The notes under the pieces: model-generated
Told to the model about the DNA's origin: nothing
The model's database searches: none
Seen by the model: only the letters and a program-made list of their open reading frames with translations
Translations under genes and position numbers: made by a program
Origin: Paenibacillus kribbensis
GTDB lineage: Bacteria > Bacillota > Bacilli > Paenibacillales > Paenibacillaceae
NCBI RefSeq assembly: GCF_002240415.1
Contig: NZ_CP020028.1
Coordinates: 3,559,501-3,623,500, forward strand
Direction: 5' to 3'
Length of the DNA stretch: 64,000 nt
Part shown: positions 1 through 64,000 of the stretch, piece after piece
Numbering within the stretch: the first letter of the stretch is position 1
Layout: each line of letters opens with the position of its first letter

Positions 1-73
1 CTGCTGCTCCAGCAAGCATAGACGGTACATCACAATCAAAGTTGAAAATCCCCCTAATAGACAACCCAAGTGC

Positions 74-112
74 AAAAAAGGGTCTGCCCGTTTAATCAGG
101 CAAACCCTTTTC
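74..112. terminator. Rho-independent terminator
   Basis: The arms AAGGGTCTGCC and GGCAAACCCTT pair over 11 positions with one mismatch around a 10-base loop, and A and T tracts flank the stem, so it could work in both directions. It lies just past the stop of the GH31 gene, which reads leftwards. The first 60 bases of the window hold no gene that can be called; a plus-strand gene could end at the TAG near base 19, but only a few codons are visible. Confidence 0.7.
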
Positions 113-179
113 TGCGATTCACTCGCCATACTATGCAAATGATACTATGCCATTTTTACCGGCGAACGAGCGCTTTTAC

Positions 180-2504
180 CTAGCCCAAGTGAATAATAAG
201 CTCCTGCTGTCCGCTGGAGGCGGGTGTAATGATTACCCCCTGCTCCCCCGTTCGGCTGCTGCCGCCTTCCACTTGAACAGCCCCGTGGATTCCACGTAGA
301 ACTAACGACCAAGGCTTAACAGCACCCTCTGCCTTTGCCGTAATGATCGAACCCTTGCGGCTGGCAGTGACCGTCAGTTCTTCCTGACCTGACGTATTTA
401 CGATAACGGTCCGAGCCTGCTGGCCTTCACCGAGCTCAAACAAATGGAGTGACACTTGCTCCGCGTAATCATAATCCGGGCGGCTGTCCTCATGACCGAT
501 CGCGAGCAGCGTATTCGGCTTTACAAGTACAGGCAGGGTTGTAAAATCGTGATGCTCGTTGACCCAGCGCCCACCTGTTACGCTTTCATTTGTCAATAAG
601 TTGGTCCACTGACCCTCTGGTACGTAATACTGTACGTCCCCTACTTTATTAAAGATCGGGGCCACCAGGATAGAATCTCCCAGCATGTATTGCAGGTCCA
701 GCGTTGCACAGGTTGGGTCCTGCGGGAACTCCAGTACCATAGCCCGCATCATCGGCAATCCCTTCACCGAGGATTCCACAGCCGACGAGTACAGGTACGG
801 CATCAGCGAGCATTTGAGTTTGGTAAAGCTACGCACTACGTCTACCGATTCTTCATCGAACAGCCAAGGCACGCGGTATGACTCATTCCCGTGCAGACGG
901 CTATGGGAGGACAAAAGTCCAAACTGTACCCACCGTTTGTACACGTCCGGCGCAGCCGTTAGCTCAAAGCCGCTAATGTCATGGCTCCAGAAGCCAAAGC
1001 CGCTCAAGCCAAGCGATAGGCCGCCCCGCAGTGATTCTGCCATCGACTCATATGTCGACGAGCAGTCGCCGCCCCAGTGAACCGGAAATTGTTGTCCCCC
1101 GGCTGTAGCAGAACGCGCAAATAACGCCGCTTCATTTTTACCCAGTTTTTCCTCCAGTACATCAAAAACAGCCTTGTTGTACAAATGTGTATAATAGTTA
1201 TGCATTTTTATCGGATCGGAGCCATCACAATAAACCACATCTGTAGGAATACGCTCGCCAAAGTCGGTTTTGAAGCAATCCACGCCCTGATCCAGCAGCC
1301 CCTTCAGCTTATCCTGATACCAGGCCACTGCAGCCGGGTTCGTGAAGTCAACCAGCGCCATTCCCGCCTGCCACATATCCCATTGCCACACGCTGCCATC
1401 AGCGGTTTTGACCAGATAGCCGTTCTCCATGCCTTCATCGAACAAAATGGATTTTTCTGCAATATACGGGTTGATCCATGCACAAATTTTGAGGCCCTTC
1501 GCTTTCAATCGTTGCAGCATGCCTTCCGGGTCTGGGAACATATCTTGATCCCACTGAAAATCGCACCATTGGTATTCCTTCATCCAGAAGCAGTCAAAAT
1601 GGAAGACCGAGAGCGGCAAATCCCGCTCAGCCATTCCGTCTACAAAATGATTCACTGTCGCTTCATCATAATCTGTCGTGAACGAAGTCGTCAGCCACAA
1701 ACCAAAGGTCCAGGCTGGCGGCAACGCGGGTTTCCCCGTCAGCTTGGTGTAATTATCCAGCACCTCTTTAGGATTGGCTCCGCCAATAATAAAATACTCC
1801 AACGATTCGCCGGCGACGCTAAACTGTACCTTCGAAACATTTTCCGATGCGATCTCATACGATACCTTTTCAGGGTGGTTGACGAACACACCATACCCTT
1901 TGTTGGACAGATAAAATGGGATATTTTTGTACGCCTGCTCACTGCTCGTGCCGCCGTCTTCATTCCATATATCGACCACTTGTCCGTTTTTCACAAACGG
2001 AGTGAACCGCTCCCCAAGGCCGTATATATACTCCCCGATTCCCAGTTCCAGCTGTTCCCGGAAAAAAGGCTGCTCCTGCGGGTCTGTAATATAGCCAGGT
2101 CCTCGATGTCCACTGCCTGTGATTTTGCGATCCCCCACATAAAAGCCTACGTCCCAGCTCTTGCCACGCCCGACCCGCACGCTCAAGTCGCCGCTTTTCA
2201 GCACTGCTGCGTTCTCATCGACCGCAATGTCCACTTCTGTCGGCAAGGTATGAATCTCAAAATCGGGTCCATGATGGACCCGTCCTTTATGGTGGTTCAG
2301 ACGCACCCGAATGACATTCGGCATAGGCGAGCTGTAGGTTACTTTCAGCAATGCTCCATTCAGTGTATCTCCTTTATGCTCGATCCGGTGGGTCGCCGCG
2401 TATACCGTCATGGAAGCATCGTCCGTCACAATATCACGGATTTCAGCAGGATTTTGTATTTCATAGCCCTTGCGAACCAACCAATAGCCATCTGTAAATT
2501 TCAT
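180..2504 (-). CDS. yicI: Alpha-xylosidase, glycoside hydrolase family 31 (YicI/XylS type)
   Basis: Retaining exo-enzyme that releases alpha-linked xylose from the non-reducing end of isoprimeverose or xyloglucan oligosaccharides. It has no signal peptide, so it should act in the cytoplasm. At 774 residues it matches the YicI family length. The nucleophile is in FKTDFGERIP (Asp414) and the acid/base in HWGGDCSSTYES (Asp480), very near the Asp416 and Asp482 numbering known for E. coli YicI. The stretch DIWNEDGGTSSEQAYKNIPF before the barrel is typical of the xylosidase branch. GGAGG lies 9 bases before the ATG. An AraC-type gene is divergent from it and is its probable regulator. The xylosidase specificity rests on motif similarity; alpha-glucosidase activity is the alternative. 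Confidence 0.9.
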   Translation of the reverse strand: MKFTDGYWLVRKGYEIQNPAEIRDIVTDDASMTVYAATHRIEHKGDTLNGALLKVTYSSPMPNVIRVRLNHHKGRVHHGPDFEIHTLPTEVDIAVDENAAVLKSGDLSVRVGRGKSWDVGFYVGDRKITGSGHRGPGYITDPQEQPFFREQLELGIGEYIYGLGERFTPFVKNGQVVDIWNEDGGTSSEQAYKNIPFYLSNKGYGVFVNHPEKVSYEIASENVSKVQFSVAGESLEYFIIGGANPKEVLDNYTKLTGKPALPPAWTFGLWLTTSFTTDYDEATVNHFVDGMAERDLPLSVFHFDCFWMKEYQWCDFQWDQDMFPDPEGMLQRLKAKGLKICAWINPYIAEKSILFDEGMENGYLVKTADGSVWQWDMWQAGMALVDFTNPAAVAWYQDKLKGLLDQGVDCFKTDFGERIPTDVVYCDGSDPIKMHNYYTHLYNKAVFDVLEEKLGKNEAALFARSATAGGQQFPVHWGGDCSSTYESMAESLRGGLSLGLSGFGFWSHDISGFELTAAPDVYKRWVQFGLLSSHSRLHGNESYRVPWLFDEESVDVVRSFTKLKCSLMPYLYSSAVESSVKGLPMMRAMVLEFPQDPTCATLDLQYMLGDSILVAPIFNKVGDVQYYVPEGQWTNLLTNESVTGGRWVNEHHDFTTLPVLVKPNTLLAIGHEDSRPDYDYAEQVSLHLFELGEGQQARTVIVNTSGQEELTVTASRKGSIITAKAEGAVKPWSLVLRGIHGAVQVEGGSSRTGEQGVIITPASSGQQELIIHLG

Positions 2505-2710
2505 CTGTTTGTTCCTCCGTCCTCATCTTTAAAATTGTTGACTTCCAATCGCCTGTTGGATTTTTTCGAAATCCTTACTATAATAATATTGATTTATGTA
2601 AGGGTTTACTTCTTTTATTTTGACGTTTTGTATCAATATTTTGATATTTGAGGATTTTACAAAAATCCGGATTCCGTTATAAATCAATGAACAGCATAGG
2701 AGGGGTTGAA

Positions 2711-3658
2711 TTGAAAAGGGAAATGCTGCGGGAAAACCGGATTCACGGCAATCCCATGTATCCAGTCAGCGTGTATCCGAGCGTAGAGCAGTTGAACGGA
2801 AACAGCGTGCTGGAGTCCCATTGGCATGAGGAAATGGAGTTTATTCTCGTGGAACAGGGCAGTGCCGTATTTCAGACGGATATGATGTATACGGAGGTTT
2901 GCGAAGGCGAGGCCCTTTTTGTCAATAGTGGCGAGCTTCATGCAGGATATTTGAAAAAAAGTCCCCGCTGCGTATTCTCTGCTGTGGTGTTTCACCCAAA
3001 CTTGCTGCACAGCCGTACACAGGATACAGTGCAGACGCAGTTCATTGATCCATTGATCAGCAAAAAGCTTGTCCCTCCTGCCCACATTCGTGGTGTAAAG
3101 CCTTGGGAGCAGGAGGTGCTGACCGCGTTGCGGCGTATCATCACCAGCCATGAGCAGAATACACCTGCCCGTGAGCTGACGACCAAAGCACAGCTGTACA
3201 GCATGATCGCCAGCCTGTATCCACATATGAGACCTGCTAACGGAGAGGACGTCATCATGGCAGGTCAACGCAGCAAGGTTGAACGGATCAAAAAAGCACT
3301 GGCGTACATCAACACTCATGCCCATGAACCCATTCGTTTGCGGGAAATCGCTGATGAGATCGGGATGAGTGAGGGACATTTTTGCCGTTTCTTCAAACAA
3401 ATGGTGCAGAAAAGCCCGGTTGAATATATCAATTATCATCGGGTTCAAAAGGCTTGCAGGCTGCTGGAGCAAAGTGACCGCAAGGTGGTCGATATTGCAC
3501 TCGACGTAGGCTTCGACAATCTGAGCTATTTTATTGCGACCTTTAAAAAATGGAACGGTCTGACTCCTTCGCAATACCGCAAGCAGCACGAAACAGATCA
3601 GACATTTACGGTAGCTCCCTACGTAACAGACATGAATGAAGCCAGCGCAAAAAGGTAA
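2711..3658 (+). CDS. AraC-family transcriptional regulator with N-terminal cupin
   Basis: Cytoplasmic one-component sugar-responsive regulator of about 315 residues. The N-terminal half is an AraC-type cupin (SHWHEEMEFILVEQG). The C-terminal 100 residues hold two helix-turn-helix motifs (EIADEIGMSEGHFCRFFKQ and DIALDVGFDNLSYFIATFKK) followed by the family signature GLTPSQYRK. The open frame extends 21 codons upstream, but AGGAGG at about 2699 sits correctly before a TTG codon at 2711, so the TTG start is preferred. It is divergent from the GH31 alpha-xylosidase across about 200 AT-rich bases and is probably its activator; the inducer (xylose or isoprimeverose) is an inference. Confidence 0.85.
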   Translation: MKREMLRENRIHGNPMYPVSVYPSVEQLNGNSVLESHWHEEMEFILVEQGSAVFQTDMMYTEVCEGEALFVNSGELHAGYLKKSPRCVFSAVVFHPNLLHSRTQDTVQTQFIDPLISKKLVPPAHIRGVKPWEQEVLTALRRIITSHEQNTPARELTTKAQLYSMIASLYPHMRPANGEDVIMAGQRSKVERIKKALAYINTHAHEPIRLREIADEIGMSEGHFCRFFKQMVQKSPVEYINYHRVQKACRLLEQSDRKVVDIALDVGFDNLSYFIATFKKWNGLTPSQYRKQHETDQTFTVAPYVTDMNEASAKR

Positions 3659-3661
3659 AAG

Positions 3662-3855
3662 GTGAATTTAAAAGTCACCTCTCGTGCCACTCCGCAGGCG
3701 GATGGTGCTTCCCATCGCCACCGCCCCCGGATTTCTTCAATTAAACATATAATCAGGGGAGAAATCCGGGGACAAAAGCGACCGCTTCGCTTGTACAGCA
3801 CCATTCCGCCTACTTCGTTTTTGTGTTCATTTTTCAATTGTAAAGGTCGATACTT
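3662..3855. repeat. Dispersed intergenic hairpin element, copy 1
   Basis: This stretch shares a scaffold with 32899-33016: TTAAAAGT-pyrimidine-ACCT, then CGTGCCACT, CGCAG, a left arm GGCGGATGGTGCT, and a right arm AGCACCATTCCGCCTAC followed by CGTTTTT. The arms pair with one bulged base. This copy carries about 60 extra bases inside the loop, which form their own hairpin (CCCCGGATTTC and GAAATCCGGGG). Neither copy encodes a plausible protein. Both sit immediately after a plus-strand gene. It resembles a miniature non-autonomous repeat or a 3'-UTR hairpin family; which of the two is not decided by the sequence. Confidence 0.6.
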
Positions 3856-3946
3856 CACCCTTGACCATAGCCCATTACGTAATCATCCTCTGGCGGAAAA
3901 CCGACATTATACGCTCTGCCGTCGACCCATGTATAGAACAAACGGA

Positions 3947-4005
3947 ATAGCCCCTCCCTCAGAACACGTATACAGATCAAGGCTGATACAGAAAACAGGG
4001 GCTAT
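3947..4005. terminator. Possible terminator hairpin downstream of ade
   Basis: Perfect 9-base arms ATAGCCCCT and AGGGGCTAT enclose a 41-base loop, and the minus-strand copy is followed by a moderately T-rich tail. A second small hairpin (GGTCT/AGACC) follows at about 4012-4026. It could end the ade transcript, but the loop is long and no clean T run follows. Apart from this and the repeat copy, the 3659-4057 gap holds nothing recognisable. Confidence 0.3.
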
Positions 4006-4057
4006 CCCCAGGGTCTTCACGAGACCTTGTGGGACAACCCCCAGGCAATATATTCTA

Positions 4058-5899
4058 TCAGGCTTCCGCTGCGTCCTCTTCCACGAAAAGAGACACCTTG
4101 CGGATCCCATCCGCTCCAATCACGACAAGCCCCTGATCCGACAAGCGGATTTCAGGGATAACGACCAGCGCGAGCAGTGACAGTGTCATCAGCGCGTTGT
4201 TCAGCATGCAGCCGGCTTGCTGAAGTGCCCGGCTAATGCTCTCGGACTGCGCAGCCACCTCTGCAAACGGGGCTGGAGACATCAGCCCCGCGATAGGCAG
4301 CGGGAAGCGTGTCTCGCCCGAGGCCGATACGACCACCACGCCGCCACGCATGGCGACGGCCTGCTTTGCCGCCTGGGTCATAAGCTCGTCATCATTGCCA
4401 ATGACGAGCAGGTTGTGGCTGTCATGCGCCACGGTCATGGCAATCGCGGCCGGCTCGGTGAAGCCGACGCCGGTCACGAGCGCCACCGCGTGGCTGCCAC
4501 TGGCGTGATGCCGCTCGAAAACGGCTATTTTGCACAAATCCTGCGCGGGATCTGCCGTGACTTCGCCTCCGCGGACCGGAACGGTCATCCGTACTTCCTT
4601 CGTGTCCACGTGATTTTCCGTGACACGAATCACCCGTACAGGTACATTCCCCTCCTGTACTGGAGCCGCAATGCGGAAATCCGCAACACTCAGCTCGTGC
4701 CCCAGATTGACCGTGTCCATCACTTCTGCAGGATACACGAAGCTCTCCCAGTCAGCGACCATTTGGCCGTACTCGGCTACCAACTGCCCTGCTGCAATGG
4801 TGGCCGTCACGTTCACCTCGGCCAGGCGGCCATCCAGCAAAATAATGTCGGCAATCGCCCCCGGAATAATCGAGCCAATGTCCCGGGCTACGCCGAAGCG
4901 TTCTGCCGTATTCAGCGTCGCCATCTGGAACGCGGTCACGGGCTTGACCCCCTGCGCAATGGCATGACGCACGACAAAATCCATCTGCCCCTCATGGAGC
5001 AAGGATTCCGCGCTGCGATCATCCGTCACCAGCATCATGCGGCGCGTATCGAGGCCCATTTCCGTGCTGGCGCGAATCGTCTCGGCCACATCATGCCATG
5101 CGGAGCCCTGCCGCATTTTGGCATACATGCCGAGCCGGATACGCTCGGCCACATCCTCGGGCGTGACACATTCGTGATCGCCCGTAATTCCCGCGGCTGC
5201 ATACACCGGCAGCCGCCAATCATCGGAGGCCCATGTAAAATGGCCGTCCGCTACCTTGCCCGCGCGCAGCGTGGCCTGAATTTCCCCGATCATCACATCG
5301 TCTCCATAGACGACGCCAGGGAAATTCATGACTTCGCCGAGCCCGATCATATCCGGGCCCCAGCTTAACGCCTCTGCGACTTCCGCCGGGCCGAAGGAGG
5401 CACCTGTCGTTTCCAGCTCCGGCCCTGTGGACGGTACGCAGGAAGCCACCTGCATGTAAGCAGCCAGTGGTGTCGTGCGGGCTTCGTCCAGCATTAGACG
5501 AAGCCCTTTTAGACCAAGCACATTGGAAATTTCATGCGGGTCAAAAAAGCCGCCCGTCACACCCAGCGGCAGTACAGCCTTCGCGAACTCCGTTACGGTG
5601 AGCTGCGTGCTTTCGATGTGACAATGTCCATCCAGCAATCCCGGTGCCATATAGCGGCCTTCCGCTTCAATGATTACGGTGTCCTCGCCGATCGTATGAC
5701 TGACGTCCCGACCGACGTATGCGATACGAGAACCTTGCACAGCAATAGACATGCCCGGCAGCAGCTCGCCCGATACCACATTCACCAGCGTTCCTCCGCG
5801 GATAACCAGCGATGCCTTGCGCTCTCCTCTAGCTGTAGCCACCAGCTCCGGTACACAGTCCGCCAGCGGCGGGCGTTGAAATATACTCTTCATGTCCAT
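4058..5899 (-). CDS. ade: Adenine deaminase
   Basis: Amidohydrolase-superfamily enzyme that converts adenine to hypoxanthine and ammonia in purine salvage, in the cytoplasm. The order of motifs fits the family: an N-terminal beta-sandwich start (LVIRGGTLVNVVSGE), the metal site GHCHIEST, then FFDPHEISNVLG, MQVASCVPST, ITGDHE and VTDDRS, and a C-terminal adenine-deaminase domain. Its 613 residues are normal for the bacterial Ade/AdeC family. GGAGG lies 11 bases upstream of the ATG. No purine riboswitch is visible in the 120 bases before it. The same-strand helD gene lies upstream, but a shared transcript is uncertain. Its third codon position is markedly richer in G and C than that of its neighbours. 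Confidence 0.9.
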   Translation of the reverse strand: MDMKSIFQRPPLADCVPELVATARGERKASLVIRGGTLVNVVSGELLPGMSIAVQGSRIAYVGRDVSHTIGEDTVIIEAEGRYMAPGLLDGHCHIESTQLTVTEFAKAVLPLGVTGGFFDPHEISNVLGLKGLRLMLDEARTTPLAAYMQVASCVPSTGPELETTGASFGPAEVAEALSWGPDMIGLGEVMNFPGVVYGDDVMIGEIQATLRAGKVADGHFTWASDDWRLPVYAAAGITGDHECVTPEDVAERIRLGMYAKMRQGSAWHDVAETIRASTEMGLDTRRMMLVTDDRSAESLLHEGQMDFVVRHAIAQGVKPVTAFQMATLNTAERFGVARDIGSIIPGAIADIILLDGRLAEVNVTATIAAGQLVAEYGQMVADWESFVYPAEVMDTVNLGHELSVADFRIAAPVQEGNVPVRVIRVTENHVDTKEVRMTVPVRGGEVTADPAQDLCKIAVFERHHASGSHAVALVTGVGFTEPAAIAMTVAHDSHNLLVIGNDDELMTQAAKQAVAMRGGVVVVSASGETRFPLPIAGLMSPAPFAEVAAQSESISRALQQAGCMLNNALMTLSLLALVVIPEIRLSDQGLVVIGADGIRKVSLFVEEDAAEA

Positions 5900-6022
5900 T
5901 ACGTTTGTAACCTCCGTTTTTACTTCTTGCCTGTTTTGCTTATTTGCTTATGTTACTGGAATACACACAATTATGCCAGTCGGTCCCCGATGAATCCAAT
6001 CTTTGCATGGTATTTTGCGGGC

Positions 6023-8401
6023 TCACTTCTCTTCTTCCAATGTGTACCTATACGTATTCGATGCCTGCGAACTGACAAAGGGTGTAATCTCGCCCAGTGT
6101 ATAGACATGCAGCAAATGCATCGCTCGTGTACAGGCGGTGTAGAACAGCTTGCGTTCACTTTCACGCCGATATTGCTCAGCCGATCCGTCATAGATCAGA
6201 ACCGCATCAAACTCCACGCCTTTTGCCAGATAGGCCGGAATGATATGAATTCCCTTTTCAAAGGCAGGAGTTGTTTTCTTGATCAATTTGGGCTTCACTG
6301 GCAATCGTCCTTCCAGCGCTACGTGGGCTGCTGCGCTTTCATCGGCATTTTTACAGATGACTGCGATCGATTCATAGCCTTCCGCCAACAAATGCGTGAT
6401 ATTCCCGGCAATCCGTTGATGCAATTGTTCACGCGAATACACCTCGGTTACACGAGGCTTCTCCCCCTTGCGGTTGAACGGTATGATATGCTCGCCCCCA
6501 GCTACCATCCCCCGCGTAAACTCCACAATTTCCTGTGTGGAGCGATAGCTGCGTGTCAGGGAAATCATCTCGGTTTGTTCTGCTCCATACAGATCATACA
6601 ATGGCTCTGCATCCTGAAGCACCGAGGCATGGGCATAGATCGCCTGATTAAAATCGCCCAGTGCCGTCATTTTCGCCTGTGGAAACAAACGTTTGAAAAA
6701 GGCCAGCTGGAAGGGGGAATAGTCCTGTGCCTCATCAATAAACACGTGACGGATGTTGCTATTGGAACGGAAACCAAGCATCAGCTCGCGCAGGTATAAA
6801 AAGGGCGTTACATCCTCATACGCCAGTTCCCCGGCCTGAATACGCTCCAGCGTTTGCCGACTAATTTCACTCCAGCTGTCAGGCAGCTCCGCATGATCCG
6901 CCAATTGGCTGAGCAGCGACTCATTCACAAACAGCTCACCGTATAAACGGGTGGTGTCCACAAAGCGAAGCGCCTTGATCCATTTGCGCAAGGGCTTCAA
7001 GCGGTCACTAACCACCATGCGCGCCAATATTTCCCGCTCACGTGTAAAATCGTCGAACGTATCGCCCTTGTTCTTCGATTTACGGCGCATACGATTATAT
7101 GCACGCTGATAATCCTCCGGCTCCATCACATCCATCTGCTGGTCCACCCATGGTGCGGAGCATTCCTCCTTACCGAAGCGGGCCAACTCCTTGAGCATCC
7201 AATCTCTTAGCAGCTCCAGTCGGTTCGCCAGCCGTACAGCAGGATCAAACTCATAAAACTTGCGGGCCATTTGCTCTACTGAAATCACCTCGCGCCCCTG
7301 GAAGCGAACGGGTTTAAAATGCATGCCTTCCTGTTCCAAATATGCCTTGTATCGCGTGATCACACGTAAAAACGTCTTGGACGACTTAAAGCGAATGCCT
7401 TCCATTCTCGCTTCGTACCCAGGCTGTGACGATGCTGAAAGCACATATTCCAGCTGCACAAAAGGATCTTCCAGCTGAAACTCCCGACCCAAACGCCGCT
7501 CCAAGTATTCCTGAAAAGTAGCCTGCAGCATATTTTCCTCACCCAGTTCAGGCAATACCGTCGAAACATAGCTGTTAAACATCGGGTTAGGTGAAAATAG
7601 CACGACCTGATCCGCTCGCAAATGATCACGATACTTATACAGCAAATACGCCACTCTCTGAAGCGCAGCGGATGTTTTACCGCTTCCTGCTGCTCCCTGT
7701 ACGATGAGCATTCGGCTTCGATCATTACGGATGATGCGATTCTGCTCCTTTTGGATGGTAGCAACAATACTCTTCATTTGGGCATCCGAGCTGCGGCTCA
7801 ACACCGCCTGAAGGAGCTCGTCTCCAATCGTTACACCTGTATCGAACATAAAACGAATCTGTCCGTCTCGGATCGAGAATTGGCGCTTGAGCGTCAGTTC
7901 TCCTTCCATCTCACCTGCCGGAGTCTTATAAGAAGCGGGACCTGGCATATGATCGTAATAGAGATTAGAAATGGGCGCACGCCAGTCATAGATCAGAAAT
8001 TCCTCGTCCTGATGATCCAGCAGAGAAGCAATCCCTAGATAAACACGTTCCGCCGCCTGACCTTGCTCAGCAAAATCAATACGCGCAAAATAGGGTGATT
8101 CAAGCAGCTTTTTCAACCGGCCTAACGCCTCAGTGGAATGCTTGTGTCTGCGCTCCCGTTCGGACAAAATCTCAGACTGCTGACGCAAGCTGGTGGACGT
8201 CTCGCCCACATCATCCGCCTCACTAAAATTGATCGTTACCTCATCCCAAAAATCCTTCCGCATATCTACGACATCTCCGCGCACAGAGCCAACCTCGGTC
8301 TCCAGCTTCCGAATACGTCCGCTGATGACTGCGGTCACATCTTCTACTCTTCGTTGCTCCTCATTCCATTGCTGCTCATTCCATTGCTGATCAGTAGCCA
8401 T
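6023..8401 (-). CDS. helD: HelD-like UvrD-superfamily ATPase (RNA polymerase recycling factor)
   Basis: Superfamily-1 helicase-like ATPase. Characterised HelD proteins bind RNA polymerase and release it from stalled or post-termination complexes using ATP. An N-terminal coiled coil (residues about 1-100, rich in E, R and K) precedes Walker A GAAGSGKTSAAL near residue 240. Walker B is FIDEAQDYSP, followed by the SF1 motif RSYRSTQEI and a C-terminal helicase block ending in YTACTRAMHLL. The total length of about 790 residues is typical. The start is ambiguous: a GTG at 8410 overlaps AGGAG, while the ATG at 8401 has AGGAG 8 bases upstream and is preferred. Confidence 0.88.
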   Translation of the reverse strand: MATDQQWNEQQWNEEQRRVEDVTAVISGRIRKLETEVGSVRGDVVDMRKDFWDEVTINFSEADDVGETSTSLRQQSEILSERERRHKHSTEALGRLKKLLESPYFARIDFAEQGQAAERVYLGIASLLDHQDEEFLIYDWRAPISNLYYDHMPGPASYKTPAGEMEGELTLKRQFSIRDGQIRFMFDTGVTIGDELLQAVLSRSSDAQMKSIVATIQKEQNRIIRNDRSRMLIVQGAAGSGKTSAALQRVAYLLYKYRDHLRADQVVLFSPNPMFNSYVSTVLPELGEENMLQATFQEYLERRLGREFQLEDPFVQLEYVLSASSQPGYEARMEGIRFKSSKTFLRVITRYKAYLEQEGMHFKPVRFQGREVISVEQMARKFYEFDPAVRLANRLELLRDWMLKELARFGKEECSAPWVDQQMDVMEPEDYQRAYNRMRRKSKNKGDTFDDFTREREILARMVVSDRLKPLRKWIKALRFVDTTRLYGELFVNESLLSQLADHAELPDSWSEISRQTLERIQAGELAYEDVTPFLYLRELMLGFRSNSNIRHVFIDEAQDYSPFQLAFFKRLFPQAKMTALGDFNQAIYAHASVLQDAEPLYDLYGAEQTEMISLTRSYRSTQEIVEFTRGMVAGGEHIIPFNRKGEKPRVTEVYSREQLHQRIAGNITHLLAEGYESIAVICKNADESAAAHVALEGRLPVKPKLIKKTTPAFEKGIHIIPAYLAKGVEFDAVLIYDGSAEQYRRESERKLFYTACTRAMHLLHVYTLGEITPFVSSQASNTYRYTLEEEK

Positions 8402-8512
8402 TGGCGTCACTCCTGTTCCGTTTCCTCCTGCTCCACGCAGGGCTCCCTTGCGTCAAACTATGCACTATTATGGACCCGGGCATACATTCGGCATCCCTCT
8501 GACCCGAGAAAA

Positions 8513-8541
8513 TTGACTAATACTTTGAAGTATGCTATACT
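8513..8541 (+). promoter_or_regulatory. Sigma-A promoter of candidate small RNA
   Basis: TTGACT (8513-8518) and TATACT (8536-8541) are separated by exactly 17 bases, a near-consensus vegetative promoter pointing right. No protein gene follows on this strand before 10079; a short structured stretch ending in a terminator does. Confidence 0.7.
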
Positions 8542-8547
8542 GCCATG

Positions 8548-8648
8548 AGAAGTGTAGTATCAATTTACAATTATGTTTTCATCCTAAAACATAGCATTCT
8601 CTATTGTAGCAAGTTCAGTCCCTGTTCGCAACCAGCGGGCTTTTTTTG
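8548..8648 (+). ncRNA. Candidate small non-coding RNA of about 100 nt
   Basis: This segment lies between a 17-spaced sigma-A promoter and a terminator. It can fold into an outer stem (GAGAA with TTCTC) around a hairpin TATGTTTT-CATCC-TAAAACATA. The terminator stem pairs AGTCCCTG with CAGCGGGCT through one bulge and is followed by seven T residues from 8641. There is no start codon with a ribosome binding site and a meaningful frame. I do not recognise it as 6S, SRP, RoxS or another named family. It lies between helD (divergent) and a membrane protein gene (convergent), so it could also be an antisense or 3'-UTR regulator of either. Confidence 0.55.
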
Positions 8649-8712
8649 TATTCTTTTTATAGACATCTATAAGTTCGTGTAACCTCTTCTTCGATACCTG
8701 AATTCATTACAT

Positions 8713-8756
8713 AAAAAGCGACCGTTCATCTGATCGATGCATACGGTCGCTTTTGC
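8713..8756. terminator. Bidirectional terminator
   Basis: Perfect 12-base arms AAAAGCGACCGT and ACGGTCGCTTTT surround a 17-base loop just past the stop of the membrane protein gene that reads leftwards. Confidence 0.8.
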
Positions 8757-8770
8757 TTTTGGATGAATCA

Positions 8771-9796
8771 CTATCTGCTCTCTTCCACAGGATGAATATG
8801 ATCGGCCAGTCTGCTTAACCGCTCCAGCTGGTGACCATAGTCGTACATGGCCGCAGCCACAATGGAGAGACGCAGCATACCCTCCTGGCAATGGTCAAAA
8901 CGCGTAATCGCATGCTTCATAAATTCACTGTTCGCCTGCTGGAACATCTCACTCTCGTCCTCGTTCGGTTTGAGCTTGTTTTCAAATTTCAGCAGCGCAT
9001 GCTCATGAAACCGGATTAGCTGCTCCAGGTGACCATCAAAAAACGCATCCGTACCCTCTGGTCGTAAAGACTGAAAATAATGCCTTTCCACCGCATCCAG
9101 CACTTCGTACCCTTTGTGCAAGCTTTCGAGCATTTGCTTGTATACTACCATCTGTCTCGTCTGACTGAATCGGGAGCGTTTGAGCTTCTTCTGCTCTTCC
9201 TCGAACAAATGATATTTATCCGACAGCGATTTAATAGCCCCCTCCAGATTCCCTTTTTCCTCTCTAAAGACAGACTCTTTGATTTCATCGGAAATGGCAG
9301 TCCGCAGCAGCAAGGACATACTGTTAAATACACTTTGAATTTGATTGATAAACTGTCTTTTCGGTTTCGGTGGAAACACAGCAATATTAATGACAAATGC
9401 AGAAACAATCCCGATTAAAGTAAGCACAAAACGGGTTACAGCAAATTTCCAGTCGTCCGAAGCTTCCATGACCGAAACAACGGTAACCAGTGTGAGTCCT
9501 ACCGTATCCGCCATATTTAATTTTAGACATATCATAAGGACCAGCACGCATACCAACCCGACCGCAATCGGCTCATTCGAAAATACCATTCCGCCCAGCA
9601 GCGCCATAATTGCACCTAGTGTGCTTGTTTGGAGTTGATCCAGAAAATAACGCCACGACCTGTATATTGACGGCTGCATGGCAAAAATAGCGGCTATCGC
9701 TGCCCCCACAGGCGAATGGGTGTTCAAAAGCATGCTCAGAAAAAGGGCGAGCGTCACCGCGATTCCCGTTTTTAACACCCGTGCTCCAAAAGCCAA
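8771..9796 (-). CDS. Aromatic acid exporter family (FUSC-like) membrane protein
   Basis: About 340 residues with four to six hydrophobic segments in the first 150 residues (ALFLSMLLNT, AIAAIFAMQPSIYRSW, AIMALLGGMVF, VGLVCVLVLMICL, AFVINIAVFPPKPKR), then a long helical cytoplasmic tail from about residue 155 rich in E, K and L. The half-size FUSC/DUF939 arrangement and the QPSIYRSWRY motif fit the ArAE family, related to the E. coli aaeB and B. subtilis ygaE products. The substrate is unknown. AGGAGG lies 7 bases before a TTG codon (9796), which suits better than the ATG two codons upstream because that one overlaps the binding site. Confidence 0.75.
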   Translation of the reverse strand: MAFGARVLKTGIAVTLALFLSMLLNTHSPVGAAIAAIFAMQPSIYRSWRYFLDQLQTSTLGAIMALLGGMVFSNEPIAVGLVCVLVLMICLKLNMADTVGLTLVTVVSVMEASDDWKFAVTRFVLTLIGIVSAFVINIAVFPPKPKRQFINQIQSVFNSMSLLLRTAISDEIKESVFREEKGNLEGAIKSLSDKYHLFEEEQKKLKRSRFSQTRQMVVYKQMLESLHKGYEVLDAVERHYFQSLRPEGTDAFFDGHLEQLIRFHEHALLKFENKLKPNEDESEMFQQANSEFMKHAITRFDHCQEGMLRLSIVAAAMYDYGHQLERLSRLADHIHPVEESR

Positions 9797-10078
9797 AGCC
9801 ATCCCTCCTGCTTACCCTTCAAATTTATTCATACCGAATTACTATAATGAAATTTCAAAATAAAGTCTATGCCTTATTATTACCCAAAACAATCGACAAC
9901 AAGGAATATTTATGAAATGTATGGAATGTTCCGAGAAAAACGCCCGTCCGCAGGCCAGCTTTTACAAAACCCTGCAAGCCCGCAAACAAAATCATGACAT
10001 AATGAAAGCCGGAGCCTCCAAGCGGACTCCCCTGAAAAGTCATAGGATAAATGAGAATGGCGGAGGAGGAATCAAGGC

Positions 10079-11248
10079 ATGCTTCGAGTCGCATTATTTA
10101 CCGATACGTATGCGCCTGACGTCAATGGCGCTGCCCTGACACTGGAACGATGGATTGACTATCTGGAGACACATGGGGTATCTACACTCGTCTTCGCACC
10201 CGAGGCAGACAGCCATCTGCCCTCGGGGCCGGGCGTGGAGCGGCTACGGAGCATTCCCTTTTTGCTGTACCGGGAATGCAGACTTGCGATCCCCAACGCC
10301 AAGCAGATCAATGAGCGTTTGTCAGCCTTTTCACCACATCTGATTCATGTCGCTACTCCATTTAACCTTGGCCTTTACGGAACAAGCTACGCGGCCAAAC
10401 ATCATATTCCACTCGTTGCCTCATACCATACCCATTTTGATAAATACCTCGAATATTACAAGCTTCGCTGGCTTGAACCTGCCTTATGGAAATACATGCT
10501 TTGGTTTCACAGACATTGCGAAAGAGTGTATGTCCCTTCCCGGTCAACCATGGAATTGTTGCGTAATAAGGGAATGAGTCAACTCGAAATCTGGAGCAGA
10601 GGAATTGATACCGATCACTTCCAGCCAAAGGTGGATCGTCATGCAGTATGGGACAAATGGGGCGTTCGTGCAGATGCATTTGTTATTTTGTATGTCGGCA
10701 GGCTTGCACCGGAAAAGGGAATAGACACGCTGCTGGATACCTATCTCCAGTTGCCCGACGATGTCCGTGCAGACTCGGTGTTGGTCATTGCAGGAGATGG
10801 TCCATTACACAAGGCAAAGACGGCCGCAGATATGGGGCTGCCGGAGCATGCAGTCTACTGGCTGGGCTTTGTCAAAGGGCGAGAATTGGCTGAATTATAC
10901 GCCGCAGCCGATGTGTTTCTCTTCCCCTCCACCACTGAAACCTTTGGCAACGTCGTACTGGAGGCCATGGCAAGCGGTACTCCCGTGGTCGGTGCCGATG
11001 AAGGCGGAGTAAAAGATAATTTAATTCACGGAAAAACAGGTCTATTGTGTCCTCCCGGGGATGTGGCTGCTTTCGCTGAAGCTGTACATCTATTGTACGA
11101 GGATGTCCCGCTTCGCCGCTCTATGTCCATAGCAGGCAGAGCCTACAGCCTGGAGCAGACGTGGGACCGCATTTTTGAGCGGCTGCTGGACAGCTACATG
11201 GATGCAGCCACGCTTCATCTCAGCAGCCAGCCCATAACACGAATATAG
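10079..11248 (+). CDS. GT4 family glycosyltransferase
   Basis: GT-B fold retaining glycosyltransferase of 389 residues that should work at the inner face of the membrane with a nucleotide-sugar donor. The N-terminal domain starts LRVALFTDTYAPDVNGAA, the pattern of mannosyl- and glucosyl-transferases acting on lipids such as diacylglycerol or phosphatidylinositol. The donor domain carries ILYVGRLAPEKGIDTLL and the E-x7-E motif in TTETFGNVVLEAMASGTPVV. GGAGGAGG precedes the ATG by 9 bases. It stands alone: the 280 bases before it hold no gene, and the next gene is convergent. A glycolipid synthase role is likely but the acceptor cannot be read from the sequence. Confidence 0.8.
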   Translation: MLRVALFTDTYAPDVNGAALTLERWIDYLETHGVSTLVFAPEADSHLPSGPGVERLRSIPFLLYRECRLAIPNAKQINERLSAFSPHLIHVATPFNLGLYGTSYAAKHHIPLVASYHTHFDKYLEYYKLRWLEPALWKYMLWFHRHCERVYVPSRSTMELLRNKGMSQLEIWSRGIDTDHFQPKVDRHAVWDKWGVRADAFVILYVGRLAPEKGIDTLLDTYLQLPDDVRADSVLVIAGDGPLHKAKTAADMGLPEHAVYWLGFVKGRELAELYAAADVFLFPSTTETFGNVVLEAMASGTPVVGADEGGVKDNLIHGKTGLLCPPGDVAAFAEAVHLLYEDVPLRRSMSIAGRAYSLEQTWDRIFERLLDSYMDAATLHLSSQPITRI

Positions 11249-11260
11249 CCCAGAACGCTA

Positions 11261-11893
11261 CTAATGCTTGAGCTGTTTGAGATGCTTGTTATGTACCCCG
11301 CTTAACAAAATTACAGCTGTCAGGGCACCGATCAACGCGAACAGCATATCCCATTGGGTATCCCATACATCTCCCTGTGTCCCCAAAAAAGCTTCTGCTG
11401 CCGTTCCGGTTGCCTTGGCTACCACAAACTCGATCAGCTCGTACGCAGCACTGATCGCAAGACACACACTGACGATGAGGAAAGTGAGCCAGCCTCCGCT
11501 TCCCAAGGTCGTTTTACGCAGCAGCACTTCCCTTACAATGAGCGCAGGCACAAAGCCTTGCGCAAAATGCCCAAGCCGATCATAATAGTTGCGCTCCAGC
11601 CCAAATGTGTCCCGAATCCAGTTGAACAGCGGCATTTCAGCATAGGTATAATGTCCACCGACAATCAGGATCAGTGCATGCAGCCAGATCAGGGTGTACA
11701 CCAGGTTTGTAAACCGGAATTGGCGGTAAATAGCCATCAACAGCACAGCTCCTACACCTGCCGGGAGAACTTCCAGCAGCCATGTAAAATAATCTGCTGG
11801 ACGAATCAAGGACCACATGAGAGCAAGCCCCAGCAATACAAGCAAAATAAGCGGGTAACGGTCATTTTTATAGCTTACCGTTGTCTGATTTAT
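11261..11893 (-). CDS. DUF2238 (YjdF-like) membrane protein with possible ATA start
   Basis: Integral membrane protein with about six hydrophobic segments and the conserved DUF2238 blocks YYDRLGHFAQGFVPALIVRE and AAEAFLGTQGDVWDTQWDM. Its function is unknown. The family usually begins with a soluble stretch like KNDRYPLILLVLL, and this is encoded in frame upstream of the first standard start codon (TTG at 11845). No ATG, GTG or TTG exists between that TTG and an in-frame TGA. An ATA codon at 11893 lies exactly 8 bases after AAAGGAGG, so the gene probably starts there, or a former ATG has mutated. With the ATA start the protein has 210 residues; from the TTG it has 194. Confidence 0.75.
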   Translation of the reverse strand: MNQTTVSYKNDRYPLILLVLLGLALMWSLIRPADYFTWLLEVLPAGVGAVLLMAIYRQFRFTNLVYTLIWLHALILIVGGHYTYAEMPLFNWIRDTFGLERNYYDRLGHFAQGFVPALIVREVLLRKTTLGSGGWLTFLIVSVCLAISAAYELIEFVVAKATGTAAEAFLGTQGDVWDTQWDMLFALIGALTAVILLSGVHNKHLKQLKH

Positions 11894-11919
11894 ACGTCAT
11901 CCCTCCTTTGCCTGTAGCT

Positions 11920-12123
11920 CTAGCCATCATTCGTTACAATATGTTTGACCCGCCCAACCTGCCCATCTGTCAAACGCACTTTGATTCCATGCGGATGACG
12001 CGGGGAATTGGTCAGGATATCCTTCACCGTTCCTCGCGTCAGCTTCCCGGTGGGCTGATCTTTTTTAAGCACAATATCCACTTCAAGACCAGTACGGATA
12101 TCGGATCGGTTTTGTCCGTTCAT
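11920..12123 (-). CDS. ywbE: YwbE family small protein
   Basis: A 67-residue basic protein matching the YwbE/DUF2196 family along its whole length: RTGLEVDIVLKKDQPTGKLT, then GTVKDILTNSPRHPHGIKVR and a C-terminal LTDGQVGRVKHI. The family is widespread in bacteria and has a small beta-barrel look suggestive of nucleic-acid binding; the function is not established. AGGAGG lies 10 bases before the ATG. It sits between two membrane-protein genes on the same strand, 26 bases upstream of the probable DUF2238 start, so co-transcription is likely. Confidence 0.9.
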   Translation of the reverse strand: MNGQNRSDIRTGLEVDIVLKKDQPTGKLTRGTVKDILTNSPRHPHGIKVRLTDGQVGRVKHIVTNDG

Positions 12124-12186
12124 CGAAGCAACTCCTCCTTTGCTTTACATTTTAAGACGTCTATACAACATGCAGGTGCATCCAAA

Positions 12187-12927
12187 TTACCAGCTGCGCC
12201 ATTCGTCCCGGCGGCTGTTACCCATCCAGATGATACACATCGTGGACATATGGCTGACCAGCAAAATAACGAATACCAGCCCACTAAACTCTATAAAGTG
12301 AGTACGTTGCAGGGAGTCCGCCCATATAGAAGACACCTGTTCATACAGTTGGGAAGGTGCAGAAACAATATCCCACGTATTTCCGCGAAAGAAACGGCCG
12401 ATGTATATACCCAGGCTGCTCAACAACAGGACTACCACTACAAACAGCCAGCTTACAAGCCTGCCACGTGCACGTTGTACCAGCTGTCGTATCGATTCGA
12501 GCGATACAAAACCCATCGTCAGGCCAAGGACAGCTACCAGCAGCATCCCCAGTACATGATTCCAGAAATACGGATTTCCCCAGAAGCGTTGCTCCTCAAG
12601 AAATGGATATTTGGCGAATACATGCAACAAATCTGTAATTAAATAGGGCGTATTGGGATAAAACACGAGCCAGCCCACCCCTGTCACCCACAGTAAAAAC
12701 GTCCTCATCCCCCTTCTCCAGGAACAATAAATGACATCCAGCAGCAATGTCAGAGCCATGGGAATCCAGGCCAGCATCATATTCCACCATATAAAAAAAT
12801 AAGGGCGTCCCCCTGAGGGCAACTGCACATTAATGATCCATAAAGTGCTGATCACTGAGCATACGGCCAATACCATAAAAACATACCCTTTTACAGGATA
12901 ATTTAACGATCTTAAACGGGCATACAT
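12187..12927 (-). CDS. DUF1361 membrane protein, copy 1
   Basis: Polytopic membrane protein of about 246 residues with six or seven hydrophobic helices and the DUF1361 signatures WVTGVGWLVFYPNTPYLITD and GIYIGRFFRGNTWD. The function is unknown. The frame extends eight codons upstream, but GGAGGG stands 11 bases before the ATG at 12927, which is chosen. A second member lies at 49841-50548 and shares the FxPNxxYLxT and YIGRFxRxNxWD blocks. It is the upstream member of a minus-strand run with ywbE and the DUF2238 gene. Confidence 0.85.
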   Translation of the reverse strand: MYARLRSLNYPVKGYVFMVLAVCSVISTLWIINVQLPSGGRPYFFIWWNMMLAWIPMALTLLLDVIYCSWRRGMRTFLLWVTGVGWLVFYPNTPYLITDLLHVFAKYPFLEEQRFWGNPYFWNHVLGMLLVAVLGLTMGFVSLESIRQLVQRARGRLVSWLFVVVVLLLSSLGIYIGRFFRGNTWDIVSAPSQLYEQVSSIWADSLQRTHFIEFSGLVFVILLVSHMSTMCIIWMGNSRRDEWRSW

Positions 12928-13056
12928 GTACGTCTTTTCCCTCCTTTGCAACCGTCCAGCCTTCCTGACGTTCCAATTTACACCTGTTCTGGACAGTGTA
13001 CACTACAATGGCTTCAAGCTCAATGGAAGCGCTCCTCTCTATGTTTAATGAAGATA

Positions 13057-13110
13057 CAAAAAAAGCATCTATTTTCCGGGAATTGGCCATATCCCCGGAA
13101 AATAGATGCT
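13057..13110 (-). terminator. Strong terminator of the 13121-19297 operon
   Basis: Seventeen-base perfect arms AGCATCTATTTTCCGGG and CCCGGAAAATAGATGCT with a 13-base loop, followed on the minus strand by seven T residues. It lies 11 bases past the last gene of the glycan operon. Confidence 0.92.
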
Positions 13111-13120
13111 CAACTGTACT

Positions 13121-14872
13121 TCAGGCTTCACTCACAGGCAAAGGCGACATGCGAATGCTGATCGTCTTATCAAACGGCGCCATCCAGTTGACCAACAACG
13201 TATAGGCATCCATAGGATGAGCAGCTCCCCGAACCGAAGTTGCCATATGGTCCATGGCTGTTCCCGTCAGTTCAAACCATGCAATCCCCGATTCATAGCG
13301 TGCTATGCCGCCAGTCCAGCATTGTACCCTTTCATTCACCTGCCTGTACTCTCCGCAAGTAAATCTTCCTTCACGTCCAAAAACAAAACTGATCTGGGTC
13401 ATGCAGTCCACCGGACCCTCTGAGCGAAAACGCAACCTCCATACATCCTCCTGACGATCCACATCAACCCGTATTTCATGCCGCTGTTCATGGGTTAGCG
13501 GACGTTTGTGATGCGGGAGCAAATACCATGGGCTGACTTCCTCATGCGAAGTTGACGGCAGATCTGCAGCAGCTACAGGACCATAGTAGCCTTTGGTCTG
13601 CTGACCTGACAGCGTCCAGCCTGTTTCGTAAGCTGTCAGCTCCTGCATCGGTACAAAACCGGGCGAGAAATAGGAGGCAGCCTGTACTGCCAGCAGCCGT
13701 GCATCTCCATGCCGCAGTGACAGGAACGATGAACCCTCGCTCATAAGCGTGGCACTGGTGTCCTCCTGTCGATAGCGAACGACTGGAGCACCAAAGTCTG
13801 TATGCAGACGGCTATGATAGATTTGCCGGTGATGCCCTGCCTTATCCATCCGGCTCAGATAGTCAGCCCTTGGAAAGTCTCCGTTCAGCAGCTTGTTATA
13901 GCTGACTGGTAATGAGGCTGGCGATACCTCGCGAGCTTGCAAACGCGGATCAAGCAAAAAGCGTACAGCCGCATTGATTGGAGCGCCGCCCGGATGATCC
14001 ATGACTTGAATAGCAGCGACAGCCATCGCTTCGAATATGGCATCTTCATCCTCGGTAGCCAGCATGGCATACGGGAGAAGATAAGAGGATAGATTCAACT
14101 TCACACCAAAATCCTGTCTTCCTGAATACTCCGTGACCACTTCGCCATCGGGATGGACAAGATATACCATCATGTGCAAATTGCGGCGCACTGGCTCAAG
14201 CAGCTCCGGATGCTTCAATAAACGGGCAGCATGAATCAGCATAATATCGCTGACGGCATTGTAAATCCCGTTGCTGCGCTCCGTCCATTCGCCATCCGGC
14301 GTCCCGTCCAGCCCTTCAGCCAGCCATGCTTCGGCCCGCACAAGCACCTCAGGCAGATCAAACAGCTCGTGCAGAAATCCCAAGGCAGCACACAGTACCC
14401 AACGGTGGTTTGGCGTGTGGCAGCCTCCAGTCAGCATGACCGGGATCGTCCGCTCCAGAAACAAGCGCATCGCATCAGTCACCCCGCGCTGCTTCAGCCA
14501 GTCGTCCCCAACCAGCAGCTGATAAACCTGAGCGTAGCCCACGACCACGAACGCTGTATCCGGCGGCGAGTGAAAATTGGTCCAGCCTGGCGAAATAGAG
14601 CCGTCCTCATGCTGTACACGCAGCATGTACTGCGCTGCCAGCTCCAGCCGGACAAGCACATCCTCATTCCGGTAGTAGACCGAATCCGGATTGACGAGCG
14701 CGGCCGCCCAGATCGCCATCGTGGCAGGGGTACCGACCGAATGATTAGGCCAGGCGATCCCGTTCTCATCATCGGTCACCCCGCCGTAATAACGGCTGTC
14801 GGCATCCAGCACCTGACGGTCCATACCTGATTGCACCCAGGTATCGTTGATCGCTACAATTTTACTGTACAT
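13121..14872 (-). CDS. Uncharacterised glycan-locus protein, probable alpha/alpha-toroid enzyme
   Basis: I do not recognise a named family. Of about 583 residues, the first 330 look like an (alpha/alpha) toroid: repeated helical blocks such as LVRLELAAQYMLRVQHEDGS, TPNHRWVLCAALGFLHELF and SDIMLIHAARLLKHPELLEP. The last 230 residues look like a beta-sandwich (many short strands, aromatic and G-rich). This two-part architecture is shared by heparinase-II/III-like lyases and some glycoside hydrolases, and the NHRW and YSGRQDFG stretches are candidate active-site segments. It lacks a signal peptide, so it would act on imported oligosaccharides. AGGGG lies 9 bases before the ATG at 14872. It is the last gene of the transport operon and should degrade what the ABC system imports. 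A lyase or hydrolase role is inference only. Confidence 0.6.
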   Translation of the reverse strand: MYSKIVAINDTWVQSGMDRQVLDADSRYYGGVTDDENGIAWPNHSVGTPATMAIWAAALVNPDSVYYRNEDVLVRLELAAQYMLRVQHEDGSISPGWTNFHSPPDTAFVVVGYAQVYQLLVGDDWLKQRGVTDAMRLFLERTIPVMLTGGCHTPNHRWVLCAALGFLHELFDLPEVLVRAEAWLAEGLDGTPDGEWTERSNGIYNAVSDIMLIHAARLLKHPELLEPVRRNLHMMVYLVHPDGEVVTEYSGRQDFGVKLNLSSYLLPYAMLATEDEDAIFEAMAVAAIQVMDHPGGAPINAAVRFLLDPRLQAREVSPASLPVSYNKLLNGDFPRADYLSRMDKAGHHRQIYHSRLHTDFGAPVVRYRQEDTSATLMSEGSSFLSLRHGDARLLAVQAASYFSPGFVPMQELTAYETGWTLSGQQTKGYYGPVAAADLPSTSHEEVSPWYLLPHHKRPLTHEQRHEIRVDVDRQEDVWRLRFRSEGPVDCMTQISFVFGREGRFTCGEYRQVNERVQCWTGGIARYESGIAWFELTGTAMDHMATSVRGAAHPMDAYTLLVNWMAPFDKTISIRMSPLPVSEA

Positions 14873-14906
14873 TCCTCTCAACCCCTGTAATATGCATAAT
14901 CATTCA

Positions 14907-15860
14907 TTAGCCTTGCGTCTCAAGCCTCGCTATCTTGCCTGTCAGCAGCTCATGACTGCGTTCAATATCTTCCGGCTGACAAGCTGCTTTCAGCTCATAG
15001 ACCTTAATCGGGGCCTGCCGGATGATATTCACGAAACGATCAAAAAATTCCAGATCACCGCTATGAATATAAGGGCACCAGTGATCAGATAATCCTATGG
15101 TTTCATGAATGTGGACACCCAGGATATAATCGATCATTTCATTGGCTTCCTTGGCGTTATCGTACAATCCCATACGGTCCATGATCATACCATGTCCAAT
15201 GTCATACCACAGGTTGACAGGTGCCCCCTTCAAACCATCTATAATCGTCTTTGCCTCCTGTAGGGTGGGCATCTGATAGCAGCGTGAACGCGTTTCAATG
15301 CCGATGGCTACATCATACCCCTTGGAAGTAATGCGGTCGCACACCTCCTCCAAACTGTCGCGAATACGCTTCGCATAATGTCCGCTCAGTGAATTTCGTC
15401 GCTCCAGCATTTGTGTCCACAGCGTTTGATAAGCAGCCGAATCCCTGCCCTGCTCACGGTAAATACCAGCCAGTTCCTCACTGATATCATATGGAAATGG
15501 AACCTCACCAGGGTGCACAACCACGGCCTTCGCCCCGTAGCGATGCGCATATTCCGCAGATTGCACCAAGAGCTCTATCGCGCGTTTTCGCTTCGCCTCA
15601 TCATCAAACCCGAGCAGCACGGAATCCGTGCCGTAATCCGGGTCTGGTGTATGAGGAAACGTATTATGCACACTCGATATGCCGATTTCTCCCCGTTCAA
15701 TCATAGGCTCAATCGTCGTCAGCATTTCCCGGGTAATGTTATAATTCAGCTCCACCCGGCTAAAGCCCAGCTCGCGTATTTCCTCAATAAGCTCTCGGCC
15801 AACTGTATGCTTTTTAATATTCCAACAGGTGGAAAAGGAGTATTCCCCCTTCGCCTTCAT
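14907..15860 (-). CDS. Sugar phosphate isomerase/epimerase (xylose-isomerase-like TIM barrel)
   Basis: About 318 residues with the AP-endonuclease-2-type TIM barrel. Metal-ligand candidates sit at strand ends: VELNYN near the start, AVVVHPGEVP, AIGIETRSR, NLWYDIGHG and GVHIHETIG. It probably interconverts or epimerises a sugar or sugar phosphate in the cytoplasm; the substrate is unknown. AAAGGA stands 8 bases before the ATG at 15860; an earlier ATG at 15869 would overlap the upstream permease stop by 4 bases. The order permease, isomerase, toroid enzyme in one operon suggests a catabolic step after import. Confidence 0.75.
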   Translation of the reverse strand: MKAKGEYSFSTCWNIKKHTVGRELIEEIRELGFSRVELNYNITREMLTTIEPMIERGEIGISSVHNTFPHTPDPDYGTDSVLLGFDDEAKRKRAIELLVQSAEYAHRYGAKAVVVHPGEVPFPYDISEELAGIYREQGRDSAAYQTLWTQMLERRNSLSGHYAKRIRDSLEEVCDRITSKGYDVAIGIETRSRCYQMPTLQEAKTIIDGLKGAPVNLWYDIGHGMIMDRMGLYDNAKEANEMIDYILGVHIHETIGLSDHWCPYIHSGDLEFFDRFVNIIRQAPIKVYELKAACQPEDIERSHELLTGKIARLETQG

Positions 15861-15865
15861 TATCA

Positions 15866-16738
15866 TCATCCTTTCACCGCTCCGACCATCACTCCACTAA
15901 CAAAATACCTTTGCAGCCACGGATAAACGAGCAGAATCGGAACCGTAGCAAAAATGACGCTCGCCGCCTTCAACCCTTCAGGCGTAATTCTCGCGCCACT
16001 GGCTCCTTCCAGCCTGGTCAGCTCGGATACCATGTTATTTTGAATCATTTGATACAGCTTGAGCTGTAACGGAAATAAATCGGGGTTTTGAATATACATC
16101 AGCGTATCCTGAAATCCATTCCAGCGTCCCACACCGTAAAACAGACTTAACGTCGCCAATACAGGCAGGGACAGCGGCAGTACAATCCGAATCAGGGTGC
16201 CGAATTGACTGGTGCCATCAATCTCCGCCGCTTCTCCCAAGCTTTCCGGAATCCCATTAAAGAATGAAATGAGAATAATCAGATAAAACGGGCTGATCAG
16301 ACCTGGTAAAATAAGAGACCACATGTTATTCAACAAATGCAGATCACGCACCAAAATGTATTCGGGAATGATGCCACCGCTGAAAAACATCGTCACCACA
16401 ATGATAAACATCATGGTTTTACGGCCCTTCAGGTTTTTCTTCGTTAACGGATATGCCGCTATGATCGTCATCAGCATACTCAGCACTGTCGTAATCACCG
16501 TCAGCAGAACTGTAAACCCGAGCGAACGGATCATGCTCATATCGGCAAAGACCTTTCCATATGCCTGCAAATTGAACTCAACCGGAAACAGAGTCACCTC
16601 CCCGGACGTAATCGCCCGGTTGGAGCTGAAGGAAATGGACAAAATGTGAATAAACGGGGCCAGACACAGCAGTACAGCCACAGCCACCAGCACAGTCGTG
16701 ACGATATCAAAGGTGCGATTTGCAGTACGTTCACTCAT
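15866..16738 (-). CDS. Carbohydrate ABC transporter permease (LplC/YtcP type)
   Basis: Inner-membrane permease of 290 residues with six hydrophobic helices and the binding-protein-dependent transport loop SLGEAAEIDGTSQFGTLIRIVLPLSLP. N-terminal TIVTTVLVAVAVLLCLAPF and the late YPWLQRYFVSGVMVGAVKG end are typical of the CUT1 LplC branch, which imports complex oligosaccharides. It should pair with the LplB-type permease encoded 18 bases upstream. No ATPase gene is in the window; such systems usually share a distant MsmX-type ATPase. Confidence 0.9.
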   Translation of the reverse strand: MSERTANRTFDIVTTVLVAVAVLLCLAPFIHILSISFSSNRAITSGEVTLFPVEFNLQAYGKVFADMSMIRSLGFTVLLTVITTVLSMLMTIIAAYPLTKKNLKGRKTMMFIIVVTMFFSGGIIPEYILVRDLHLLNNMWSLILPGLISPFYLIILISFFNGIPESLGEAAEIDGTSQFGTLIRIVLPLSLPVLATLSLFYGVGRWNGFQDTLMYIQNPDLFPLQLKLYQMIQNNMVSELTRLEGASGARITPEGLKAASVIFATVPILLVYPWLQRYFVSGVMVGAVKG

Positions 16739-16756
16739 CAGATGTCAGCAGCTCCT

Positions 16757-17659
16757 TTACATAATACTTTCATCCGTCAGCTTCTTGGATGCATAGTTAG
16801 CGCCTAGCACAAAGATCAGACCAACCACGGCCTGAAACAGGCCAACCACCGTTGCCAGCGTATATTGCCCGGACTCCATCCCGATGCGATACACAAATGT
16901 GCTGAGCACATCGGAGTAATCCCGAACGGCCACATTGCCGATGACATAAGGACGATCAAAGCCAATCGTGATCATATTCCCCAGATTGATGATAAGCAGC
17001 GTAGCAATGGTCGTTTTCATACCTGGAATCGTAATGTACCAAATTCTCTTCAAGCGTCCTGCTCCATCTACCTCGGCAGCTTCAAACAATTCCCGGTTAA
17101 TGCCGGTCAAAGCAGCTAGATACAAAATCGTTCCCCAGCCTGCGCTTTGCCACACACCCGTGAGCAGATAGGTCAGCACCCAGTCATTTTTATCTGTCAA
17201 AAATGGAATCGCTTGAAAGCCGAGCGTGGTAAGTACATTGTTAATCATGCCGGACTGCGTACCAAACACCTGATACACAATCCCGCCGATAATGACCCAC
17301 GAAATAAAATGGGGGATATACAATATCGTTTGCGACAGTTTTTTAAACCAGACCACTTTCATTTCATAGAGTAAAATCGCCAGGATTAAAGGTGCCGGAA
17401 ACGAAACCAGCAGATCAAGCAGATTTAATACAATGGTATTACGCAGCGTTCTATAAAAATCGTCCATGCGGAATACTTCCCGAAATGCATCAAACCCGAT
17501 CCACTCGCTTCCCGTAATCCCTTGAAAAAAGTTAAAATCCTTAAAAGCGATCTGTACGCCCCACATCGGACCATATTTGAAAACAATAAAGTAGGCCAGG
17601 GGCAGCACAAGCAACGCGTATAATTGCCAATATCTGCGGAAGTAAACGTTCCCTTTCAT
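16757..17659 (-). CDS. ABC transporter permease (LplB/YteP type)
   Basis: Membrane permease of 300 residues. It starts with RYWQLYALLVLPLAYFIVFKYGPMWG in the pattern characteristic of LplB/YteP proteins, has six hydrophobic segments, and carries the EAA loop LFEAAEVDGAGRLKRIWYI. AGGAGG lies 9 bases before the ATG. It forms the heterodimeric channel with the LplC-type protein and takes substrate from the lipoprotein encoded just upstream (30-base gap). Confidence 0.92.
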   Translation of the reverse strand: MKGNVYFRRYWQLYALLVLPLAYFIVFKYGPMWGVQIAFKDFNFFQGITGSEWIGFDAFREVFRMDDFYRTLRNTIVLNLLDLLVSFPAPLILAILLYEMKVVWFKKLSQTILYIPHFISWVIIGGIVYQVFGTQSGMINNVLTTLGFQAIPFLTDKNDWVLTYLLTGVWQSAGWGTILYLAALTGINRELFEAAEVDGAGRLKRIWYITIPGMKTTIATLLIINLGNMITIGFDRPYVIGNVAVRDYSDVLSTFVYRIGMESGQYTLATVVGLFQAVVGLIFVLGANYASKKLTDESIM

Positions 17660-17689
17660 GCGCTGTCTCCTCCTTTACTTTCCGCCTTC

Positions 17690-19297
17690 TTACTTGCCTG
17701 TCATGGCCTTGTAGGCTTCGGTACGCTCATCGAGTATCGCCTGGCCGCCGCTCACCATATAATCCTTTAATGACGCATCGTAGACTGCATCAAACTGTGC
17801 CGGAGGTGCCATCACAGATTTGACGACCATTTCATCAAACTTATCCAGCAGTGAGTTGCTGTATTTGGACTCGGACTTAATCGGATGGTCAAATTTCACC
17901 GGAGGAACGGTATCTGTGTTCGATATATCCATGGCCTTGCGAACATCCTCCTGGAACTGAGGCGGCATAGCCATAATAAAGGCTTCCTTGTTTTTGTTAT
18001 CGTCTCCTGCGATCTTGCCATTCGCAATAATGACCACATCACCTTGATTATAGATACGATCCTGTGCTTCTTGTGTAGGGTTTTCCTTGGCAACCGGGAT
18101 TCCGTCTTTCAAGGTATAGTTCTCGCCTTCCACCCCGTTCTGCATGTCGCGCAGCACCTTTTCAGAAGACATCCAGTCCAGATACTTGATGGCCTCAATC
18201 GCATGCTCACTGGATTTAGGCACCATAATGTAGAGGCCGTTGGATGCAAATTCCGGCTTGGCATGCTTGCTCTCACTGTTCGTGTAAGGATCTATTGGCG
18301 TCAGCTTCGCTTTGGGCTGGTTGGCCAACAGATTGGAATAAGCTGCATCGTTATAAAAGATGTTGTCATAATCATCGCTAAAAAAGCCGGTATTTCCACT
18401 TTGTATATCCTGAGTCAGCTGTTTTTTGTCCTTATCCAGACCGAAGTCCTTGCTGATCAGGTTTTCATTGTACAGCTTGTTCAGAAACCGGACTCCATCC
18501 TTGAATCCAGGCAGCAGCGTCGGATAATCACGGGAACCCAGCTTTTGGGTCAGCGTATATTTCTGCTCATCCGTCACCGGCTTAACAAAAGACCACAGCA
18601 GCGGATCATATTGCCCAGGCTCCATCGTCATCCCCATGGGAACGGCCTTGCCCCCCGTCTTGCCGGGATCTTTTTCCTTAAAAGCTTTTAACGTGTTATA
18701 TAGCTCATCTGTCGTTTGAGGGACAGGCATTTTCAGCGTATCAAGCCAATCCTGACGTATAAAAGAAGAGTATTTTCCTAAGATGGTACGTTTACCCGGA
18801 ATAGCGAACTGCTTGCCCTCTACCTGTCCGTAGCTCAGCGTATCCTCACCAAGAAACTTTTTGAGATTGGGACCATACTCATCCAGCAGTGGGGTTAAGT
18901 CCGTCAATCCACCTTGCTCTGCGTACCGTTCAAAGGTGCCGGAATCATAAGTAAATACGATATCAGGTACATCGCCTCCGCTGGCCATCAGGACATTCAG
19001 CTTGGTGACCTCTTCCGAGCGCTGAACGGGCACGTATGTTAAATCGATGTTATTGGGTTTGCCAAAGTTTTCTTTTGCATAACGGGTCAAATAGCTGTCA
19101 GTAATGGTATAGCCTTGAGGTGTGTTGCCTCTGTCAAAAATTTCAACCTTCAATGAACCACCCTTGTCTTCGGCAGCGGTCGAACTCTTGTCCGCCTCAC
19201 CTGACGAGCACCCACTCAATACAACCGATAGTGCAACCGTAGCTGCAAGCAGCAGACGCAGCTTCTTCAATGATCCTCCAGCCTTGCTTCTTCTCAT
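17690..19297 (-). CDS. Extracellular sugar-binding lipoprotein (LplA/YtcQ type)
   Basis: A 535-residue family-1 solute-binding protein. A basic n-region and hydrophobic stretch end in the lipobox VVLSGC, followed by a Ser/Glu-rich linker. The mature part contains RYAEQGGLTDLTPLLDEYGP and DWLDTLKMPVPQTTDEL, segments conserved in large oligosaccharide receptors. It is anchored on the outer face of the membrane and delivers substrate to the two downstream permeases. It is the first gene of the transport operon. An operator-like palindrome lies about 175 bases upstream. Confidence 0.92.
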   Translation of the reverse strand: MRRSKAGGSLKKLRLLLAATVALSVVLSGCSSGEADKSSTAAEDKGGSLKVEIFDRGNTPQGYTITDSYLTRYAKENFGKPNNIDLTYVPVQRSEEVTKLNVLMASGGDVPDIVFTYDSGTFERYAEQGGLTDLTPLLDEYGPNLKKFLGEDTLSYGQVEGKQFAIPGKRTILGKYSSFIRQDWLDTLKMPVPQTTDELYNTLKAFKEKDPGKTGGKAVPMGMTMEPGQYDPLLWSFVKPVTDEQKYTLTQKLGSRDYPTLLPGFKDGVRFLNKLYNENLISKDFGLDKDKKQLTQDIQSGNTGFFSDDYDNIFYNDAAYSNLLANQPKAKLTPIDPYTNSESKHAKPEFASNGLYIMVPKSSEHAIEAIKYLDWMSSEKVLRDMQNGVEGENYTLKDGIPVAKENPTQEAQDRIYNQGDVVIIANGKIAGDDNKNKEAFIMAMPPQFQEDVRKAMDISNTDTVPPVKFDHPIKSESKYSNSLLDKFDEMVVKSVMAPPAQFDAVYDASLKDYMVSGGQAILDERTEAYKAMTGK

Positions 19298-19470
19298 TCC
19301 TGGACACCCCTTTGTCTGCTTTTTCCCGTTCGTCGCCTCTTCTTATGGATGAGAGTATGGCATATCATGCATCGGCATGAGTCTGTCTCTTTGGTTCGGG
19401 ATGTGCCTTAGTATGACATGACCGCAGGAAAACTGACAATAAACTAGTTTCCTGAGCATAAACTGTTTAT

Positions 19471-19487
19471 TTGAAAGCGGTTACCAA
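19471..19487. promoter_or_regulatory. Possible catabolite-repression or operator site upstream of the glycan ABC operon
   Basis: TTGAAAGCGGTTACCAA resembles the CcpA cre consensus (TGAAARCGYTTNCA) with two departures, and a half-site AAACGCTTAC follows 10 bases later. It lies 174 bases before the solute-binding protein start. The rest of the 19298-19684 gap is AT-rich and holds no gene that I can support. Confidence 0.4.
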
Positions 19488-19684
19488 ATGTGATAAAACG
19501 CTTACTTTTATATAAGACCACTGTTTTCCTGCGAATAAACCATTTTCTTTGTTCGATCCGTGTAAGATATAATTCCATATCAAGTGACTTGGAAGTTGTT
19601 TTTGCGAAAAAAAGAGCACCCCACCCTCATCGGATGCGATGCCCTCACTGTATTTTACCAAGCTTCAACGATGTACGAAGCTCG

Positions 19685-20896
19685 CTATTCCTGCTGTGAA
19701 ATCTCTGATGGGAGACTCATGGATAACTTGCGTACCTTTCCTGTTTTCCCATCCTTACGGCTGCGTGATACATACACCATCATTAGCGCACCTAAGGTCG
19801 CGCTGATCATACACGCCAAATTCATCAGCTGCGGCCCTCCAGCATGAAGGAGAAACCCGTTTAGCAAATTGCCTACAATCCCTGCCAGTCCGGCAAACAC
19901 CATATTGAACACGCTTTGTCCGGTCGCCTGCATATCCTTTTCAGTGACATGCGATACATATTCAACCGCAGCAATGTAGAAAAATCCAAACGATAGCCCG
20001 TGCAGCACCTGCACAGCGATCATAACGGCAGGATCAGGAAAGACCCACTGAATCCCCCATCGGAACATATAAGCGACGGCCCCTAGCAACAGGGTTCTCT
20101 CCAACCCGATTTTTCGAATCACTCGTGAAGCGAGCAGCATAGAAGGGACGTTCGTAATGGAGGCGATCAGTAGAGCAATCCCGACTAAACTCGGAAGTCC
20201 TCCTGACATTTTAAAGGCCAGTACAAAATAGGTATTGAATGCAGTCAATGTCTGATTCACCAAAAAGCTGCCGCCCAAAAACATTAAAAAGGTCCTGTTG
20301 CGGAGCAATTGACCCATCCCGTCCGAAAGTGATTTGCGCAGCACGAGATCTTCTTCCGTTTTTTTCGGCAGCGTCAGCGCCGTCAAGGCCGCAAGGCTGT
20401 TCAGCGCCAAAAAAGGCACCCAGAGCATCGTCACAGATAAAAGGGACACAAACAGTCCCCCGATGTAGCCACCCACCGCATTGCCTATACTCGCCATAAA
20501 TCGTATGCTGCCGTAGGTTGTGCCTGCCTTTTTAGCCGCCACAATCGCATAGGAATCCGCAATCGGTGCCTGTGTTGCCGTAAATATGGCCATGATGGAA
20601 TAAACTAAAGCCATCAGCACAAAATGCTCTGACTGATAGCATACAGCCATGACTCCCGGTACCGCTACACTCAAAATAAGGACCAGTCGCATTTGACGAT
20701 ATTGATCCACAATCATTCCCCATATCGGCTGAACCAAAATGGAGACAAGCGTACCGATCGCCATCAAAACACCAACGCTGCTGCTCGTCAACCCATTTTG
20801 AACCAGCAGCAGGGTCAAATAAGGGTTAAACATGCCCCCCGCCAAACCAATAAACAAATAGAAGCTGCGCAGCTTCAGCATTTGTGAGCCAGCCAT
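19685..20896 (-). CDS. MFS transporter (MFS_1-like, sugar or nucleoside permease type)
   Basis: About 403 residues with 12 predicted membrane helices. The start LRSFYLFIGLAGGMFNPYL and the inner loop MIVDQYRQMRLVL fit the LacY/NupG-like MFS_1 group that includes the 3-phenylpropionate transporter HcaT. A late loop FYIAAVEYVSHVTEKDMQATGQ is also typical of that group. GGGAGG stands 7 bases before the ATG. It lies 18 bases after the ROK kinase gene on the same strand, so import of a monosaccharide or disaccharide followed by phosphorylation is plausible. The substrate is not known. Confidence 0.8.
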   Translation of the reverse strand: MAGSQMLKLRSFYLFIGLAGGMFNPYLTLLLVQNGLTSSSVGVLMAIGTLVSILVQPIWGMIVDQYRQMRLVLILSVAVPGVMAVCYQSEHFVLMALVYSIMAIFTATQAPIADSYAIVAAKKAGTTYGSIRFMASIGNAVGGYIGGLFVSLLSVTMLWVPFLALNSLAALTALTLPKKTEEDLVLRKSLSDGMGQLLRNRTFLMFLGGSFLVNQTLTAFNTYFVLAFKMSGGLPSLVGIALLIASITNVPSMLLASRVIRKIGLERTLLLGAVAYMFRWGIQWVFPDPAVMIAVQVLHGLSFGFFYIAAVEYVSHVTEKDMQATGQSVFNMVFAGLAGIVGNLLNGFLLHAGGPQLMNLACMISATLGALMMVYVSRSRKDGKTGKVRKLSMSLPSEISQQE

Positions 20897-20914
20897 CTGG
20901 AAACCTCCCTGTTG

Positions 20915-21946
20915 TTAGCGTACCGCGCTGCCCAGAATGGTCGCCAGACCTCCGATGGCCCCGGCTTCATTACCCAGCTCAGCAGGTACAATGGTGCAAG
21001 GAATATCCGTCCATAAGGCTACTCTTTGCCGAATTTCATCCAAATAATACGTGTTGCCTTCTGCCACTCCACCACCTATAACGATCATTTCCGGGTTCAG
21101 CAGGCTGATCACATTCGTCAAAGCCATCGCCATATGCGCCAGCGCAGGCTCCACAATCGTCTGTGCTTCGATATCCCCTTCAGCCGCCGCTTGTAAAACA
21201 TGGCGAGCCCCGACCTTGTCCCTGTCTCCCTCTGCCAGCCGAATCATATGCGCACCAGGCATACCGGATGCGAGCGCCGATTTTACACTGCGTGTAATCG
21301 CTGTGCCGGATGTTAAAGATTCGAACACACCAAACTCGTCTGTCCCTTTCTGTTTTGCCGCTTGCCGCGCCTGTTCCTCGCCTGCAATCCAGTACGCCAT
21401 TTCACCAGCTCCGCCTGCGGCACCCTTGTACAGCTCCCCATTTAAAATAAGGCCACTACCAATGCCTGTCCCTACCGTTACCATCATGACATGGCGTAAT
21501 CCCCGGGCTGCCCCCAGCCATTGTTCTCCGAGCGCAGCCATGTTCACATCATTATCCAGCACCAGGCAACCGCTATATCGCTGTGCAATGATAGATCGTA
21601 TATTTACATGCGTACTATCTGCAGAGCTCCATTGAATCGCTGGAGCGTGAGTGATCGTTCCGCTATCGTTATCCACCATACCGGGAAAGCCGATGCCAAT
21701 GCCTTTCAACTGTTCCAGTGACAGCCCTGTCTGCTCCAGACAGTTCTCCAGCTCCCAGAACAGACGCTCAAAGAAAAAATGAACATCCTTCGTATGAACC
21801 GTCGGGAATTTATGTCTCAACACTACTTGCCTTTCCGCTGTGCCAATACAGATCAGTGTCTTCGTCCCGCCAACATCAATGCCTGCCGCCCAGCCGGAAA
21901 CCTTCGGCTCATCCCTGTGTTGCTTGTGTACAAATATGTCCGCCAT
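20915..21946 (-). CDS. ROK family sugar kinase lacking the zinc motif
   Basis: About 343 residues with the ASKHA kinase fold. Phosphate-1 loop AGIDVGGTKTLICIG lies near residue 25, the catalytic Asp in VLDNDVNMAALGE, phosphate-2 in VTVGTGIGSGLI, and an adenosine motif in MIVIGGGVAEG. The usual ROK zinc-binding histidine and CxCGxxGC cysteines are absent: the region after GGAGEMAYW runs straight into a charged helix. It should phosphorylate a hexose in the cytoplasm; the sugar is unknown. ATG at 21946 (third codon of the longest frame) lies after GGAGG. It forms an operon with the MFS gene. Confidence 0.82.
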   Translation of the reverse strand: MADIFVHKQHRDEPKVSGWAAGIDVGGTKTLICIGTAERQVVLRHKFPTVHTKDVHFFFERLFWELENCLEQTGLSLEQLKGIGIGFPGMVDNDSGTITHAPAIQWSSADSTHVNIRSIIAQRYSGCLVLDNDVNMAALGEQWLGAARGLRHVMMVTVGTGIGSGLILNGELYKGAAGGAGEMAYWIAGEEQARQAAKQKGTDEFGVFESLTSGTAITRSVKSALASGMPGAHMIRLAEGDRDKVGARHVLQAAAEGDIEAQTIVEPALAHMAMALTNVISLLNPEMIVIGGGVAEGNTYYLDEIRQRVALWTDIPCTIVPAELGNEAGAIGGLATILGSAVR

Positions 21947-22109
21947 AGCCATCCTCCGTCATTCCGGTTCGCCATTATGCCTGCTACTCTATCGGCCATT
22001 GACGCCCTGTAGGTTCAAGATATGGACATAAGTATGGCATTTGCACCCCTGTACCGCAATAAACTAAATTCCGCCCCATAAACCGACTCGTTCTCCCCGG
22101 CTTTCAAGC

Positions 22110-22137
22110 AAAAAAAGGCGAGCGCCTATAGCGCTCC
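22110..22137 (-). terminator. Terminator overlapping the stop codon of the YesN-like regulator
   Basis: GAGCGC and GCGCTC pair around a 5-base loop and are followed by GCC and seven T residues on the minus strand. The stem includes the last codons and the stop of the regulator gene, which therefore ends its transcript before the kinase gene. Confidence 0.8.
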
Positions 22138-24441
22138 CCCTGCTATTGAATCCCCTGGCTTTAATCTCAGCTTGCGATAATCTCCCGGCGTTACACCAAC
22201 GACACGCTTAAATACCCGCCCAAAGGTAATTGAATTGGCATAGCCAACCTGCGTTGCAATATGCTGAACCGTCTCCGTGGTGTTACACAGCATTTGCTGG
22301 GCGTGGTTCATACGCAGCCGTGTCAAAAAATCAACGAATTTCATGTCAAATTCGGTTTTAAACAGATGACTGGCATATTTGGGCGACACATCAAAACGCT
22401 CACTCAAATGATTTAATGACAAATCCGGATTCGTATAGTGCTCTTCAATATATTGCTTCATCTCGCTGACCATGGCCCGATAGCTTTTGGTTTCACTGGC
22501 TGCAACATAAGTCCGATATACAGTGGTCATACGCTCCAGCATTAGTGTATGCATCATAGCCAATGAAGAAGCCGATTCAACCTCGGCTTTCCATCGCTGT
22601 CCCTCCGCCCCGTTAAAATAACGATCCAGCGCACCCGATACATCCTTCATTTCGCGCATTTCCCGTTCCAGCAGCTCCTGTAGCCACCGCACTACTGTTA
22701 AAATATCTCCATCCTTCAACTTATCGGCTTCCATCGCCCCGAACAGTCCTTCCAGTTGTATACGCCAATCATGGTTTGCCAGTCGAAAAGAACGAATCGT
22801 CTCCGAAATCAGCGGCAGATACGAATACAATGGAATTTCATTAGCCTGCGGAACCTGATCACTGGTCACAATATCGCGCACCCCGAGCGTTAACCGATAC
22901 CGCAAAGCAGAAACAGCGGCCCGATAGGAATCCTGAATATGCTCCAATTCGTAAGTTTGGCTGCCAATTCCAATTGTAAGCTGTACACCCAGATGGCCCT
23001 GCAGCCACTCACAACCCGTTTGTGCCATCTCTTGCAGCTTCACCCCCAGCAGACCTTCCCCAACGCTTTCTTCTTTCCGCAGCAAAATGGAGATTCTTTC
23101 ACGGCTCATCCATTCTGCCCAGCCCTGCCATCCATAGGTGGCTGCAAGCTCCTGTATCACGCCTAGCAGCGACAGGCTTAAACGTTGATCTTCATCCCCA
23201 TGCTCCTCCGAATGTCCGCTACCGGTTGATTTCCCGTCCGCTGTCTGCGGCAGGTCCAGATCGTGCAGCTCCACCACCATAACAGTGTAGATCGGAGAAG
23301 CCTCCCTCTTCCCGCCATCTGCAAAAGGAGAAAGATGATCCAGCCGGAATTCTACCGTTTCGGCGGCTGTACCTTCCATAAGATCAAGGAACAGTTGCCG
23401 TCGCCGAATGAGTATATTCGCATGCTCCTGCTGTTCATAATCAACCGTTTGCCGAATCAGACTTTGCAGCGCATGGTCAATCATCCACAGCTCATCCTTA
23501 TTGTTTTCCTCACCGGGACGGCCTGGCAGTTGCTGGATACGCTGCATCATCAACTGAATTGGCCTGTAATTTCTGTGGGTCACATAAATAATGTAGACCA
23601 CCGCCAATATAACCACCGCCAATCCGACCGCAATCCAGACGTAGGAGATCACAGACACCCATTCGAACAATTGCCCAGCACGAATGCCGCTTTCAAAGCT
23701 CCATCCCAGTCGGGGGGAGAGCAGCTGAGTCAGCTGCTGCCCGTCCTCTGCTTTTACAGCATCCTTGGTATCGGATACAGCCGGATAAATCGTATGTCCG
23801 CTGCCATCGTTAATCAACAGATAGGAAACAGCCGGGTTCGTCATTTGAGCGATCACTTGCTCCAACGGATACACACCGATGTTGATCACCAACAGTCCTT
23901 GTCCCCCAAATGGCAAGGGGAGCCGCTTATGCATGGAAATCACACGTTCTGATGTATGCTGGCCCGGCTCCTTCCATTCCCGCACAGGCGACCACTGCCG
24001 ATCCTCCGACCGAAGCGCCTGCTCAATGTACGAATAATCGGCAAAGGTCGAAGCCTCCTGAAGACCACTCATGGTTAATACCTTATGATCTTTCGTTCGG
24101 TAAATATAAATAGAGTGTACCAGCTCATGATTATCTTTCAGCGTACGCAGACTCCCTACCAGCTCATATAACATCATGCTGCCGCTTTGAGCTTGTCCGT
24201 TCAGGAAAGTGCTGTAGCTCTTGTTCGTCTCCGCCTCGCTTAAAACGTCCATTTCTACCTTCGTCAGTGAATTTTCCACACTGTCCATCACAAATCCGGT
24301 CGTGATCCGATTCGCTTTGCTAGTTTCATTGCGTGATATCTCGTTCACGATCAGGAAGGATAAGAAAATGAGAATCGACACTGTCAACATGAAAATTGGG
24401 AAATAGGAAAAAAGCAATCTCCTGTACCAGCTCTTTCGCAT
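22126..24441 (-). CDS. Membrane-anchored AraC/YesN-type regulator with extracellular sensor
   Basis: About 771 residues. A membrane helix at residues 10-30 (LLFSYFPIFMLTVSILIFLSF) and a second near 270-295 (YVWIAVGLAVVILAVVYIIYVT) bracket a double-Cache-like extracellular sensor. A cytoplasmic linker follows, with a GGDEF-like degenerate region, and the last 100 residues carry two AraC helix-turn-helix motifs (LNHLSERFDVSPKYASHLFK and VQHIATQVGYANSITFGRVF) plus GVTPGDYRK. It should sense an external glycan fragment and activate transcription directly. ATG at 24441 follows AAGGGGG. Its position upstream of the kinase, permease and ABC genes suggests it controls them. Confidence 0.88.
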   Translation of the reverse strand: MRKSWYRRLLFSYFPIFMLTVSILIFLSFLIVNEISRNETSKANRITTGFVMDSVENSLTKVEMDVLSEAETNKSYSTFLNGQAQSGSMMLYELVGSLRTLKDNHELVHSIYIYRTKDHKVLTMSGLQEASTFADYSYIEQALRSEDRQWSPVREWKEPGQHTSERVISMHKRLPLPFGGQGLLVINIGVYPLEQVIAQMTNPAVSYLLINDGSGHTIYPAVSDTKDAVKAEDGQQLTQLLSPRLGWSFESGIRAGQLFEWVSVISYVWIAVGLAVVILAVVYIIYVTHRNYRPIQLMMQRIQQLPGRPGEENNKDELWMIDHALQSLIRQTVDYEQQEHANILIRRRQLFLDLMEGTAAETVEFRLDHLSPFADGGKREASPIYTVMVVELHDLDLPQTADGKSTGSGHSEEHGDEDQRLSLSLLGVIQELAATYGWQGWAEWMSRERISILLRKEESVGEGLLGVKLQEMAQTGCEWLQGHLGVQLTIGIGSQTYELEHIQDSYRAAVSALRYRLTLGVRDIVTSDQVPQANEIPLYSYLPLISETIRSFRLANHDWRIQLEGLFGAMEADKLKDGDILTVVRWLQELLEREMREMKDVSGALDRYFNGAEGQRWKAEVESASSLAMMHTLMLERMTTVYRTYVAASETKSYRAMVSEMKQYIEEHYTNPDLSLNHLSERFDVSPKYASHLFKTEFDMKFVDFLTRLRMNHAQQMLCNTTETVQHIATQVGYANSITFGRVFKRVVGVTPGDYRKLRLKPGDSIAGGAL

Positions 24442-24652
24442 CACGTTTCCCCCTTACCGCCTAATGCTTTCACGACCCCCTCTATAGAGTTCATTCAACA
24501 ATAAGCATACTTATGATGTCAGTTTTAATACACTTTCGATTATACTTTGAACCTATTTTACCAAATTCAGATGCCAAATAGATAGAATTCTTACAAATTA
24601 TCCGTTAACAATTCATTCTTAAGCTATTTATTGTTATATATATTAACACAAT

Positions 24653-24667
24653 GAAAGCGCTGTACAT
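24653..24667. promoter_or_regulatory. Weak cre-like sequence upstream of the YesN-like gene
   Basis: TGAAAGCGCTGTACA resembles a CcpA site with one extra base. It lies about 210 bases before the regulator start. The rest of 24442-24740 is AT-rich, with no gene. Confidence 0.25.
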
Positions 24668-24740
24668 ATCATGAAAGAGTGAGAGTAGATTCTAGTATTA
24701 GAATGGATTTGTGGATTAGCACTAAGTTTTATATTTAACA

Positions 24741-25135
24741 TAGATGTACTTGAGGGAGGGCTGTCTGAGAACGAAGCAGCGCGGAAGTATGGGATGAACC
24801 ATGTAACGGTTAATGAATGGGTAGCAGCATACTCCAAGCATGGGGCTGCGGGATTAATCACAGAGGGAACACACAGGACTTTTACTGGAGAGCAAAAGCA
24901 ATACATATTAGAAGATATGCATGAGAATCGGTTGAGTTATAAAACTGCGGCTAAGAAGCATGACGTACCAGATAGATCCATCCGGAATTGGGAACGCATT
25001 TAGTATGTCACGCAGAGGAAACTGCCTGGACAACTCCGTGATAGAGAATTTCTTTGGAATCCATCGAAGAACCAAGCAAAAGCTCAGAGGACTGTCGCCG
25101 GTAGAATACCGCATCCAGTCCTCTGTAGCAGCCTA
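24741..25135 (+). pseudogene. IS3 transposase remnant (orfA and orfB pieces)
   Basis: Frame 24741-25003 reads EGGLSENEAARKYGMNHVTV and later SYKTAAKKHDVPDRSIRNWE, the helix-turn-helix part of OrfA, but lacks the usual start and ends at a TAG. Immediately after it, SMSRRGNCLDNSVIENFFG joins directly to HRRTKQKLRGLSPVEYR, the end of OrfB. The central catalytic part of OrfB and a further stretch before HRRTKQKL are missing, so at least two internal deletions occurred. It cannot make an active transposase. Confidence 0.8.
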
Positions 25136-25165
25136 AGTCTGTCCTGTGTCTAACTTTTTGGGGTC
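24741..25165 (+). mobile_element. Decayed IS3-family (IS150 group) insertion sequence
   Basis: Remains of an IS3-type element: an OrfA fragment, a short C-terminal piece of the OrfB DDE transposase, and after it a sequence TCTAACTTTTTGGGGTCAG that looks like the right terminal end of IS150-type elements. The left end is not recognisable, so the element is truncated there. No target duplication could be found. It lies directly downstream of the AloR-like gene on the opposite strand. Confidence 0.75.
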
Positions 25166-25304
25166 AGTTCATTTAAGGTTAGTGGGGCTGGCACATAACA
25201 ATAAACTAACCAATTGAAATAACTTTTTTATATTACTAGCCGGACTTGTTTAATATTATTTTATGAAGCGATGGGGCTTTAAAACTGAAAACAATTAATA
25301 AATA

Positions 25305-26702
25305 TCAATAGTAAAATAATCTTTCTCTTTGCCCTTCACTAACTAAAATTTCATACTTTTCAAAAGATCTAACATCTGCAAATTGTTTAAACCGTTCAAA
25401 TAATCTTATGCATCTAATGAAAAAGGACTCCTTGTTATTGGATAATGATTTAGATAACACGTCTAACAGATATTTGAAGCCGTAAGAGTAGTTGCCTCTA
25501 TTCAAATAGTATTTAGCAAGTTCATATTTAAAACGTGTTTTTTGCTCTGGTACTACTTGATAAGTATACATATCGGCAGATGGGTTCATTTGAGCAAAAA
25601 AATCAATTTCCGTTTTAAACCTTAGAAGTATATTATCTACATCTATGTTATATCGGTTAGCTGCATACATTACGTTCAACAACTTAGTAACCATTTCTTT
25701 ATCGGCTTTATTGGTTGATGCAGCAATGTATTCAACATAATCCGTAAGCACACTTGTATCCCCAGACAAAAGCTTAAATACGTAAGTATTAACTTCTGCC
25801 CAATGTTGAAACAAGCCGATCCAATGCTGGGTATCCTCGTCCGTCTCTTTTACCCAATCTAAATTAGCGTAGGTGTATGTATATTGTAGAGCTTGTTGAT
25901 AATCGCCTTGAGCTTCACAAACACCTGCACACAACAAATCGCCATAGGAGATGTATACAAACATTGGACGACTTAGCTTCTTTGCAGCCTCATTGCGTTC
26001 TCGGCTGTTCTGTTGATGTTTCATGGAATATTGGATTTCCGCTTTCCCTCTCATTTTCCTTGCCATTTCGTCAACCTTGACCCATTTACGCAAAGACCTA
26101 TACACGTTAGCCAAATCCTTCAACGCGTCAAGCTGGTCTATTTCATCCAGACGTTCAACAAAGGGTTCAAATAGCGTAGCTGCACTGAGATTACGGCTTT
26201 GATCATTTCCAACCTGAATAGTGAATATACGATATTGACAGACTGCCAAGCGCTCAGAGTGCTGGTACTTCTCCGTTTGTGCTACATTCTCATATAACAG
26301 CAGCGCCGCTTCATGTCGTCCCTCTGCGAATAGGTTTTCCGCAATATCAAATAGTTTGGGCGAATAGAGTAGATTATCCATGATGGCTCCCAACACTCGA
26401 CGGATCGTATCCAACTTATCCAGCTCCGCACAGCGATACAAAAATGGCTCGATTCGCCTCATATTCGGGGGTACGTCTATGATGTAGTTTTCTATGAACA
26501 AGTCGTAAAAGTGGCCTTCCGGTAAACCCATAGCCTCAGTAATTCGGTCAAGCTGGTTTACAGACATAGACTTATTTCCTGTCACAATACTACTTACTAT
26601 TCCCCGATTCATCCCTGCAATATGTCCAAATTGTATTAGACTCAATCCCTCTTGTTTGAGGTATCTGTCTAATTCCGCCCGAATCGTAGGTGTTTGCTTC
26701 AT
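25305..26702 (-). CDS. AloR-like RRNPP peptide receptor (HTH plus TPR)
   Basis: A 465-residue cytoplasmic regulator. Residues 1-70 form an XRE-type helix-turn-helix (LSLIQFGHIAGMNRGIVSSI, then MSVNQLDRITEAMGLPEGHF). The rest is a tandem helical TPR array (HEAALLLYENVAQTEKYQHS, LDALKDLANVYRSLRKWVK, GDYQQALQYTYTYANLDWVK). This is the layout of AimR/Rap-like peptide receptors; the AloR group known from P. polymyxa is the closest type that I recognise. Those receptors usually have a short secreted pro-peptide gene directly downstream. None is visible here: the next 140 bases hold no frame with a signal peptide, and the IS3 remnant follows. GGAAGGTGG precedes the ATG. Confidence 0.82.
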   Translation of the reverse strand: MKQTPTIRAELDRYLKQEGLSLIQFGHIAGMNRGIVSSIVTGNKSMSVNQLDRITEAMGLPEGHFYDLFIENYIIDVPPNMRRIEPFLYRCAELDKLDTIRRVLGAIMDNLLYSPKLFDIAENLFAEGRHEAALLLYENVAQTEKYQHSERLAVCQYRIFTIQVGNDQSRNLSAATLFEPFVERLDEIDQLDALKDLANVYRSLRKWVKVDEMARKMRGKAEIQYSMKHQQNSRERNEAAKKLSRPMFVYISYGDLLCAGVCEAQGDYQQALQYTYTYANLDWVKETDEDTQHWIGLFQHWAEVNTYVFKLLSGDTSVLTDYVEYIAASTNKADKEMVTKLLNVMYAANRYNIDVDNILLRFKTEIDFFAQMNPSADMYTYQVVPEQKTRFKYELAKYYLNRGNYSYGFKYLLDVLSKSLSNNKESFFIRCIRLFERFKQFADVRSFEKYEILVSEGQRERLFYY

Positions 26703-26830
26703 GCCATAGCCACCTTCCGCATAAATATTCCATAATTTTTAAAAACATACTTCATTTTTCACCATAATTAACCATCTGTCAATATACTATGCAACTAATA
26801 TAAGTATTCAATTTTTAGCATAAAATGAAA

Positions 26831-26871
26831 CAAAAAAAACTCTCCGCTAACCTTTGCGGTTAACGGAGAGT
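26831..26871 (-). terminator. Terminator after the remnant membrane protein
   Basis: Arms ACTCTCCGCTAACC and GGTTAACGGAGAGT pair over 14 positions with one mismatch around a 4-base loop. The minus strand continues into eight T residues, so it ends transcription coming from the beta-mannosidase side. Confidence 0.88.
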
Positions 26872-26879
26872 GTGATTCT

Positions 26880-27089
26880 CTATATTTTTTTCTCAGTGTT
26901 GTTGTTCTTATTCTTTTTCTCAGCAAGAAGTATACCTAGAAGTATATATCCCCTATACAATATTCCGATTAATGGCACTCCACCCGCAATAGAAATAAGG
27001 ATAACTAGCATATTAAGTATAAATGGTATTAAAGCGGGAATTTTTGGTTCCTCAGAAATCCAGTATCTTGCTCTAACCTTGTATCCAAT
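26880..27089 (-). pseudogene. 5'-truncated small membrane protein
   Basis: An open frame of 69 codons reads GYKVRARYWISEEPKIPALI, then a hydrophobic pair of helices (ILNMLVILISIAGGVP and IGILYRGYILLGILLA) and a Lys/Asn-rich tail. It overlaps the end of the mannosidase gene by 17 bases and opens right after an in-frame TAG. No ATG, GTG or TTG occurs until an internal ATG that lacks a ribosome binding site and would leave 43 codons. It therefore looks like the 3' end of a longer gene whose start was lost, although translation from the internal ATG cannot be excluded. A strong terminator follows. Confidence 0.45.
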
Positions 27090-29631
27090 CTACCAACGAA
27101 TGCACCGTCAACGCACCTGGTGAAACGGCCTCAAATGTTGAGGCACCGTTACCGTTACTCAACGCCAAAAATTCCACGATCTTCGGAATACCAGGGGCCA
27201 GATCCAGATGGTTATCGCTGAAAATGCCTTCCCGTTCCGCTGACAGCCACACATGTCTTGCAAGCACATCCGAACAAAGTATAAAGCTGCTGCCTCTGCT
27301 TCCCGGTACCTCGGTTATCTTAATATTCGTCTGCGGCAAATCCATCTCTTTGGTATCTGCAAAATAAACTTCACAGGAGGCCACCTGTTCACCATTTTGT
27401 GTCAGACACGCGACCAGCATATGCTCTGCACGGTTCAGGCCGTTCAGCCATTTGTCGGTTGGCAGTGTATGTACGATCCCTGCAGCGCCCGCTGCCTGCT
27501 GTACCTGAATGTCCTCTTCACAGATCACTTGACTGCCACGAATATGCAAAAGCGTCAGCCGCAGCGTACCTGCAATCGTCTTTAGCGTATCGTTAACGAT
27601 ATGCAGCTCCTTATTGCCCTGCTCTGCATCCGCCACGCTCAACAGCACATCAGCAAAGCTGCGCTTCGCCGTATATTGAAGTGCTTTCCAACGACCGAAA
27701 TAGTCCATACTCGACCAGGATGCAACGGGCCAGCAGTCATTCATTTGCCAATATAGTGTTCCCATGCAATAGGGCTTGTGACGGCGATGTGACTCTATAG
27801 CCATTTTCATCGCCTCTGCCTGTAAAATCTGGCTCATAGGAAGAAAACACGCAAAATCCTTGGGTTCCCGCATATACCGTTCCATATATTGTTTAATCAG
27901 GCGATTGCCTGCCCCATTCTTCTGATGGGCCAGCATGACCGCGGATTCCAGCTCCAAATCCTTCTCCTCCGCATAAGCACGTACCGACTTGTACTCGGGA
28001 AAGGACTGAAAACCATATTCGCTCATAAAACGTCCCACATGTACATGGTAATGCTCAAACGGCTCAGATGCGTGCCACACCCCCCAGTAGTGAACATCCC
28101 CGGCCTTCGAAGACGGATGCGCATGCTGGTTTCGATCTGCGGTCAGGCCAATAAGCGGGGAGGAGGGCCAATAAGCCGTCTGCGGGCTCCAGGTGTGTAC
28201 CGCCTCTGGCAAAATCCGGTGAAAAAGCGTTTCATAATCGGCCCACAGACGCTCCCGTTGTTCAGGCGTGTAATCCTTTTTCCAGCCCCAGCCTCCGTTC
28301 TCTTCATAATGCGCCCATGCCGAATCAATCTCATTATTGCCGCACCATAACGCAATACAGGGATGATTCCGCAGTCGCTTGATGTTGTCTTCAGCTTCCT
28401 GTGCCACATTATCCACAAAAGTCTCATCCCCTGGATACATGCTGCATGCGAACATAAAGTCTTGCCATATCAATAAGCCATATTCATCACAAAGCTCATA
28501 AAATACGTCTTCCTCATAAATGCCACCACCCCAAACCCGCAACATATTCATATGGGAGGCAGCCGCGCTGGCGATTTCGTGCCGATACCGTTCCTTCGTA
28601 ACCCTAGTGGCAAAGCTGTCATTCGGAATATGGTTGGCTCCCTTGGCAAACACCGGAACTCCGTTCAGCTCAAAATAAAAGCTCTCTCCCTCCGCATCCG
28701 GTTCACGTACAAGACGGATCGAACGCAGACCTGTTTTCACCGTTTTTTCCGCTATTACAGCTCCTTGCTCCCGCTCCGCAAGTTCGGCTGTAAACGTATA
28801 TAGATGGGGCTCTCCCAGCCCTCGGCACCACCACAGCTTCGGTTTGCTCATATCTAGCTCCAGCTCTACGGTTTGCTTTCCCTTCTGCAGATGAACAGGT
28901 TTCGACCACACCTTGCTGTCAACGAGGATACGCAGCTCGGCCTCCGTCGCCTCTCCTGCGTTCTCGACTTCTATGACCGCTGTGAGCCTGGCCTCTTCTG
29001 CATTCACTTCATCCTGTCGAATAAACAAATCTCGCACGATCATACCGGACCAGGCCTCGATCCGCACCTCTCTCCAAATGCCGCTTGTCACCAGCCTCGG
29101 TCCCCAATCCCAGCCATAATGATAGGGAGCCTTACGCGCGAAAACGCTTACCTTTTTGTCTGCCAAACCACCAGCTTCGGACTGATCATTTGGTGCAGGA
29201 AGTGCATAGCCTAACCGTTCCAGCTTGGGGACATCTTCAGCAATCGGTGAACGGAAATAAATTTCCAGCCGATTTCCCCCTACTTGAACAAGCTCCTTCA
29301 CATCCTGTCTCCATTGCCGAAACATATTATTGGTCGACAATACATGTTGCCCATTCACTTTTACATCTGCATAGGTGTCCAGTCCTTCCAACACCAATTC
29401 TATCCGCCTACATTGAAGCTGTTCCGCATGGATCTCAAAACAGGCTTCATAGATCCAGTCCTGCTTGTCAATCCACTGTACCTCTGCCTCGTTCATCCCG
29501 ATAAACGGATCAGGAATTTGGCCAAGTCGTAAAAGATCGGTATGCACACAACCCGGCACTTCCACATTAAACCACTCATCACTTTGCGCTTCCCTAAATC
29601 TCCAGCAATCCAGTTCTATCTCATTGAACAT
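27073..29631 (-). CDS. Beta-mannosidase, glycoside hydrolase family 2
   Basis: Retaining exo-beta-mannosidase that removes terminal mannose from mannan-derived oligosaccharides. About 852 residues, no signal peptide, so cytoplasmic. The order is a sugar-binding jelly roll (WFNVEVPGCVHTDLLRLG near residue 20), an immunoglobulin-like domain, a TIM barrel and a C-terminal sandwich. The acid/base lies in IALWCGNNEIDSAW and the nucleophile in FMSEYGFQSFPE. MLRVWGGGIYEEDVFYELCD is also typical of the mannosidase branch. GGGAGG stands 9 bases before the ATG at 29631; the twelve extra codons upstream are rejected. The LacI-type gene on its upstream side, same strand, is its likely regulator. Confidence 0.9.
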   Translation of the reverse strand: MFNEIELDCWRFREAQSDEWFNVEVPGCVHTDLLRLGQIPDPFIGMNEAEVQWIDKQDWIYEACFEIHAEQLQCRRIELVLEGLDTYADVKVNGQHVLSTNNMFRQWRQDVKELVQVGGNRLEIYFRSPIAEDVPKLERLGYALPAPNDQSEAGGLADKKVSVFARKAPYHYGWDWGPRLVTSGIWREVRIEAWSGMIVRDLFIRQDEVNAEEARLTAVIEVENAGEATEAELRILVDSKVWSKPVHLQKGKQTVELELDMSKPKLWWCRGLGEPHLYTFTAELAEREQGAVIAEKTVKTGLRSIRLVREPDAEGESFYFELNGVPVFAKGANHIPNDSFATRVTKERYRHEIASAAASHMNMLRVWGGGIYEEDVFYELCDEYGLLIWQDFMFACSMYPGDETFVDNVAQEAEDNIKRLRNHPCIALWCGNNEIDSAWAHYEENGGWGWKKDYTPEQRERLWADYETLFHRILPEAVHTWSPQTAYWPSSPLIGLTADRNQHAHPSSKAGDVHYWGVWHASEPFEHYHVHVGRFMSEYGFQSFPEYKSVRAYAEEKDLELESAVMLAHQKNGAGNRLIKQYMERYMREPKDFACFLPMSQILQAEAMKMAIESHRRHKPYCMGTLYWQMNDCWPVASWSSMDYFGRWKALQYTAKRSFADVLLSVADAEQGNKELHIVNDTLKTIAGTLRLTLLHIRGSQVICEEDIQVQQAAGAAGIVHTLPTDKWLNGLNRAEHMLVACLTQNGEQVASCEVYFADTKEMDLPQTNIKITEVPGSRGSSFILCSDVLARHVWLSAEREGIFSDNHLDLAPGIPKIVEFLALSNGNGASTFEAVSPGALTVHSLVDWIQG

Positions 29632-29692
29632 TGCCACAAGCCTCCCTGTAAGGATGATTGGGAACATCTGGGTCTCTCTTTCAACATAACAA

Positions 29693-29721
29693 AAATAACA
29701 TCAAGCTAACAAAGTAGTCAA
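29693..29721 (-). promoter_or_regulatory. Probable promoter of the beta-mannosidase gene
   Basis: On the minus strand TTGACT and TTATTT are separated by 17 bases, about 60 bases before the mannosidase start. The -10 box is weak (four of six consensus bases), which would fit an activated or repressed promoter. Confidence 0.4.
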
Positions 29722-29756
29722 ATTGTTTTTTTCGCAAAACCATTTGTATAGCAACC

Positions 29757-29800
29757 AAAAAAAGTCGCTCTCTGGCCTTAAACAGGCTAAAAAGCGACAT
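29757..29800 (-). terminator. Terminator of the LacI-type gene
   Basis: GTCGCT and AGCGAC form the outer stem with further inner pairing, followed on the minus strand by seven T residues. It separates the regulator from the mannosidase gene. Confidence 0.78.
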
Positions 29801-29846
29801 CTTTATTTCTCCACATCAACGGAGTACATCTAATGCGATCTGAACA

Positions 29847-30914
29847 TCAACTAGATCTGATTGAGCTGATTGGACGCTCAGGGTCATCTTTTCCCCGACT
29901 GTTGCGGGGCGCATGTCGTTCCCGTATAACCAGCTCTGCGTGCAGCAGCTTTTTTTCGACAGGCGAATCCGGGTTGGTTATTCGCCATAGCAATTGATCG
30001 ACCGCACGCATTCCCAGCAGCTCCTTATCCACTCTTACCGTGGCATAAATCGGCATCTGTTCGTTCGTATCATCAAATCCCGTCACCCCGCAGCGCCTCG
30101 GGACATCAATTCCCTTCCGTTTCAGCACATCCACCGCTTGTGCAGCAGTCACATCATTCGCGCACACAAACACCTCCGGCAACTCGCTCTCGTTCAGCTT
30201 GTCCAATTCCTCCTCCAGCGCTTGCACTCCCCCGTGAAGAAAGGCCTTGTTCTGCTGTAATTGTACGCCGCTCATTTCCAATGTGGAGCGAAAAGCTTCC
30301 CAACGTTCATAGAAACTGTGAGCATCGTCAATTTGACCGACAAATTGAAAACGTGTATAGCCCCTGCACAGCAAATCCTTCATTAATTCACTCATGCATG
30401 TGCGATTATCCGTAAACACCGTATCACTTAAAAATGCAGAATCCCAATGATCTACCATGACGACTGGAATCCCCATTCGATAAATATTCAGCAGCATCGG
30501 CGTTGAAACCGACCCTACCGTAATAATCCCCTTGATCGCTTCCGGATTCAGCAACGAAAACATATCTTCAGTCGAGGGCTCCGTTAACGTGACCATATCC
30601 ATTCCCTTGCGCTTCAGACGCTCGGAGATTCCTTCAAACACAGGTCCCCAGTATCTGGATTCCCTGTTCTGGTGTCGTATATTTGGAAATAACACCAGCA
30701 CAGTGCCCGACCATTCCTTGGCATCCGTATCACGCGGCTCTAGCCCGGTCACTTTTGGATGGTTGCGAAAATAGCCCATCTGGGCAGCCAGCTTGACCAG
30801 CACCGTCCTTGTCTCTTCACTTACGCCGGGCTTGCCTGACAATGCACGAGAAACAGCGAATTTTGAAACGCCCGCCGCATCCGCAATTTCCTGCAATGTT
30901 ACTTTTCCACGCAT
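29847..30914 (-). CDS. LacI-family transcriptional regulator
   Basis: About 355 residues. The N-terminal helix-turn-helix is VTLQEIADAAGVSKFAVSRA followed by the hinge LSGKPGVSEETR, and the remainder is a periplasmic-binding-protein-like sensor (MGIPVVMVDHWDSAF, VFVCANDVTAAQAVDVLKRK, CGVTGFDDTNE). The open frame extends 27 codons upstream, but LacI proteins begin directly before the helix-turn-helix, and a GGGTGAG stretch precedes the ATG at 30914. It probably represses the downstream beta-mannosidase and the divergent solute-binding gene. The inducer is likely a manno-oligosaccharide, by context only. Confidence 0.9.
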   Translation of the reverse strand: MRGKVTLQEIADAAGVSKFAVSRALSGKPGVSEETRTVLVKLAAQMGYFRNHPKVTGLEPRDTDAKEWSGTVLVLFPNIRHQNRESRYWGPVFEGISERLKRKGMDMVTLTEPSTEDMFSLLNPEAIKGIITVGSVSTPMLLNIYRMGIPVVMVDHWDSAFLSDTVFTDNRTCMSELMKDLLCRGYTRFQFVGQIDDAHSFYERWEAFRSTLEMSGVQLQQNKAFLHGGVQALEEELDKLNESELPEVFVCANDVTAAQAVDVLKRKGIDVPRRCGVTGFDDTNEQMPIYATVRVDKELLGMRAVDQLLWRITNPDSPVEKKLLHAELVIRERHAPRNSRGKDDPERPISSIRSS

Positions 30915-31111
30915 CTTCTCACCCAACCCTATTCGGAATCTAGTTCTGCTTCTGCCTGTTTTCAATACACGGGTGTGCCTATAAACTGGTACCATCGTAG
31001 CATACTTTGTTTTAGATCATCAAACGATAGATTTGCACAAATCCACACCATCCGCCATAATATGTTTGCATAATAAAAAAACAAACAGCATAACAAATCA
31101 CCATAAATCAC

Positions 31112-31161
31112 TTGACGTAAGGTAGTTTATTTCCTACAATTTACTAATGAAAGCACTTACA
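31112..31161 (+). promoter_or_regulatory. Promoter and operator of the solute-binding lipoprotein gene
   Basis: TTGACG (31112-31117) and TACAAT (31135-31140) are 17 bases apart. Eight bases downstream lies TGAAAGCACTTACA (31148-31161), one base away from a consensus CcpA site. A repressor bound there would overlap the transcription start. It may serve CcpA or the divergent LacI-type protein. Confidence 0.65.
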
Positions 31162-31195
31162 TTATGTGAATCATACTTAAAAAGGGGGATTGCAA

Positions 31196-32887
31196 ATGTT
31201 CAAGAACAGATTGGTACGACAAAGCTCCATCCTGCTCCTGGCTGTGCTGCTGCTCGTGACAACGGGCTGTGCGAGCGGAACAGGCGGTACGGCATCAAAA
31301 GAAGATCCCGATGACACCAGTCCCATGACCCTAACTTTTTTTGGCGGTGATTCCAGCTCCAACTGGAACAACATGAAAGACGCGGTCGGACAGGAAATTA
31401 TCAAAAAAACGGGCGTTACACTCAATGCCGAATATGCCGTCAATGGTCGAGGTGAGGAAAAATTTGCACTGATGGTCGCCAGCGGAGAGTATCCTGACCT
31501 CGTGTATCCCAAAGGGGAAGTCGGAAAGATGGTCGATGCCGGAGCACTCATTGACTTAACCGACCTGATTGACAAATACGGTCCAAATATTAAGAAAGTA
31601 TACGGAGACTATTTTAACCGTATCAAATATAGCAGTGAAGATCCTGCCATTTATACGATCCCAACCAATTTGGGCGTAGATCACATCGCATTTGATGCAC
31701 AGGCCGGCTTTGAAATCCAGCATCAGGCACTTAAAAAGCTCGGATACCCCAAAATTCGCACCGTCCAGGATTTTGAAAAAGCACTCAAGGACTATGTCGC
31801 CAAATATCCCACCACCAACGGCCAGCCTACCATTCCCCTCTCACTTGATGCCGAAGACTGGAAAATTCAGATTACCGTGACGAATCCCGCCGTGATCGCT
31901 ACAGGCGGACCGGATGATGGCGAGTATTATATTGATCCGAAAACACACAAAGCCATCCTTCACTACAAGCGCCCGGAAGAACGGGAATATTTCCGTTGGC
32001 TGAATCATATGTACAACGAAGGATTGCTGGATAAGGATACTTTTGTGCAAAAAAGTGATCAGTACAAATCCAAGATTGCTGCAGGTCGGGTCATTGGACT
32101 CATTGATCAGGAATGGAACTATCAGGATGCCGAAAACGCCCTCAAGGCTGCAGGCAAGGATGAATTTACCTACGCTCATTTTCCAGTCACCTTAAATGAA
32201 AAATATCAGGATCATTCCCTCCAGCCAGTTGGCTTTGACGCTGCATACGGCATCGGAATTACGACTTCGTGCAAAAATCCGGTGCGTGCCATCAAGTTTC
32301 TGGATTTTCTGGCCTCCGACGAAGGACAAATTTTGCGCAACTGGGGCATTGAAGGCCAGCATTACAATGTAGAAAACGGCAAACGAGTCATTCCGGCTGC
32401 CGTACAGCAACGCAAAAACACCGATAATGCTTCTTTTACTAGAGAGTCAGGTATCGGTTTGTACTGGATATGGGGACCTCATTACGGGGACAGCGTCAAA
32501 GACCCTTCTGGCAATTACTATACAACCAACTATCCGGAAATGATTACCGAAAATTACAGCCAAGCCGAAAAAGAATCCCTTCAGGCATACAAGGCCCAGA
32601 CATGGAAGGACCTGTTCCCGAACGAAAAGGATTTCCCGGCAAAAGAGTGGGGTGCCGCCTACAATATGCCGGTTCCGACCGATACGAACTACAATGTCAT
32701 TTATCAGAAGTCGCAGGACATTGTGCGCAAACGGATTCCTGAGGCTATACTTGCCAAGCCGGATCAGTTCGACACCGTCTATGACCGTATGCTGCAGGAA
32801 CTGGACCAGGCAGGTGTACCGAAGGCTGAAGAAGTCTACACTGGCCTGATCCAAAATCGGCTGAAGCTATGGTACGGGGAGAAATAA
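31196..32887 (+). CDS. Extracellular sugar-binding lipoprotein without neighbouring permeases
   Basis: About 563 residues. The signal peptide ends in the lipobox LLVTTGCASG. The mature protein is a family-1 solute-binding protein of the large LplA/YtcQ type (LIDLTDLIDKYGPNIKKVYG, GLYWIWGPHYGDS, and a C-terminal ELDQAGVPKAEEVYTGLIQN). AAGGGGG precedes the ATG at 31196 by 7 bases; the ORF's TTG two codons earlier overlaps that site. It is divergent from the LacI-type gene. Unlike the other two binding proteins in the window it has no permease genes beside it; it may hand its ligand, perhaps a manno-oligosaccharide, to permeases encoded elsewhere. Confidence 0.88.
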   Translation: MFKNRLVRQSSILLLAVLLLVTTGCASGTGGTASKEDPDDTSPMTLTFFGGDSSSNWNNMKDAVGQEIIKKTGVTLNAEYAVNGRGEEKFALMVASGEYPDLVYPKGEVGKMVDAGALIDLTDLIDKYGPNIKKVYGDYFNRIKYSSEDPAIYTIPTNLGVDHIAFDAQAGFEIQHQALKKLGYPKIRTVQDFEKALKDYVAKYPTTNGQPTIPLSLDAEDWKIQITVTNPAVIATGGPDDGEYYIDPKTHKAILHYKRPEEREYFRWLNHMYNEGLLDKDTFVQKSDQYKSKIAAGRVIGLIDQEWNYQDAENALKAAGKDEFTYAHFPVTLNEKYQDHSLQPVGFDAAYGIGITTSCKNPVRAIKFLDFLASDEGQILRNWGIEGQHYNVENGKRVIPAAVQQRKNTDNASFTRESGIGLYWIWGPHYGDSVKDPSGNYYTTNYPEMITENYSQAEKESLQAYKAQTWKDLFPNEKDFPAKEWGAAYNMPVPTDTNYNVIYQKSQDIVRKRIPEAILAKPDQFDTVYDRMLQELDQAGVPKAEEVYTGLIQNRLKLWYGEK

Positions 32888-32898
32888 CGATCAAATAA

Positions 32899-33016
32899 GC
32901 TGAACTTAAAAGTTACCTATCGTTACTACTTCGTGCCACTACGCAGTCGGATGGGACTTCTCTTGTACAGCACCATCCGACTACTCCGTTTTTATGTAGA
33001 ACGATACTCATTAGAG
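32899..33016. repeat. Dispersed intergenic hairpin element, copy 2
   Basis: The shorter copy of the element at 3662-3855. It shares TTAAAAGT-pyrimidine-ACCT, CGTGCCACT, CGCAG, the arm AGTCGGATGG, CTTGTACAGCACCAT, and the arm CCATCCGACTA followed by CCGTTTTT. The inner arms AGTCGGATGG and CCATCCGACT pair perfectly. An outer pair TATCGTTACTAC and GTAGAACGATA also matches with one bulge. Compared with copy 1 the inner stem has T-A in place of G-C at one position, which keeps pairing intact. It follows the solute-binding gene and precedes the HxlR-type gene that reads towards it. Confidence 0.6.
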
Positions 33017-33032
33017 ATTCTTTTGCAAATCT

Positions 33033-33416
33033 TCACTTACTGTATTTCAGATCATAATTGCCTCTCGCCTCCTCTACATGCGAATAATTCGTTCTGCCCC
33101 ACTGTCTTAATTCTTTCATTGGTTGAAGTAAGGTTTCGCCTAAAGGGGTTAGCGAATATTCCACGGTAAGGGGTACTGTTGGTGTAATATGGCGTTGGAC
33201 TAGCCCATCCCGCTCCAGCTTACGCACCGTTTGTGTCAGCATTTTTTTGGAAATGCCCTCGACTCTTCTGGAAATATCCCCGTATCTGATGTGCCCATTC
33301 TCCAATGCGTAAATGACGAGTGCCGTCCACTTGTTGGAAATAATCTCAAGGACTCTGCTATAGCCACAACCCGCCAGCGTGATGTCGGGTTGTTTATTTG
33401 TGGTTGAAGATGTCAA
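33033..33416 (-). CDS. HxlR-family winged-helix regulator
   Basis: About 127 residues. The HxlR pattern is clear: a Cys near the start (LAGCGYSRVLEIISNKWTAL), a winged helix (GDISRRVEGISKKMLTQTVR, then LERDGLVQRHI), and YSLTPLGETLLQPMKEL. Single-cysteine HxlR proteins such as HypR sense oxidants or aldehydes; here the single conserved Cys could do so. AGGAGGGG lies inside the longest frame and 9 bases before TTG at 33416, so the TTG start is chosen. It is divergent from the lactonase-like gene and probably controls it. Confidence 0.85.
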   Translation of the reverse strand: MTSSTTNKQPDITLAGCGYSRVLEIISNKWTALVIYALENGHIRYGDISRRVEGISKKMLTQTVRKLERDGLVQRHITPTVPLTVEYSLTPLGETLLQPMKELRQWGRTNYSHVEEARGNYDLKYSK

Positions 33417-33589
33417 ATCCTTTCCCCTCCTATGCACCTAAAAGTACCCTGGACACATTAAAGTGCCTCCTTATGTAAGTTTAGATTTTATATTAGGATA
33501 TGTCTATACCTGCCGCTACGGCAGCGTAACCGTCAAGAGTGAAGCTAGAGATTCACTTGGAAATTACTCTTCATTGGGAGGAAACGAAC

Positions 33590-34438
33590 ATGTCAAATAT
33601 TATTAAACCGCGGCCTAAGCTGTATGTGATGGATAACGGACGAATGAGCATGGACAAGAACTGGATAATCGCCATGCATAATCCGGCCACGATTAACAAT
33701 CCTAATGCCTCAACAGAGTTCACTGAATTCCCCATCTATACAGTATTGATCGACCACCCTGAGGGAAAGATTTTGTTTGATACAGCATGTAATCCGAACT
33801 CGATGGGCAGCGAAGGGCGTTGGGCCGAATCAACGCAATTGGCATCCCCTTGGGTGGCCAGTGAGGAATGTTACCTGCATAACCGGCTGGAGCAATTGAA
33901 TGTAAGACCTGAGGAAATTAGGTACGTCATTGCCTCCCATTTGCATTTGGATCACGCGGGATGTTTGGAAATGTTTACGAATTCTACCGTTATCGTACAT
34001 GAGGATGAGTTGAACGGTGCGCTGCAGAACTATGCCCGTAATGTAAAGGAAGGAGCTTATGTCTGGGCGGACATTGATGCATGGATCAAAAATCACTTGC
34101 AGTGGAAAACAATCAAACGCCATCAGGATAACCTGGAACTGGCTGAAGGTATCAACATTCTCAACTTTGGCAGCGGGCATGCTTGGGGGATGATAGGCTT
34201 GCATATTGAACTGCCGGAGACAGGGGGGATCATCCTTGCTTCGGACGCTATCTATTCAGCGGAAAGCTACGGTCCACCCGTCAAGCCGCCAGGTATTATT
34301 TATGATCTGCTTGGTTACCGGGATACGGTGGAAAAAATTCGCACACTGGCTGCACGGACGAATTCTCAAGTATGGTTCGGACATGATATTAATCAATTCA
34401 AACAATTCCGCAAATCAACCGAGGGATATTACGAATAA
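33590..34438 (+). CDS. N-acyl-homoserine lactonase-like metallo-beta-lactamase-fold enzyme
   Basis: About 282 residues with the zinc motif SHLHLDHAG, further ligands in GHAWGMIGLHIE and LASDAIYS, and FGHDIN near the end. This order (HxHxDH, H, D, H) is that of AiiA-type quorum-quenching lactonases, which open the lactone ring of Gram-negative AHL signals. There is no signal peptide, so it acts inside the cell. GGGAGG stands 8 bases before the ATG at 33590. The substrate cannot be proven from the sequence; other lactones are possible. The adjacent HxlR-type gene is divergent. Confidence 0.78.
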   Translation: MSNIIKPRPKLYVMDNGRMSMDKNWIIAMHNPATINNPNASTEFTEFPIYTVLIDHPEGKILFDTACNPNSMGSEGRWAESTQLASPWVASEECYLHNRLEQLNVRPEEIRYVIASHLHLDHAGCLEMFTNSTVIVHEDELNGALQNYARNVKEGAYVWADIDAWIKNHLQWKTIKRHQDNLELAEGINILNFGSGHAWGMIGLHIELPETGGIILASDAIYSAESYGPPVKPPGIIYDLLGYRDTVEKIRTLAARTNSQVWFGHDINQFKQFRKSTEGYYE

Positions 34439-34468
34439 AAAGTTTAATATATCAGGTATCCACCCCAA

Positions 34469-34490
34469 AAGCCCGCAATTTCGCGGGCTT
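34469..34490. terminator. Short bidirectional terminator hairpin
   Basis: AAGCCCGC and GCGGGCTT pair perfectly around a 6-base loop between two convergent genes. T tracts are short on both sides. Confidence 0.6.
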
Positions 34491-34550
34491 CTATGATTCG
34501 CTCGTTTTGTCCGGATTAAACCGAGTAAAATAACTTATACGGTTTCACTT

Positions 34551-35111
34551 TCAAGATTCCTTCGCTTGCTCTGCAGCTTCATATTCGCTCCGCAAAATCC
34601 CCATCTGAATAATGTCATAGTATTGACCTTCTCTGAACAGCTTTTCCCGTAGCCGACCTTCCTCTTTGAAACCGCAAGCCAGATAGCAACGGTATGCACG
34701 TTCATTGAACGCATAGACCTCCAGCTCCAGCCGATGCAGGTTCAGAGCATGAAATGCAAATTTCTGTATTAGCCGAATCGCTTCCCGTCCGTAGCCCTTA
34801 CCCAGGTCACCGTCACGTCCGATCACAATACCAAGTGTGGCGTGCCGATTCACCCAGTTGATTTTAAATAAATCCAGTTGTCCGATATAGTCCAGTGTGT
34901 CTTTATGAGCAATGATAAAGCCCTTGATCTCGGAGTTGCCGTCAATCATCATCTGTACAAAGGATTCGCTACTGAATTGTGAATGCGGATAGATAAACAC
35001 ATCGCTTAAGCCATATGTAATTTCCGGGTCATTGACCCATTTTCGTATATCAGGTATATCCTCCAGACGGTATTCTCTCAATACAATTCGTTCCCCAATA
35101 ATGTGCGGCAT
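34551..35111 (-). CDS. GNAT-family N-acetyltransferase (RimJ/RimL type)
   Basis: About 186 residues. It has the GNAT_3 start IIGERIVLREYRLEDIPDI, the acetyl-CoA-binding stretch VIGRDGDLGKGYGREAIRLI, and the C-terminal LHRLELEVYAFNERAYRCYL with CGFKEEGRLREKLF. It probably acetylates an alpha-amino group of a protein or a small-molecule amine. GGAGGG is 9 bases before the ATG at 35111, so the twelve upstream codons are left out. It is a single-gene unit. Confidence 0.87.
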   Translation of the reverse strand: MPHIIGERIVLREYRLEDIPDIRKWVNDPEITYGLSDVFIYPHSQFSSESFVQMMIDGNSEIKGFIIAHKDTLDYIGQLDLFKINWVNRHATLGIVIGRDGDLGKGYGREAIRLIQKFAFHALNLHRLELEVYAFNERAYRCYLACGFKEEGRLREKLFREGQYYDIIQMGILRSEYEAAEQAKES

Positions 35112-35180
35112 CGTCATCTTCCCTCCGGTATGTATTTTTTCAGTCATTCCAGCTCTCTACAATATACTTTACACTATACT

Positions 35181-35348
35181 TTACGCTTCCATCATTCTCA
35201 CAAACCCCACAACACGTGTACCCTTATAATGAAGCTCCCCACGGTCCCCGACCACAATCATACCGAAGTCCGTATCCTTCACCTCCAGCTCCTTACGTTC
35301 ACCCCCGTCAAACTCAAAGGTAATATAATAATATGTAAATTTTCCATT
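35181..35348 (-). pseudogene. 3' remnant of a DUF2500-family gene
   Basis: The minus-strand frame reads NGKFTYYYITFEFDGGERKE, LEVKDTDFGMIVVGDRGEL and HYKGTRVVGFVRMMEA, then stops. This is the C-terminal half of DUF2500 proteins, which carry an N-terminal membrane helix missing here. An in-frame TAG lies directly before the fragment (35349-35351), and no start codon with a binding site is visible. A further 15 codons upstream (VFEVEDVPFVNGQ) stay in frame before another stop. It is a decayed gene. Confidence 0.65.
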
Positions 35349-35505
35349 CTATTGCCCATTGACAAATGGTACATCTTCAACCTCAAAAACTCCAATACTT
35401 TTTTAACATACTTACGAAAAAAAAGTTCTTTCGCTCTTTTCCGCACCCCGCTTGGACTTATACCCGATCTGGGCCCTCTGATCCCCTTTGGAGCGATTGA
35501 CAAAA

Positions 35506-35549
35506 CTATATATAGATATAAAATAGAAAATGTGCTCTAAATATAGTGT
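35506..35549 (+). promoter_or_regulatory. Pair of NrdR-like boxes upstream of the nrd operon
   Basis: CTATATATAGATA (35506-35518) and CTAAATATAGTGT (35537-35549) both resemble the NrdR consensus ACACWATATSTWGTGT. Their starts are 31 bases apart, three helical turns, which is the spacing known for NrdR sites. NrdR represses ribonucleotide reductase genes when dATP is high. No other gene lies between 35112 and 35664 apart from the DUF2500 remnant. Confidence 0.65.
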
Positions 35550-35664
35550 GAAAAACGTGTTTTCGCCCGATATCTTGAACTTACAGGAATGAAAATACAT
35601 GTACATATAGAGGCGGGTAATGCCGTTTTCTTTTTTTCGTTAATTGTTAAGGAGGATGCCTACA

Positions 35665-36024
35665 ATGCTGATTGCTTATGATTCCAAGACCGGCAATGTA
35701 AAAAGATTTATTGGAAAGCTCAAGCTTCCGGCGGTTCAGATCCAGGAGCAAATGACTATAGATGAACCATACGTACTCATTACATATACGACAGGGTTTG
35801 GTCAGATACCTGAGAGGGTATCTTCCTTTTTGCAAAGAAACGCTAAAAACCTTGTCGGTGTAGCTGCAAGCGGCAACCGCAATTGGGGCGAATGCTTTGC
35901 AAAAAGCGCAGATTTGATTGCTGATCATTATAATGTCCCTGTGATTAGTAAATTTGAATTATCTGGAACGTTCGGAGATGTAGAGCGTTTTAAACAGGAG
36001 GTGAGCCGAGTTGCGGCATATTGA
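35665..36024 (+). CDS. nrdI: NrdI, flavodoxin-like activator of class Ib ribonucleotide reductase
   Basis: A flavodoxin-fold protein of about 119 residues that supplies the oxidant for assembling the dimanganese-tyrosyl cofactor of NrdF. It starts MLIAYDSKTGNVKRFI and contains the flavin-contacting segments YTTGFGQIPERVSSFL and GVAASGNRNWGECFA, all typical of NrdI. AAGGAGG lies 9 bases before the ATG at 35665, so the seven codons upstream are excluded. The gene overlaps nrdE by 14 bases, indicating translational coupling. It is the first gene of the nrd operon. Confidence 0.93.
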   Translation: MLIAYDSKTGNVKRFIGKLKLPAVQIQEQMTIDEPYVLITYTTGFGQIPERVSSFLQRNAKNLVGVAASGNRNWGECFAKSADLIADHYNVPVISKFELSGTFGDVERFKQEVSRVAAY

Positions 36025-38095
36025 ATTGAACAACATGTTGATGAAACGCGATACAGACGGCTTTTTCCAATTGGAAAAGGATCAAGAGGCTGTCGCAGAA
36101 TTTATGAAGGAAGTTCAGGAACGCAGCCTGAAGTTTGCAGATACAGCGGCTCAAGTGCTGTACATGATTGAGAATGATTATTACGAGAATTTCTATAATA
36201 GCTATACAGCAGATGAAGTTAAAGATATTTTCCATATCACGCATAGCTATCAGTTTAAATTCCCTTCCTATATGGCGGCATCCAAGTTTTATACCGATTA
36301 TGCACTGAAAAGCAATGACCGTAAGGTCTATCTGGAGCATTATCCTGACCGGGTTGCAGCAGTCGCACTGCATTTGGGACGCGGTAATGTTGATACGGCG
36401 CGGCTGCTCGCCCGCTCGATGATGGAGCAGCGCCTCCAGCCGGCCACACCCACATTCCTGAATGCAGGCAAAAGTCGCCGTGGAGAGCTGGTATCCTGCT
36501 TCCTGCTCGAAATGGACGACTCTCTTAACTCGATCAACTACGTGCTGAACACATGCATGCAGTTGTCGAAAATCGGCGGCGGCGTTGCGGTCAACCTGTC
36601 GAAGCTGCGGTCACGGGGCGAAGCAATCAAAGGCGTAGAAGGTGCAGCCAAAGGTATTATGCCTGTGCTGAAGCTGATGGAAGACGGATTCTCCTACGCG
36701 GATCAAATGGGGCAGCGCAAGGGCTCCGGCGCGGCGTACTACAACATTTTTGGTTGGGATGTACTGGAGTTCCTGGATAGTAAAAAAATCAATGCGGACG
36801 AAAGAGTGCGTCTCAAAACCCTCTCCATCGGATTGCTGGTGCCAAACCGCTTTTACAAGCTGGCTCAGGATAATGAACCTTTGCATGTATTTGCTCCGTA
36901 CAGTGTGTACAAGGCCTATGGAACGCATCTGGACGACATGGATCTGGATGTAATGTACGATACGCTGCTTGCCGACGATCGGGTGAAGAAAAAAATAGCG
37001 ATGAGCGCACGTGACATGCTGACGAAAATTGCCATGATTCAGCTGGAATCCGGCTATCCATACATGATGAATAAAAGTAACGCCAATCAGGCACATGCCC
37101 TTAAAAATGTGGGTCAAGTGAAGATGTCGAACCTGTGCACGGAAATATTCCAGTTGCAGGAAACTTCCGAAATTGCAGATTATGGCAAGCAGGATATCAT
37201 CCGCCGCGATGTGAGCTGCAATCTGGCTTCCCTGAACATTGTCAATGTGATGGAGCATGGCAAAATCCGCGAATCCGTTCATGAGGGCATGATTGCGCTC
37301 ACCTCGGTCAGCGATATGACACAAGTGGCTAATGCACCGGGTGTTGCCAAAGCGAACCGCGAAATGCATTCCGTGGGTCTGGGTGTCATGAATCTGCACG
37401 GCTACCTGGCCAAAAACAAAATTGCGTATGAAAGCAACGAAGCGAAGGATTTTGTCCGCACCTTCTTCATGACGATGAACTATCATTCCATAGAGAAAAG
37501 TATGGAAATCGCGAAAGCGACCGGACAAAGCTTCTACGGGTTCGAGGAATCGGATTATGCGACTGGCGTGTATTTTGACCGTTATCTGAATACAGATTAC
37601 CGTCCAACAACCGCACGTGTGCAAGAGCTGTTCAAGGAGATTGATATTCCGACTCCTGCGGATTGGGACAAGCTGAAAACCGACGTCATGAAAAATGGAC
37701 TGTACCACGCCTATCGTATGGCGATTGCGCCGACGGCCAGCATTTCGTATATTCAAAATGCAACATCCAGCGTGATGCCGATTGTTGAGCAGATTGAAAC
37801 ACGTACTTATGCCAATTCGACGACTTACTATCCAATGCCTTATTTGCAAAAGGATAATGTGTTCTTCTATAAATCCGCTTATCAAATGGATCAGTTCAAA
37901 GTGCTTGATTTGATCGCAGAAATTCAACCTCACGTGGATCAAGGGATTTCGACAGTACTTCATGTGAACAGTGATGTAACCACACGTCAGTTAGCCCGTT
38001 GCTATCTGTATGCTGCACATAAAGGACTTAAATCGTTGTACTACACACGTACCAAAAAGCTGTCTGTGGAAGAGTGCCTCACCTGCTCGATCTAA
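36011..38095 (+). CDS. nrdE: Class Ib ribonucleotide reductase alpha subunit
   Basis: The 694-residue catalytic subunit that reduces ribonucleoside diphosphates to deoxyribonucleotides. Its short N-terminus without an ATP cone is the class Ib pattern. Visible motifs are the substrate-loop sequence QPATPTFLNAGKSRRGELVS with the first active-site cysteine in SCFLLEM, the radical-site NLCTEI, and PTASISYIQNATSSVMPI. The C-terminal ECLTCSI supplies the redox pair that NrdH reduces. No nrdH gene is seen here. The start is TTG after AGGAGG with a 9-base spacer, overlapping nrdI. Confidence 0.97.
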   Translation: MRHIELNNMLMKRDTDGFFQLEKDQEAVAEFMKEVQERSLKFADTAAQVLYMIENDYYENFYNSYTADEVKDIFHITHSYQFKFPSYMAASKFYTDYALKSNDRKVYLEHYPDRVAAVALHLGRGNVDTARLLARSMMEQRLQPATPTFLNAGKSRRGELVSCFLLEMDDSLNSINYVLNTCMQLSKIGGGVAVNLSKLRSRGEAIKGVEGAAKGIMPVLKLMEDGFSYADQMGQRKGSGAAYYNIFGWDVLEFLDSKKINADERVRLKTLSIGLLVPNRFYKLAQDNEPLHVFAPYSVYKAYGTHLDDMDLDVMYDTLLADDRVKKKIAMSARDMLTKIAMIQLESGYPYMMNKSNANQAHALKNVGQVKMSNLCTEIFQLQETSEIADYGKQDIIRRDVSCNLASLNIVNVMEHGKIRESVHEGMIALTSVSDMTQVANAPGVAKANREMHSVGLGVMNLHGYLAKNKIAYESNEAKDFVRTFFMTMNYHSIEKSMEIAKATGQSFYGFEESDYATGVYFDRYLNTDYRPTTARVQELFKEIDIPTPADWDKLKTDVMKNGLYHAYRMAIAPTASISYIQNATSSVMPIVEQIETRTYANSTTYYPMPYLQKDNVFFYKSAYQMDQFKVLDLIAEIQPHVDQGISTVLHVNSDVTTRQLARCYLYAAHKGLKSLYYTRTKKLSVEECLTCSI

Positions 38096-38139
38096 AGCAT
38101 GATGTTTAGAAAATAAATATATAAAAATGCTTTTCATTA

Positions 38140-38250
38140 GAAGCTGTATCCAGCGTGACGTCCAGGCCAGTGCAGGTTTGGTCAGATCACGGCCTTGCGG
38201 ATGCAGCTTCCGTATGTCAAGCATACGATGATTCGCCTGCATCATTTTAT
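38140..38250 (+). other. Structured RNA-like spacer between nrdE and nrdF
   Basis: Three consecutive stems are visible: GAAGCTGTATCC (38140-38151) with GGATGCAGCTTC (38199-38210), enclosing CGTGA/TCACG; CGTATG-TCAAG-CATACG (38211-38227); and ATGAT/ATCAT just after. No coding frame fits the roughly 200 bases between the two genes, while the other nrd genes are packed or overlap. It may be an mRNA-processing or stability element that sets the nrdE/nrdF ratio, a leader sensing a ligand, or the scar of a lost intron. Which of these applies cannot be told from one sequence. Confidence 0.5.
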
Positions 38251-38295
38251 TGAGATCCTGGGGAATCTCGCAAGCTGAAGGGAGAATGCTAAACA

Positions 38296-39261
38296 ATGAC
38301 AGGTATACAAGCTGTAAACTGGAATCGCTCGGACGATGATTTCACTCTGATGTTCTGGAACCAGAATATTATGCAATTTTGGACAGATGATGAAATTCCA
38401 CTGTCTGACGATAAGATGACCTGGGTGACCCTCAGTGATATCGAAAAAGAGGCCTACATGAAGGTGCTTGGCGGCTTGACGCTGCTGGATACCATTCAAG
38501 GCGGCGTGGGGATGCCGCAAATTATGGAGCATGTGGACGGGCTTCAGCGTAAAGCCGTACTAAGCTTCATGGCGATGATGGAACAAATTCATGCCAAATC
38601 GTACAGCAGCATCTTTACAACACTGGCTTCCACAGAGGAAATTGACGGTGTGTTTCACTGGGTAGAAGAAAATCCGTATCTGCAGACCAAAGCGGAAACC
38701 ATTCGTCAGTATTATATGAATATCCATACACCGAAAGACCTGTATCTCGCGATGGCCGCTTCGGTGCTGTTGGAAAGCTATTTATTTTACAGTGGCTTCT
38801 TCTACCCTCTCTATCTGGCAGGGCAGGGCAAGCTGACCTGCAGCGGGGAAATTATCGACCTGATCTTGCGCGACGAAAGTATTCACGGTGTATATGTAGG
38901 TGTGCTGGCACAGGAAATTTATGCAGAGCTGGACGAGGAAGAGCAACGCGATCTTTACCAGACGCTGGTCGGATTGCTGCGCTATCTGCACAATAATGAG
39001 GAGCAATACACGGAGCAAATTTACGCCCCGATCGGGCTAGTTGATGATGTTAAAGTCTTTTTACGCTACAACGCCAACAAAGCCATGATGAACCTCGGCT
39101 TTGATCCGCTGTTTGAAGACGAAGAGGTTAATCCGATCGTATTCAACGGCATTAGCACCCACACCAAGCAGCATGACTTCTTTTCCAAAAAAGGAAACGG
39201 CTATGTGCGCGCCATGAATGTAGAGCCGCTGACCGATGATGATTTTAATTTTGGTGAGTAA
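38296..39261 (+). CDS. nrdF: Class Ib ribonucleotide reductase beta subunit
   Basis: The 321-residue radical-carrying subunit. Its metal ligands are seen in [41 protein letters not shown] and [11 protein letters not shown], and the tyrosyl-radical region lies in HAKSYSSIF. It begins with [20 protein letters not shown], typical of NrdF. The gene follows nrdE after a 200-base structured gap, with GGGAG 11 bases before the ATG. It acts with NrdE in the cytoplasm and needs NrdI for cofactor assembly. Confidence 0.97.
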
Positions 39262-39276
39262 GGAGTAGCGATAGCT

Positions 39277-39696
39277 ATGCAGCCATTTGAATGTACGAGC
39301 ACACTTCCACGTAAAGAAGAATTTTTTTCACTCTATGAAACTACAGGTTGGAATGGCAATGGAGTTTATACTCCAGAAATACTCTACAGTGCGATTTGTA
39401 ATAGCTGGTATGTGATTACTGTCTATAAGAACGATCATTTGGTTGGGTTTGGTCGTATTCTTTCAGATGGTGTCTACCAAACTTTCATTTGTGATTTAAT
39501 TGTTCATCCCGATTATCAAAACAAGGGGATGGGACGAGCCATTTTAAATCAGCTTCTCGAAAAGTGTAAGTCCAGCGGAATCAGGTGGGTCCAGTTATCC
39601 AGTGCAAAAAATAAGCAGAGCTTTTATAAAAAATTTGGTTTTCAAGAAAGACCTGCTGACGCACCAGGGATGCAGCTATTCTTTGAATCATATTAA
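39277..39696 (+). CDS. GNAT-family N-acetyltransferase
   Basis: A 139-residue GNAT protein with the acetyl-CoA motif LIVHPDYQNKGMGRAILNQL and the end WVQLSSAKNKQSFYKKFGFQ. The substrate is unknown. It begins 15 bases after nrdF with AAGGAG upstream, so it may be read through from the nrd operon. Its base composition is more AT-rich than nrdE and nrdF, which may indicate a separate origin. Confidence 0.85.
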   Translation: MQPFECTSTLPRKEEFFSLYETTGWNGNGVYTPEILYSAICNSWYVITVYKNDHLVGFGRILSDGVYQTFICDLIVHPDYQNKGMGRAILNQLLEKCKSSGIRWVQLSSAKNKQSFYKKFGFQERPADAPGMQLFFESY

Positions 39697-39732
39697 AGCT
39701 ATGCCAAACCTCTAGAACGAGGGTAATGATGC

Positions 39733-39777
39733 AAAAAAACGGCCAGATCGCCTAGACAGCGAAATCTGACCGTTTTC
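39733..39777. terminator. Bidirectional terminator
   Basis: AAAACGGCCAGAT and ATCTGACCGTTTT pair with one mismatch around a 17-base loop between two convergent genes, flanked by A and T tracts. Confidence 0.82.
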
Positions 39778-39783
39778 CATTTT

Positions 39784-40209
39784 TTACGACCGAGCCTCTG
39801 TGAAAATTTGGAATGTGACCCCAAACTTGTCCGTTACATTCCCATAGGCCGGACTGAAGTGAGTTTCTTGCAAGGGCATGCCCACCTGTCCTCCTTGCTG
39901 TAGAGCAGCAAACATTTTTTCGGCTTGCTCCACACTGTCGGTTGTAATACAGATACTCACCTGGTTCCCGCTGCTAAACGGCGATCCGGGAAAGGTATCG
40001 GAAAACATAAGCTCGGTCTCTCCAACTTTAAGGGTAGCATGTCCAATACGACCTTTGACCTCTGCGGGAATCGGAAAATCCGGGTTTTCCGGCATTTCAC
40101 CGAAGGTTTGAACAAAAAGCTGTTGCGCATCCAATGCCTTTTCATAAAATTCGATCGCTTCTTTTGCATTTCCATCCATGGTGATGTAGGGAATCAAACG
40201 TTTGGACAT
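39784..40209 (-). CDS. VOC-family protein (PhnB/glyoxalase-like)
   Basis: About 141 residues with the vicinal-oxygen-chelate fold repeated twice: LIPYITMDGNAKEAIEFYEK opens the first half and ETHFSPAYGNVTDKFGVTF closes the second. The NPDFPIPAEVKGRIGHATL segment is characteristic of the PhnB-like group. Members bind metal or small ligands; the reaction is unknown here. The choice between ATG at 40209 and a TTG three codons upstream is open, since AAAGGAG suits either. It is a single-gene unit. Confidence 0.85.
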   Translation of the reverse strand: MSKRLIPYITMDGNAKEAIEFYEKALDAQQLFVQTFGEMPENPDFPIPAEVKGRIGHATLKVGETELMFSDTFPGSPFSSGNQVSICITTDSVEQAEKMFAALQQGGQVGMPLQETHFSPAYGNVTDKFGVTFQIFTEARS

Positions 40210-40325
40210 CTTCAACACAGCTCCTTTATTGTCATTTTACCAGGCACTTCACCTGTATTATATGCAAAACTTGTTAAGAAAAACAGAGCTGTTTTATAGC
40301 TTTCTTCCATCCAGTAATTCCTGCC

Positions 40326-42428
40326 CTATTGAGGCTTCTCAATCACGATCAGACAAGTACTGTCTGGCAAAGGAACCGGCTGTCCCTGTTCATCCGTCAA
40401 CTCAATACGTCCGGACAACGCCTTAGTATAACCCTCCTGCAAATAGTGGCGGTTCACTCGAATAATCGCCTGTGATCCAAGCGTGTTACGAATGCATTCC
40501 TCATACTGTGAGGGGGTAAAGTAACCAAACTGCTCCTGCACTTCATGTACATAGGCTTCTGCCCCCCAGGTGTAGGTGTACAGAAATTCCATCGCATCAT
40601 TGACAGGCATAACAGCCTCAGACTCACTTACAAGCTCCATTTCAATATGGCGACCTGCAAAATCTTCGGCAAATCGCAGCAGCCATTCCATCCCGTCTGG
40701 CTCCAGAAAGCGGATACGTCTGCGCTGCTCTGACGGTTCGGTCATAATACCGTCACGAATAATGATGCGCCCGCCGGGTGCCAGCACACGATAGGCGCTC
40801 TGCAAAGCCGCCTCCACCGTTTGCGGATTGAACCGGGTCCCATCTCGCTCGATGTAAGAATACAGCTCATGGAGAATGGAAGAAAAAATGACCGTGTCCA
40901 TGCTCCCCGTTTCCACAAATTCCTCCAATCGGAGCGCGTCCCCTTTGATAACATCCCAACGGTGACCCTCCGATTGTTTTTTCCGTTTTAATGCTTCAAT
41001 CACATTTACTGAGATATCAAGCCCCAGCGGCTTTGCATCCGGTCTTTCCTGCTCAATCAGATCCAGCAGCACGCCCCCGCCAGGCCCTATATCCAGAATG
41101 CGGGTTCCAGTCACGTAATCCAGAATGACCCTTTTGTAATCTACGGTCTGGTTCATATCCGCAAGATACGTCTCCTCATTGTGAAAACGATCATACGCAT
41201 CACGCCGTAATCCGAACAGATCGAACAGCAGCAATACTGCTTTGTCATACAGCGGCGTTTTTTCTGCCTCAATACAAAAGTCAATCAGCTTCTCTGCCGC
41301 AGATGAAAATGCAAAATTAAAAAATACGGTGCTCGGCAGCTCTTCCTTATGCTCCACGATCACACTCAGATGAGGGTTATGTTTGCGCTTTCCTTTTAAA
41401 AGATCTTGCCAGGACAGCGCACTTAAATATTTCTCAATCATTCGTTTTTTGTATACGTTAATTTTCTTGACACCACGATAATCATAATACATCGTGTTCA
41501 TGAGAGATTCAAAGCTGATATGACGTACCGTAGCTGGCTGCTCCTGTCCTGTACCCTCTCTCCCCGTACTCTCTCTCAATGTAAGTAAAAATACCTTTAC
41601 CAGTTCTTCGAGCGAAAAATCCTGTAAAGCGGACTCTACATACCAAAGCGTACGATTTTCCAGCGGAGCAAGCGCCTTTTCTACATTCAACTCACGCTCC
41701 AACTCCGCGTAAGCCTGTTCAAACGGCTCGCCTTCATGAATAGAAACGGACCGCAATCTCTCTAGCCGTTCTTTTACGCCCCAAGCCACAGGTGCGTTAT
41801 CCCACGCGATCCAGCCGATCAGCTGCTCCACTTCACTGCGTACCTGCTCCCATAGAGCAGGATCTACCCCAGCGATAATACATTCGTTCAGAGCGCGTAA
41901 CACAAGCTCCAGTTCCTCAGCGCTTAGCCAGCCCTTGCGAGTAATTTCCAGCAACGGCCGATTTTCTGCAAAAGGAATTTCACCCCGTATATACTGTCCG
42001 ATTAGTCCGTGCGTCTCAATCAAAATCCGAGTCATGCTGTTGCGCGGGTACGCAGGGGATTCCGCTTGGGCCTGTCTGACATATAGCTGGGAAGAGCCAA
42101 TATTATGCACAAATAAATTAATGCCCTCCTGCTGCCAGCGCAGACGTTCACGCCCTGTCCCCCCTTTAGCCGCCTCAGACCATACCAGCACATCCTCCAG
42201 CAGCTCTTTAATCCAGAAAGACAATGGAAGACCGTCCAAAATGAGCAACGTACGCTCCACATAATCCAGGACAGGATTGGAATCCTTTAGTTCTCCTATG
42301 GAGCGGATGCGTTCCAGATTGACAATACGCTCCTCAGCCGAAACGAGCAGCTTCAGCCAAGTCGGCATATCCCAGGCTAGATCATTTTCTTTCCGATAGT
42401 TAGCTATGGCTTTTAATGATTGCAGCAT
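40326..42428 (-). CDS. Large SAM-dependent methyltransferase with uncharacterised N-terminal half
   Basis: About 700 residues. The C-terminal third is a class I methyltransferase: motif I VTGTRILDIGPGGGVLLDLI near residue 440, acidic loop PLGLDISVNVIEAL, and FSSILHELYSYIERDG with APGGRIIIRDGIM. The first 430 residues are helix-rich and acidic and match no family that I recognise; a motif VKKINVYKKRMIEKYLSALS lies at about residue 320. The size is about three times that of a simple methyltransferase. There is no signal peptide. The substrate is unknown. GAGG stands 8 bases before the ATG at 42428. It has no obvious operon partner. Confidence 0.75.
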   Translation of the reverse strand: MLQSLKAIANYRKENDLAWDMPTWLKLLVSAEERIVNLERIRSIGELKDSNPVLDYVERTLLILDGLPLSFWIKELLEDVLVWSEAAKGGTGRERLRWQQEGINLFVHNIGSSQLYVRQAQAESPAYPRNSMTRILIETHGLIGQYIRGEIPFAENRPLLEITRKGWLSAEELELVLRALNECIIAGVDPALWEQVRSEVEQLIGWIAWDNAPVAWGVKERLERLRSVSIHEGEPFEQAYAELERELNVEKALAPLENRTLWYVESALQDFSLEELVKVFLLTLRESTGREGTGQEQPATVRHISFESLMNTMYYDYRGVKKINVYKKRMIEKYLSALSWQDLLKGKRKHNPHLSVIVEHKEELPSTVFFNFAFSSAAEKLIDFCIEAEKTPLYDKAVLLLFDLFGLRRDAYDRFHNEETYLADMNQTVDYKRVILDYVTGTRILDIGPGGGVLLDLIEQERPDAKPLGLDISVNVIEALKRKKQSEGHRWDVIKGDALRLEEFVETGSMDTVIFSSILHELYSYIERDGTRFNPQTVEAALQSAYRVLAPGGRIIIRDGIMTEPSEQRRRIRFLEPDGMEWLLRFAEDFAGRHIEMELVSESEAVMPVNDAMEFLYTYTWGAEAYVHEVQEQFGYFTPSQYEECIRNTLGSQAIIRVNRHYLQEGYTKALSGRIELTDEQGQPVPLPDSTCLIVIEKPQ

Positions 42429-42595
42429 TTTTCTCACCTCGTGTGATTCGGATTAGTATGCACAGGAGACTTTGGAAAAAAACTTCTGGATACACTCTTT
42501 TATAAACTACACTTTACCATACATTTGCAGCTTCCATCCCGTGGAAAATATTAAACATTTTGATCATGTAAAAAGAAGTCCCCTTGCTTTCACAA

Positions 42596-42640
42596 ATAAA
42601 AAAAGATACCCTCTAGCCTTTAGCTTAGAAGATATCTTAT
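42596..42640 (-). terminator. Terminator of the arabinan operon
   Basis: An imperfect stem (GATATC-TTCTAAGC with GCTAGAG-GGTATC) is followed on the minus strand by seven T residues, 33 bases past the last GH43 gene. Between 42429 and 42672 nothing else is recognisable. Confidence 0.7.
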
Positions 42641-42672
42641 TCACCTTGTTATACGTAGCAAGATTATATTTC

Positions 42673-43644
42673 TTATTTATTCACAGGAGCTCCGTCTGGT
42701 ACTGGAATGCCAAAATCAGGGGTTCCATCCTCATTCCACTTCAACGGCTGCACGCGTGTATGTCGATTGGGATCATACAGCGGGTCACCTGTAATTTCCT
42801 TGTAATTACGGGCGTGATATACGAGAACATCGCTACCGTCAGGTGCCACTGTAAAGCTGTTGTGGCCTGGCCCGAATTGACCTGTTTCCTCATTCGTGCA
42901 GAATATTGGCACAGGAGACTTCGCCCACGATTTCGGATCGAGCAAATCCGCATTCTCATCTGCCGTCAGCAGACCCATGCAATAATTGTGGTCGGTCGCG
43001 CTGGCTGAATAACTGATAAAGATCCGTCCATTCCGTTTCAGAACCGCTGCTCCCTCATTCACCTTAAAACCGATGACCTCCCAATCATATTCAGGGGTAG
43101 AGATCATCACTTGCTCGCCGCGCAGCGTCCACGGATTACTCATTTCAGAGATGTACAGATTGGAATTACCAACAATGTCCGGGTCCTTCTGGGCCCACAC
43201 ATAATACAGAACTCCATTATGCTGGAAGGTTGTTGCATCAAGAGCGAAGGATTCCCATCGGGTTTTGATCTGTCCCTTCTCCACCCACTCTCCTTCCAGT
43301 GGGTTGGCAGAATCATTTTCCAGCACAAACATCCGGTGGTCGAACAGGCCTTCCTTCGTTTCTGTTGTACGAGCTGCTGCAAAATAAATGTACCATTTAT
43401 CATGAATAAAATGAATTTCCGGTGCCCAAATGTTCGCGCTTAATGGGCCTGTCTCATATTTGTGCCACACTGCGACAGGCTCTGCCGTGTTCAATCCTTG
43501 AATGGTCCGGGCCCGCCGCACCTCAATGCGGTCATACTCCGGCACAGAGCCGGTAAAATAATAGTATCCATCACTGTGCTTGTAAATCCAGGGGTCTGCC
43601 CGTTGCTCAATGACCGGATTAATAAAAGGTACAGGTTGATTCAT
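42673..43644 (-). CDS. GH43 alpha-L-arabinofuranosidase, cytoplasmic
   Basis: Inverting five-bladed beta-propeller enzyme of about 323 residues that removes arabinofuranosyl units from imported oligosaccharides. The catalytic base is in NPVIEQRADPWIYKHSDGYY, the pKa-modulating Asp in ESFALDATTFQHNG, and the acid in FKVNEGAAVLKRNG. There is no signal peptide, in contrast to the upstream GH43 lipoprotein. The binding site GGAGAG precedes the ATG at 43644, so twelve upstream codons are excluded. It is the last gene of the arabinan operon. Beta-xylosidase is the alternative specificity. Confidence 0.88.
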   Translation of the reverse strand: MNQPVPFINPVIEQRADPWIYKHSDGYYYFTGSVPEYDRIEVRRARTIQGLNTAEPVAVWHKYETGPLSANIWAPEIHFIHDKWYIYFAAARTTETKEGLFDHRMFVLENDSANPLEGEWVEKGQIKTRWESFALDATTFQHNGVLYYVWAQKDPDIVGNSNLYISEMSNPWTLRGEQVMISTPEYDWEVIGFKVNEGAAVLKRNGRIFISYSASATDHNYCMGLLTADENADLLDPKSWAKSPVPIFCTNEETGQFGPGHNSFTVAPDGSDVLVYHARNYKEITGDPLYDPNRHTRVQPLKWNEDGTPDFGIPVPDGAPVNK

Positions 43645-43684
43645 GGTTTTTCTCTCCTCCATGTGTAATATGTAGTTCATAACT

Positions 43685-45070
43685 TTAATTGCTGATACGC
43701 TTACCCCAAATGGAAATTCCCTTATTGTTCATGCCTGTAAAAACGAGCGTCTGGCGACCCAGCTCCCAATCCCATGAAGGAAGCAATAACAGTTGCTCCC
43801 GGGTTCCTTCGGATGTATCGCTCCAATTCAGTGTTAAAGTACGCTTGCCGTCAAAGGTCCACTGGCCTTTAAGAGTTCCGCTGGTTGCCCGTCCTCCGTC
43901 TTCCAGACGAAGTGGTGCAGCTTCCACCTGACCATCGACTTCCTGCTTCATGACGATGCGTTCCCAACTGCCGGATAATAATCTTTGAGGTATATCCTGC
44001 TCCTTCTCGCCTGCATACCGTTCCGGGGATACGACAGGCCAGCCATCAGCCGTCCACAATATTTTGCGTACATGCAGGTACGGCCAACTCTTGTCCGTTT
44101 CTCCCCGCGCATGATGAACCATATAATAATCCTCTCCGTCCTTCAGCACGGAATTATGACCTGGCGCAACCCAGCCTTCTCCTTCGCTGAATCGATAACC
44201 GCCCAGTACCTTATTGCCAATCTCGTATTGAGGCAAATAACTGGTGTCAGCCATATCATGTCCGTTTATATCCACGTAAGGCCCTGTGATAGAGTCCGAG
44301 CGGGCAACGCGCACATTATAGTCCTCAAACAAAGAATCATACGAGACGAACAAGTAATATTTACGGAAGGCTGGATTGTACACAATGTAAGGTCCTTCCA
44401 CTGCACCGTCCTCAGTTGCCCGGTCTCTGGCAGCGATATTTGTGCCATAACCTGGCTCTTGAAGCTTCCCGGTCCAGGGATCAAGCCGCGTAATATAAAT
44501 ACCGCCAAAAAAAGAACCGTACACCATCCACGGATTCCCCTCCGCATCCAACACCGGATTAGCATCAATCGCATTCAGCTTGTCATGCTCATCCGTTGTA
44601 ACGACCAGCCCCTCGTCCTTCCAAGGGCCTTCCGGGGATTGGGATGTCTGCAACCCGATGGCTGACCGCCTACTGCCAAAGGTAGAGGCAGAGTAATACA
44701 TCCGATAGGTATCCCCCATCTTGATAACATCTGGCGCCCACAGATTCGTTGCGGATGACCATGCCCCCGCTTCCTTGGGTATGCCGGGCAATGCATACTG
44801 AACCCAGTTCCAGTGAATCAGGTCGTTCGATTTGCGCACCATAACACCCGGTCTCAGCTCTCCACCTGTCTTTACATCCGTCGAGTAGACATAATAGCCC
44901 TGATCTGTTTTGATAATCGCCGGATCATGTGCATTGTTAATGGTCCAGCGGTGTTCATCGTTTATCACGCTTTGATCATACAAGTGATCAGGAGGCGGAG
45001 CCTGCGGATACACAGGGTCCGGGGTGTTATCCCCACAGCCGGATAGGCCCAGCATCAGCAGCATAACCAT
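43685..45070 (-). CDS. GH43 endo-1,5-alpha-L-arabinanase, lipoprotein
   Basis: Cell-surface enzyme of about 461 residues that cuts the arabinan backbone. The signal peptide VMLLMLGLSGCGD carries a lipobox. The propeller shows NAHDPAIIKTDQGYYVYSTD (base), NAIDANPVLDAEGNPWMVYG (Asp modulator), VEGPYIVYNPAFRKYY (acid) and APGHNSVLKDGEDYYMVHH with the calcium-binding histidine. A C-terminal beta domain typical of the long arabinanase group follows. GGAGG lies 9 bases before the ATG at 45070; a longer start at 45100 would bury that site. It sits between the permeases and the cytoplasmic arabinosidase. Confidence 0.9.
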   Translation of the reverse strand: MVMLLMLGLSGCGDNTPDPVYPQAPPPDHLYDQSVINDEHRWTINNAHDPAIIKTDQGYYVYSTDVKTGGELRPGVMVRKSNDLIHWNWVQYALPGIPKEAGAWSSATNLWAPDVIKMGDTYRMYYSASTFGSRRSAIGLQTSQSPEGPWKDEGLVVTTDEHDKLNAIDANPVLDAEGNPWMVYGSFFGGIYITRLDPWTGKLQEPGYGTNIAARDRATEDGAVEGPYIVYNPAFRKYYLFVSYDSLFEDYNVRVARSDSITGPYVDINGHDMADTSYLPQYEIGNKVLGGYRFSEGEGWVAPGHNSVLKDGEDYYMVHHARGETDKSWPYLHVRKILWTADGWPVVSPERYAGEKEQDIPQRLLSGSWERIVMKQEVDGQVEAAPLRLEDGGRATSGTLKGQWTFDGKRTLTLNWSDTSEGTREQLLLLPSWDWELGRQTLVFTGMNNKGISIWGKRISN

Positions 45071-45151
45071 AACCGTTCTTCTCCTCCTTCCTTTATTCAT
45101 TACATATTGCAATCGTCTTCCATCGCTCCCCGGTGCCTTCCATGTACCCAC

Positions 45152-45997
45152 TTATCCTTTGACACCGGAAATGGCAACCGACTCAATAATTTGTTTTTGG
45201 AAGATCAGGAATATAATCAATACAGGCAACAACGCTATAATGGAAGCTGCCATAATAAGCGGATAGTCCGTCTGAATGGCATAAGTCGCATTAAAATTCG
45301 CAATAACCAGCTGCAATGTCTGCGTTTCTGGTGAGTTCAAGTAGATAATCGGCGCCAAATAATCGTTCCAGATTCCCATGAACCATAAAATAAGCTGGGC
45401 CGCAACTGCCGGCTTAATGAGCGGGAACGTAATGGACGAATACAGTCGGAAATAAGAACTGCCGTCAATTTTAGCTGCTTCAATAATGGCATCCGGTACA
45501 CTGAGCAAATACTGCCGCAGGAAAAAGATCATAACCACATTTCCGAACAAACCGGGAACAATCAGAGGCAACAGCGTATCTACCCAACCTAGCTTGGAAA
45601 ACATCATAAACTGCGGAATCATAACCGTTGGATATGGAATCATCATAGATGCGATAAGTGCAAGAAACAGTTTATTTTTATGAGGAAATCTCAGCTTTGC
45701 AAAGGCAAAGGCAGCCACACTGGATGTAAAGGTACCTACAACGGTAACACTTACAGCCACAATCACGCTGTTCTTGATCCCGCTTAGCAGAGGTCCTGCT
45801 TCCCAAATTTCCTTGTACTTGCCAAACTGGAACACCTCTGGTATCCATACCGGCGGAAGAGCAAAGACATCCTGCTTTTCCTTCACCGAAGTGGACAGCA
45901 TCCACAGCAGTGGTGCGATCATCACAATCGCTCCAATGGCCAATACAATAAAGATAATGGTATTGGTCACTTTCGTTCTTTGACTATGGGACATCAT
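45152..45997 (-). CDS. Arabino-oligosaccharide ABC permease (AraQ type)
   Basis: CUT1 permease of about 281 residues with six hydrophobic helices and the EAA loop DAIIEAAKIDGSSYFRLYSS. The start TNTIIFIVLAIGAIVMIAPL and the end IFLIFQKQIIESVAISGVKG are standard for AraQ/MalG proteins. GGAG precedes the ATG at 45997 by 8 bases. It lies 24 bases downstream of its partner permease. As in B. subtilis AraNPQ, the ATPase must come from elsewhere (MsmX-like). Confidence 0.9.
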   Translation of the reverse strand: MMSHSQRTKVTNTIIFIVLAIGAIVMIAPLLWMLSTSVKEKQDVFALPPVWIPEVFQFGKYKEIWEAGPLLSGIKNSVIVAVSVTVVGTFTSSVAAFAFAKLRFPHKNKLFLALIASMMIPYPTVMIPQFMMFSKLGWVDTLLPLIVPGLFGNVVMIFFLRQYLLSVPDAIIEAAKIDGSSYFRLYSSITFPLIKPAVAAQLILWFMGIWNDYLAPIIYLNSPETQTLQLVIANFNATYAIQTDYPLIMAASIIALLPVLIIFLIFQKQIIESVAISGVKG

Positions 45998-46021
45998 CAG
46001 ACTCACTCCTTTCCGCGAAAA

Positions 46022-46921
46022 TCAATCCCCATCAAAGGACGATTTTTCATTCATTTTGAATTGAATCAAAGTTACGATAAAAATGAAGATGCCAAGAATC
46101 ATAGCCATCGCGGAGGCATATCCCATTTGCAGGTTTTTAAATGCCTTATCCCAAATATAGAAGACGATTGAGGCGGATGAATATTCCGGACCACCTGTAG
46201 GTGTCATAATGTTCATTTCAGTAAAGATTTGCGAACCACCAATGATATTAGTTACGACCAGGAAAAAGGTTACCGGTTTTACCATTGGCCATGTAATGTT
46301 GCGGAACATTTGAAAACCGCTGGCTCCATCCAGCTCTGCTGCTTCATAATAAGAACGAGATACGCTTTGCAGAGCGGCCAAGTACAGTAGCATCGTGTAG
46401 CCAAGACCTTTCCAGACTGTCATCAGGATCAAGGCTGGCTTAACCGTATCCTTATCCATCAGCCAGTTGGGACCTTTAATGCCGAACAACTCCAGGAATT
46501 GGTTCACCAGACCGTAGTCTCCGTTGTATGCCCAGTTCCACATGATGGAAACCGCAGCCAGCGAAGAAATAACCGGAATATAGTAGATCACACGAAATGT
46601 CGTCGTGCCTGGAATTTTGCGATTCAATCCCAGTGCCAGCAGTAAAGCCAGTACAAGACCAATTGGAATACCCAGCATTAAGAAAAGAGTATTGTACATC
46701 GATTTGTAAAAGAGCTCATCCGTAAATAAATCTCTAAAATTGTCGAAACCGATAAAGTTCATTTGTCCTAATCCGTCCCAGTCTGTAAAAGAGCCGTATA
46801 ACGAATAGACAAACGGGAACAACGTAAAGATTAGCAAACCGAGAATAGGAGGAAGGATAAATAAATATCCGTATATCTTCTCTTTGCGATAGAGATTAGA
46901 TTTGGTTATCACAGGACTCAC
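46022..46921 (-). CDS. Arabino-oligosaccharide ABC permease (AraP type)
   Basis: CUT1 permease of about 299 residues. It starts with RKEKIYGYLFILPPILGLLI, has six helices, and carries the EAA loop SYYEAAELDGASGFQMFRNI. It starts GTG at 46921 or three codons later at 46912, where GAGG is 8 bases upstream. It is located between the solute-binding gene and the second permease. The arabino-oligosaccharide substrate is inferred from the two GH43 genes in the same operon. Confidence 0.9.
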   Translation of the reverse strand: MSPVITKSNLYRKEKIYGYLFILPPILGLLIFTLFPFVYSLYGSFTDWDGLGQMNFIGFDNFRDLFTDELFYKSMYNTLFLMLGIPIGLVLALLLALGLNRKIPGTTTFRVIYYIPVISSLAAVSIMWNWAYNGDYGLVNQFLELFGIKGPNWLMDKDTVKPALILMTVWKGLGYTMLLYLAALQSVSRSYYEAAELDGASGFQMFRNITWPMVKPVTFFLVVTNIIGGSQIFTEMNIMTPTGGPEYSSASIVFYIWDKAFKNLQMGYASAMAMILGIFIFIVTLIQFKMNEKSSFDGD

Positions 46922-47003
46922 CTCTGTTTCTAATTTGGATAGAGGATGATGCCAGCAGCATGATATCAGCCGCTAACATCATCCTCAATCCGTTACTTGC
47001 GTA

Positions 47004-48347
47004 TTATTTCTGTGATTTTTTCTCTTGCTCCACCGCTTTATCCAGCAGTTTCTGCATCTTAGGCTGTTCCTGCTTCACATAATCGGCTGCCGTAACTTTA
47101 CCGTCCAGCACTGGCTGAATATCCGTGAAGAAAATATCATACCATTCCGCGTTATACGTATAGTTGCCAGGCAATGCACGGCCATAGTCATTTACGATAT
47201 CAATAAATTCCTGCTTATTGCTAGGCTTGGTTTTTGTATCCTTCACCCACTCATCCGCCATATCCAGCAGATTCGGAATTTGTACCTTCGCATCAACGAG
47301 CTGCTTCATGCCTTCTTTGGAAGTGGTCAAATAGTTAACCAGTTCTACGGCTTCATCCGGGTATTTTGTTTTAGAAGAAACACCGATACCCAAAGAGCCA
47401 ATCCATGTTGCCGGTTTGCCAGTCGACCCAACTGGGTATGGCATTAAATCATATTCAAAAGGCAGCTTTTCAAACGTACTCATATCCCATGGACCTACAG
47501 GGAAAAATGCCATTTCACCTTTCATCCAGCGTTGATATGTGTCCAACGTTTGTGATTGTTCGATTCCAGGCGTAATTTTATATTTGTTTTGCATATCGGC
47601 AAAGAACTGAAGCGCTTCCGCAAATTTCGGATCATCAATCGCTACTTTTGTTTTGCTCGCGTCTAGCCAATCCGCACCATTACTCCATACAAAGGCTTGC
47701 AATGCCCACTGAACGTTAAAGCCTGTACCATACTGATCCGGTTTACCATCACCATTTGTATCTTTGGTTAACTCTTGGCTGACCTTGATAAACTCATCCC
47801 AAGTATACGGTTTGTCTTTATCAGGTACAGGAATGCCCGCTTTTTCGAACATGGTTTTGTTGTAGCCAAGTGCGAATGGACCTACGTCCTTCGGCATACC
47901 GTAAATATTACCTTGACCAGCCATTTTACCATCATACCGATACAAATCCACACCATATTTCCAGATATTATCCAGATTTATATCCTTGCTCTTCTCAATA
48001 TAAGGTGTAAGATCCTTCAGCACGCCGCTATTTACATACGCTTTCAAGTCTCCAGGGGCAAAATAAAAGATATCTGGAAGATTGTTGCCTGTAATCGCAG
48101 CTCTAAGCTTTGTAGCATATTGATCTGCTGCCGTCACGACCATTTTAACCTTCACGCCAGGATGTTCCTCTTCAAATTTCTTGATAACTTCCTTATAAGC
48201 CTTCTGCTCATCCGTACCTCCACGGAACATGAACGTCAATTCCTTGGTTCCATCGCTACTGGAGCTTCCTCCTCCACAGCCAGCCAATGCAGCAACCATC
48301 AACAGCAGAACAACCATTGTTATCGCAAAACCTTTTTTCTTTCTCAA
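47004..48347 (-). CDS. Arabino-oligosaccharide-binding lipoprotein (AraN type)
   Basis: Family-1 solute-binding protein of about 447 residues. The signal peptide [18 protein letters not shown] ends in a lipobox followed by a Gly/Ser linker. The mature domain has [40 protein letters not shown] and the aromatic ligand-contact region [18 protein letters not shown]. The frame extends 20 codons upstream, but AGGAGG stands 7 bases before TTG at 48347. It is the first gene of the operon. The ligand is inferred from the GH43 genes. Confidence 0.9.
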
Positions 48348-48805
48348 CGCGACCCCTCCTAAAATTAAATGAAACCGCATACATTTGGTGTTAAAATAAT
48401 CTTTCACGATTCGGCTTTATCCTTTACTTGTGCGGTACATAAACCGTTGTTCACTGCCGCTGTGGTTATCATCCCTCTCATGCACTATATAATTAACATT
48501 TTACTTTATCAATAATGAATTCGTTTACAAACAAAATATAGCACGCCCTTCTACAGTTCGTCAATGCATTTAGAAATCTTTTTAAATAAATATAAAACAT
48601 TGATTCGAACCACATAAAAAGCAAAAATAAATACGTATTCAAGTTGATTATTATTACAAAAATCGATATAATAGCTTAAATACGATATATTTTCAGAAAT
48701 AAATTTATTTTTGTGTCTATTTCTCTCCCCTCTTTTTTAGTAAAAATTAATTAAAGAAAAGCAGTTTACTTCTTTCTGATTTTATTTTAACATAAATCAA
48801 AGTAA

Positions 48806-48823
48806 ATATATAAGCGCTTACAT
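48806..48823. promoter_or_regulatory. Cre-like palindrome before the ArsR-type regulator
   Basis: TATATAAGCGCTTACATT contains the perfect palindrome TAAGCGCTTA and resembles a CcpA site; it lies 33 bases before the regulator start. The rest of the 48348-48856 intergenic region is very AT-rich and should carry both divergent promoters; no further gene is seen. Confidence 0.45.
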
Positions 48824-48856
48824 TACATAATTTATAGGTAAGGAAGGTCTATAGCT

Positions 48857-49786
48857 ATGATTTATATTAAGGACTTAATGTCTGGGTTGGATATTTTCAA
48901 AGCACTAGGCTCGGAAATTCGCATTCAAATACTCGAGTTACTCGCCTATCAAGGACAAAGTATGAATGATATTGCTAACAAGCTGCATTTGAGCAACGGC
49001 ACCATTACGATGCATATTCGCAAGCTGGAAGAATGCGGCCTTGTGGAAATTAATACAGTGAGCGGTAAACACGGTACCCGAAAAATGTGCTATTTGAATA
49101 AGGAAAAGCTAATGGTGGATCTGCGTAGTAGAGAGCAAAAAAATGTGTATGAGGTGGAGATTCGCATCGGTCATTATAGTAACTACCAAGTGGTCCCCAC
49201 TTGCGGATTGGTGACCCGAGACAGCATTATCGGCGATTTTGATGATCCACGCTATTTTGCAGATCCCGGGCGGCTGGAGTCGGAAATGATCTGGATGGCC
49301 GAAGGCTTTTTGGAATACCGTATCCCCAACTATCTGAAAGCGAATCAATCCTTTAAAGAAATTCAGTTCTCCGCAGAACTGGGCTCAGAAGCACCGTGCT
49401 TTTGTGAGGAATATCCTTCTGACATCTGGTTCCACATCAATGGTATCCCTATTGGATACTGGACCAGCCCCGGAGATTTTGGAGAAGTACCGGGAGTTCT
49501 GAATCCCGATTGGTGGCCACCGCATTTGAATCAATATGGCATGCTCAAATTAATTCGCATCAATCAGCATGGCAGCTTCATTGACGGGTGCCGTATATCC
49601 GAAGTCACAATAGACGATATTGGTCTTAACTATAAAAGCGATATTACCCTCCGTTTATCCGTATCCGATCCATCGGAGAACAAAGGGGGACTCACCATTT
49701 TTGGCAAAAGATTCGGCAACTTCAGTCAGGATTTGCTGGTGCGTGTGCTTTATGATGTACACGGGGAAGAGAACTCCAGCGACTAG
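48857..49786 (+). CDS. ArsR-fold regulator with large C-terminal domain, divergent from arabinan operon
   Basis: A 309-residue protein. Residues 10-85 form an ArsR-type winged helix (LDIFKALGSEIRIQILELLA, MNDIANKLHLSNGTITMHIR, KLEECGLVEI). The remaining 220 residues are beta-rich (FLEYRIPNYLKANQSFKEIQ, GFEFSAELG-like strands, GYWTSPGDFGEVPGVLNPDW) and probably bind a ligand; I do not know this domain by name. Classical ArsR metal cysteines are absent. It most likely controls the adjacent arabinan uptake genes in response to an arabinose-derived ligand, which is unusual for this fold. AAGGAAGG precedes the ATG. Confidence 0.78.
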   Translation: MIYIKDLMSGLDIFKALGSEIRIQILELLAYQGQSMNDIANKLHLSNGTITMHIRKLEECGLVEINTVSGKHGTRKMCYLNKEKLMVDLRSREQKNVYEVEIRIGHYSNYQVVPTCGLVTRDSIIGDFDDPRYFADPGRLESEMIWMAEGFLEYRIPNYLKANQSFKEIQFSAELGSEAPCFCEEYPSDIWFHINGIPIGYWTSPGDFGEVPGVLNPDWWPPHLNQYGMLKLIRINQHGSFIDGCRISEVTIDDIGLNYKSDITLRLSVSDPSENKGGLTIFGKRFGNFSQDLLVRVLYDVHGEENSSD

Positions 49787-49798
49787 CCCGCCACATGC

Positions 49799-49846
49799 AA
49801 TAAGGCCGAAGACCGTATGCATTACATACGTATCCTCGGCCTATAG
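49799..49846. terminator. Palindromic terminator between convergent genes
   Basis: AAGGCCGA-AGA-CGTATG and CATACG-TCCTCGGCCT pair over most of their length around a 5-base loop. Flanking T tracts are weak. The hairpin overlaps the last codons of the DUF1361 gene. Confidence 0.65.
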
Positions 49847-50548
49847 GTCCTTCTCGCTTAAAGAGATATACATCATTAGATAAAAGATGATCGTAATCCC
49901 AAACACCAGCCAGCTAAAGGACAGCAAATGCTGTCTTTCCCCTGCCAGGCTCACCCATTTCCAAACATCTGTAAGGATGACCAAGGGCTTTAACACCGCA
50001 TCCCAGCTGTTCCAGCGGGCAAATCTGCCGATATATACGCCCACGCTGGCCAGCCACAGCAAAACAAAAACGATGGCCCACGCAAGCCAGCCATTGCAAG
50101 CCTTTTGCAGCATTCGGTGGATGCTCCATACACAGAGGGATGTAAGAAAAAGGCCAAGCCCTGCTGCCAAAAAAGACGTAAATAAGATCAACCAAAATGT
50201 GGTGTCCAACCAAAAACGCGAATCTGGATTTACCTTGTAAATACGAAACGCATGCAATAACTCAGTCAGTAAATATAAAGCATTCGGCAGAAAAAACAGC
50301 CATATTACTCCACTAAGCAACATAAGAACCCGTCTGACTGTCACATTCCCCATTCTGGATAATGCCATTATTATTAGAGTCATAAAGACCGGAACCCAGG
50401 CCAGGAATATATCCCAGTACAAAAATTGATACATCTTCGTCCCACTTGCAGACTGCAAATACATAATGAGCCCAAAGCAGCCCAACGTAGCTATAAGCAG
50501 CACCCCCAACAAAGCGGGCAGCTTGTATCCCTTCCCTGTAAACAGCAA
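49841..50548 (-). CDS. DUF1361 membrane protein, copy 2
   Basis: A 235-residue polytopic membrane protein with about seven helices and the family blocks MLLSGVIWLFFLPNALYLLT and GVYIGRFARWNSWDAVLKPL. It is a paralogue of the gene at 12187-12927; the blocks match but overall identity is moderate. The function is unknown. GGGAGG lies 7 bases before the TTG start. It is a single-gene unit. Confidence 0.83.
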   Translation of the reverse strand: MLFTGKGYKLPALLGVLLIATLGCFGLIMYLQSASGTKMYQFLYWDIFLAWVPVFMTLIIMALSRMGNVTVRRVLMLLSGVIWLFFLPNALYLLTELLHAFRIYKVNPDSRFWLDTTFWLILFTSFLAAGLGLFLTSLCVWSIHRMLQKACNGWLAWAIVFVLLWLASVGVYIGRFARWNSWDAVLKPLVILTDVWKWVSLAGERQHLLSFSWLVFGITIIFYLMMYISLSEKDL

Positions 50549-50845
50549 GCTTTTGCCTCCCTTGCCCCTATATACGTATATACGTCTTTTTGAACTCGCA
50601 TTAAGTGTTAAAAATCAGCCTGTAATTGTGCAGACACCTGTAAAGAGCCAGGCCCTCTCATATCACTATATACGTAAACTTCCAATCGTCAATGATAATC
50701 CTGCTGTCGCTGCATTTTATAAGAAACCGTCTATCGACGTACTTTCACGGAAGCCAGACCGCGCCTAGCGGAAGTTTTTCTTGCGGTTATAGAATTGTTC
50801 AGCCCTGCTAAAAATTTATAAATTCTATAATCTAAAAAAAAAGAC

Positions 50846-50874
50846 TTGCCATCCTGAAATGTTGTGCTTATAAT
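50846..50874 (+). promoter_or_regulatory. Promoter of the T-box leader
   Basis: TTGCCA and TATAAT lie 17 bases apart, about 10 bases before the first T-box leader base. Upstream, the 50549-50840 stretch holds no gene. Confidence 0.75.
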
Positions 50875-50881
50875 TACACCT

Positions 50882-51153
50882 AACTTGATACGGCAACAAA
50901 TTTCAATGACGAGAACGAGTAAGCTATACAGCGGATTTGCAGAGAGTTGGGGCAGGTGAAAGCCAACATTCCGAGGATAGCCGAACGCCATCTCCGAGAA
51001 GCGGGCTGAACCTGAAGTAAGCTCTGCCGCCTTTCCAGCGTTAACCGGAACACGTATTGATGGATACGTGAACAGAGTGTCATTTCGTATGGAATGAAAC
51101 TAGGGTGGTAACACGGGTATAACTCGTCCCTTTTACAGGGGCGGGTTTTTTTG
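50882..51153 (+). promoter_or_regulatory. T-box riboswitch, probable alanine specifier
   Basis: A complete T-box leader: the stem I base and AACGAGTAA loop-E segment, the GCAGAGAG and GGTGAAAGCC distal elements, the T-box AGGGTGGTAACACGGG at about 51100-51116, and a terminator CTCGTCCC/GGGGCGGG with seven T residues (51124-51153). The specifier loop reads ATA-GCC-GAA, so GCC (alanine) directly before the conserved purine is the best reading. Uncharged tRNA would pair with the specifier and the T-box bulge and allow read-through into the aminotransferase gene. The T-box call is firm; the codon assignment is less certain. Confidence 0.93.
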
Positions 51154-51177
51154 TTTTTCAAAAAGGAGGAAATCAAC

Positions 51178-52362
51178 ATGACGAACGTATCGACAGTAGC
51201 ATCTATAACTGATTTTTTGACTCCAGCTGTACGGGAAATGCCGCCTTCAGGCATTCGTAAGTTTTTTGAATATAGTACGGGCAGAAAAGATATCGTTTCA
51301 CTCGGGGTCGGTGAACCTGACTTTGTGACCCCTCAGCATGTCATAAAGGCCTGTATCACAGCTCTCGAAAATGGAAAAACCTCATACACACCCAATGCCG
51401 GTCTTCCCGAGCTTCGTGAGGAGATTGCCGGATATTTGGAGAGCAGCTTTAACACGTCCTATAACCCGGCGAATGAAATCATGGTCACCATCGGCAGCAG
51501 TGAAGCGCTTGATTTGGCACTGCGTGCCCTGATTACAGAGCACAATGAAATACTCATTCCGGATCCATGTTATATTTCGTATGCGCCTATTACGTTTCTG
51601 AACGGAGGACACACCGTAAAGGTCGAAACCTCCGCTGACCAGCAATTCAAGCTGACAGCAGAGGCGCTTAAGGCCAAGCTGAGCCCACGCTCCAAAGTGC
51701 TTATTCTCTGTTATCCGAACAACCCGACTGGCGGGATCATGACCTATGAGGATTGGCTCCCCATTGCCCGCCTGGTTGAGGAGCATAATTTAGTTGTAAT
51801 ATCCGACGAAATTTATGCTGAACTGACCTACGGACAGCGGCATGCAAGCTTCGCTGCTCTGCCGGGAATGAAAGAGCGGACCCTGCTCATCAGCGGTTTT
51901 TCCAAAGCATTTGCAATGACTGGCTGGCGGGTCGGTTATGTATGTGGTCCGAGAGAGCTGATTGCTGCCATGCTGAAGATTCATCAATATACCGCCATGT
52001 GCGCTCCAATTATCGGGCAAATTGCCGCTATCGAATCCCTGCGCAACGGGCTGGAGGAAAAAGACCGTATGATGGAATCTTACAATCTGCGCAGAAAATG
52101 GTTCGTTGAAAGCCTGTGTCAGACAGGACTGCCCTGTCATGAACCGAATGGAACCTTCTACGCTTTCCCTTCTATTATGCACACGGGACTCAGCTCAGAG
52201 CAGTTTGCCAAGCGACTGCTGGACGAAGAAGGAGTTATTACGGTTCCCGGTTCCGCATTCGGCCCGGGCGGCGAGGGCTTTATCCGCTGCTCGTACGCAT
52301 CGTCACGAGAACAGCTGGAAATGGCTTTGGAGCGTATCGGCGTATTTTTGAAACGCCTGTAA
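51178..52362 (+). CDS. PLP-dependent aminotransferase, probable alanine transaminase
   Basis: Fold type I, class I/II aminotransferase of about 394 residues. The internal-aldimine lysine is in SGFSKAFAMTGWRVGY, with NPTGG, the Asp contacting the pyridine in VVISDEIYAEL, and the carboxylate-binding Arg in GFIRCSYASS. The start IRKFFEYSTGRKDIVSLGVG fits the PatA/AlaT/AspC-like group. An alanine-type T-box in front of it argues for alanine synthesis from pyruvate and glutamate, as for B. subtilis AlaT. AAGGAGG stands before the ATG at 51178. It is followed by a convergent gene. Confidence 0.88.
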   Translation: MTNVSTVASITDFLTPAVREMPPSGIRKFFEYSTGRKDIVSLGVGEPDFVTPQHVIKACITALENGKTSYTPNAGLPELREEIAGYLESSFNTSYNPANEIMVTIGSSEALDLALRALITEHNEILIPDPCYISYAPITFLNGGHTVKVETSADQQFKLTAEALKAKLSPRSKVLILCYPNNPTGGIMTYEDWLPIARLVEEHNLVVISDEIYAELTYGQRHASFAALPGMKERTLLISGFSKAFAMTGWRVGYVCGPRELIAAMLKIHQYTAMCAPIIGQIAAIESLRNGLEEKDRMMESYNLRRKWFVESLCQTGLPCHEPNGTFYAFPSIMHTGLSSEQFAKRLLDEEGVITVPGSAFGPGGEGFIRCSYASSREQLEMALERIGVFLKRL

Positions 52363-52399
52363 CCTGCGTTTGATGTTTGATACAACAGCCACCAATGGT

Positions 52400-52438
52400 A
52401 AAAACAAGCGATTTCCTTTTGACAGGAGATCGCTTGTT
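52400..52438 (-). terminator. Terminator of the Tet(L)-like gene
   Basis: ACAAGCGATTTCC and GGAGATCGCTTGT pair with one mismatch around an 8-base loop. The minus strand continues with five T residues; the plus strand has a weaker tail, so it may also end the aminotransferase transcript. Confidence 0.8.
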
Positions 52439-52465
52439 GTGGCATCCTCGACTACCTTGCGGACG

Positions 52466-53839
52466 TCATTTTGGACGATTTGTGTGACTGGCCGTTTGCA
52501 TCAGGAAACCGATTCCCCCCATGACCAAAGCTGCAATCAAGATTAGCATCAAGTTGCTGTAATGAAATGCGTCAACATCAGTCACAGTCGGAAGGAGAGG
52601 AAAGGCGAGCCATGATTTTGTCAGCAGGCCCCCGACCGTGGCCACGCCAATTCCTTCGGCCAGGAAGCAGGCAAAATTCAACAAGCCCATGCCAGATCCG
52701 GAATCCTCGGAACCCAAGGCTCCCGCAACGCTGGCGGATATGACGGTTTTCACAAATGAAAGTCCGCCGAATATCAGAACCATGGTGCCAGAAACAAGCC
52801 ATGGCGTTCGATCCGGGAACAAGGAAACGGCCAGAAAGCTTGCGCCGATCATGCATAAGCCGAGCAGCATCGTGAATACCGTCCCTAATTTGTCGACCAA
52901 TACACCGCCGACAATTCCGAACAGTACCACACTGACTGTCCCGGGAAACAGGACGCCGATTCCGATAAGGCTTGTCGGCAGTTGATGGACCTCTTTCATC
53001 AGATATGGAGTCATGGATACATAACCGGCGACTGTTCCTAACAACAGGCTTCCTGTGAGCACACCGACAATAAACGTCCGCTTTCCAAACAAATCAGGCT
53101 CTATAAACGGCTGCTCCGCATGTCGAATACGCAGGCCAAATGCGGTGAATAGCAGCACACAGACGACCAGAAATCCCCAGTGGTATGCCGTTGTGAAGAG
53201 CGTAAAAGCAACAATTCCGCCACTTAATAAAGAGGCGCCGATAATATCGGTCTTTCCCCTTTTTGAAGTTTCGTCAGGCATCATTCTCATGAAAAATGGA
53301 ATGGTTAGCAGCGTCATCATCGGCAAAAGGAACAACATGGACCAATGGAGGTACTCGGTTATACCCCCTCCGATCACTGGACCGATTCCTTCGCCGCAAG
53401 CTACCATCGATCCCACCATACCGAAAGCTTTTCCCTGATGTTCCGCATCAATGTACCGGGCTATAATGACCATGATCAACGCTGGAACCGCAGATACTCC
53501 CGCACCTTGTATTAATCGAGCCGCCAGGACGCCCGGATACCATAAATGAAATAAAATCCCCATGAAGGACCCGATGCCGTAGATCCACAGACCGAACAGA
53601 AGCAGCTTTTTCGTACCATACAAATCGGACAGCTTTCCATACACTGCTGTACCTATTGCAAACGTAAGTATAAAGCTGGTATTGACCCAATTCGCGGATG
53701 AAGGCGCAATGCTGAACTGGGTGGCGATATCCGGCAACGATACATTAAAAATGGTCTCATTGAGAACGCTGAAAAACGCAAGAAAGCTAAGCCAGACGAT
53801 AGATTTGGAATTGCTGCCTGCCATGATTAACTTCTTCAA
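52466..53839 (-). CDS. Tet(L)/Tet(K)-like MFS drug efflux protein
   Basis: A 457-residue proton-coupled antiporter with 14 predicted helices. It aligns with Tet(L) over its length: WLSFLAFFSVLNETIFNVSL near the start, NWVNTSFILTFAIGTAVYGK, LIQGAGVSAVPALIMVIIAR, and motif C GEGIGPVIGGG. SLIGIGVLFPGTVSVVLFGI and GLSFVKTVISASVAGAL are also Tet(L)-like. The start is TTG at 53839 with AAGGGG 8 bases upstream. That binding site can be hidden in a hairpin, and a short leader peptide gene precedes it. The pump probably exports tetracycline-like drugs or monovalent cations; whether it confers resistance cannot be read from sequence. Confidence 0.87.
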   Translation of the reverse strand: MKKLIMAGSNSKSIVWLSFLAFFSVLNETIFNVSLPDIATQFSIAPSSANWVNTSFILTFAIGTAVYGKLSDLYGTKKLLLFGLWIYGIGSFMGILFHLWYPGVLAARLIQGAGVSAVPALIMVIIARYIDAEHQGKAFGMVGSMVACGEGIGPVIGGGITEYLHWSMLFLLPMMTLLTIPFFMRMMPDETSKRGKTDIIGASLLSGGIVAFTLFTTAYHWGFLVVCVLLFTAFGLRIRHAEQPFIEPDLFGKRTFIVGVLTGSLLLGTVAGYVSMTPYLMKEVHQLPTSLIGIGVLFPGTVSVVLFGIVGGVLVDKLGTVFTMLLGLCMIGASFLAVSLFPDRTPWLVSGTMVLIFGGLSFVKTVISASVAGALGSEDSGSGMGLLNFACFLAEGIGVATVGGLLTKSWLAFPLLPTVTDVDAFHYSNLMLILIAALVMGGIGFLMQTASHTNRPK

Positions 53840-53847
53840 TTGGATAA

Positions 53848-53907
53848 CCCCTTAATGAGTCAAGGGGAATCGCGCAGTTTACAGGGCCAATGATGCGTAT
53901 TCCCCTT
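53848..53907 (-). promoter_or_regulatory. Translation attenuator before the Tet(L)-like gene
   Basis: Three segments can pair in alternative ways on the minus-strand transcript. Segment 1 AAGGGGAAT (53899-53907) lies inside the leader peptide gene. Segment 2 ATTCCCCTT (53862-53870) is its perfect complement. Segment 3 AAGGGG (53848-53853) is the ribosome binding site of the pump gene and also complements segment 2. Pairing 2:3 hides the binding site; pairing 1:2 frees it. Ribosome movement on the leader would shift the balance, as known for tet(L). Confidence 0.7.
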
Positions 53908-53941
53908 TATTTTGTGCCCTCTTATGCATGTTGTACCTCAT
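53879..53941 (-). CDS. Leader peptide of the Tet(L)-like gene
   Basis: A 20-codon frame from ATG 53941 to TAA 53879 with GGAGG 7 bases upstream of the ATG. Its product (starting MRYNMHKRAQ, ending ASLAL) has the same length as the tet(L) leader peptide that I recall and shares spaced residues with it (M..N...R.Q.K....SL.L). It lies between the promoter and the pump gene, and its codons for Lys-Gly-Glu carry attenuator segment 1. The role is regulatory. Confidence 0.72.
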   Translation of the reverse strand: MRYNMHKRAQNKGEYASLAL

Positions 53942-53987
53942 CGTAACGCCTCCAAATTAGAGTAGCCCGTGGAAATGGACCTAGTAA

Positions 53988-54017
53988 ATTATACCATGTG
54001 AATCAAGGTCAGTCTAA
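53988..54017 (-). promoter_or_regulatory. Promoter of the Tet(L)-like transcript
   Basis: On the minus strand TTAGAC is followed after 18 bases by the perfect -10 box TATAAT, about 47 bases before the leader peptide ATG. The remaining bases up to 54130 hold nothing recognisable. Confidence 0.65.
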
Positions 54018-54130
54018 AAGATATTCCCCTGATATGTCTATTGGGAGCGGGTGTCAGCGCTGTGGCGCTTCTCTTATGGGCGGTGACTCGCCCCTCGTGT
54101 TAAGGCAGCTAATACGGTGAGCTGGAGCAG

Positions 54131-54171
54131 CAAAAAGCCGCCCGGACCACAAACCTTGGCCGGACGGCTCT
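54131..54171 (-). terminator. Terminator of the effector-binding protein gene
   Basis: AGCCGTCCGG and CCGGGCGGCT pair with one G-T pair, followed by five T residues on the minus strand, about 20 bases past the stop. Confidence 0.85.
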
Positions 54172-54192
54172 CTTTCGTCACCACAACATGTA

Positions 54193-54933
54193 TCACTTGA
54201 TCGCGATGTAAATCAAAACAGGTTCACCAGGGCCGCCATACACTTCAAAGTCACCTGTGTAGGTCCGCTCCGCTTGTCCCGTCGCCGCCCACTTCCAGAT
54301 GGTCTGCCACACACGGATGACAGAAAAGGGCTCTGTTGATGCCTGGAAAACAGCATAGCGTGCTGCAGGGATGATCAGTTCCTCAAGATCAGCAGAAGTT
54401 TGGAAATCCGTGGCCGCTTCCTTTCCAGCAAAAAAAGTATATTCGCCCAAGGCTCCATTTTCATAATCCGTATAACATCCATAGACGAAAGATTGTCCTT
54501 CATGACCTTTGATCCGACCAGGCACGTCCTCACTCCAAAAACGCTCCCACATCTTTGGAATGATCCCGTGGGATGTTTGTTCATTCAGATTGCTCGTACG
54601 TGCTTTCAGCCCGACCAAACGGATGTCCCCTCGATATTCCTCCCGAATCGGTCCATCCCCATGAAGCCACGTATCCTCTAAAAACCTCCACCGCTTCAAG
54701 TTCGGCAGGTAATTGCGCAGCATCGTATCCGCCTCTCCTGCCTGCATTCCCTCCCCTGCGAGGATAGGCACACACTGCTGAATCATTTCTTCCATGGTCA
54801 AGTCAGGCTGTACAAATACACCTTCCTTGTAACAATATTTGCAATACTCATCCGTTTTGGCATGCTTTGCATCTGTTCCATATTGCTCCTCATGCTCCAG
54901 TGGCATACCACAGCTTTGACATACTTTATCCAT
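54193..54933 (-). CDS. Zinc-ribbon plus GyrI-like effector-binding protein
   Basis: A 246-residue two-domain protein. Residues 1-85 form a putative zinc ribbon with CQSCGMPL and CKYCYKEG and a helical stretch. Residues about 95-246 look like an AraC-effector-binding/GyrI domain (DIRLVGLKARTSN, FVYGCYTDYENGALGEYTFF, IPAARYAVFQAS). Such proteins bind small hydrophobic compounds or protein partners; the ligand is unknown. GGGAGC precedes the ATG. A WYL-type regulator gene lies upstream on the same strand, separated by a terminator. Confidence 0.78.
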   Translation of the reverse strand: MDKVCQSCGMPLEHEEQYGTDAKHAKTDEYCKYCYKEGVFVQPDLTMEEMIQQCVPILAGEGMQAGEADTMLRNYLPNLKRWRFLEDTWLHGDGPIREEYRGDIRLVGLKARTSNLNEQTSHGIIPKMWERFWSEDVPGRIKGHEGQSFVYGCYTDYENGALGEYTFFAGKEAATDFQTSADLEELIIPAARYAVFQASTEPFSVIRVWQTIWKWAATGQAERTYTGDFEVYGGPGEPVLIYIAIK

Positions 54934-54985
54934 TCCTGTTAAGCTCCCTTCGCTAACTGATATCTGATATGCAACCAGTATAACG

Positions 54986-55014
54986 AAACAAACCTGACAA
55001 CTATCCGTCAGGTT
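54986..55014 (-). terminator. Terminator of the WYL-type regulator gene
   Basis: AACCTGAC and GTCAGGTT pair perfectly around a 7-base loop, with a short T-rich tail on the minus strand. Confidence 0.7.
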
Positions 55015-55039
55015 CGGCTTGCTTTAGTCCAGTATGTCC

Positions 55040-55993
55040 CTATATTTCCCGATCATCCTCATAATTAGACGCAATACGGAGCGCCATCTCCCGAATCTTG
55101 TCTCGCAAATGGGCTGGTTCTTTGACGACCACATCGGGCCCCAGGCTTAGAATAAATCCGTACGCCCACGCATCCTCGGGAAACGGGACTGAAACCGTAT
55201 AGATACCTTCCTCCTGCTCGTGCAATGCTTCCACGCCAAACCAGTCCTCCGCCAGATGCCTGGAATTGCGGTTAAATTGTAATGTAAACGGCTGTATAGC
55301 TCTGGACGCTGTCATCCGGCCCTCATTCCACGGCAGCACCTCATAGGAAAGATCTCTACGGGTGAAAGCCGTCTCTGTCACTACAGGGTTACTCATGCGG
55401 GAAAGCTTAAACAGACGAAACTGCTCCCTGCCGCGGCAATAAGCATACACAAACCATTGCTGTCCTTTCAAAACGAGCGTGTGCGGTTCCACATTCCGCT
55501 CCGTGATCGCTCCTTCCGCATTTCGATAGGTAAAAGTGATCGTATGCGTCTGGCTTATTGCTTCTTTTACCTTAATCAATTTGCCTTCCTGTGCAGCCTG
55601 ATTTCCCCAGCCGGAATGATCGACGATGAACTGAGTCGTGCGGACACGAAATTGCTCTTTTTCAGATGCTGGTACAATGCTCTCAAATTTGTGAAGCAAC
55701 CGCGACACATTCGGACCGCCGAGCGATGAGGACAAGCTCTGCAGCCCCATGACAATGTCCTTGATATCATGATCCGTCAGCATACTGCGATCCAGACGAT
55801 ACCCTTCCATCAGGCCGATTCCCCCACCTGCTCCCTGAAAGGTCACCACCGGAATACCTGCCATGCTGATCGCTTCAATATCTCTATAGATTGTCCGTAT
55901 CGAAACCTCATACAAATCGGCAAGTTCCTTCGCCTGTATTCTATTTTTTTGCAGCAGCAAAATGACGATAGAAAGCAGTCTGTCTATTTTCAT
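55040..55993 (-). CDS. YafY-type regulator with HTH_11 and WYL domains
   Basis: About 317 residues. The N-terminal HTH_11 domain reads RLLSIVILLLQKNRIQAKEL and SIRTIYRDIEAISMAGIPVV. The WYL-like central domain has FTYRNAEGAITERNVEPHTL and VLKGQQWFVYAYCRGREQFR, and a WCX-like C-terminus follows. WYL proteins sense nucleic acid or nucleotide ligands and often control stress or defence genes. Start ATG 55993 opens directly at the helix-turn-helix; ten upstream codons lack a binding site. Its target is probably the zinc-ribbon gene downstream, by proximity. Confidence 0.88.
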   Translation of the reverse strand: MKIDRLLSIVILLLQKNRIQAKELADLYEVSIRTIYRDIEAISMAGIPVVTFQGAGGGIGLMEGYRLDRSMLTDHDIKDIVMGLQSLSSSLGGPNVSRLLHKFESIVPASEKEQFRVRTTQFIVDHSGWGNQAAQEGKLIKVKEAISQTHTITFTYRNAEGAITERNVEPHTLVLKGQQWFVYAYCRGREQFRLFKLSRMSNPVVTETAFTRRDLSYEVLPWNEGRMTASRAIQPFTLQFNRNSRHLAEDWFGVEALHEQEEGIYTVSVPFPEDAWAYGFILSLGPDVVVKEPAHLRDKIREMALRIASNYEDDREI

Positions 55994-56073
55994 TTTTCCA
56001 AACCTTTCACGAATTGAACACAATTTTTGTGCGCTAAATAAATATTTGCATTAATGCCCGCTACGCGAACAGA

Positions 56074-56337
56074 TCATTCCTCCGATCGCTGTTGCCTCTG
56101 AATTTCCTGAACTATTTTTAAAGGGTGAAAATCCAAAGGCAAAGGCGAGCGCTTACGCTTCTCCAGAACGATTCCGTCCTCTTCGCTACTTTTCAGCTAC
56201 GGCATTACAATACTAACATCCTTTGATTTCAAATAATCGTAAAAAATCATCAAGTCTTAATAATATCCTCTGGATTTTTTGGACTGATCCATTTCTTTAA
56301 AGAGTAAGAACTCTGTTACAGTTTCTTCAAAATTCAT
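56074..56337 (-). pseudogene. Tyrosine recombinase (integrase) N-terminal remnant
   Basis: An ATG at 56337 with AGAGGAG 7 bases upstream opens MNFEETVTEFLLFKEMDQSK, KSRGYY, then a TAA, DLMIFYDYLKSKDVSIVMP, then a TAG, and 38 more codons to TGA at 56074. The frame is continuous apart from the two stops, both of which are one base from Gln codons. The first 50 codons resemble the SAM-like core-binding domain of phage integrases; the later part is not recognised. No catalytic domain is present, so it is a decayed fragment. The remaining gap from 55994 to 56523 holds no other gene. Confidence 0.5.
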
Positions 56338-56460
56338 CTTAATACTCCTCTATTTTTATGTCATTGAATTATTTTAGCTGATTTCTAGCAATCTCTATAG
56401 AAAGGTTTTCCTTCATCTTACTCTATCTCTTATCTAAAATGAATCTGTTATTTCTCGAAT

Positions 56461-56508
56461 AAAAAACCTCAAGGATTCCATCCAGTTGGATAGAATGCCT
56501 GAGGTTTT
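56461..56508 (-). terminator. Terminator of the fabF gene
   Basis: AAAACCTCA and TGAGGTTTT form the outer stem with ATTC-ATCC/GGAT-GAAT inside, around a 4-base loop, followed by T residues on the minus strand. Confidence 0.88.
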
Positions 56509-56523
56509 AACCACTCATTCCAT

Positions 56524-57759
56524 TTATGGCTCGTAGCGCTTCAGCACAATGACCGCATTATGACCGCCAAAGCCAAATGAATTGGATAGCCCGATATTTA
56601 ATGATGCCTTACGCGCCTGGTGAGGCACGTAATCCAGATCACAAGCCGGGTCCGGGTTGTCCAGGTGCATCGTTGGCGGTATGATGCCTTCTCGCAGGCT
56701 TTGTACAAGCGCAATCGCTTCGACGCCTCCTGCGGCTCCCAGCATATGGCCCAGCATGGACTTATTCCCGGTCACCGGAATTTGATAGGCATATTCACCA
56801 AATAGCTTGTGGATTGCAAGGGTTTCAGCGACATCCCCGACTGTACCCGTTGCGTGGGCGCTAATCACATCCACTTCTTCAGGGGAGATGCGGGCCGAAT
56901 GAAGAGCCGCTTTCATCGCCAAGTAAGCTCCGGTTCCTTCGGGATGCGGTGCGACCATGTGATAGGCATCCGAACTGGCTCCATAACCGATGACCTCACC
57001 ATAGATTTCCGCACCTCGCGCGATGGCGTGCTCCAATGATTCCAATACCAGAATACCTGCACCTTCGCTCATGACAAACCCGTCCCGATCCTGATCAAAA
57101 GGTCGGCTTGCTATAGAAGGCTCCTCGTTACGTGTGGACAATGCAGTCGCATTAGCGAAGCTCGCCAAGGCCAATCTAGTCACCGCGGCTTCAGCCCCAC
57201 CGGCAAAAATGACATCCGCGTCCCCTGTACGAATCGTCCGAAACGCCTCTCCAATTGCTGTATTCCCAATAGAGCAGGCCGTAACGGGCGAAAGCGTAGG
57301 GCCCATGGCTCCGAACGCAATACTAATTTGAGCAGCAGCCATATTGGAGATCATCATAGGTACCAGTGTCGGGCTGACTCTGCCCGGACCACGGTTTAGC
57401 ATCACCTCTATATTGTCCACCATTGTTTCCAAACCGCCGATTCCAGATCCTACATAGACCCCGACACGCTCCAGATTAATATGATCCAGATCCAAAGCTG
57501 AATCCTTTAGCGCCTGCTCTGCCGCATACAATGCAAACTGAGTAAAGCGATCCATTCGTCTGACATCCTTGCGTCCCCATCGCTGTTCTGCGTCAAAATC
57601 CTGTACCTGCCCGGCGATTTGTGTTTTCAAATCAGACACTTCGAATCTATCAATTTTACGTATACCTGAATTGCCTTCCAGCAAATTGTTCCACAATGTG
57701 TCTACTTCATTGCCCAGTGGCGAAACGACACCCATACCTGTTATTACTACTCTTTGCAT
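56524..57759 (-). CDS. fabF: Beta-ketoacyl-ACP synthase II (FabF-like)
   Basis: A 411-residue thiolase-fold condensing enzyme that extends acyl-ACP with malonyl-ACP in fatty-acid synthesis. The Cys-His-His triad is visible: Cys in SPVTACSIGNTAIGEAFRTI, the first His in VISAHATGTVGDVAETLAIH, the second in GNKSMLGHMLGAAGG. It starts RVVITGMGVVSPLGNEVDTL and ends in NSFGFGGHNAVIVLKRY. The active-site context ACSIGN and AHATGT differs a little from the usual primary FabF, and no other fatty-acid gene lies nearby, so it may be a secondary copy with a special substrate. GGAGG precedes the ATG. Confidence 0.87.
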   Translation of the reverse strand: MQRVVITGMGVVSPLGNEVDTLWNNLLEGNSGIRKIDRFEVSDLKTQIAGQVQDFDAEQRWGRKDVRRMDRFTQFALYAAEQALKDSALDLDHINLERVGVYVGSGIGGLETMVDNIEVMLNRGPGRVSPTLVPMMISNMAAAQISIAFGAMGPTLSPVTACSIGNTAIGEAFRTIRTGDADVIFAGGAEAAVTRLALASFANATALSTRNEEPSIASRPFDQDRDGFVMSEGAGILVLESLEHAIARGAEIYGEVIGYGASSDAYHMVAPHPEGTGAYLAMKAALHSARISPEEVDVISAHATGTVGDVAETLAIHKLFGEYAYQIPVTGNKSMLGHMLGAAGGVEAIALVQSLREGIIPPTMHLDNPDPACDLDYVPHQARKASLNIGLSNSFGFGGHNAVIVLKRYEP

Positions 57760-57920
57760 AGCTATTCATTCCTCCTGCTCGATAACTGACTTACAATCCT
57801 CATTTTACCCTTACTTTATCCTATTACAAGTTTTTATTTATCCTGGTATAATTAGCACTACTATAGGGAGAGTTGCATATGCTCAATTCTCGTTGACCCA
57901 TGAATGGAGTGAAAACATCT

Positions 57921-58760
57921 ATGAAAACGGAAGCACGCCTGGAAGCATTATCTGTTTTTCTCAAAACAAAAAGAGCACGTCTACACCCGCATATGGTTGG
58001 CCTGCCCCAAGGATCACGTCGCAGAACACCCGGCTTGCGCAGAGAAGAAGTGGCTCAGCTGGCTGGTGTGAGTACGACCTGGTACACCTGGCTGGAGCAG
58101 GGACGGGATATCAAGGTGTCCGCCTCCGTATTGGACGCTATTGCCGCCGCCTTGCAGTTAAACACCGATGAGCGCAAATATTTGTATGACTTGGCGCTGG
58201 AAGCCGGGTTTCATGCCCCGCCTGCTCCTGCGGAACAAACGGTCATATCCCCCTCACTGCAAAAGATTGTGCAGGAGCTGCACTACTGCCCGGCTATTAT
58301 TTCAGATCGGCGCTGCCATATTGTCGGCTGGAATGCGGCTGCGGCCCATGTCTTTATGGATTTTGCCGAGCTGCCGCATGAGCAGCGCAATATGATTGAA
58401 CTGCTGTTCACCAAAAAGGAGTTTAAGAGTCTTGCCGTCAATTGGGAGCATTTTGTAAAAGGGTTTCTTGCCATTTTCCGCGCCTATTACGGACAATACG
58501 TGACAGACCCTTGGTATGCACAATTTATACAAAATATGAGTCAGGCTTACGGAGAGTTCAACGAGCTTTGGAATCAGAGTGAGGTAAGCTCCGCGCCGGA
58601 GGTACTCATAGAGTTTCGTCATGCCAAGGCTGGTAAAATGCTGTTTGACCTAACCTCCCTTCAGGTACAGGGGGGCGTCGATCTACGCTGCAGCATTTAC
58701 ACACCCAACGCGCAATCCTCTACGGAAAGCAAACTCCAAAAGTTAATGGAGGGCAGCTAA
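57921..58760 (+). CDS. MmyB-like XRE regulator
   Basis: About 279 residues. It starts with a helix-turn-helix of the MmyB type (FLKTKRARLHPHMVGLPQGS, RRTPGLRREEVAQLAGVSTT, WYTWLEQGRDIKVSASVLDA). From residue 105 a PAS-like MmyB ligand-binding domain follows (YCPAIISDRRCHIVGWNAAA, then VFMDFAELPHEQRNMIELLF), known in related proteins to bind fatty acids. GGAG lies before the ATG at 57921, so the seven upstream codons are left out. It is divergent from the fabF-like gene, which may be its target. Confidence 0.87.
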   Translation: MKTEARLEALSVFLKTKRARLHPHMVGLPQGSRRRTPGLRREEVAQLAGVSTTWYTWLEQGRDIKVSASVLDAIAAALQLNTDERKYLYDLALEAGFHAPPAPAEQTVISPSLQKIVQELHYCPAIISDRRCHIVGWNAAAAHVFMDFAELPHEQRNMIELLFTKKEFKSLAVNWEHFVKGFLAIFRAYYGQYVTDPWYAQFIQNMSQAYGEFNELWNQSEVSSAPEVLIEFRHAKAGKMLFDLTSLQVQGGVDLRCSIYTPNAQSSTESKLQKLMEGS

Positions 58761-58895
58761 CGGATTTCATCCCTCTTGTTATGAAGATATCTTTTTCCGT
58801 CCATACTACATCTACGATCTGTGCAAAATAGATGCCATAGATGTGACAGAGCCAAGAGCTTCAGCTGTGCTACTACCAGGAGGGAGGGAATCATC

Positions 58896-60656
58896 ATGAA
58901 AGCCAAGTCGACAAGTTCCCCGCATACACAAAATCAAGTGTCATTACCTGTTCCGGTGCAATTTGACCGCAGCTGGCAGGACGAGCTGGACCAGCGTCTG
59001 CACAAGGGAGGCCCATGGGGAGATTGGAATCTGTATCAGCTGGCAATTGAGGCGGAAAGAGCCAAACTGGTGCCGAGCTTTGATGAGCTTCAATGTTTGC
59101 AGCATTTGCAAGACCTCACTCCACTGCCCCATCAGCTGGATACGGCTCGAAAGGTGCTGTTTCAGATGTCTGGACGCGCCATTCTTGCCGATGAAGTCGG
59201 CTTAGGCAAAACCATCGAAGCTGGTATGATCCTCAAGGAATATCTGGTTCGCGGGCTTGCTGCTAAAGTGCTCATTCTTGTACCCGCTTCCTTAGTCCTG
59301 CAATGGGTGCGTGAGCTGAACAGCAAATTTGGCATTCCTGCTATCGCCCAGAAAAAGGCACATTCCTGGTCATCCGAGGTCGTCGTGGCCTCTATGGATA
59401 CCGCCAAGCGGGAGCCACACAGCAGCATCCTGCTGGATACTGATTATGATCTGCTCATTATCGACGAAGCTCACAAGCTGAAAAATAAAAAGACATCCAA
59501 CTACCAGTTCATTATGAAACTGCGTAAAAAATATTGTTTGCTCCTGACGGCAACTCCCGTCCAAAATGACTTGTCAGAGCTGTTTAATCTCATTACATTG
59601 CTCAAGCCCGGTCAGTTGGGAAGGCAAGGCGATTTTTCAGCCAATTTTGTGGTGGATAAGCGTCTGCCCAAAAATGAGGATCAACTCAAGGATGAGCTAT
59701 CCAAAGTCATGATCCGCAATCGCCGCGGAGAGGGACCGGTTCAATTCACCAAACGAAATGTTTCCAACATTCATTTGGAGCTTTCACCAGAGGAGCAGGC
59801 GCTGTACGATGGAGTGACCTCTTTTGTCAAAGAGCAATATCAGGCGAATGGCGGAAATTTGAGCAGTATGCTGTCTCTCGTTACCCTTCAACGAGAAGTA
59901 TGCAGCAGCCGGGATGCCGTATTCGTCACGCTCGTTAATTTGTCCAAAAAGATGGCACCGGACTCTCCTCTGCGCGATCGCGTCTGGGATTTGGTCGCAC
60001 ACATTAAGGCGATCAAGGCCAATTCCAAAGCGGAAAAAGCGCTCGAACTCATCCGTCAGATGAACGAAAAGGTGATCATTTTTACCGAATACCGGGCTAC
60101 ACAGGAATATTTGTTGAATTATTTCCGTGACCGTGGGCTGTCTGCTGTTCCTTACCGGGGCGGCATGAACCGGGGACGCAAGGATTGGATGATGGATCTG
60201 TTCCGCGGACGCATTCAGGTCATGATCGCTACCGAAGCGGGCGGTGAAGGCATTAACCTGCAATTTTGCCACCATATGATTAACTTTGATTTACCGTGGA
60301 ACCCCATGCGGGTGGAGCAGCGGATCGGACGGGTGCATCGGCTTGGACAGCAGCATGATGTTCATATTTTCAACTTGTCCACCACCGGAACGATTGAGGA
60401 GCATATTCTTCATCTCCTACATGAAAAGATTAATATGTTCGAAATGGTCATTGGCGGACTGGACGTCATTCTTGAGAAATTCGAGAAAAAGGAATCGATA
60501 GAAAAAAGTCTGTACAAAATCATGCTTGAATCCAGCAGCGATGATGAAATTCGCCGCAAGATGCAGGAGCTGGGTCACTCGCTGGACTCCATCAAAATGG
60601 AAATGGAGCAAGTACCTGCGACCAAAGCTCGGCGCAGCGTGAAAGGAGGTCGCTAA
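58896..60656 (+). CDS. yqhH: SNF2-family helicase (YqhH type)
   Basis: About 586 residues. Both RecA-like domains are complete: motif I LADEVGLGKTIEAGMILKEY, Ia LVPASLVLQWVREL, II LLIIDEAHKLKNKK, III LLTATPVQN, V ATEAGGEGINLQFCHHMINF and VI QRIGRVHRLGQQHDVHIF. It resembles the RapA/HepA-like SNF2 ATPases that move on DNA or remodel polymerase complexes. GGAGGG precedes ATG 58896; 25 upstream codons are excluded. The downstream yqhG starts one base after its stop, so the two are co-translated, as in B. subtilis. Confidence 0.9.
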   Translation: MKAKSTSSPHTQNQVSLPVPVQFDRSWQDELDQRLHKGGPWGDWNLYQLAIEAERAKLVPSFDELQCLQHLQDLTPLPHQLDTARKVLFQMSGRAILADEVGLGKTIEAGMILKEYLVRGLAAKVLILVPASLVLQWVRELNSKFGIPAIAQKKAHSWSSEVVVASMDTAKREPHSSILLDTDYDLLIIDEAHKLKNKKTSNYQFIMKLRKKYCLLLTATPVQNDLSELFNLITLLKPGQLGRQGDFSANFVVDKRLPKNEDQLKDELSKVMIRNRRGEGPVQFTKRNVSNIHLELSPEEQALYDGVTSFVKEQYQANGGNLSSMLSLVTLQREVCSSRDAVFVTLVNLSKKMAPDSPLRDRVWDLVAHIKAIKANSKAEKALELIRQMNEKVIIFTEYRATQEYLLNYFRDRGLSAVPYRGGMNRGRKDWMMDLFRGRIQVMIATEAGGEGINLQFCHHMINFDLPWNPMRVEQRIGRVHRLGQQHDVHIFNLSTTGTIEEHILHLLHEKINMFEMVIGGLDVILEKFEKKESIEKSLYKIMLESSSDDEIRRKMQELGHSLDSIKMEMEQVPATKARRSVKGGR

Positions 60657-60657
60657 T

Positions 60658-61620
60658 GTGAGCATGAGTTCGCAGCAAGTTCAGCGTTTTGTCCTAACGT
60701 ATCTGGAAGCTACCGGATGCAGCGTAATCGAGAGATCGCCCAACCATGTAACCGTCAAGCTTTCTATCGAAGCGGATAAAGCCTTAACCAACCGACCCTA
60801 CTATTGGGGGTACGTAGAGCGTACCGGCGTTCCAGCACAGACGATGTCCTTCACGTTCATCTTTGATGGAGAAGCCTACCGGACGGAACAGGAACGCTTG
60901 TCCAATCAGGCACCGCCAGCTCCAGCAGCAGGCAATCCCGCTCAGGATCAGGTAATGGGCCGATATTTCGGCCATGTTCCGGCGTTGCCGCAGTTCGGGC
61001 CCGGACGTGTTTTGCAAGAGGAGCTTCATTATGGAAGCCGTCGTTTGCATCAAATTTTTGAAGCAGCACGGGACGGGGGAAAATATGTTTATTTGTTTGA
61101 GCAGCCTGATGCCCGTCAGTTGACTGCCCGTTCTCCCGTAGTCTATGAAGCCTGGCTCGGGGTCTGCTACAAGGTTGAATTTGCCTGTGATTTGAAGCGA
61201 GAGGAGCTTCATTGGCTGGGCATTTCACTCAAGAGCGGCACAATCATGTCCGACTTTGGCGACATGCTCGAAGCCCGTCAACTAAGCCCGCTGTTGGCGG
61301 GCAATATGCATGTGCAGTCTGCCAAGCTAACTGTCCCCGAGGCTTCCAATTCGCTTGAAAGCTACCTCACTGACCAGCTCCAGAAGCAGGATTATAGCTG
61401 GGCAGAGCAAGCAAAGGAACGATTGCGGGAGGAATTGGAGGTCATTGACCACTACTACGAAGATCTAACCAAGGAGCAGAAAGATCAAGATAAAGAAGAA
61501 GTGGACAAAAAAGAAGCCATAATGGAGCAGCATCAAGCCCGTCGTAAAGAAATGGTATGGCAATATGAGCCCAAGGTACTCGTATCCGCCATTAACTGCG
61601 GCATATTTCACCTGCGGTAA
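60658..61620 (+). CDS. yqhG: YqhG family protein
   Basis: About 320 residues. The family pattern is clear: VQRFVLTYLEATGCSVIERS, VTVKLSIEADKALTNRPYYW and GYVERTGVPAQTMSFTF, then a glutamate- and lysine-rich coiled-coil near residues 255-305 (LREELEVIDHYYEDLTKEQK). The function is unknown; its fixed pairing with the SNF2 helicase suggests it assists that enzyme. The start is GTG with AGGAGG 8 bases upstream, directly after the helicase stop. Confidence 0.9.
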   Translation: MSMSSQQVQRFVLTYLEATGCSVIERSPNHVTVKLSIEADKALTNRPYYWGYVERTGVPAQTMSFTFIFDGEAYRTEQERLSNQAPPAPAAGNPAQDQVMGRYFGHVPALPQFGPGRVLQEELHYGSRRLHQIFEAARDGGKYVYLFEQPDARQLTARSPVVYEAWLGVCYKVEFACDLKREELHWLGISLKSGTIMSDFGDMLEARQLSPLLAGNMHVQSAKLTVPEASNSLESYLTDQLQKQDYSWAEQAKERLREELEVIDHYYEDLTKEQKDQDKEEVDKKEAIMEQHQARRKEMVWQYEPKVLVSAINCGIFHLR

Positions 61621-61879
61621 CCGATATCTCTCGTTCCTTCGCAGGCTAGTTGCAGAAGTATCGTCAGCTTGTAACATCGTGCTTCAGACTGGAACGGTTT
61701 CCGCTATGAGAACGACAAGCTTTGCTGAGCCTGCCCCTATTTATCGACAGCAAAAAGCGAACACGGTCAGAAGCTTTGTACCGACAAGGTGCAGCAGTCT
61801 TTTCACCGGACAAGCTGTATGCTGGATAAAAAAGAATGCCTCCGCCAGCCAAGCAGGCCGGCAGAAAGGTGGATTTCAT

Positions 61880-62968
61880 TTGAAGAAAAATAATTCCGGG
61901 CACTATAGCGTGGGCATGATCGCAGTTGCTCTAATCGGCCTGTCCGCAATCTGTCCGTTCGCTTCTATCCATGCGGCTCCCTCAGCCACTGAGAGCAACC
62001 ATGTAAGCTCAGAGTTCCTCTACAAAGCAAGCTCTCAGGTTTCCCCAGTGGAATCTACAAGTCCGGTCCAGAAGCGGGCTGGAACAGGGTCAATCAGCCC
62101 TTCCCTTCCCTCGGGTGACGCTTCTGCTGGTTCCCCTATTCAAGAGCAAGGTGTGCCTTCGGACGTAAAACGGACTGCGGACGACACGATACAATCCCTA
62201 TCGTCGCAGCCTCCTTTTGCCCAGTGGAAAGATGCCGAGCTTAGCTACCATCCACTCGGACCTGGAACCCACAGTTGGCTTGTTCAAGTGAACCGTGCGG
62301 GAGAATCCATTGGCTACCTGATTATCGGAACAGACACAAATGGTGTTTATCAGCTTAACGAATACGGGAACGGTCCAGGCGGGCCATACAGTATGGATGT
62401 GCTTCGCCAATCCCTTAAGTCTCTCGCAGAGACCGAATTTTCATCTAGCGACAAGCTGCAAATCACGCCTATGTATGAGGAACCGCTATTAGCCTACTGG
62501 CTGGTACGTTCCTCTACAGGGAGCGAGTTATGTATTGATGCTGTAACCGGCGATCCGTTGCCGATAGAAGTAGCCGATGGAAGCTGGAAACATAAGCTCC
62601 ACAATCACACCCCTCCTTCAACTGTAAATTTTTCACAAACAAAGGCACAATCTGTTACTTTCTCGGCTGATCCTTTTGACCCTTATGACGATCTTGGCTG
62701 GCTTCAATCCAAGCAAAAACTTGCCATCCATAACGCAAACCAATTGATAGACACGCTGCGTATATCACCACGTATTATATTTTCTGCCACAAGCATCAAC
62801 TTTGCTTTTGGCGGGCCCTTATCCATTAACGGGTATCAATCCTGGATATCCCCGGATGATCCGTCACATCCAATTTTATATGCGCTAACTCATCACAACG
62901 GCCTCGCCCGTTTTGTACCCCTCAAGCAGTTGCTGTCAGCTGGTGAATTTTATCGTTTGGACTCTTAG
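61880..62968 (+). CDS. Secreted protein of unknown function
   Basis: About 362 residues. A TTG start at 61880 has AAAGGTGG 7 bases upstream and opens LKKNNSGHYSVGMIAVALIG, a signal peptide with a cleavage site near ASIHAAP. After a Ser/Pro-rich linker of about 90 residues comes a beta-rich region (SYHPLGPGTHSWLVQVNRAG, ESIGYLIIGTDTNGVYQLNE) that looks a little like a PepSY or cystatin-type module, and an unremarkable C-terminal part. I do not recognise the family. The open frame extends to 61565, but the part before 61880 overlaps yqhG and is rejected. The gap after yqhG holds no other gene. Confidence 0.7.
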   Translation: MKKNNSGHYSVGMIAVALIGLSAICPFASIHAAPSATESNHVSSEFLYKASSQVSPVESTSPVQKRAGTGSISPSLPSGDASAGSPIQEQGVPSDVKRTADDTIQSLSSQPPFAQWKDAELSYHPLGPGTHSWLVQVNRAGESIGYLIIGTDTNGVYQLNEYGNGPGGPYSMDVLRQSLKSLAETEFSSSDKLQITPMYEEPLLAYWLVRSSTGSELCIDAVTGDPLPIEVADGSWKHKLHNHTPPSTVNFSQTKAQSVTFSADPFDPYDDLGWLQSKQKLAIHNANQLIDTLRISPRIIFSATSINFAFGGPLSINGYQSWISPDDPSHPILYALTHHNGLARFVPLKQLLSAGEFYRLDS

Positions 62969-63010
62969 CTATTACATGACGAAGCCTTCCGAAATAATCT
63001 CTGCAACATA

Positions 63011-63057
63011 AAAAGAGACCTCAAACGGCATACCCTATGCCCATTGTGGTCTCTTTG
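63011..63057. terminator. Bidirectional terminator
   Basis: AAAGAGACC and GGTCTCTTT form the outer stem and GGCATA-CCC-TATGCC a perfect inner hairpin. It lies between the secreted-protein gene and the convergent yqzE. Confidence 0.85.
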
Positions 63058-63063
63058 TGCAGG

Positions 63064-63255
63064 TCAATGTCGCTCCCTTCGTCTTCTGCGTGCGGATTTT
63101 ATCCACATTTTAAGAGCGAGCGGCAGCATGCCAAACCATTTGTTCATCCACGGCTCTCTGGCCCGTTTTTGGCTGCGTCGCACGTCACGCGGCGTTTCGA
63201 TATACCGAACAATCCGCTCCGTAATATATGTCACCAACTCGTCACTCTTCGCCAT
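63064..63255 (-). CDS. yqzE: YqzE family small protein
   Basis: A 63-residue strongly basic protein: MAKSDELVTYITERIVRYIE at the start, WMNKWFGMLPLALKMWIKSA in the middle and a poly-Arg end. The KWFGMLPLAL block is the YqzE signature; in B. subtilis the gene lies at the end of the comG operon region near yqhG and yqhH. It has one hydrophobic segment and is probably membrane-associated. The function is unknown. Confidence 0.88.
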   Translation of the reverse strand: MAKSDELVTYITERIVRYIETPRDVRRSQKRAREPWMNKWFGMLPLALKMWIKSARRRRRERH

Positions 63256-63447
63256 CCTCCACTACCTCCTTCAATCTGCTCCTTTTAGCTTGCTCATTTT
63301 TCAAGAAGTCTAATCCCTACGAGAATAACGATGCATGGTTTCCCTTAAATGGAACATACTATCTTCAACATTATCTGTACCCGAAAGCTAATGATTTATT
63401 TGGAGGCAGCTATGCTGCAATCAATCCGTCTACTGGAGGAATAGAAC

Positions 63448-64000
63448 GTGCAAAATAAGAAATTGAACAAGATATGGCTGACAGGACTTGGGGTGACTTT
63501 ATGCATCCTTTGCAGTTCTGTATTTGCGCCCTTTGTTGATGCAGCTTCTCAGCCCGGTAAAAAAAGCACTGAACTGAACAAGACCACAGATGGTCAATCC
63601 AGCACATCTTCACCCTATCATGCATTTGCCAAGCCTGTTGTCCTAATCGATGTTGGCCATGGCGGTGTGGATGGCGGAACAAGTCACAAGAAACTTTTGG
63701 AAAAAGACATCAACCTTGCCATCGGTCAAAAACTGTACCTGATTTTGCGCTCGCAGGGCTATCCTGCTGTCCTGAATCGGGACAAGGATTACGCACTGAG
63801 TGACGATAACCGCTGGCTTCCCTCCAAATCGAGACACCTAAAAGACCTTGCCCAGCGCAAAAGTCTCACCGAGCAGCTGCCTACCTCCTTGGTTGTAAGC
63901 CTCCATGTTAATTGGGCCAAGCGCTCCGACAAACGGGGACCGATTGTTTTATATCAGGATGAAGGCGGCAGTTATCTGTTAGCTGAGCGAATTCAGCATT
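63448..64000 (+). CDS. N-acetylmuramoyl-L-alanine amidase (CwlD-like), cut by the window end
   Basis: The start is GTG at 63448 with GGAGG 8 bases upstream. The protein opens with a basic n-region and the signal segment WLTGLGVTLCILCSSVFAP, then a Ser/Lys-rich linker. The Amidase_3 domain shows VVLIDVGHGGVDGGTSHKKL with the first zinc ligand, EKDINLAIGQKLYLIL with the Glu ligand, and VVSLHVNWAKRSD with the second His. It cleaves the amide bond between N-acetylmuramic acid and L-Ala in peptidoglycan, outside the cell. A CwlD role in spore cortex is likely but the C-terminus is not in the window. Confidence 0.88.
   Translation, partial: MQNKKLNKIWLTGLGVTLCILCSSVFAPFVDAASQPGKKSTELNKTTDGQSSTSSPYHAFAKPVVLIDVGHGGVDGGTSHKKLLEKDINLAIGQKLYLILRSQGYPAVLNRDKDYALSDDNRWLPSKSRHLKDLAQRKSLTEQLPTSLVVSLHVNWAKRSDKRGPIVLYQDEGGSYLLAERIQH

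What the first reader, a model, noticed from the sequence alone, without database searches (positions are those of the whole stretch)
53839..54017. Tet(L)-like pump gene with a conserved-length leader peptide and a two-state attenuator
The sequence shows a promoter, a 20-codon leader with its own strong binding site, and three mutually exclusive segments (53899-53907, 53862-53870, 53848-53853); the last is the binding site of the pump gene. The leader has the same length and several shared residues as the tet(L) leader that I recall. The chromosomal Paenibacillus gene therefore appears to be drug-inducible by the same translational logic, with diverged sequence.
Basis: partly seen in the sequence, partly recalled or inferred. 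Interest (0 to 1): 0.7.

Follow-up and report, generated by a model that had tools for sequence, protein, structure and literature searches.

The report
Pseudoknot leader switch for resistance genes
Upstream of a Paenibacillus drug-pump gene lies a short decoy reading frame folded into a conserved RNA knot, and the same knot precedes many unrelated genes whose enzymes might disarm drugs, so it looks like a shared switch that turns such genes on when ribosomes stall.

Summary
In detail: leader ORF 53941-53879 (-), own SD, and three exclusive segments (AAGGGGAAT / ATTCCCCTT / AAGGGG, the pump SD) at the stated places. It is larger and more general than claimed. (1) The element precedes 58 of 59 examined Tet(L)/Tet(K)-like pump loci of at least 45% identity (exception: plasmid locus L087) and 0 of 23 of at most 43%. 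(2) RNA, not peptide, is conserved: pump leaders of 11 to 21 codons (outliers: 32 after a base loss; 2 in three plasmid loci) keep the RNA beyond their stop; leader codons before the structure are weakly or not constrained. (4) A covariance model finds the element in 93 of 394 family genomes, also before kinase-like, DinB, GNAT, APH and methyltransferase genes, and a second copy in this genome. Rfam holds no match. Likeliest mechanism: leader translation unwinds the knot, freeing segment 2 to hide the gene's SD; a ribosome held at the leader start, or none, leaves the SD open. Structure: strong. Mechanism and inducer: inferred, untested; computed SD accessibility supports it only weakly.

The parts
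53988..53996 (-). extended -10 promoter element TGGTATAAT
   Evidence: sequence; similar TGnTA... sequences at the like place in some relatives, by eye; no promoter scan was run
53949..53953 (-). Shine-Dalgarno GGAGG of the leader ORF
   Evidence: a leader SD was scored in 27 of 27 pump and 53 of 55 other elements
53879..53941 (-). leader ORF, 20 codons plus stop
53916..53919 (-). stem a, 5' strand GGGC (first G 22 nt after the first base of the leader ATG)
53899..53907 (-). segment 1: stem b extension, 5' strand AAGGGGAAT
53894..53897 (-). stem b core, 5' strand CGCA
53884..53887 (-). stem a, 3' strand GCCC (pairs with 53919-53916; interleaved with stem b)
53877..53883 (-). loop L3 TGTAAAC, A-rich, holds the leader stop TAA 53881-53879
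   Evidence: TAAAC highly conserved
53873..53876 (-). stem b core, 3' strand TGCG
53862..53870 (-). segment 2: ATTCCCCTT, pairs with segment 1 (presumed ON) or with the pump SD (presumed OFF)
53848..53853 (-). segment 3: AAGGGG, pump Shine-Dalgarno
52466..53839 (-). MFS pump, Tet(L)/Tet(K)/Tet(45)-like, 457 aa, TTG start

Best explanation
The 5' region of the pump mRNA is a member of a conserved RNA element, not in Rfam, that senses whether a short leader ORF is being translated. Left alone, the RNA forms an H-type pseudoknot (stem a GGGC:GCCC interleaved with stem b, CGCA:TGCG plus AAGGGGAAT:ATTCCCCTT) that locks up segment 2, so the pump SD is free (ON). In a growing cell ribosomes load on the strong leader SD, run into the knot, unwind it and stop inside it; segment 2 is released and pairs with the pump SD (OFF). 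A drug that holds the ribosome at the leader start codon, or prevents initiation, leaves the knot intact and the gene on. The leader peptide's sequence does not matter. Shown by sequence comparison: the parts, their conservation and covariation, the narrow start-to-knot spacing, the stop inside the knot, the reuse before other genes. Inferred: that both stems coexist, the ON/OFF assignment, the ribosome's role, the drugs.
For: Covariation: 50 distinct leaders of pump genes, 95.5% of cells paired, score 0.198 against 0.122 shuffled (0 of 500), at most 53.9% paired when slid; 82 elements (27 pump, 55 other), 96.3% paired, 46 cells changed on both sides against 13.1 shuffled, 0 of 500, at most 64.5% paired when slid; stem a, not part of the model that made that alignment, 97.2% paired. 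Five class-scan elements have GGAC:GTCC in place of GGGC:GCCC. The variable stem a pair is UA, CG or UG in 47 of 50 rows and changes state at least 12 times on a tree of 45 pumps. Duplex energies: stem b mean -16.5, segment 2:SD -10.3 kcal/mol, stem b the stronger in 50 of 50 rows. Stem a begins 21-25 nt after the leader start in 27 of 27 pump elements and 19-27 in 51 of 54 others (starts were sought 13-34 nt before stem a); ribosomes stalled by tetracycline at start codons have their downstream edge at +16 to +18 in E. coli (PMC12121999, passages read), just short of it. The leader stop lies between stem b and b' in 51 of 54 other and 20 of 27 pump elements, against 5 of 108 and 2 of 54 in the other two frames. 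Computed SD accessibility, ribosome at codons 4-8 against 10-17: 0.242 and 0.135, higher in 38 of 47 pump rows; codons 5/7 minus 11/14: 0.102 in 46 rows against -0.047 to 0.007 in 15 scrambled sets; 53 non-pump elements not used to choose these codons: 0.078 against -0.041 to 0.012 in 20 scrambled sets, 41 of 53. Leader codons before stem a: pN/pS 0.54-1.24 against 0.23-0.25 in the genes.
Against: No experiment. The codon range 4-8 was chosen; with the ribosome at codon 1, where the model places the drug-held ribosome, the effect is weaker: 0.191 against 0.135 (28 of 47 pump rows) and 0.360 against 0.297 (35 of 53 others); without a ribosome 30 of 47 and 39 of 53 (no scrambled control for these). 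In the window's own RNA accessibility is 0.05 with the ribosome at codon 1 and 0.23 without one. With the ribosome on the last leader codon accessibility is higher again (0.288, above codon 1 in 30 of 47), which 'translated = off' does not ask for. The folding used cannot model the pseudoknot, and scrambled leaders give a more open SD in every state (0.38-0.45). Stem b beats swapped partners by only about 2 SD (-16.45 against -15.76, SD 0.34); segment 2:SD by about 4 SD. The tree-independent pairs test had too few pairs. Members that break rules: L203 and L208 lack stem a, L164 reads past b', L168 has no leader start, L206 has no gene beside it.
Confidence: 0.55

Rival explanations
1. Translational reinitiation, as I recall it for B. 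subtilis tetA(L): ribosomes that finish the leader move on to the pump start, helped by a structure between them; drug changes the efficiency. Here the knot would bring leader stop and pump SD together.
For: The leader stop lies in the knot in most elements, the gene usually starts about 42-50 nt after the tail, and computed SD accessibility is highest with the ribosome on the last leader codon in the pump rows (0.288).
Against: Leader stops vary from codon 11 to 21 in the pump set, so the distance to the gene varies; it does not explain the segment 2:SD complementarity nor the narrow start-to-stem-a spacing.
Confidence: 0.22
2. Classical peptide-specific attenuation (ermC type): drug-bound ribosomes stall at a defined codon of a defined peptide and so free the SD.
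For: Leader ORF with own SD and exclusive pairings.
Against: No conserved peptide: variable length, weakly or not constrained codons before stem a; early stops while the RNA persists.
Confidence: 0.1
3. A ligand-binding riboswitch: the pseudoknot with its conserved loops binds a drug or metabolite directly and the ORF is secondary.
For: Interleaved stems and highly conserved loop TAAAC.
Against: The genes behind it look as if they act on different small molecules; a leader SD is kept in 80 of 82 elements and the stop is frame-specific.
Confidence: 0.08
4. Chance or G/C-run artefact.
For: Window fold z-score only -0.68; stem b only about 2 SD better than swapped partners.
Confidence: 0.01

Closest known systems
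tet(L)/tet(K) leader region (plasmid and chromosomal)
   Same: Same element by sequence and pairing: for example L016, L017, L066, L067, L085, L086 and, for tet(K), L088 with the identical core of L068.
   Different: Known to me (recalled) as a 20-codon leader with attenuation or reinitiation models; the interleaved stem a, the irrelevance of the peptide and the reuse before other genes were in no passage that I read.
ermC / cat / fexA translational attenuators (PMC5418344, passages read)
   Same: Leader ORF, exclusive pairings, SD hidden or exposed.
   Different: That review ties induction to stalling specific to the drug and the peptide; here the peptide is weakly or not constrained and the presumed ON form is a pseudoknot.
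toiL uORF of E. coli topAI (PMC12121999, passages read)
   Same: Senses several ribosome-targeting drugs; tetracycline stalls ribosomes at the uORF start codon.
   Different: There the stalled ribosome itself disrupts the inhibitory pairing and toiL translation is needed for induction; the word pseudoknot does not occur in the text.
Rfam families
   Same: none found
   Different: No match at E up to 1 for window 52400-54300; three sub-threshold matches to unrelated families in 15 other loci.

Membership tests
Tet(L)/Tet(K)/Tet(45) pump (NCBIfam NF012175) | score at or above the curated cut-off of 650 bits | tested here: not met
   504.6 bits, best of the NCBIfam families; so 'Tet(L)-like', not Tet(L)
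Tet(L)/Tet(K)/Tet(45) pump (NCBIfam NF012175) | tetracycline export | not testable with these tools
   -
tet leader peptide family (Pfam family recalled, PF08050) | Pfam or NCBIfam match of the leader peptide | tested here: not met
   0 families at E up to 1; a 20-residue query is a weak test
Translational attenuator, ermC type | leader ORF with its own SD | tested here: met
Translational attenuator, ermC type | mutually exclusive pairings, one hiding the gene's SD | tested here: met
   complementarity and its conservation; stem b covariation; the pairings themselves were not probed
Translational attenuator, ermC type | leader peptide sequence conserved for drug-dependent stalling | tested here: not met
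Translational attenuator, ermC type | expression induced by a drug | not testable with these tools
The pseudoknot-leader element described here | SD, start, stem a about 22 nt on, stem b interleaved, b' complementary to the gene's SD | tested here: met
   90 bits with R1, 81 bits with R2; the window element was among the training rows of both
H-type pseudoknot | two interleaved stems with covariation | tested here: met
H-type pseudoknot | both stems formed at once in one molecule | not testable with these tools

The most novel reading that the evidence does not exclude
A new class of cis-regulatory RNA of Bacilli: a pseudoknot that overlaps a peptide-independent leader ORF, is ON by default and is held OFF by leader translation, and so reports a block of initiation or early elongation to a wide set of drug-exporting or drug-modifying genes (pumps, kinase-like, GNAT, APH, DinB, methyltransferase, kasugamycin-acetyltransferase-like). 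Finding it upstream of an unknown gene would predict that the gene protects against a translation inhibitor.
Probability: 0.5. Interest if true: 0.85.

Novelty: new variant of a known kind. Interest (0 to 1): 0.75.

Why it matters
It turns a single suspected attenuator into a family of elements shared by genes of about eight protein superfamilies, explains why tet(L)-type leaders look conserved although their peptide need not do anything, offers a peptide-independent logic for sensing drugs that stall ribosomes at start codons, and gives a search tool for uncharacterised protective genes in Paenibacillaceae.

Tried and rejected
Rejected: conservation of the leader peptide as the main signal. 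Rejected by eye: transcription attenuation, since no T-run follows either hairpin (no terminator scan was run). Weak or failed: single-sequence folding; own-versus-swapped stem b energies, about 2 SD; tree-independent pairs, too few; accessibility with the ribosome at codon 1 or on the last codon; PDB search of the kinase-like protein, only marginal kinase matches, best E 0.02, and of the 307-aa GNAT, a distant N-acetyltransferase, E 3e-7. A4 slid stem a by one to two columns in GGAC elements and was not used for pair counts. Phylum hit L182 (E 0.0066) was judged chance. Of the 111 hits, 37 lie at pump places, 58 were fetched and 16 were not looked at. The script chose leader starts by SD score; for L133, L134 and L151 another start is as likely. 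Literature: ten counted searches, each listing at most 15 papers; no listing or passage described this pseudoknot, but most subscription papers are not held.

Full report
WHAT IS THERE. On the minus strand the window shows an extended -10 (TGGTATAAT, 53996-53988), a leader SD GGAGG (53953-53949), a 20-codon leader ORF (ATG 53941, stop 53881-53879), and segments AAGGGGAAT (53907-53899), ATTCCCCTT (53870-53862) and AAGGGG (53853-53848), the last being the SD of the TTG-started pump 53839-52466. The pump is an MFS protein (Pfam MFS_1, 151 bits) whose best NCBIfam family is Tet(L)/Tet(K)/Tet(45) at 504.6 bits, under the cut-off of 650. The genome is a single 5.78 Mb contig; same-genus handle G007 has the pump at the place found in the P. 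brasilensis record, hence Paenibacillus. Folding of the single RNA is unremarkable (z -0.68).

CONSERVATION AMONG PUMPS. Pump relatives at E up to 1e-90 occur in 45 of 394 family genomes and 28 of 398 class genomes. Upstream regions came from these, from named genome contigs and by direct retrieval. The RNA tail CCCTATAAACTGCG (up to three substitutions) lies upstream of 53 of 53 loci whose pump is at least 45% identical and of 0 of 23 whose pump is at most 43% identical over its length (L018-L020 repeat the genomes of L009-L011; left out: the 5'-truncated L021 and L057 and the paralogues L003-L008). Of six plasmid loci five have it; L087 (50.4% identical), whose pump starts 4 nt behind a GTP-binding, ribosome-protection-type gene, does not. 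In all 58 of 59.

RNA, NOT PEPTIDE. Leader lengths in the pump set are 11, 12, 14, 16, 17, 20 and 21 codons (for L063 and L066 the script picked a wrong start, both have 20-codon frames; L064 reads 32 codons after a one-base loss; L086, L089 and L090 read 2). On a tree of 45 pumps leader length changes at least 12 times, and early versus late stop at least 7 times (with L063 and L066 set to 20), yet the RNA beyond the stop is kept. Leader codons between the start and stem a have pN/pS 1.24, 0.54, 0.60 and 0.99 in close pairs of the pump, kinase-like, DinB and GNAT-307 groups, against 0.25, 0.23, 0.23 and 0.24 in the genes (pairs within a group are not independent). So constraint on the peptide is weak or absent.

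THE SECOND STEM. GGGC (53919-53916) can pair with GCCC (53887-53884). This stem interleaves with stem b, as in an H-type pseudoknot. In 50 distinct pump leaders its variable pair is UA 20, CG 19, UG 8, unpaired 2, gap 1; the third pair of the stem b core is CG 33, UG 9, UA 7, AU 1. Over stem a and the stem b core 95.5% of cells pair, covariation 0.198 against 0.122 +/- 0.010 (0 of 500 shuffles), and at most 53.9% pair when the partner is slid. Shuffles ignore relatedness; the tree-based test went the same way but had too few pairs for significance.

BEYOND THE PUMP. A covariance model (R1, 29 pump leaders, stem b only) found the element in 93 of 394 family genomes (111 hits) but only 4 of 398 phylum genomes. 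Of the 111, 37 sit at pump places, 58 were fetched with two phylum hits, and 16 were not looked at. Fifty-five non-pump elements (54 of the 58, and phylum hit L181) and 27 pump elements were aligned (A3). Left out of the 60 fetched: L123, L124 and L150 (before broken pump genes), L131 (contig edge) and L182 (judged chance). All three helices covary: 96.3% of cells paired, 46 cells changed on both sides against 13.1, 0 of 500 shuffles for every measure, at most 64.5% paired when slid; stem a, not part of the model, is 97.2% paired. Model R2 (from A3) hit 27 of 333 class genomes, including five elements with GGAC:GTCC in stem a (L204, L205, L206, L207, L209). L209 lies in the window's own genome at G000:C1:4662554-4662640 before a GNAT gene; an own-genome search at E up to 5 gave just these two elements.

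WHAT THE GENES ARE. Of 97 loci sorted by similarity to chosen representatives: 27 Tet(L)-like pumps, 22 protein-kinase-like (Pkinase 27.6 bits, under its cut-off), 17 DinB, 10 GNAT of about 307 aa, 4 GNAT of about 289 aa, 4 APH-family, 3 methyltransferase, 2 DUF4037, single GNATs L163, L181 and L199, L179 like kasugamycin N-acetyltransferase AAC(2')-IIb (160 bits, cut-off 390), one isochorismatase (L208, without stem a), one DHA2 MFS pump (L131), and two unassigned: L195 (a pump cut off by the contig end) and L206 (no gene seen). That is about eight protein superfamilies. No non-pump gene here is shown to give resistance. A Paenibacillus resistome paper (PMC5155152, passages read) describes kasugamycin and capreomycin acetyltransferases and TetAB(48); 'leader', 'inducib' and 'attenuat' do not occur in its text.

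GEOMETRY AND MECHANISM. Stem a begins 21-25 nt after the leader start in 27 of 27 pump elements (22 in 22 of them) and 19-27 nt in 51 of 54 others (starts were sought 13-34 nt before stem a). In E. coli, ribosomes stalled by tetracycline at start codons have their downstream edge at +16 to +18 (PMC12121999, passages read), just short of such a stem. The leader's stop lies between the end of stem b and the start of b' in 51 of 54 non-pump and 20 of 27 pump elements (the other 7 pump leaders stop in or before b), against 5 of 108 and 2 of 54 for the other frames. By duplex energy stem b is stronger than segment 2:SD in 50 of 50 rows (means -16.5 and -10.3 kcal/mol), so an untranslated RNA should favour the open SD.

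ACCESSIBILITY CALCULATIONS, FOR AND AGAINST. With a ribosome footprint blocked in silico the SD is more accessible at codons 4-8 than at 10-17 in 38 of 47 pump rows (0.242 against 0.135; the codons were chosen). Codons 5/7 minus 11/14 give 0.102 in 46 rows against -0.047 to 0.007 in 15 scrambled sets, and, in 53 usable of 55 non-pump elements that played no part in that choice, 0.078 against -0.041 to 0.012 in 20 sets (41 of 53). Against: at codon 1, where the model puts the drug-held ribosome, the gain is small (0.191 against 0.135, 28 of 47; 0.360 against 0.297, 35 of 53, without scrambled controls); in the window's RNA codon 1 gives 0.05 and no ribosome 0.23; the last leader codon gives 0.288, above codon 1 in 30 of 47, which would suit reinitiation. 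Scrambled leaders leave the SD more open in every state, and pseudoknots are not modelled. The mechanism therefore rests on anatomy more than on these energies.

KNOWN OR NEW. Rfam has no such family. A review of regulatory RNAs in resistance (PMC5418344, passages read) lists erm, cat, cmlA, fexA, bmrCD, lmo0919, mef/mel and tetM in the part of its table shown, which is cut there; 'pseudoknot' does not occur. [quoted passage not shown] None of the ten counted searches listed a paper that describes the element, nor did the passages of PMC6685928, PMC13410324 and PMC10219788. The tet(L) reinitiation model is recalled, not seen. I file this as a new variant of leader-ORF translational attenuation; the 'translation sensor, on by default' reading would make it a new class.

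Noticed in passing
G000:C1:4662554-4662640 (-), locus L209, outside the window: A second, diverged element in the same genome (stem a GGAC:GTCC) directly before a 289-aa GNAT gene.
   Followed up: partly
L086, L089, L090 (plasmid tet(L) behind tet(M)): The leader frame closes after two codons (TGA in two, TAA in one) while the RNA element is kept.
   Followed up: no
L087 (plasmid pGJTET1): A Tet(L)-family pump starts 4 nt behind a ribosome-protection-type gene; no element found upstream.
   Followed up: no
L021/L057, L022/L123, L124, L150: Pump gene truncated, internally deleted or broken in several Paenibacillaceae genomes; the leader element is still there in L022/L123 and L124, and partly in L150.
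   Followed up: no
G000:C1:3198891-3200213 (L002): Second pump of the genome, about 35% identical, lacks the element.
   Followed up: partly
L206: An element with GGAC:GTCC stem a and no recognisable gene behind it.
   Followed up: no
window 54193-54933 (-): The gene upstream of the pump encodes a 246-aa protein with an N-terminal zinc-ribbon-like CxxC pattern (by eye); link to the pump unknown.
   Followed up: no
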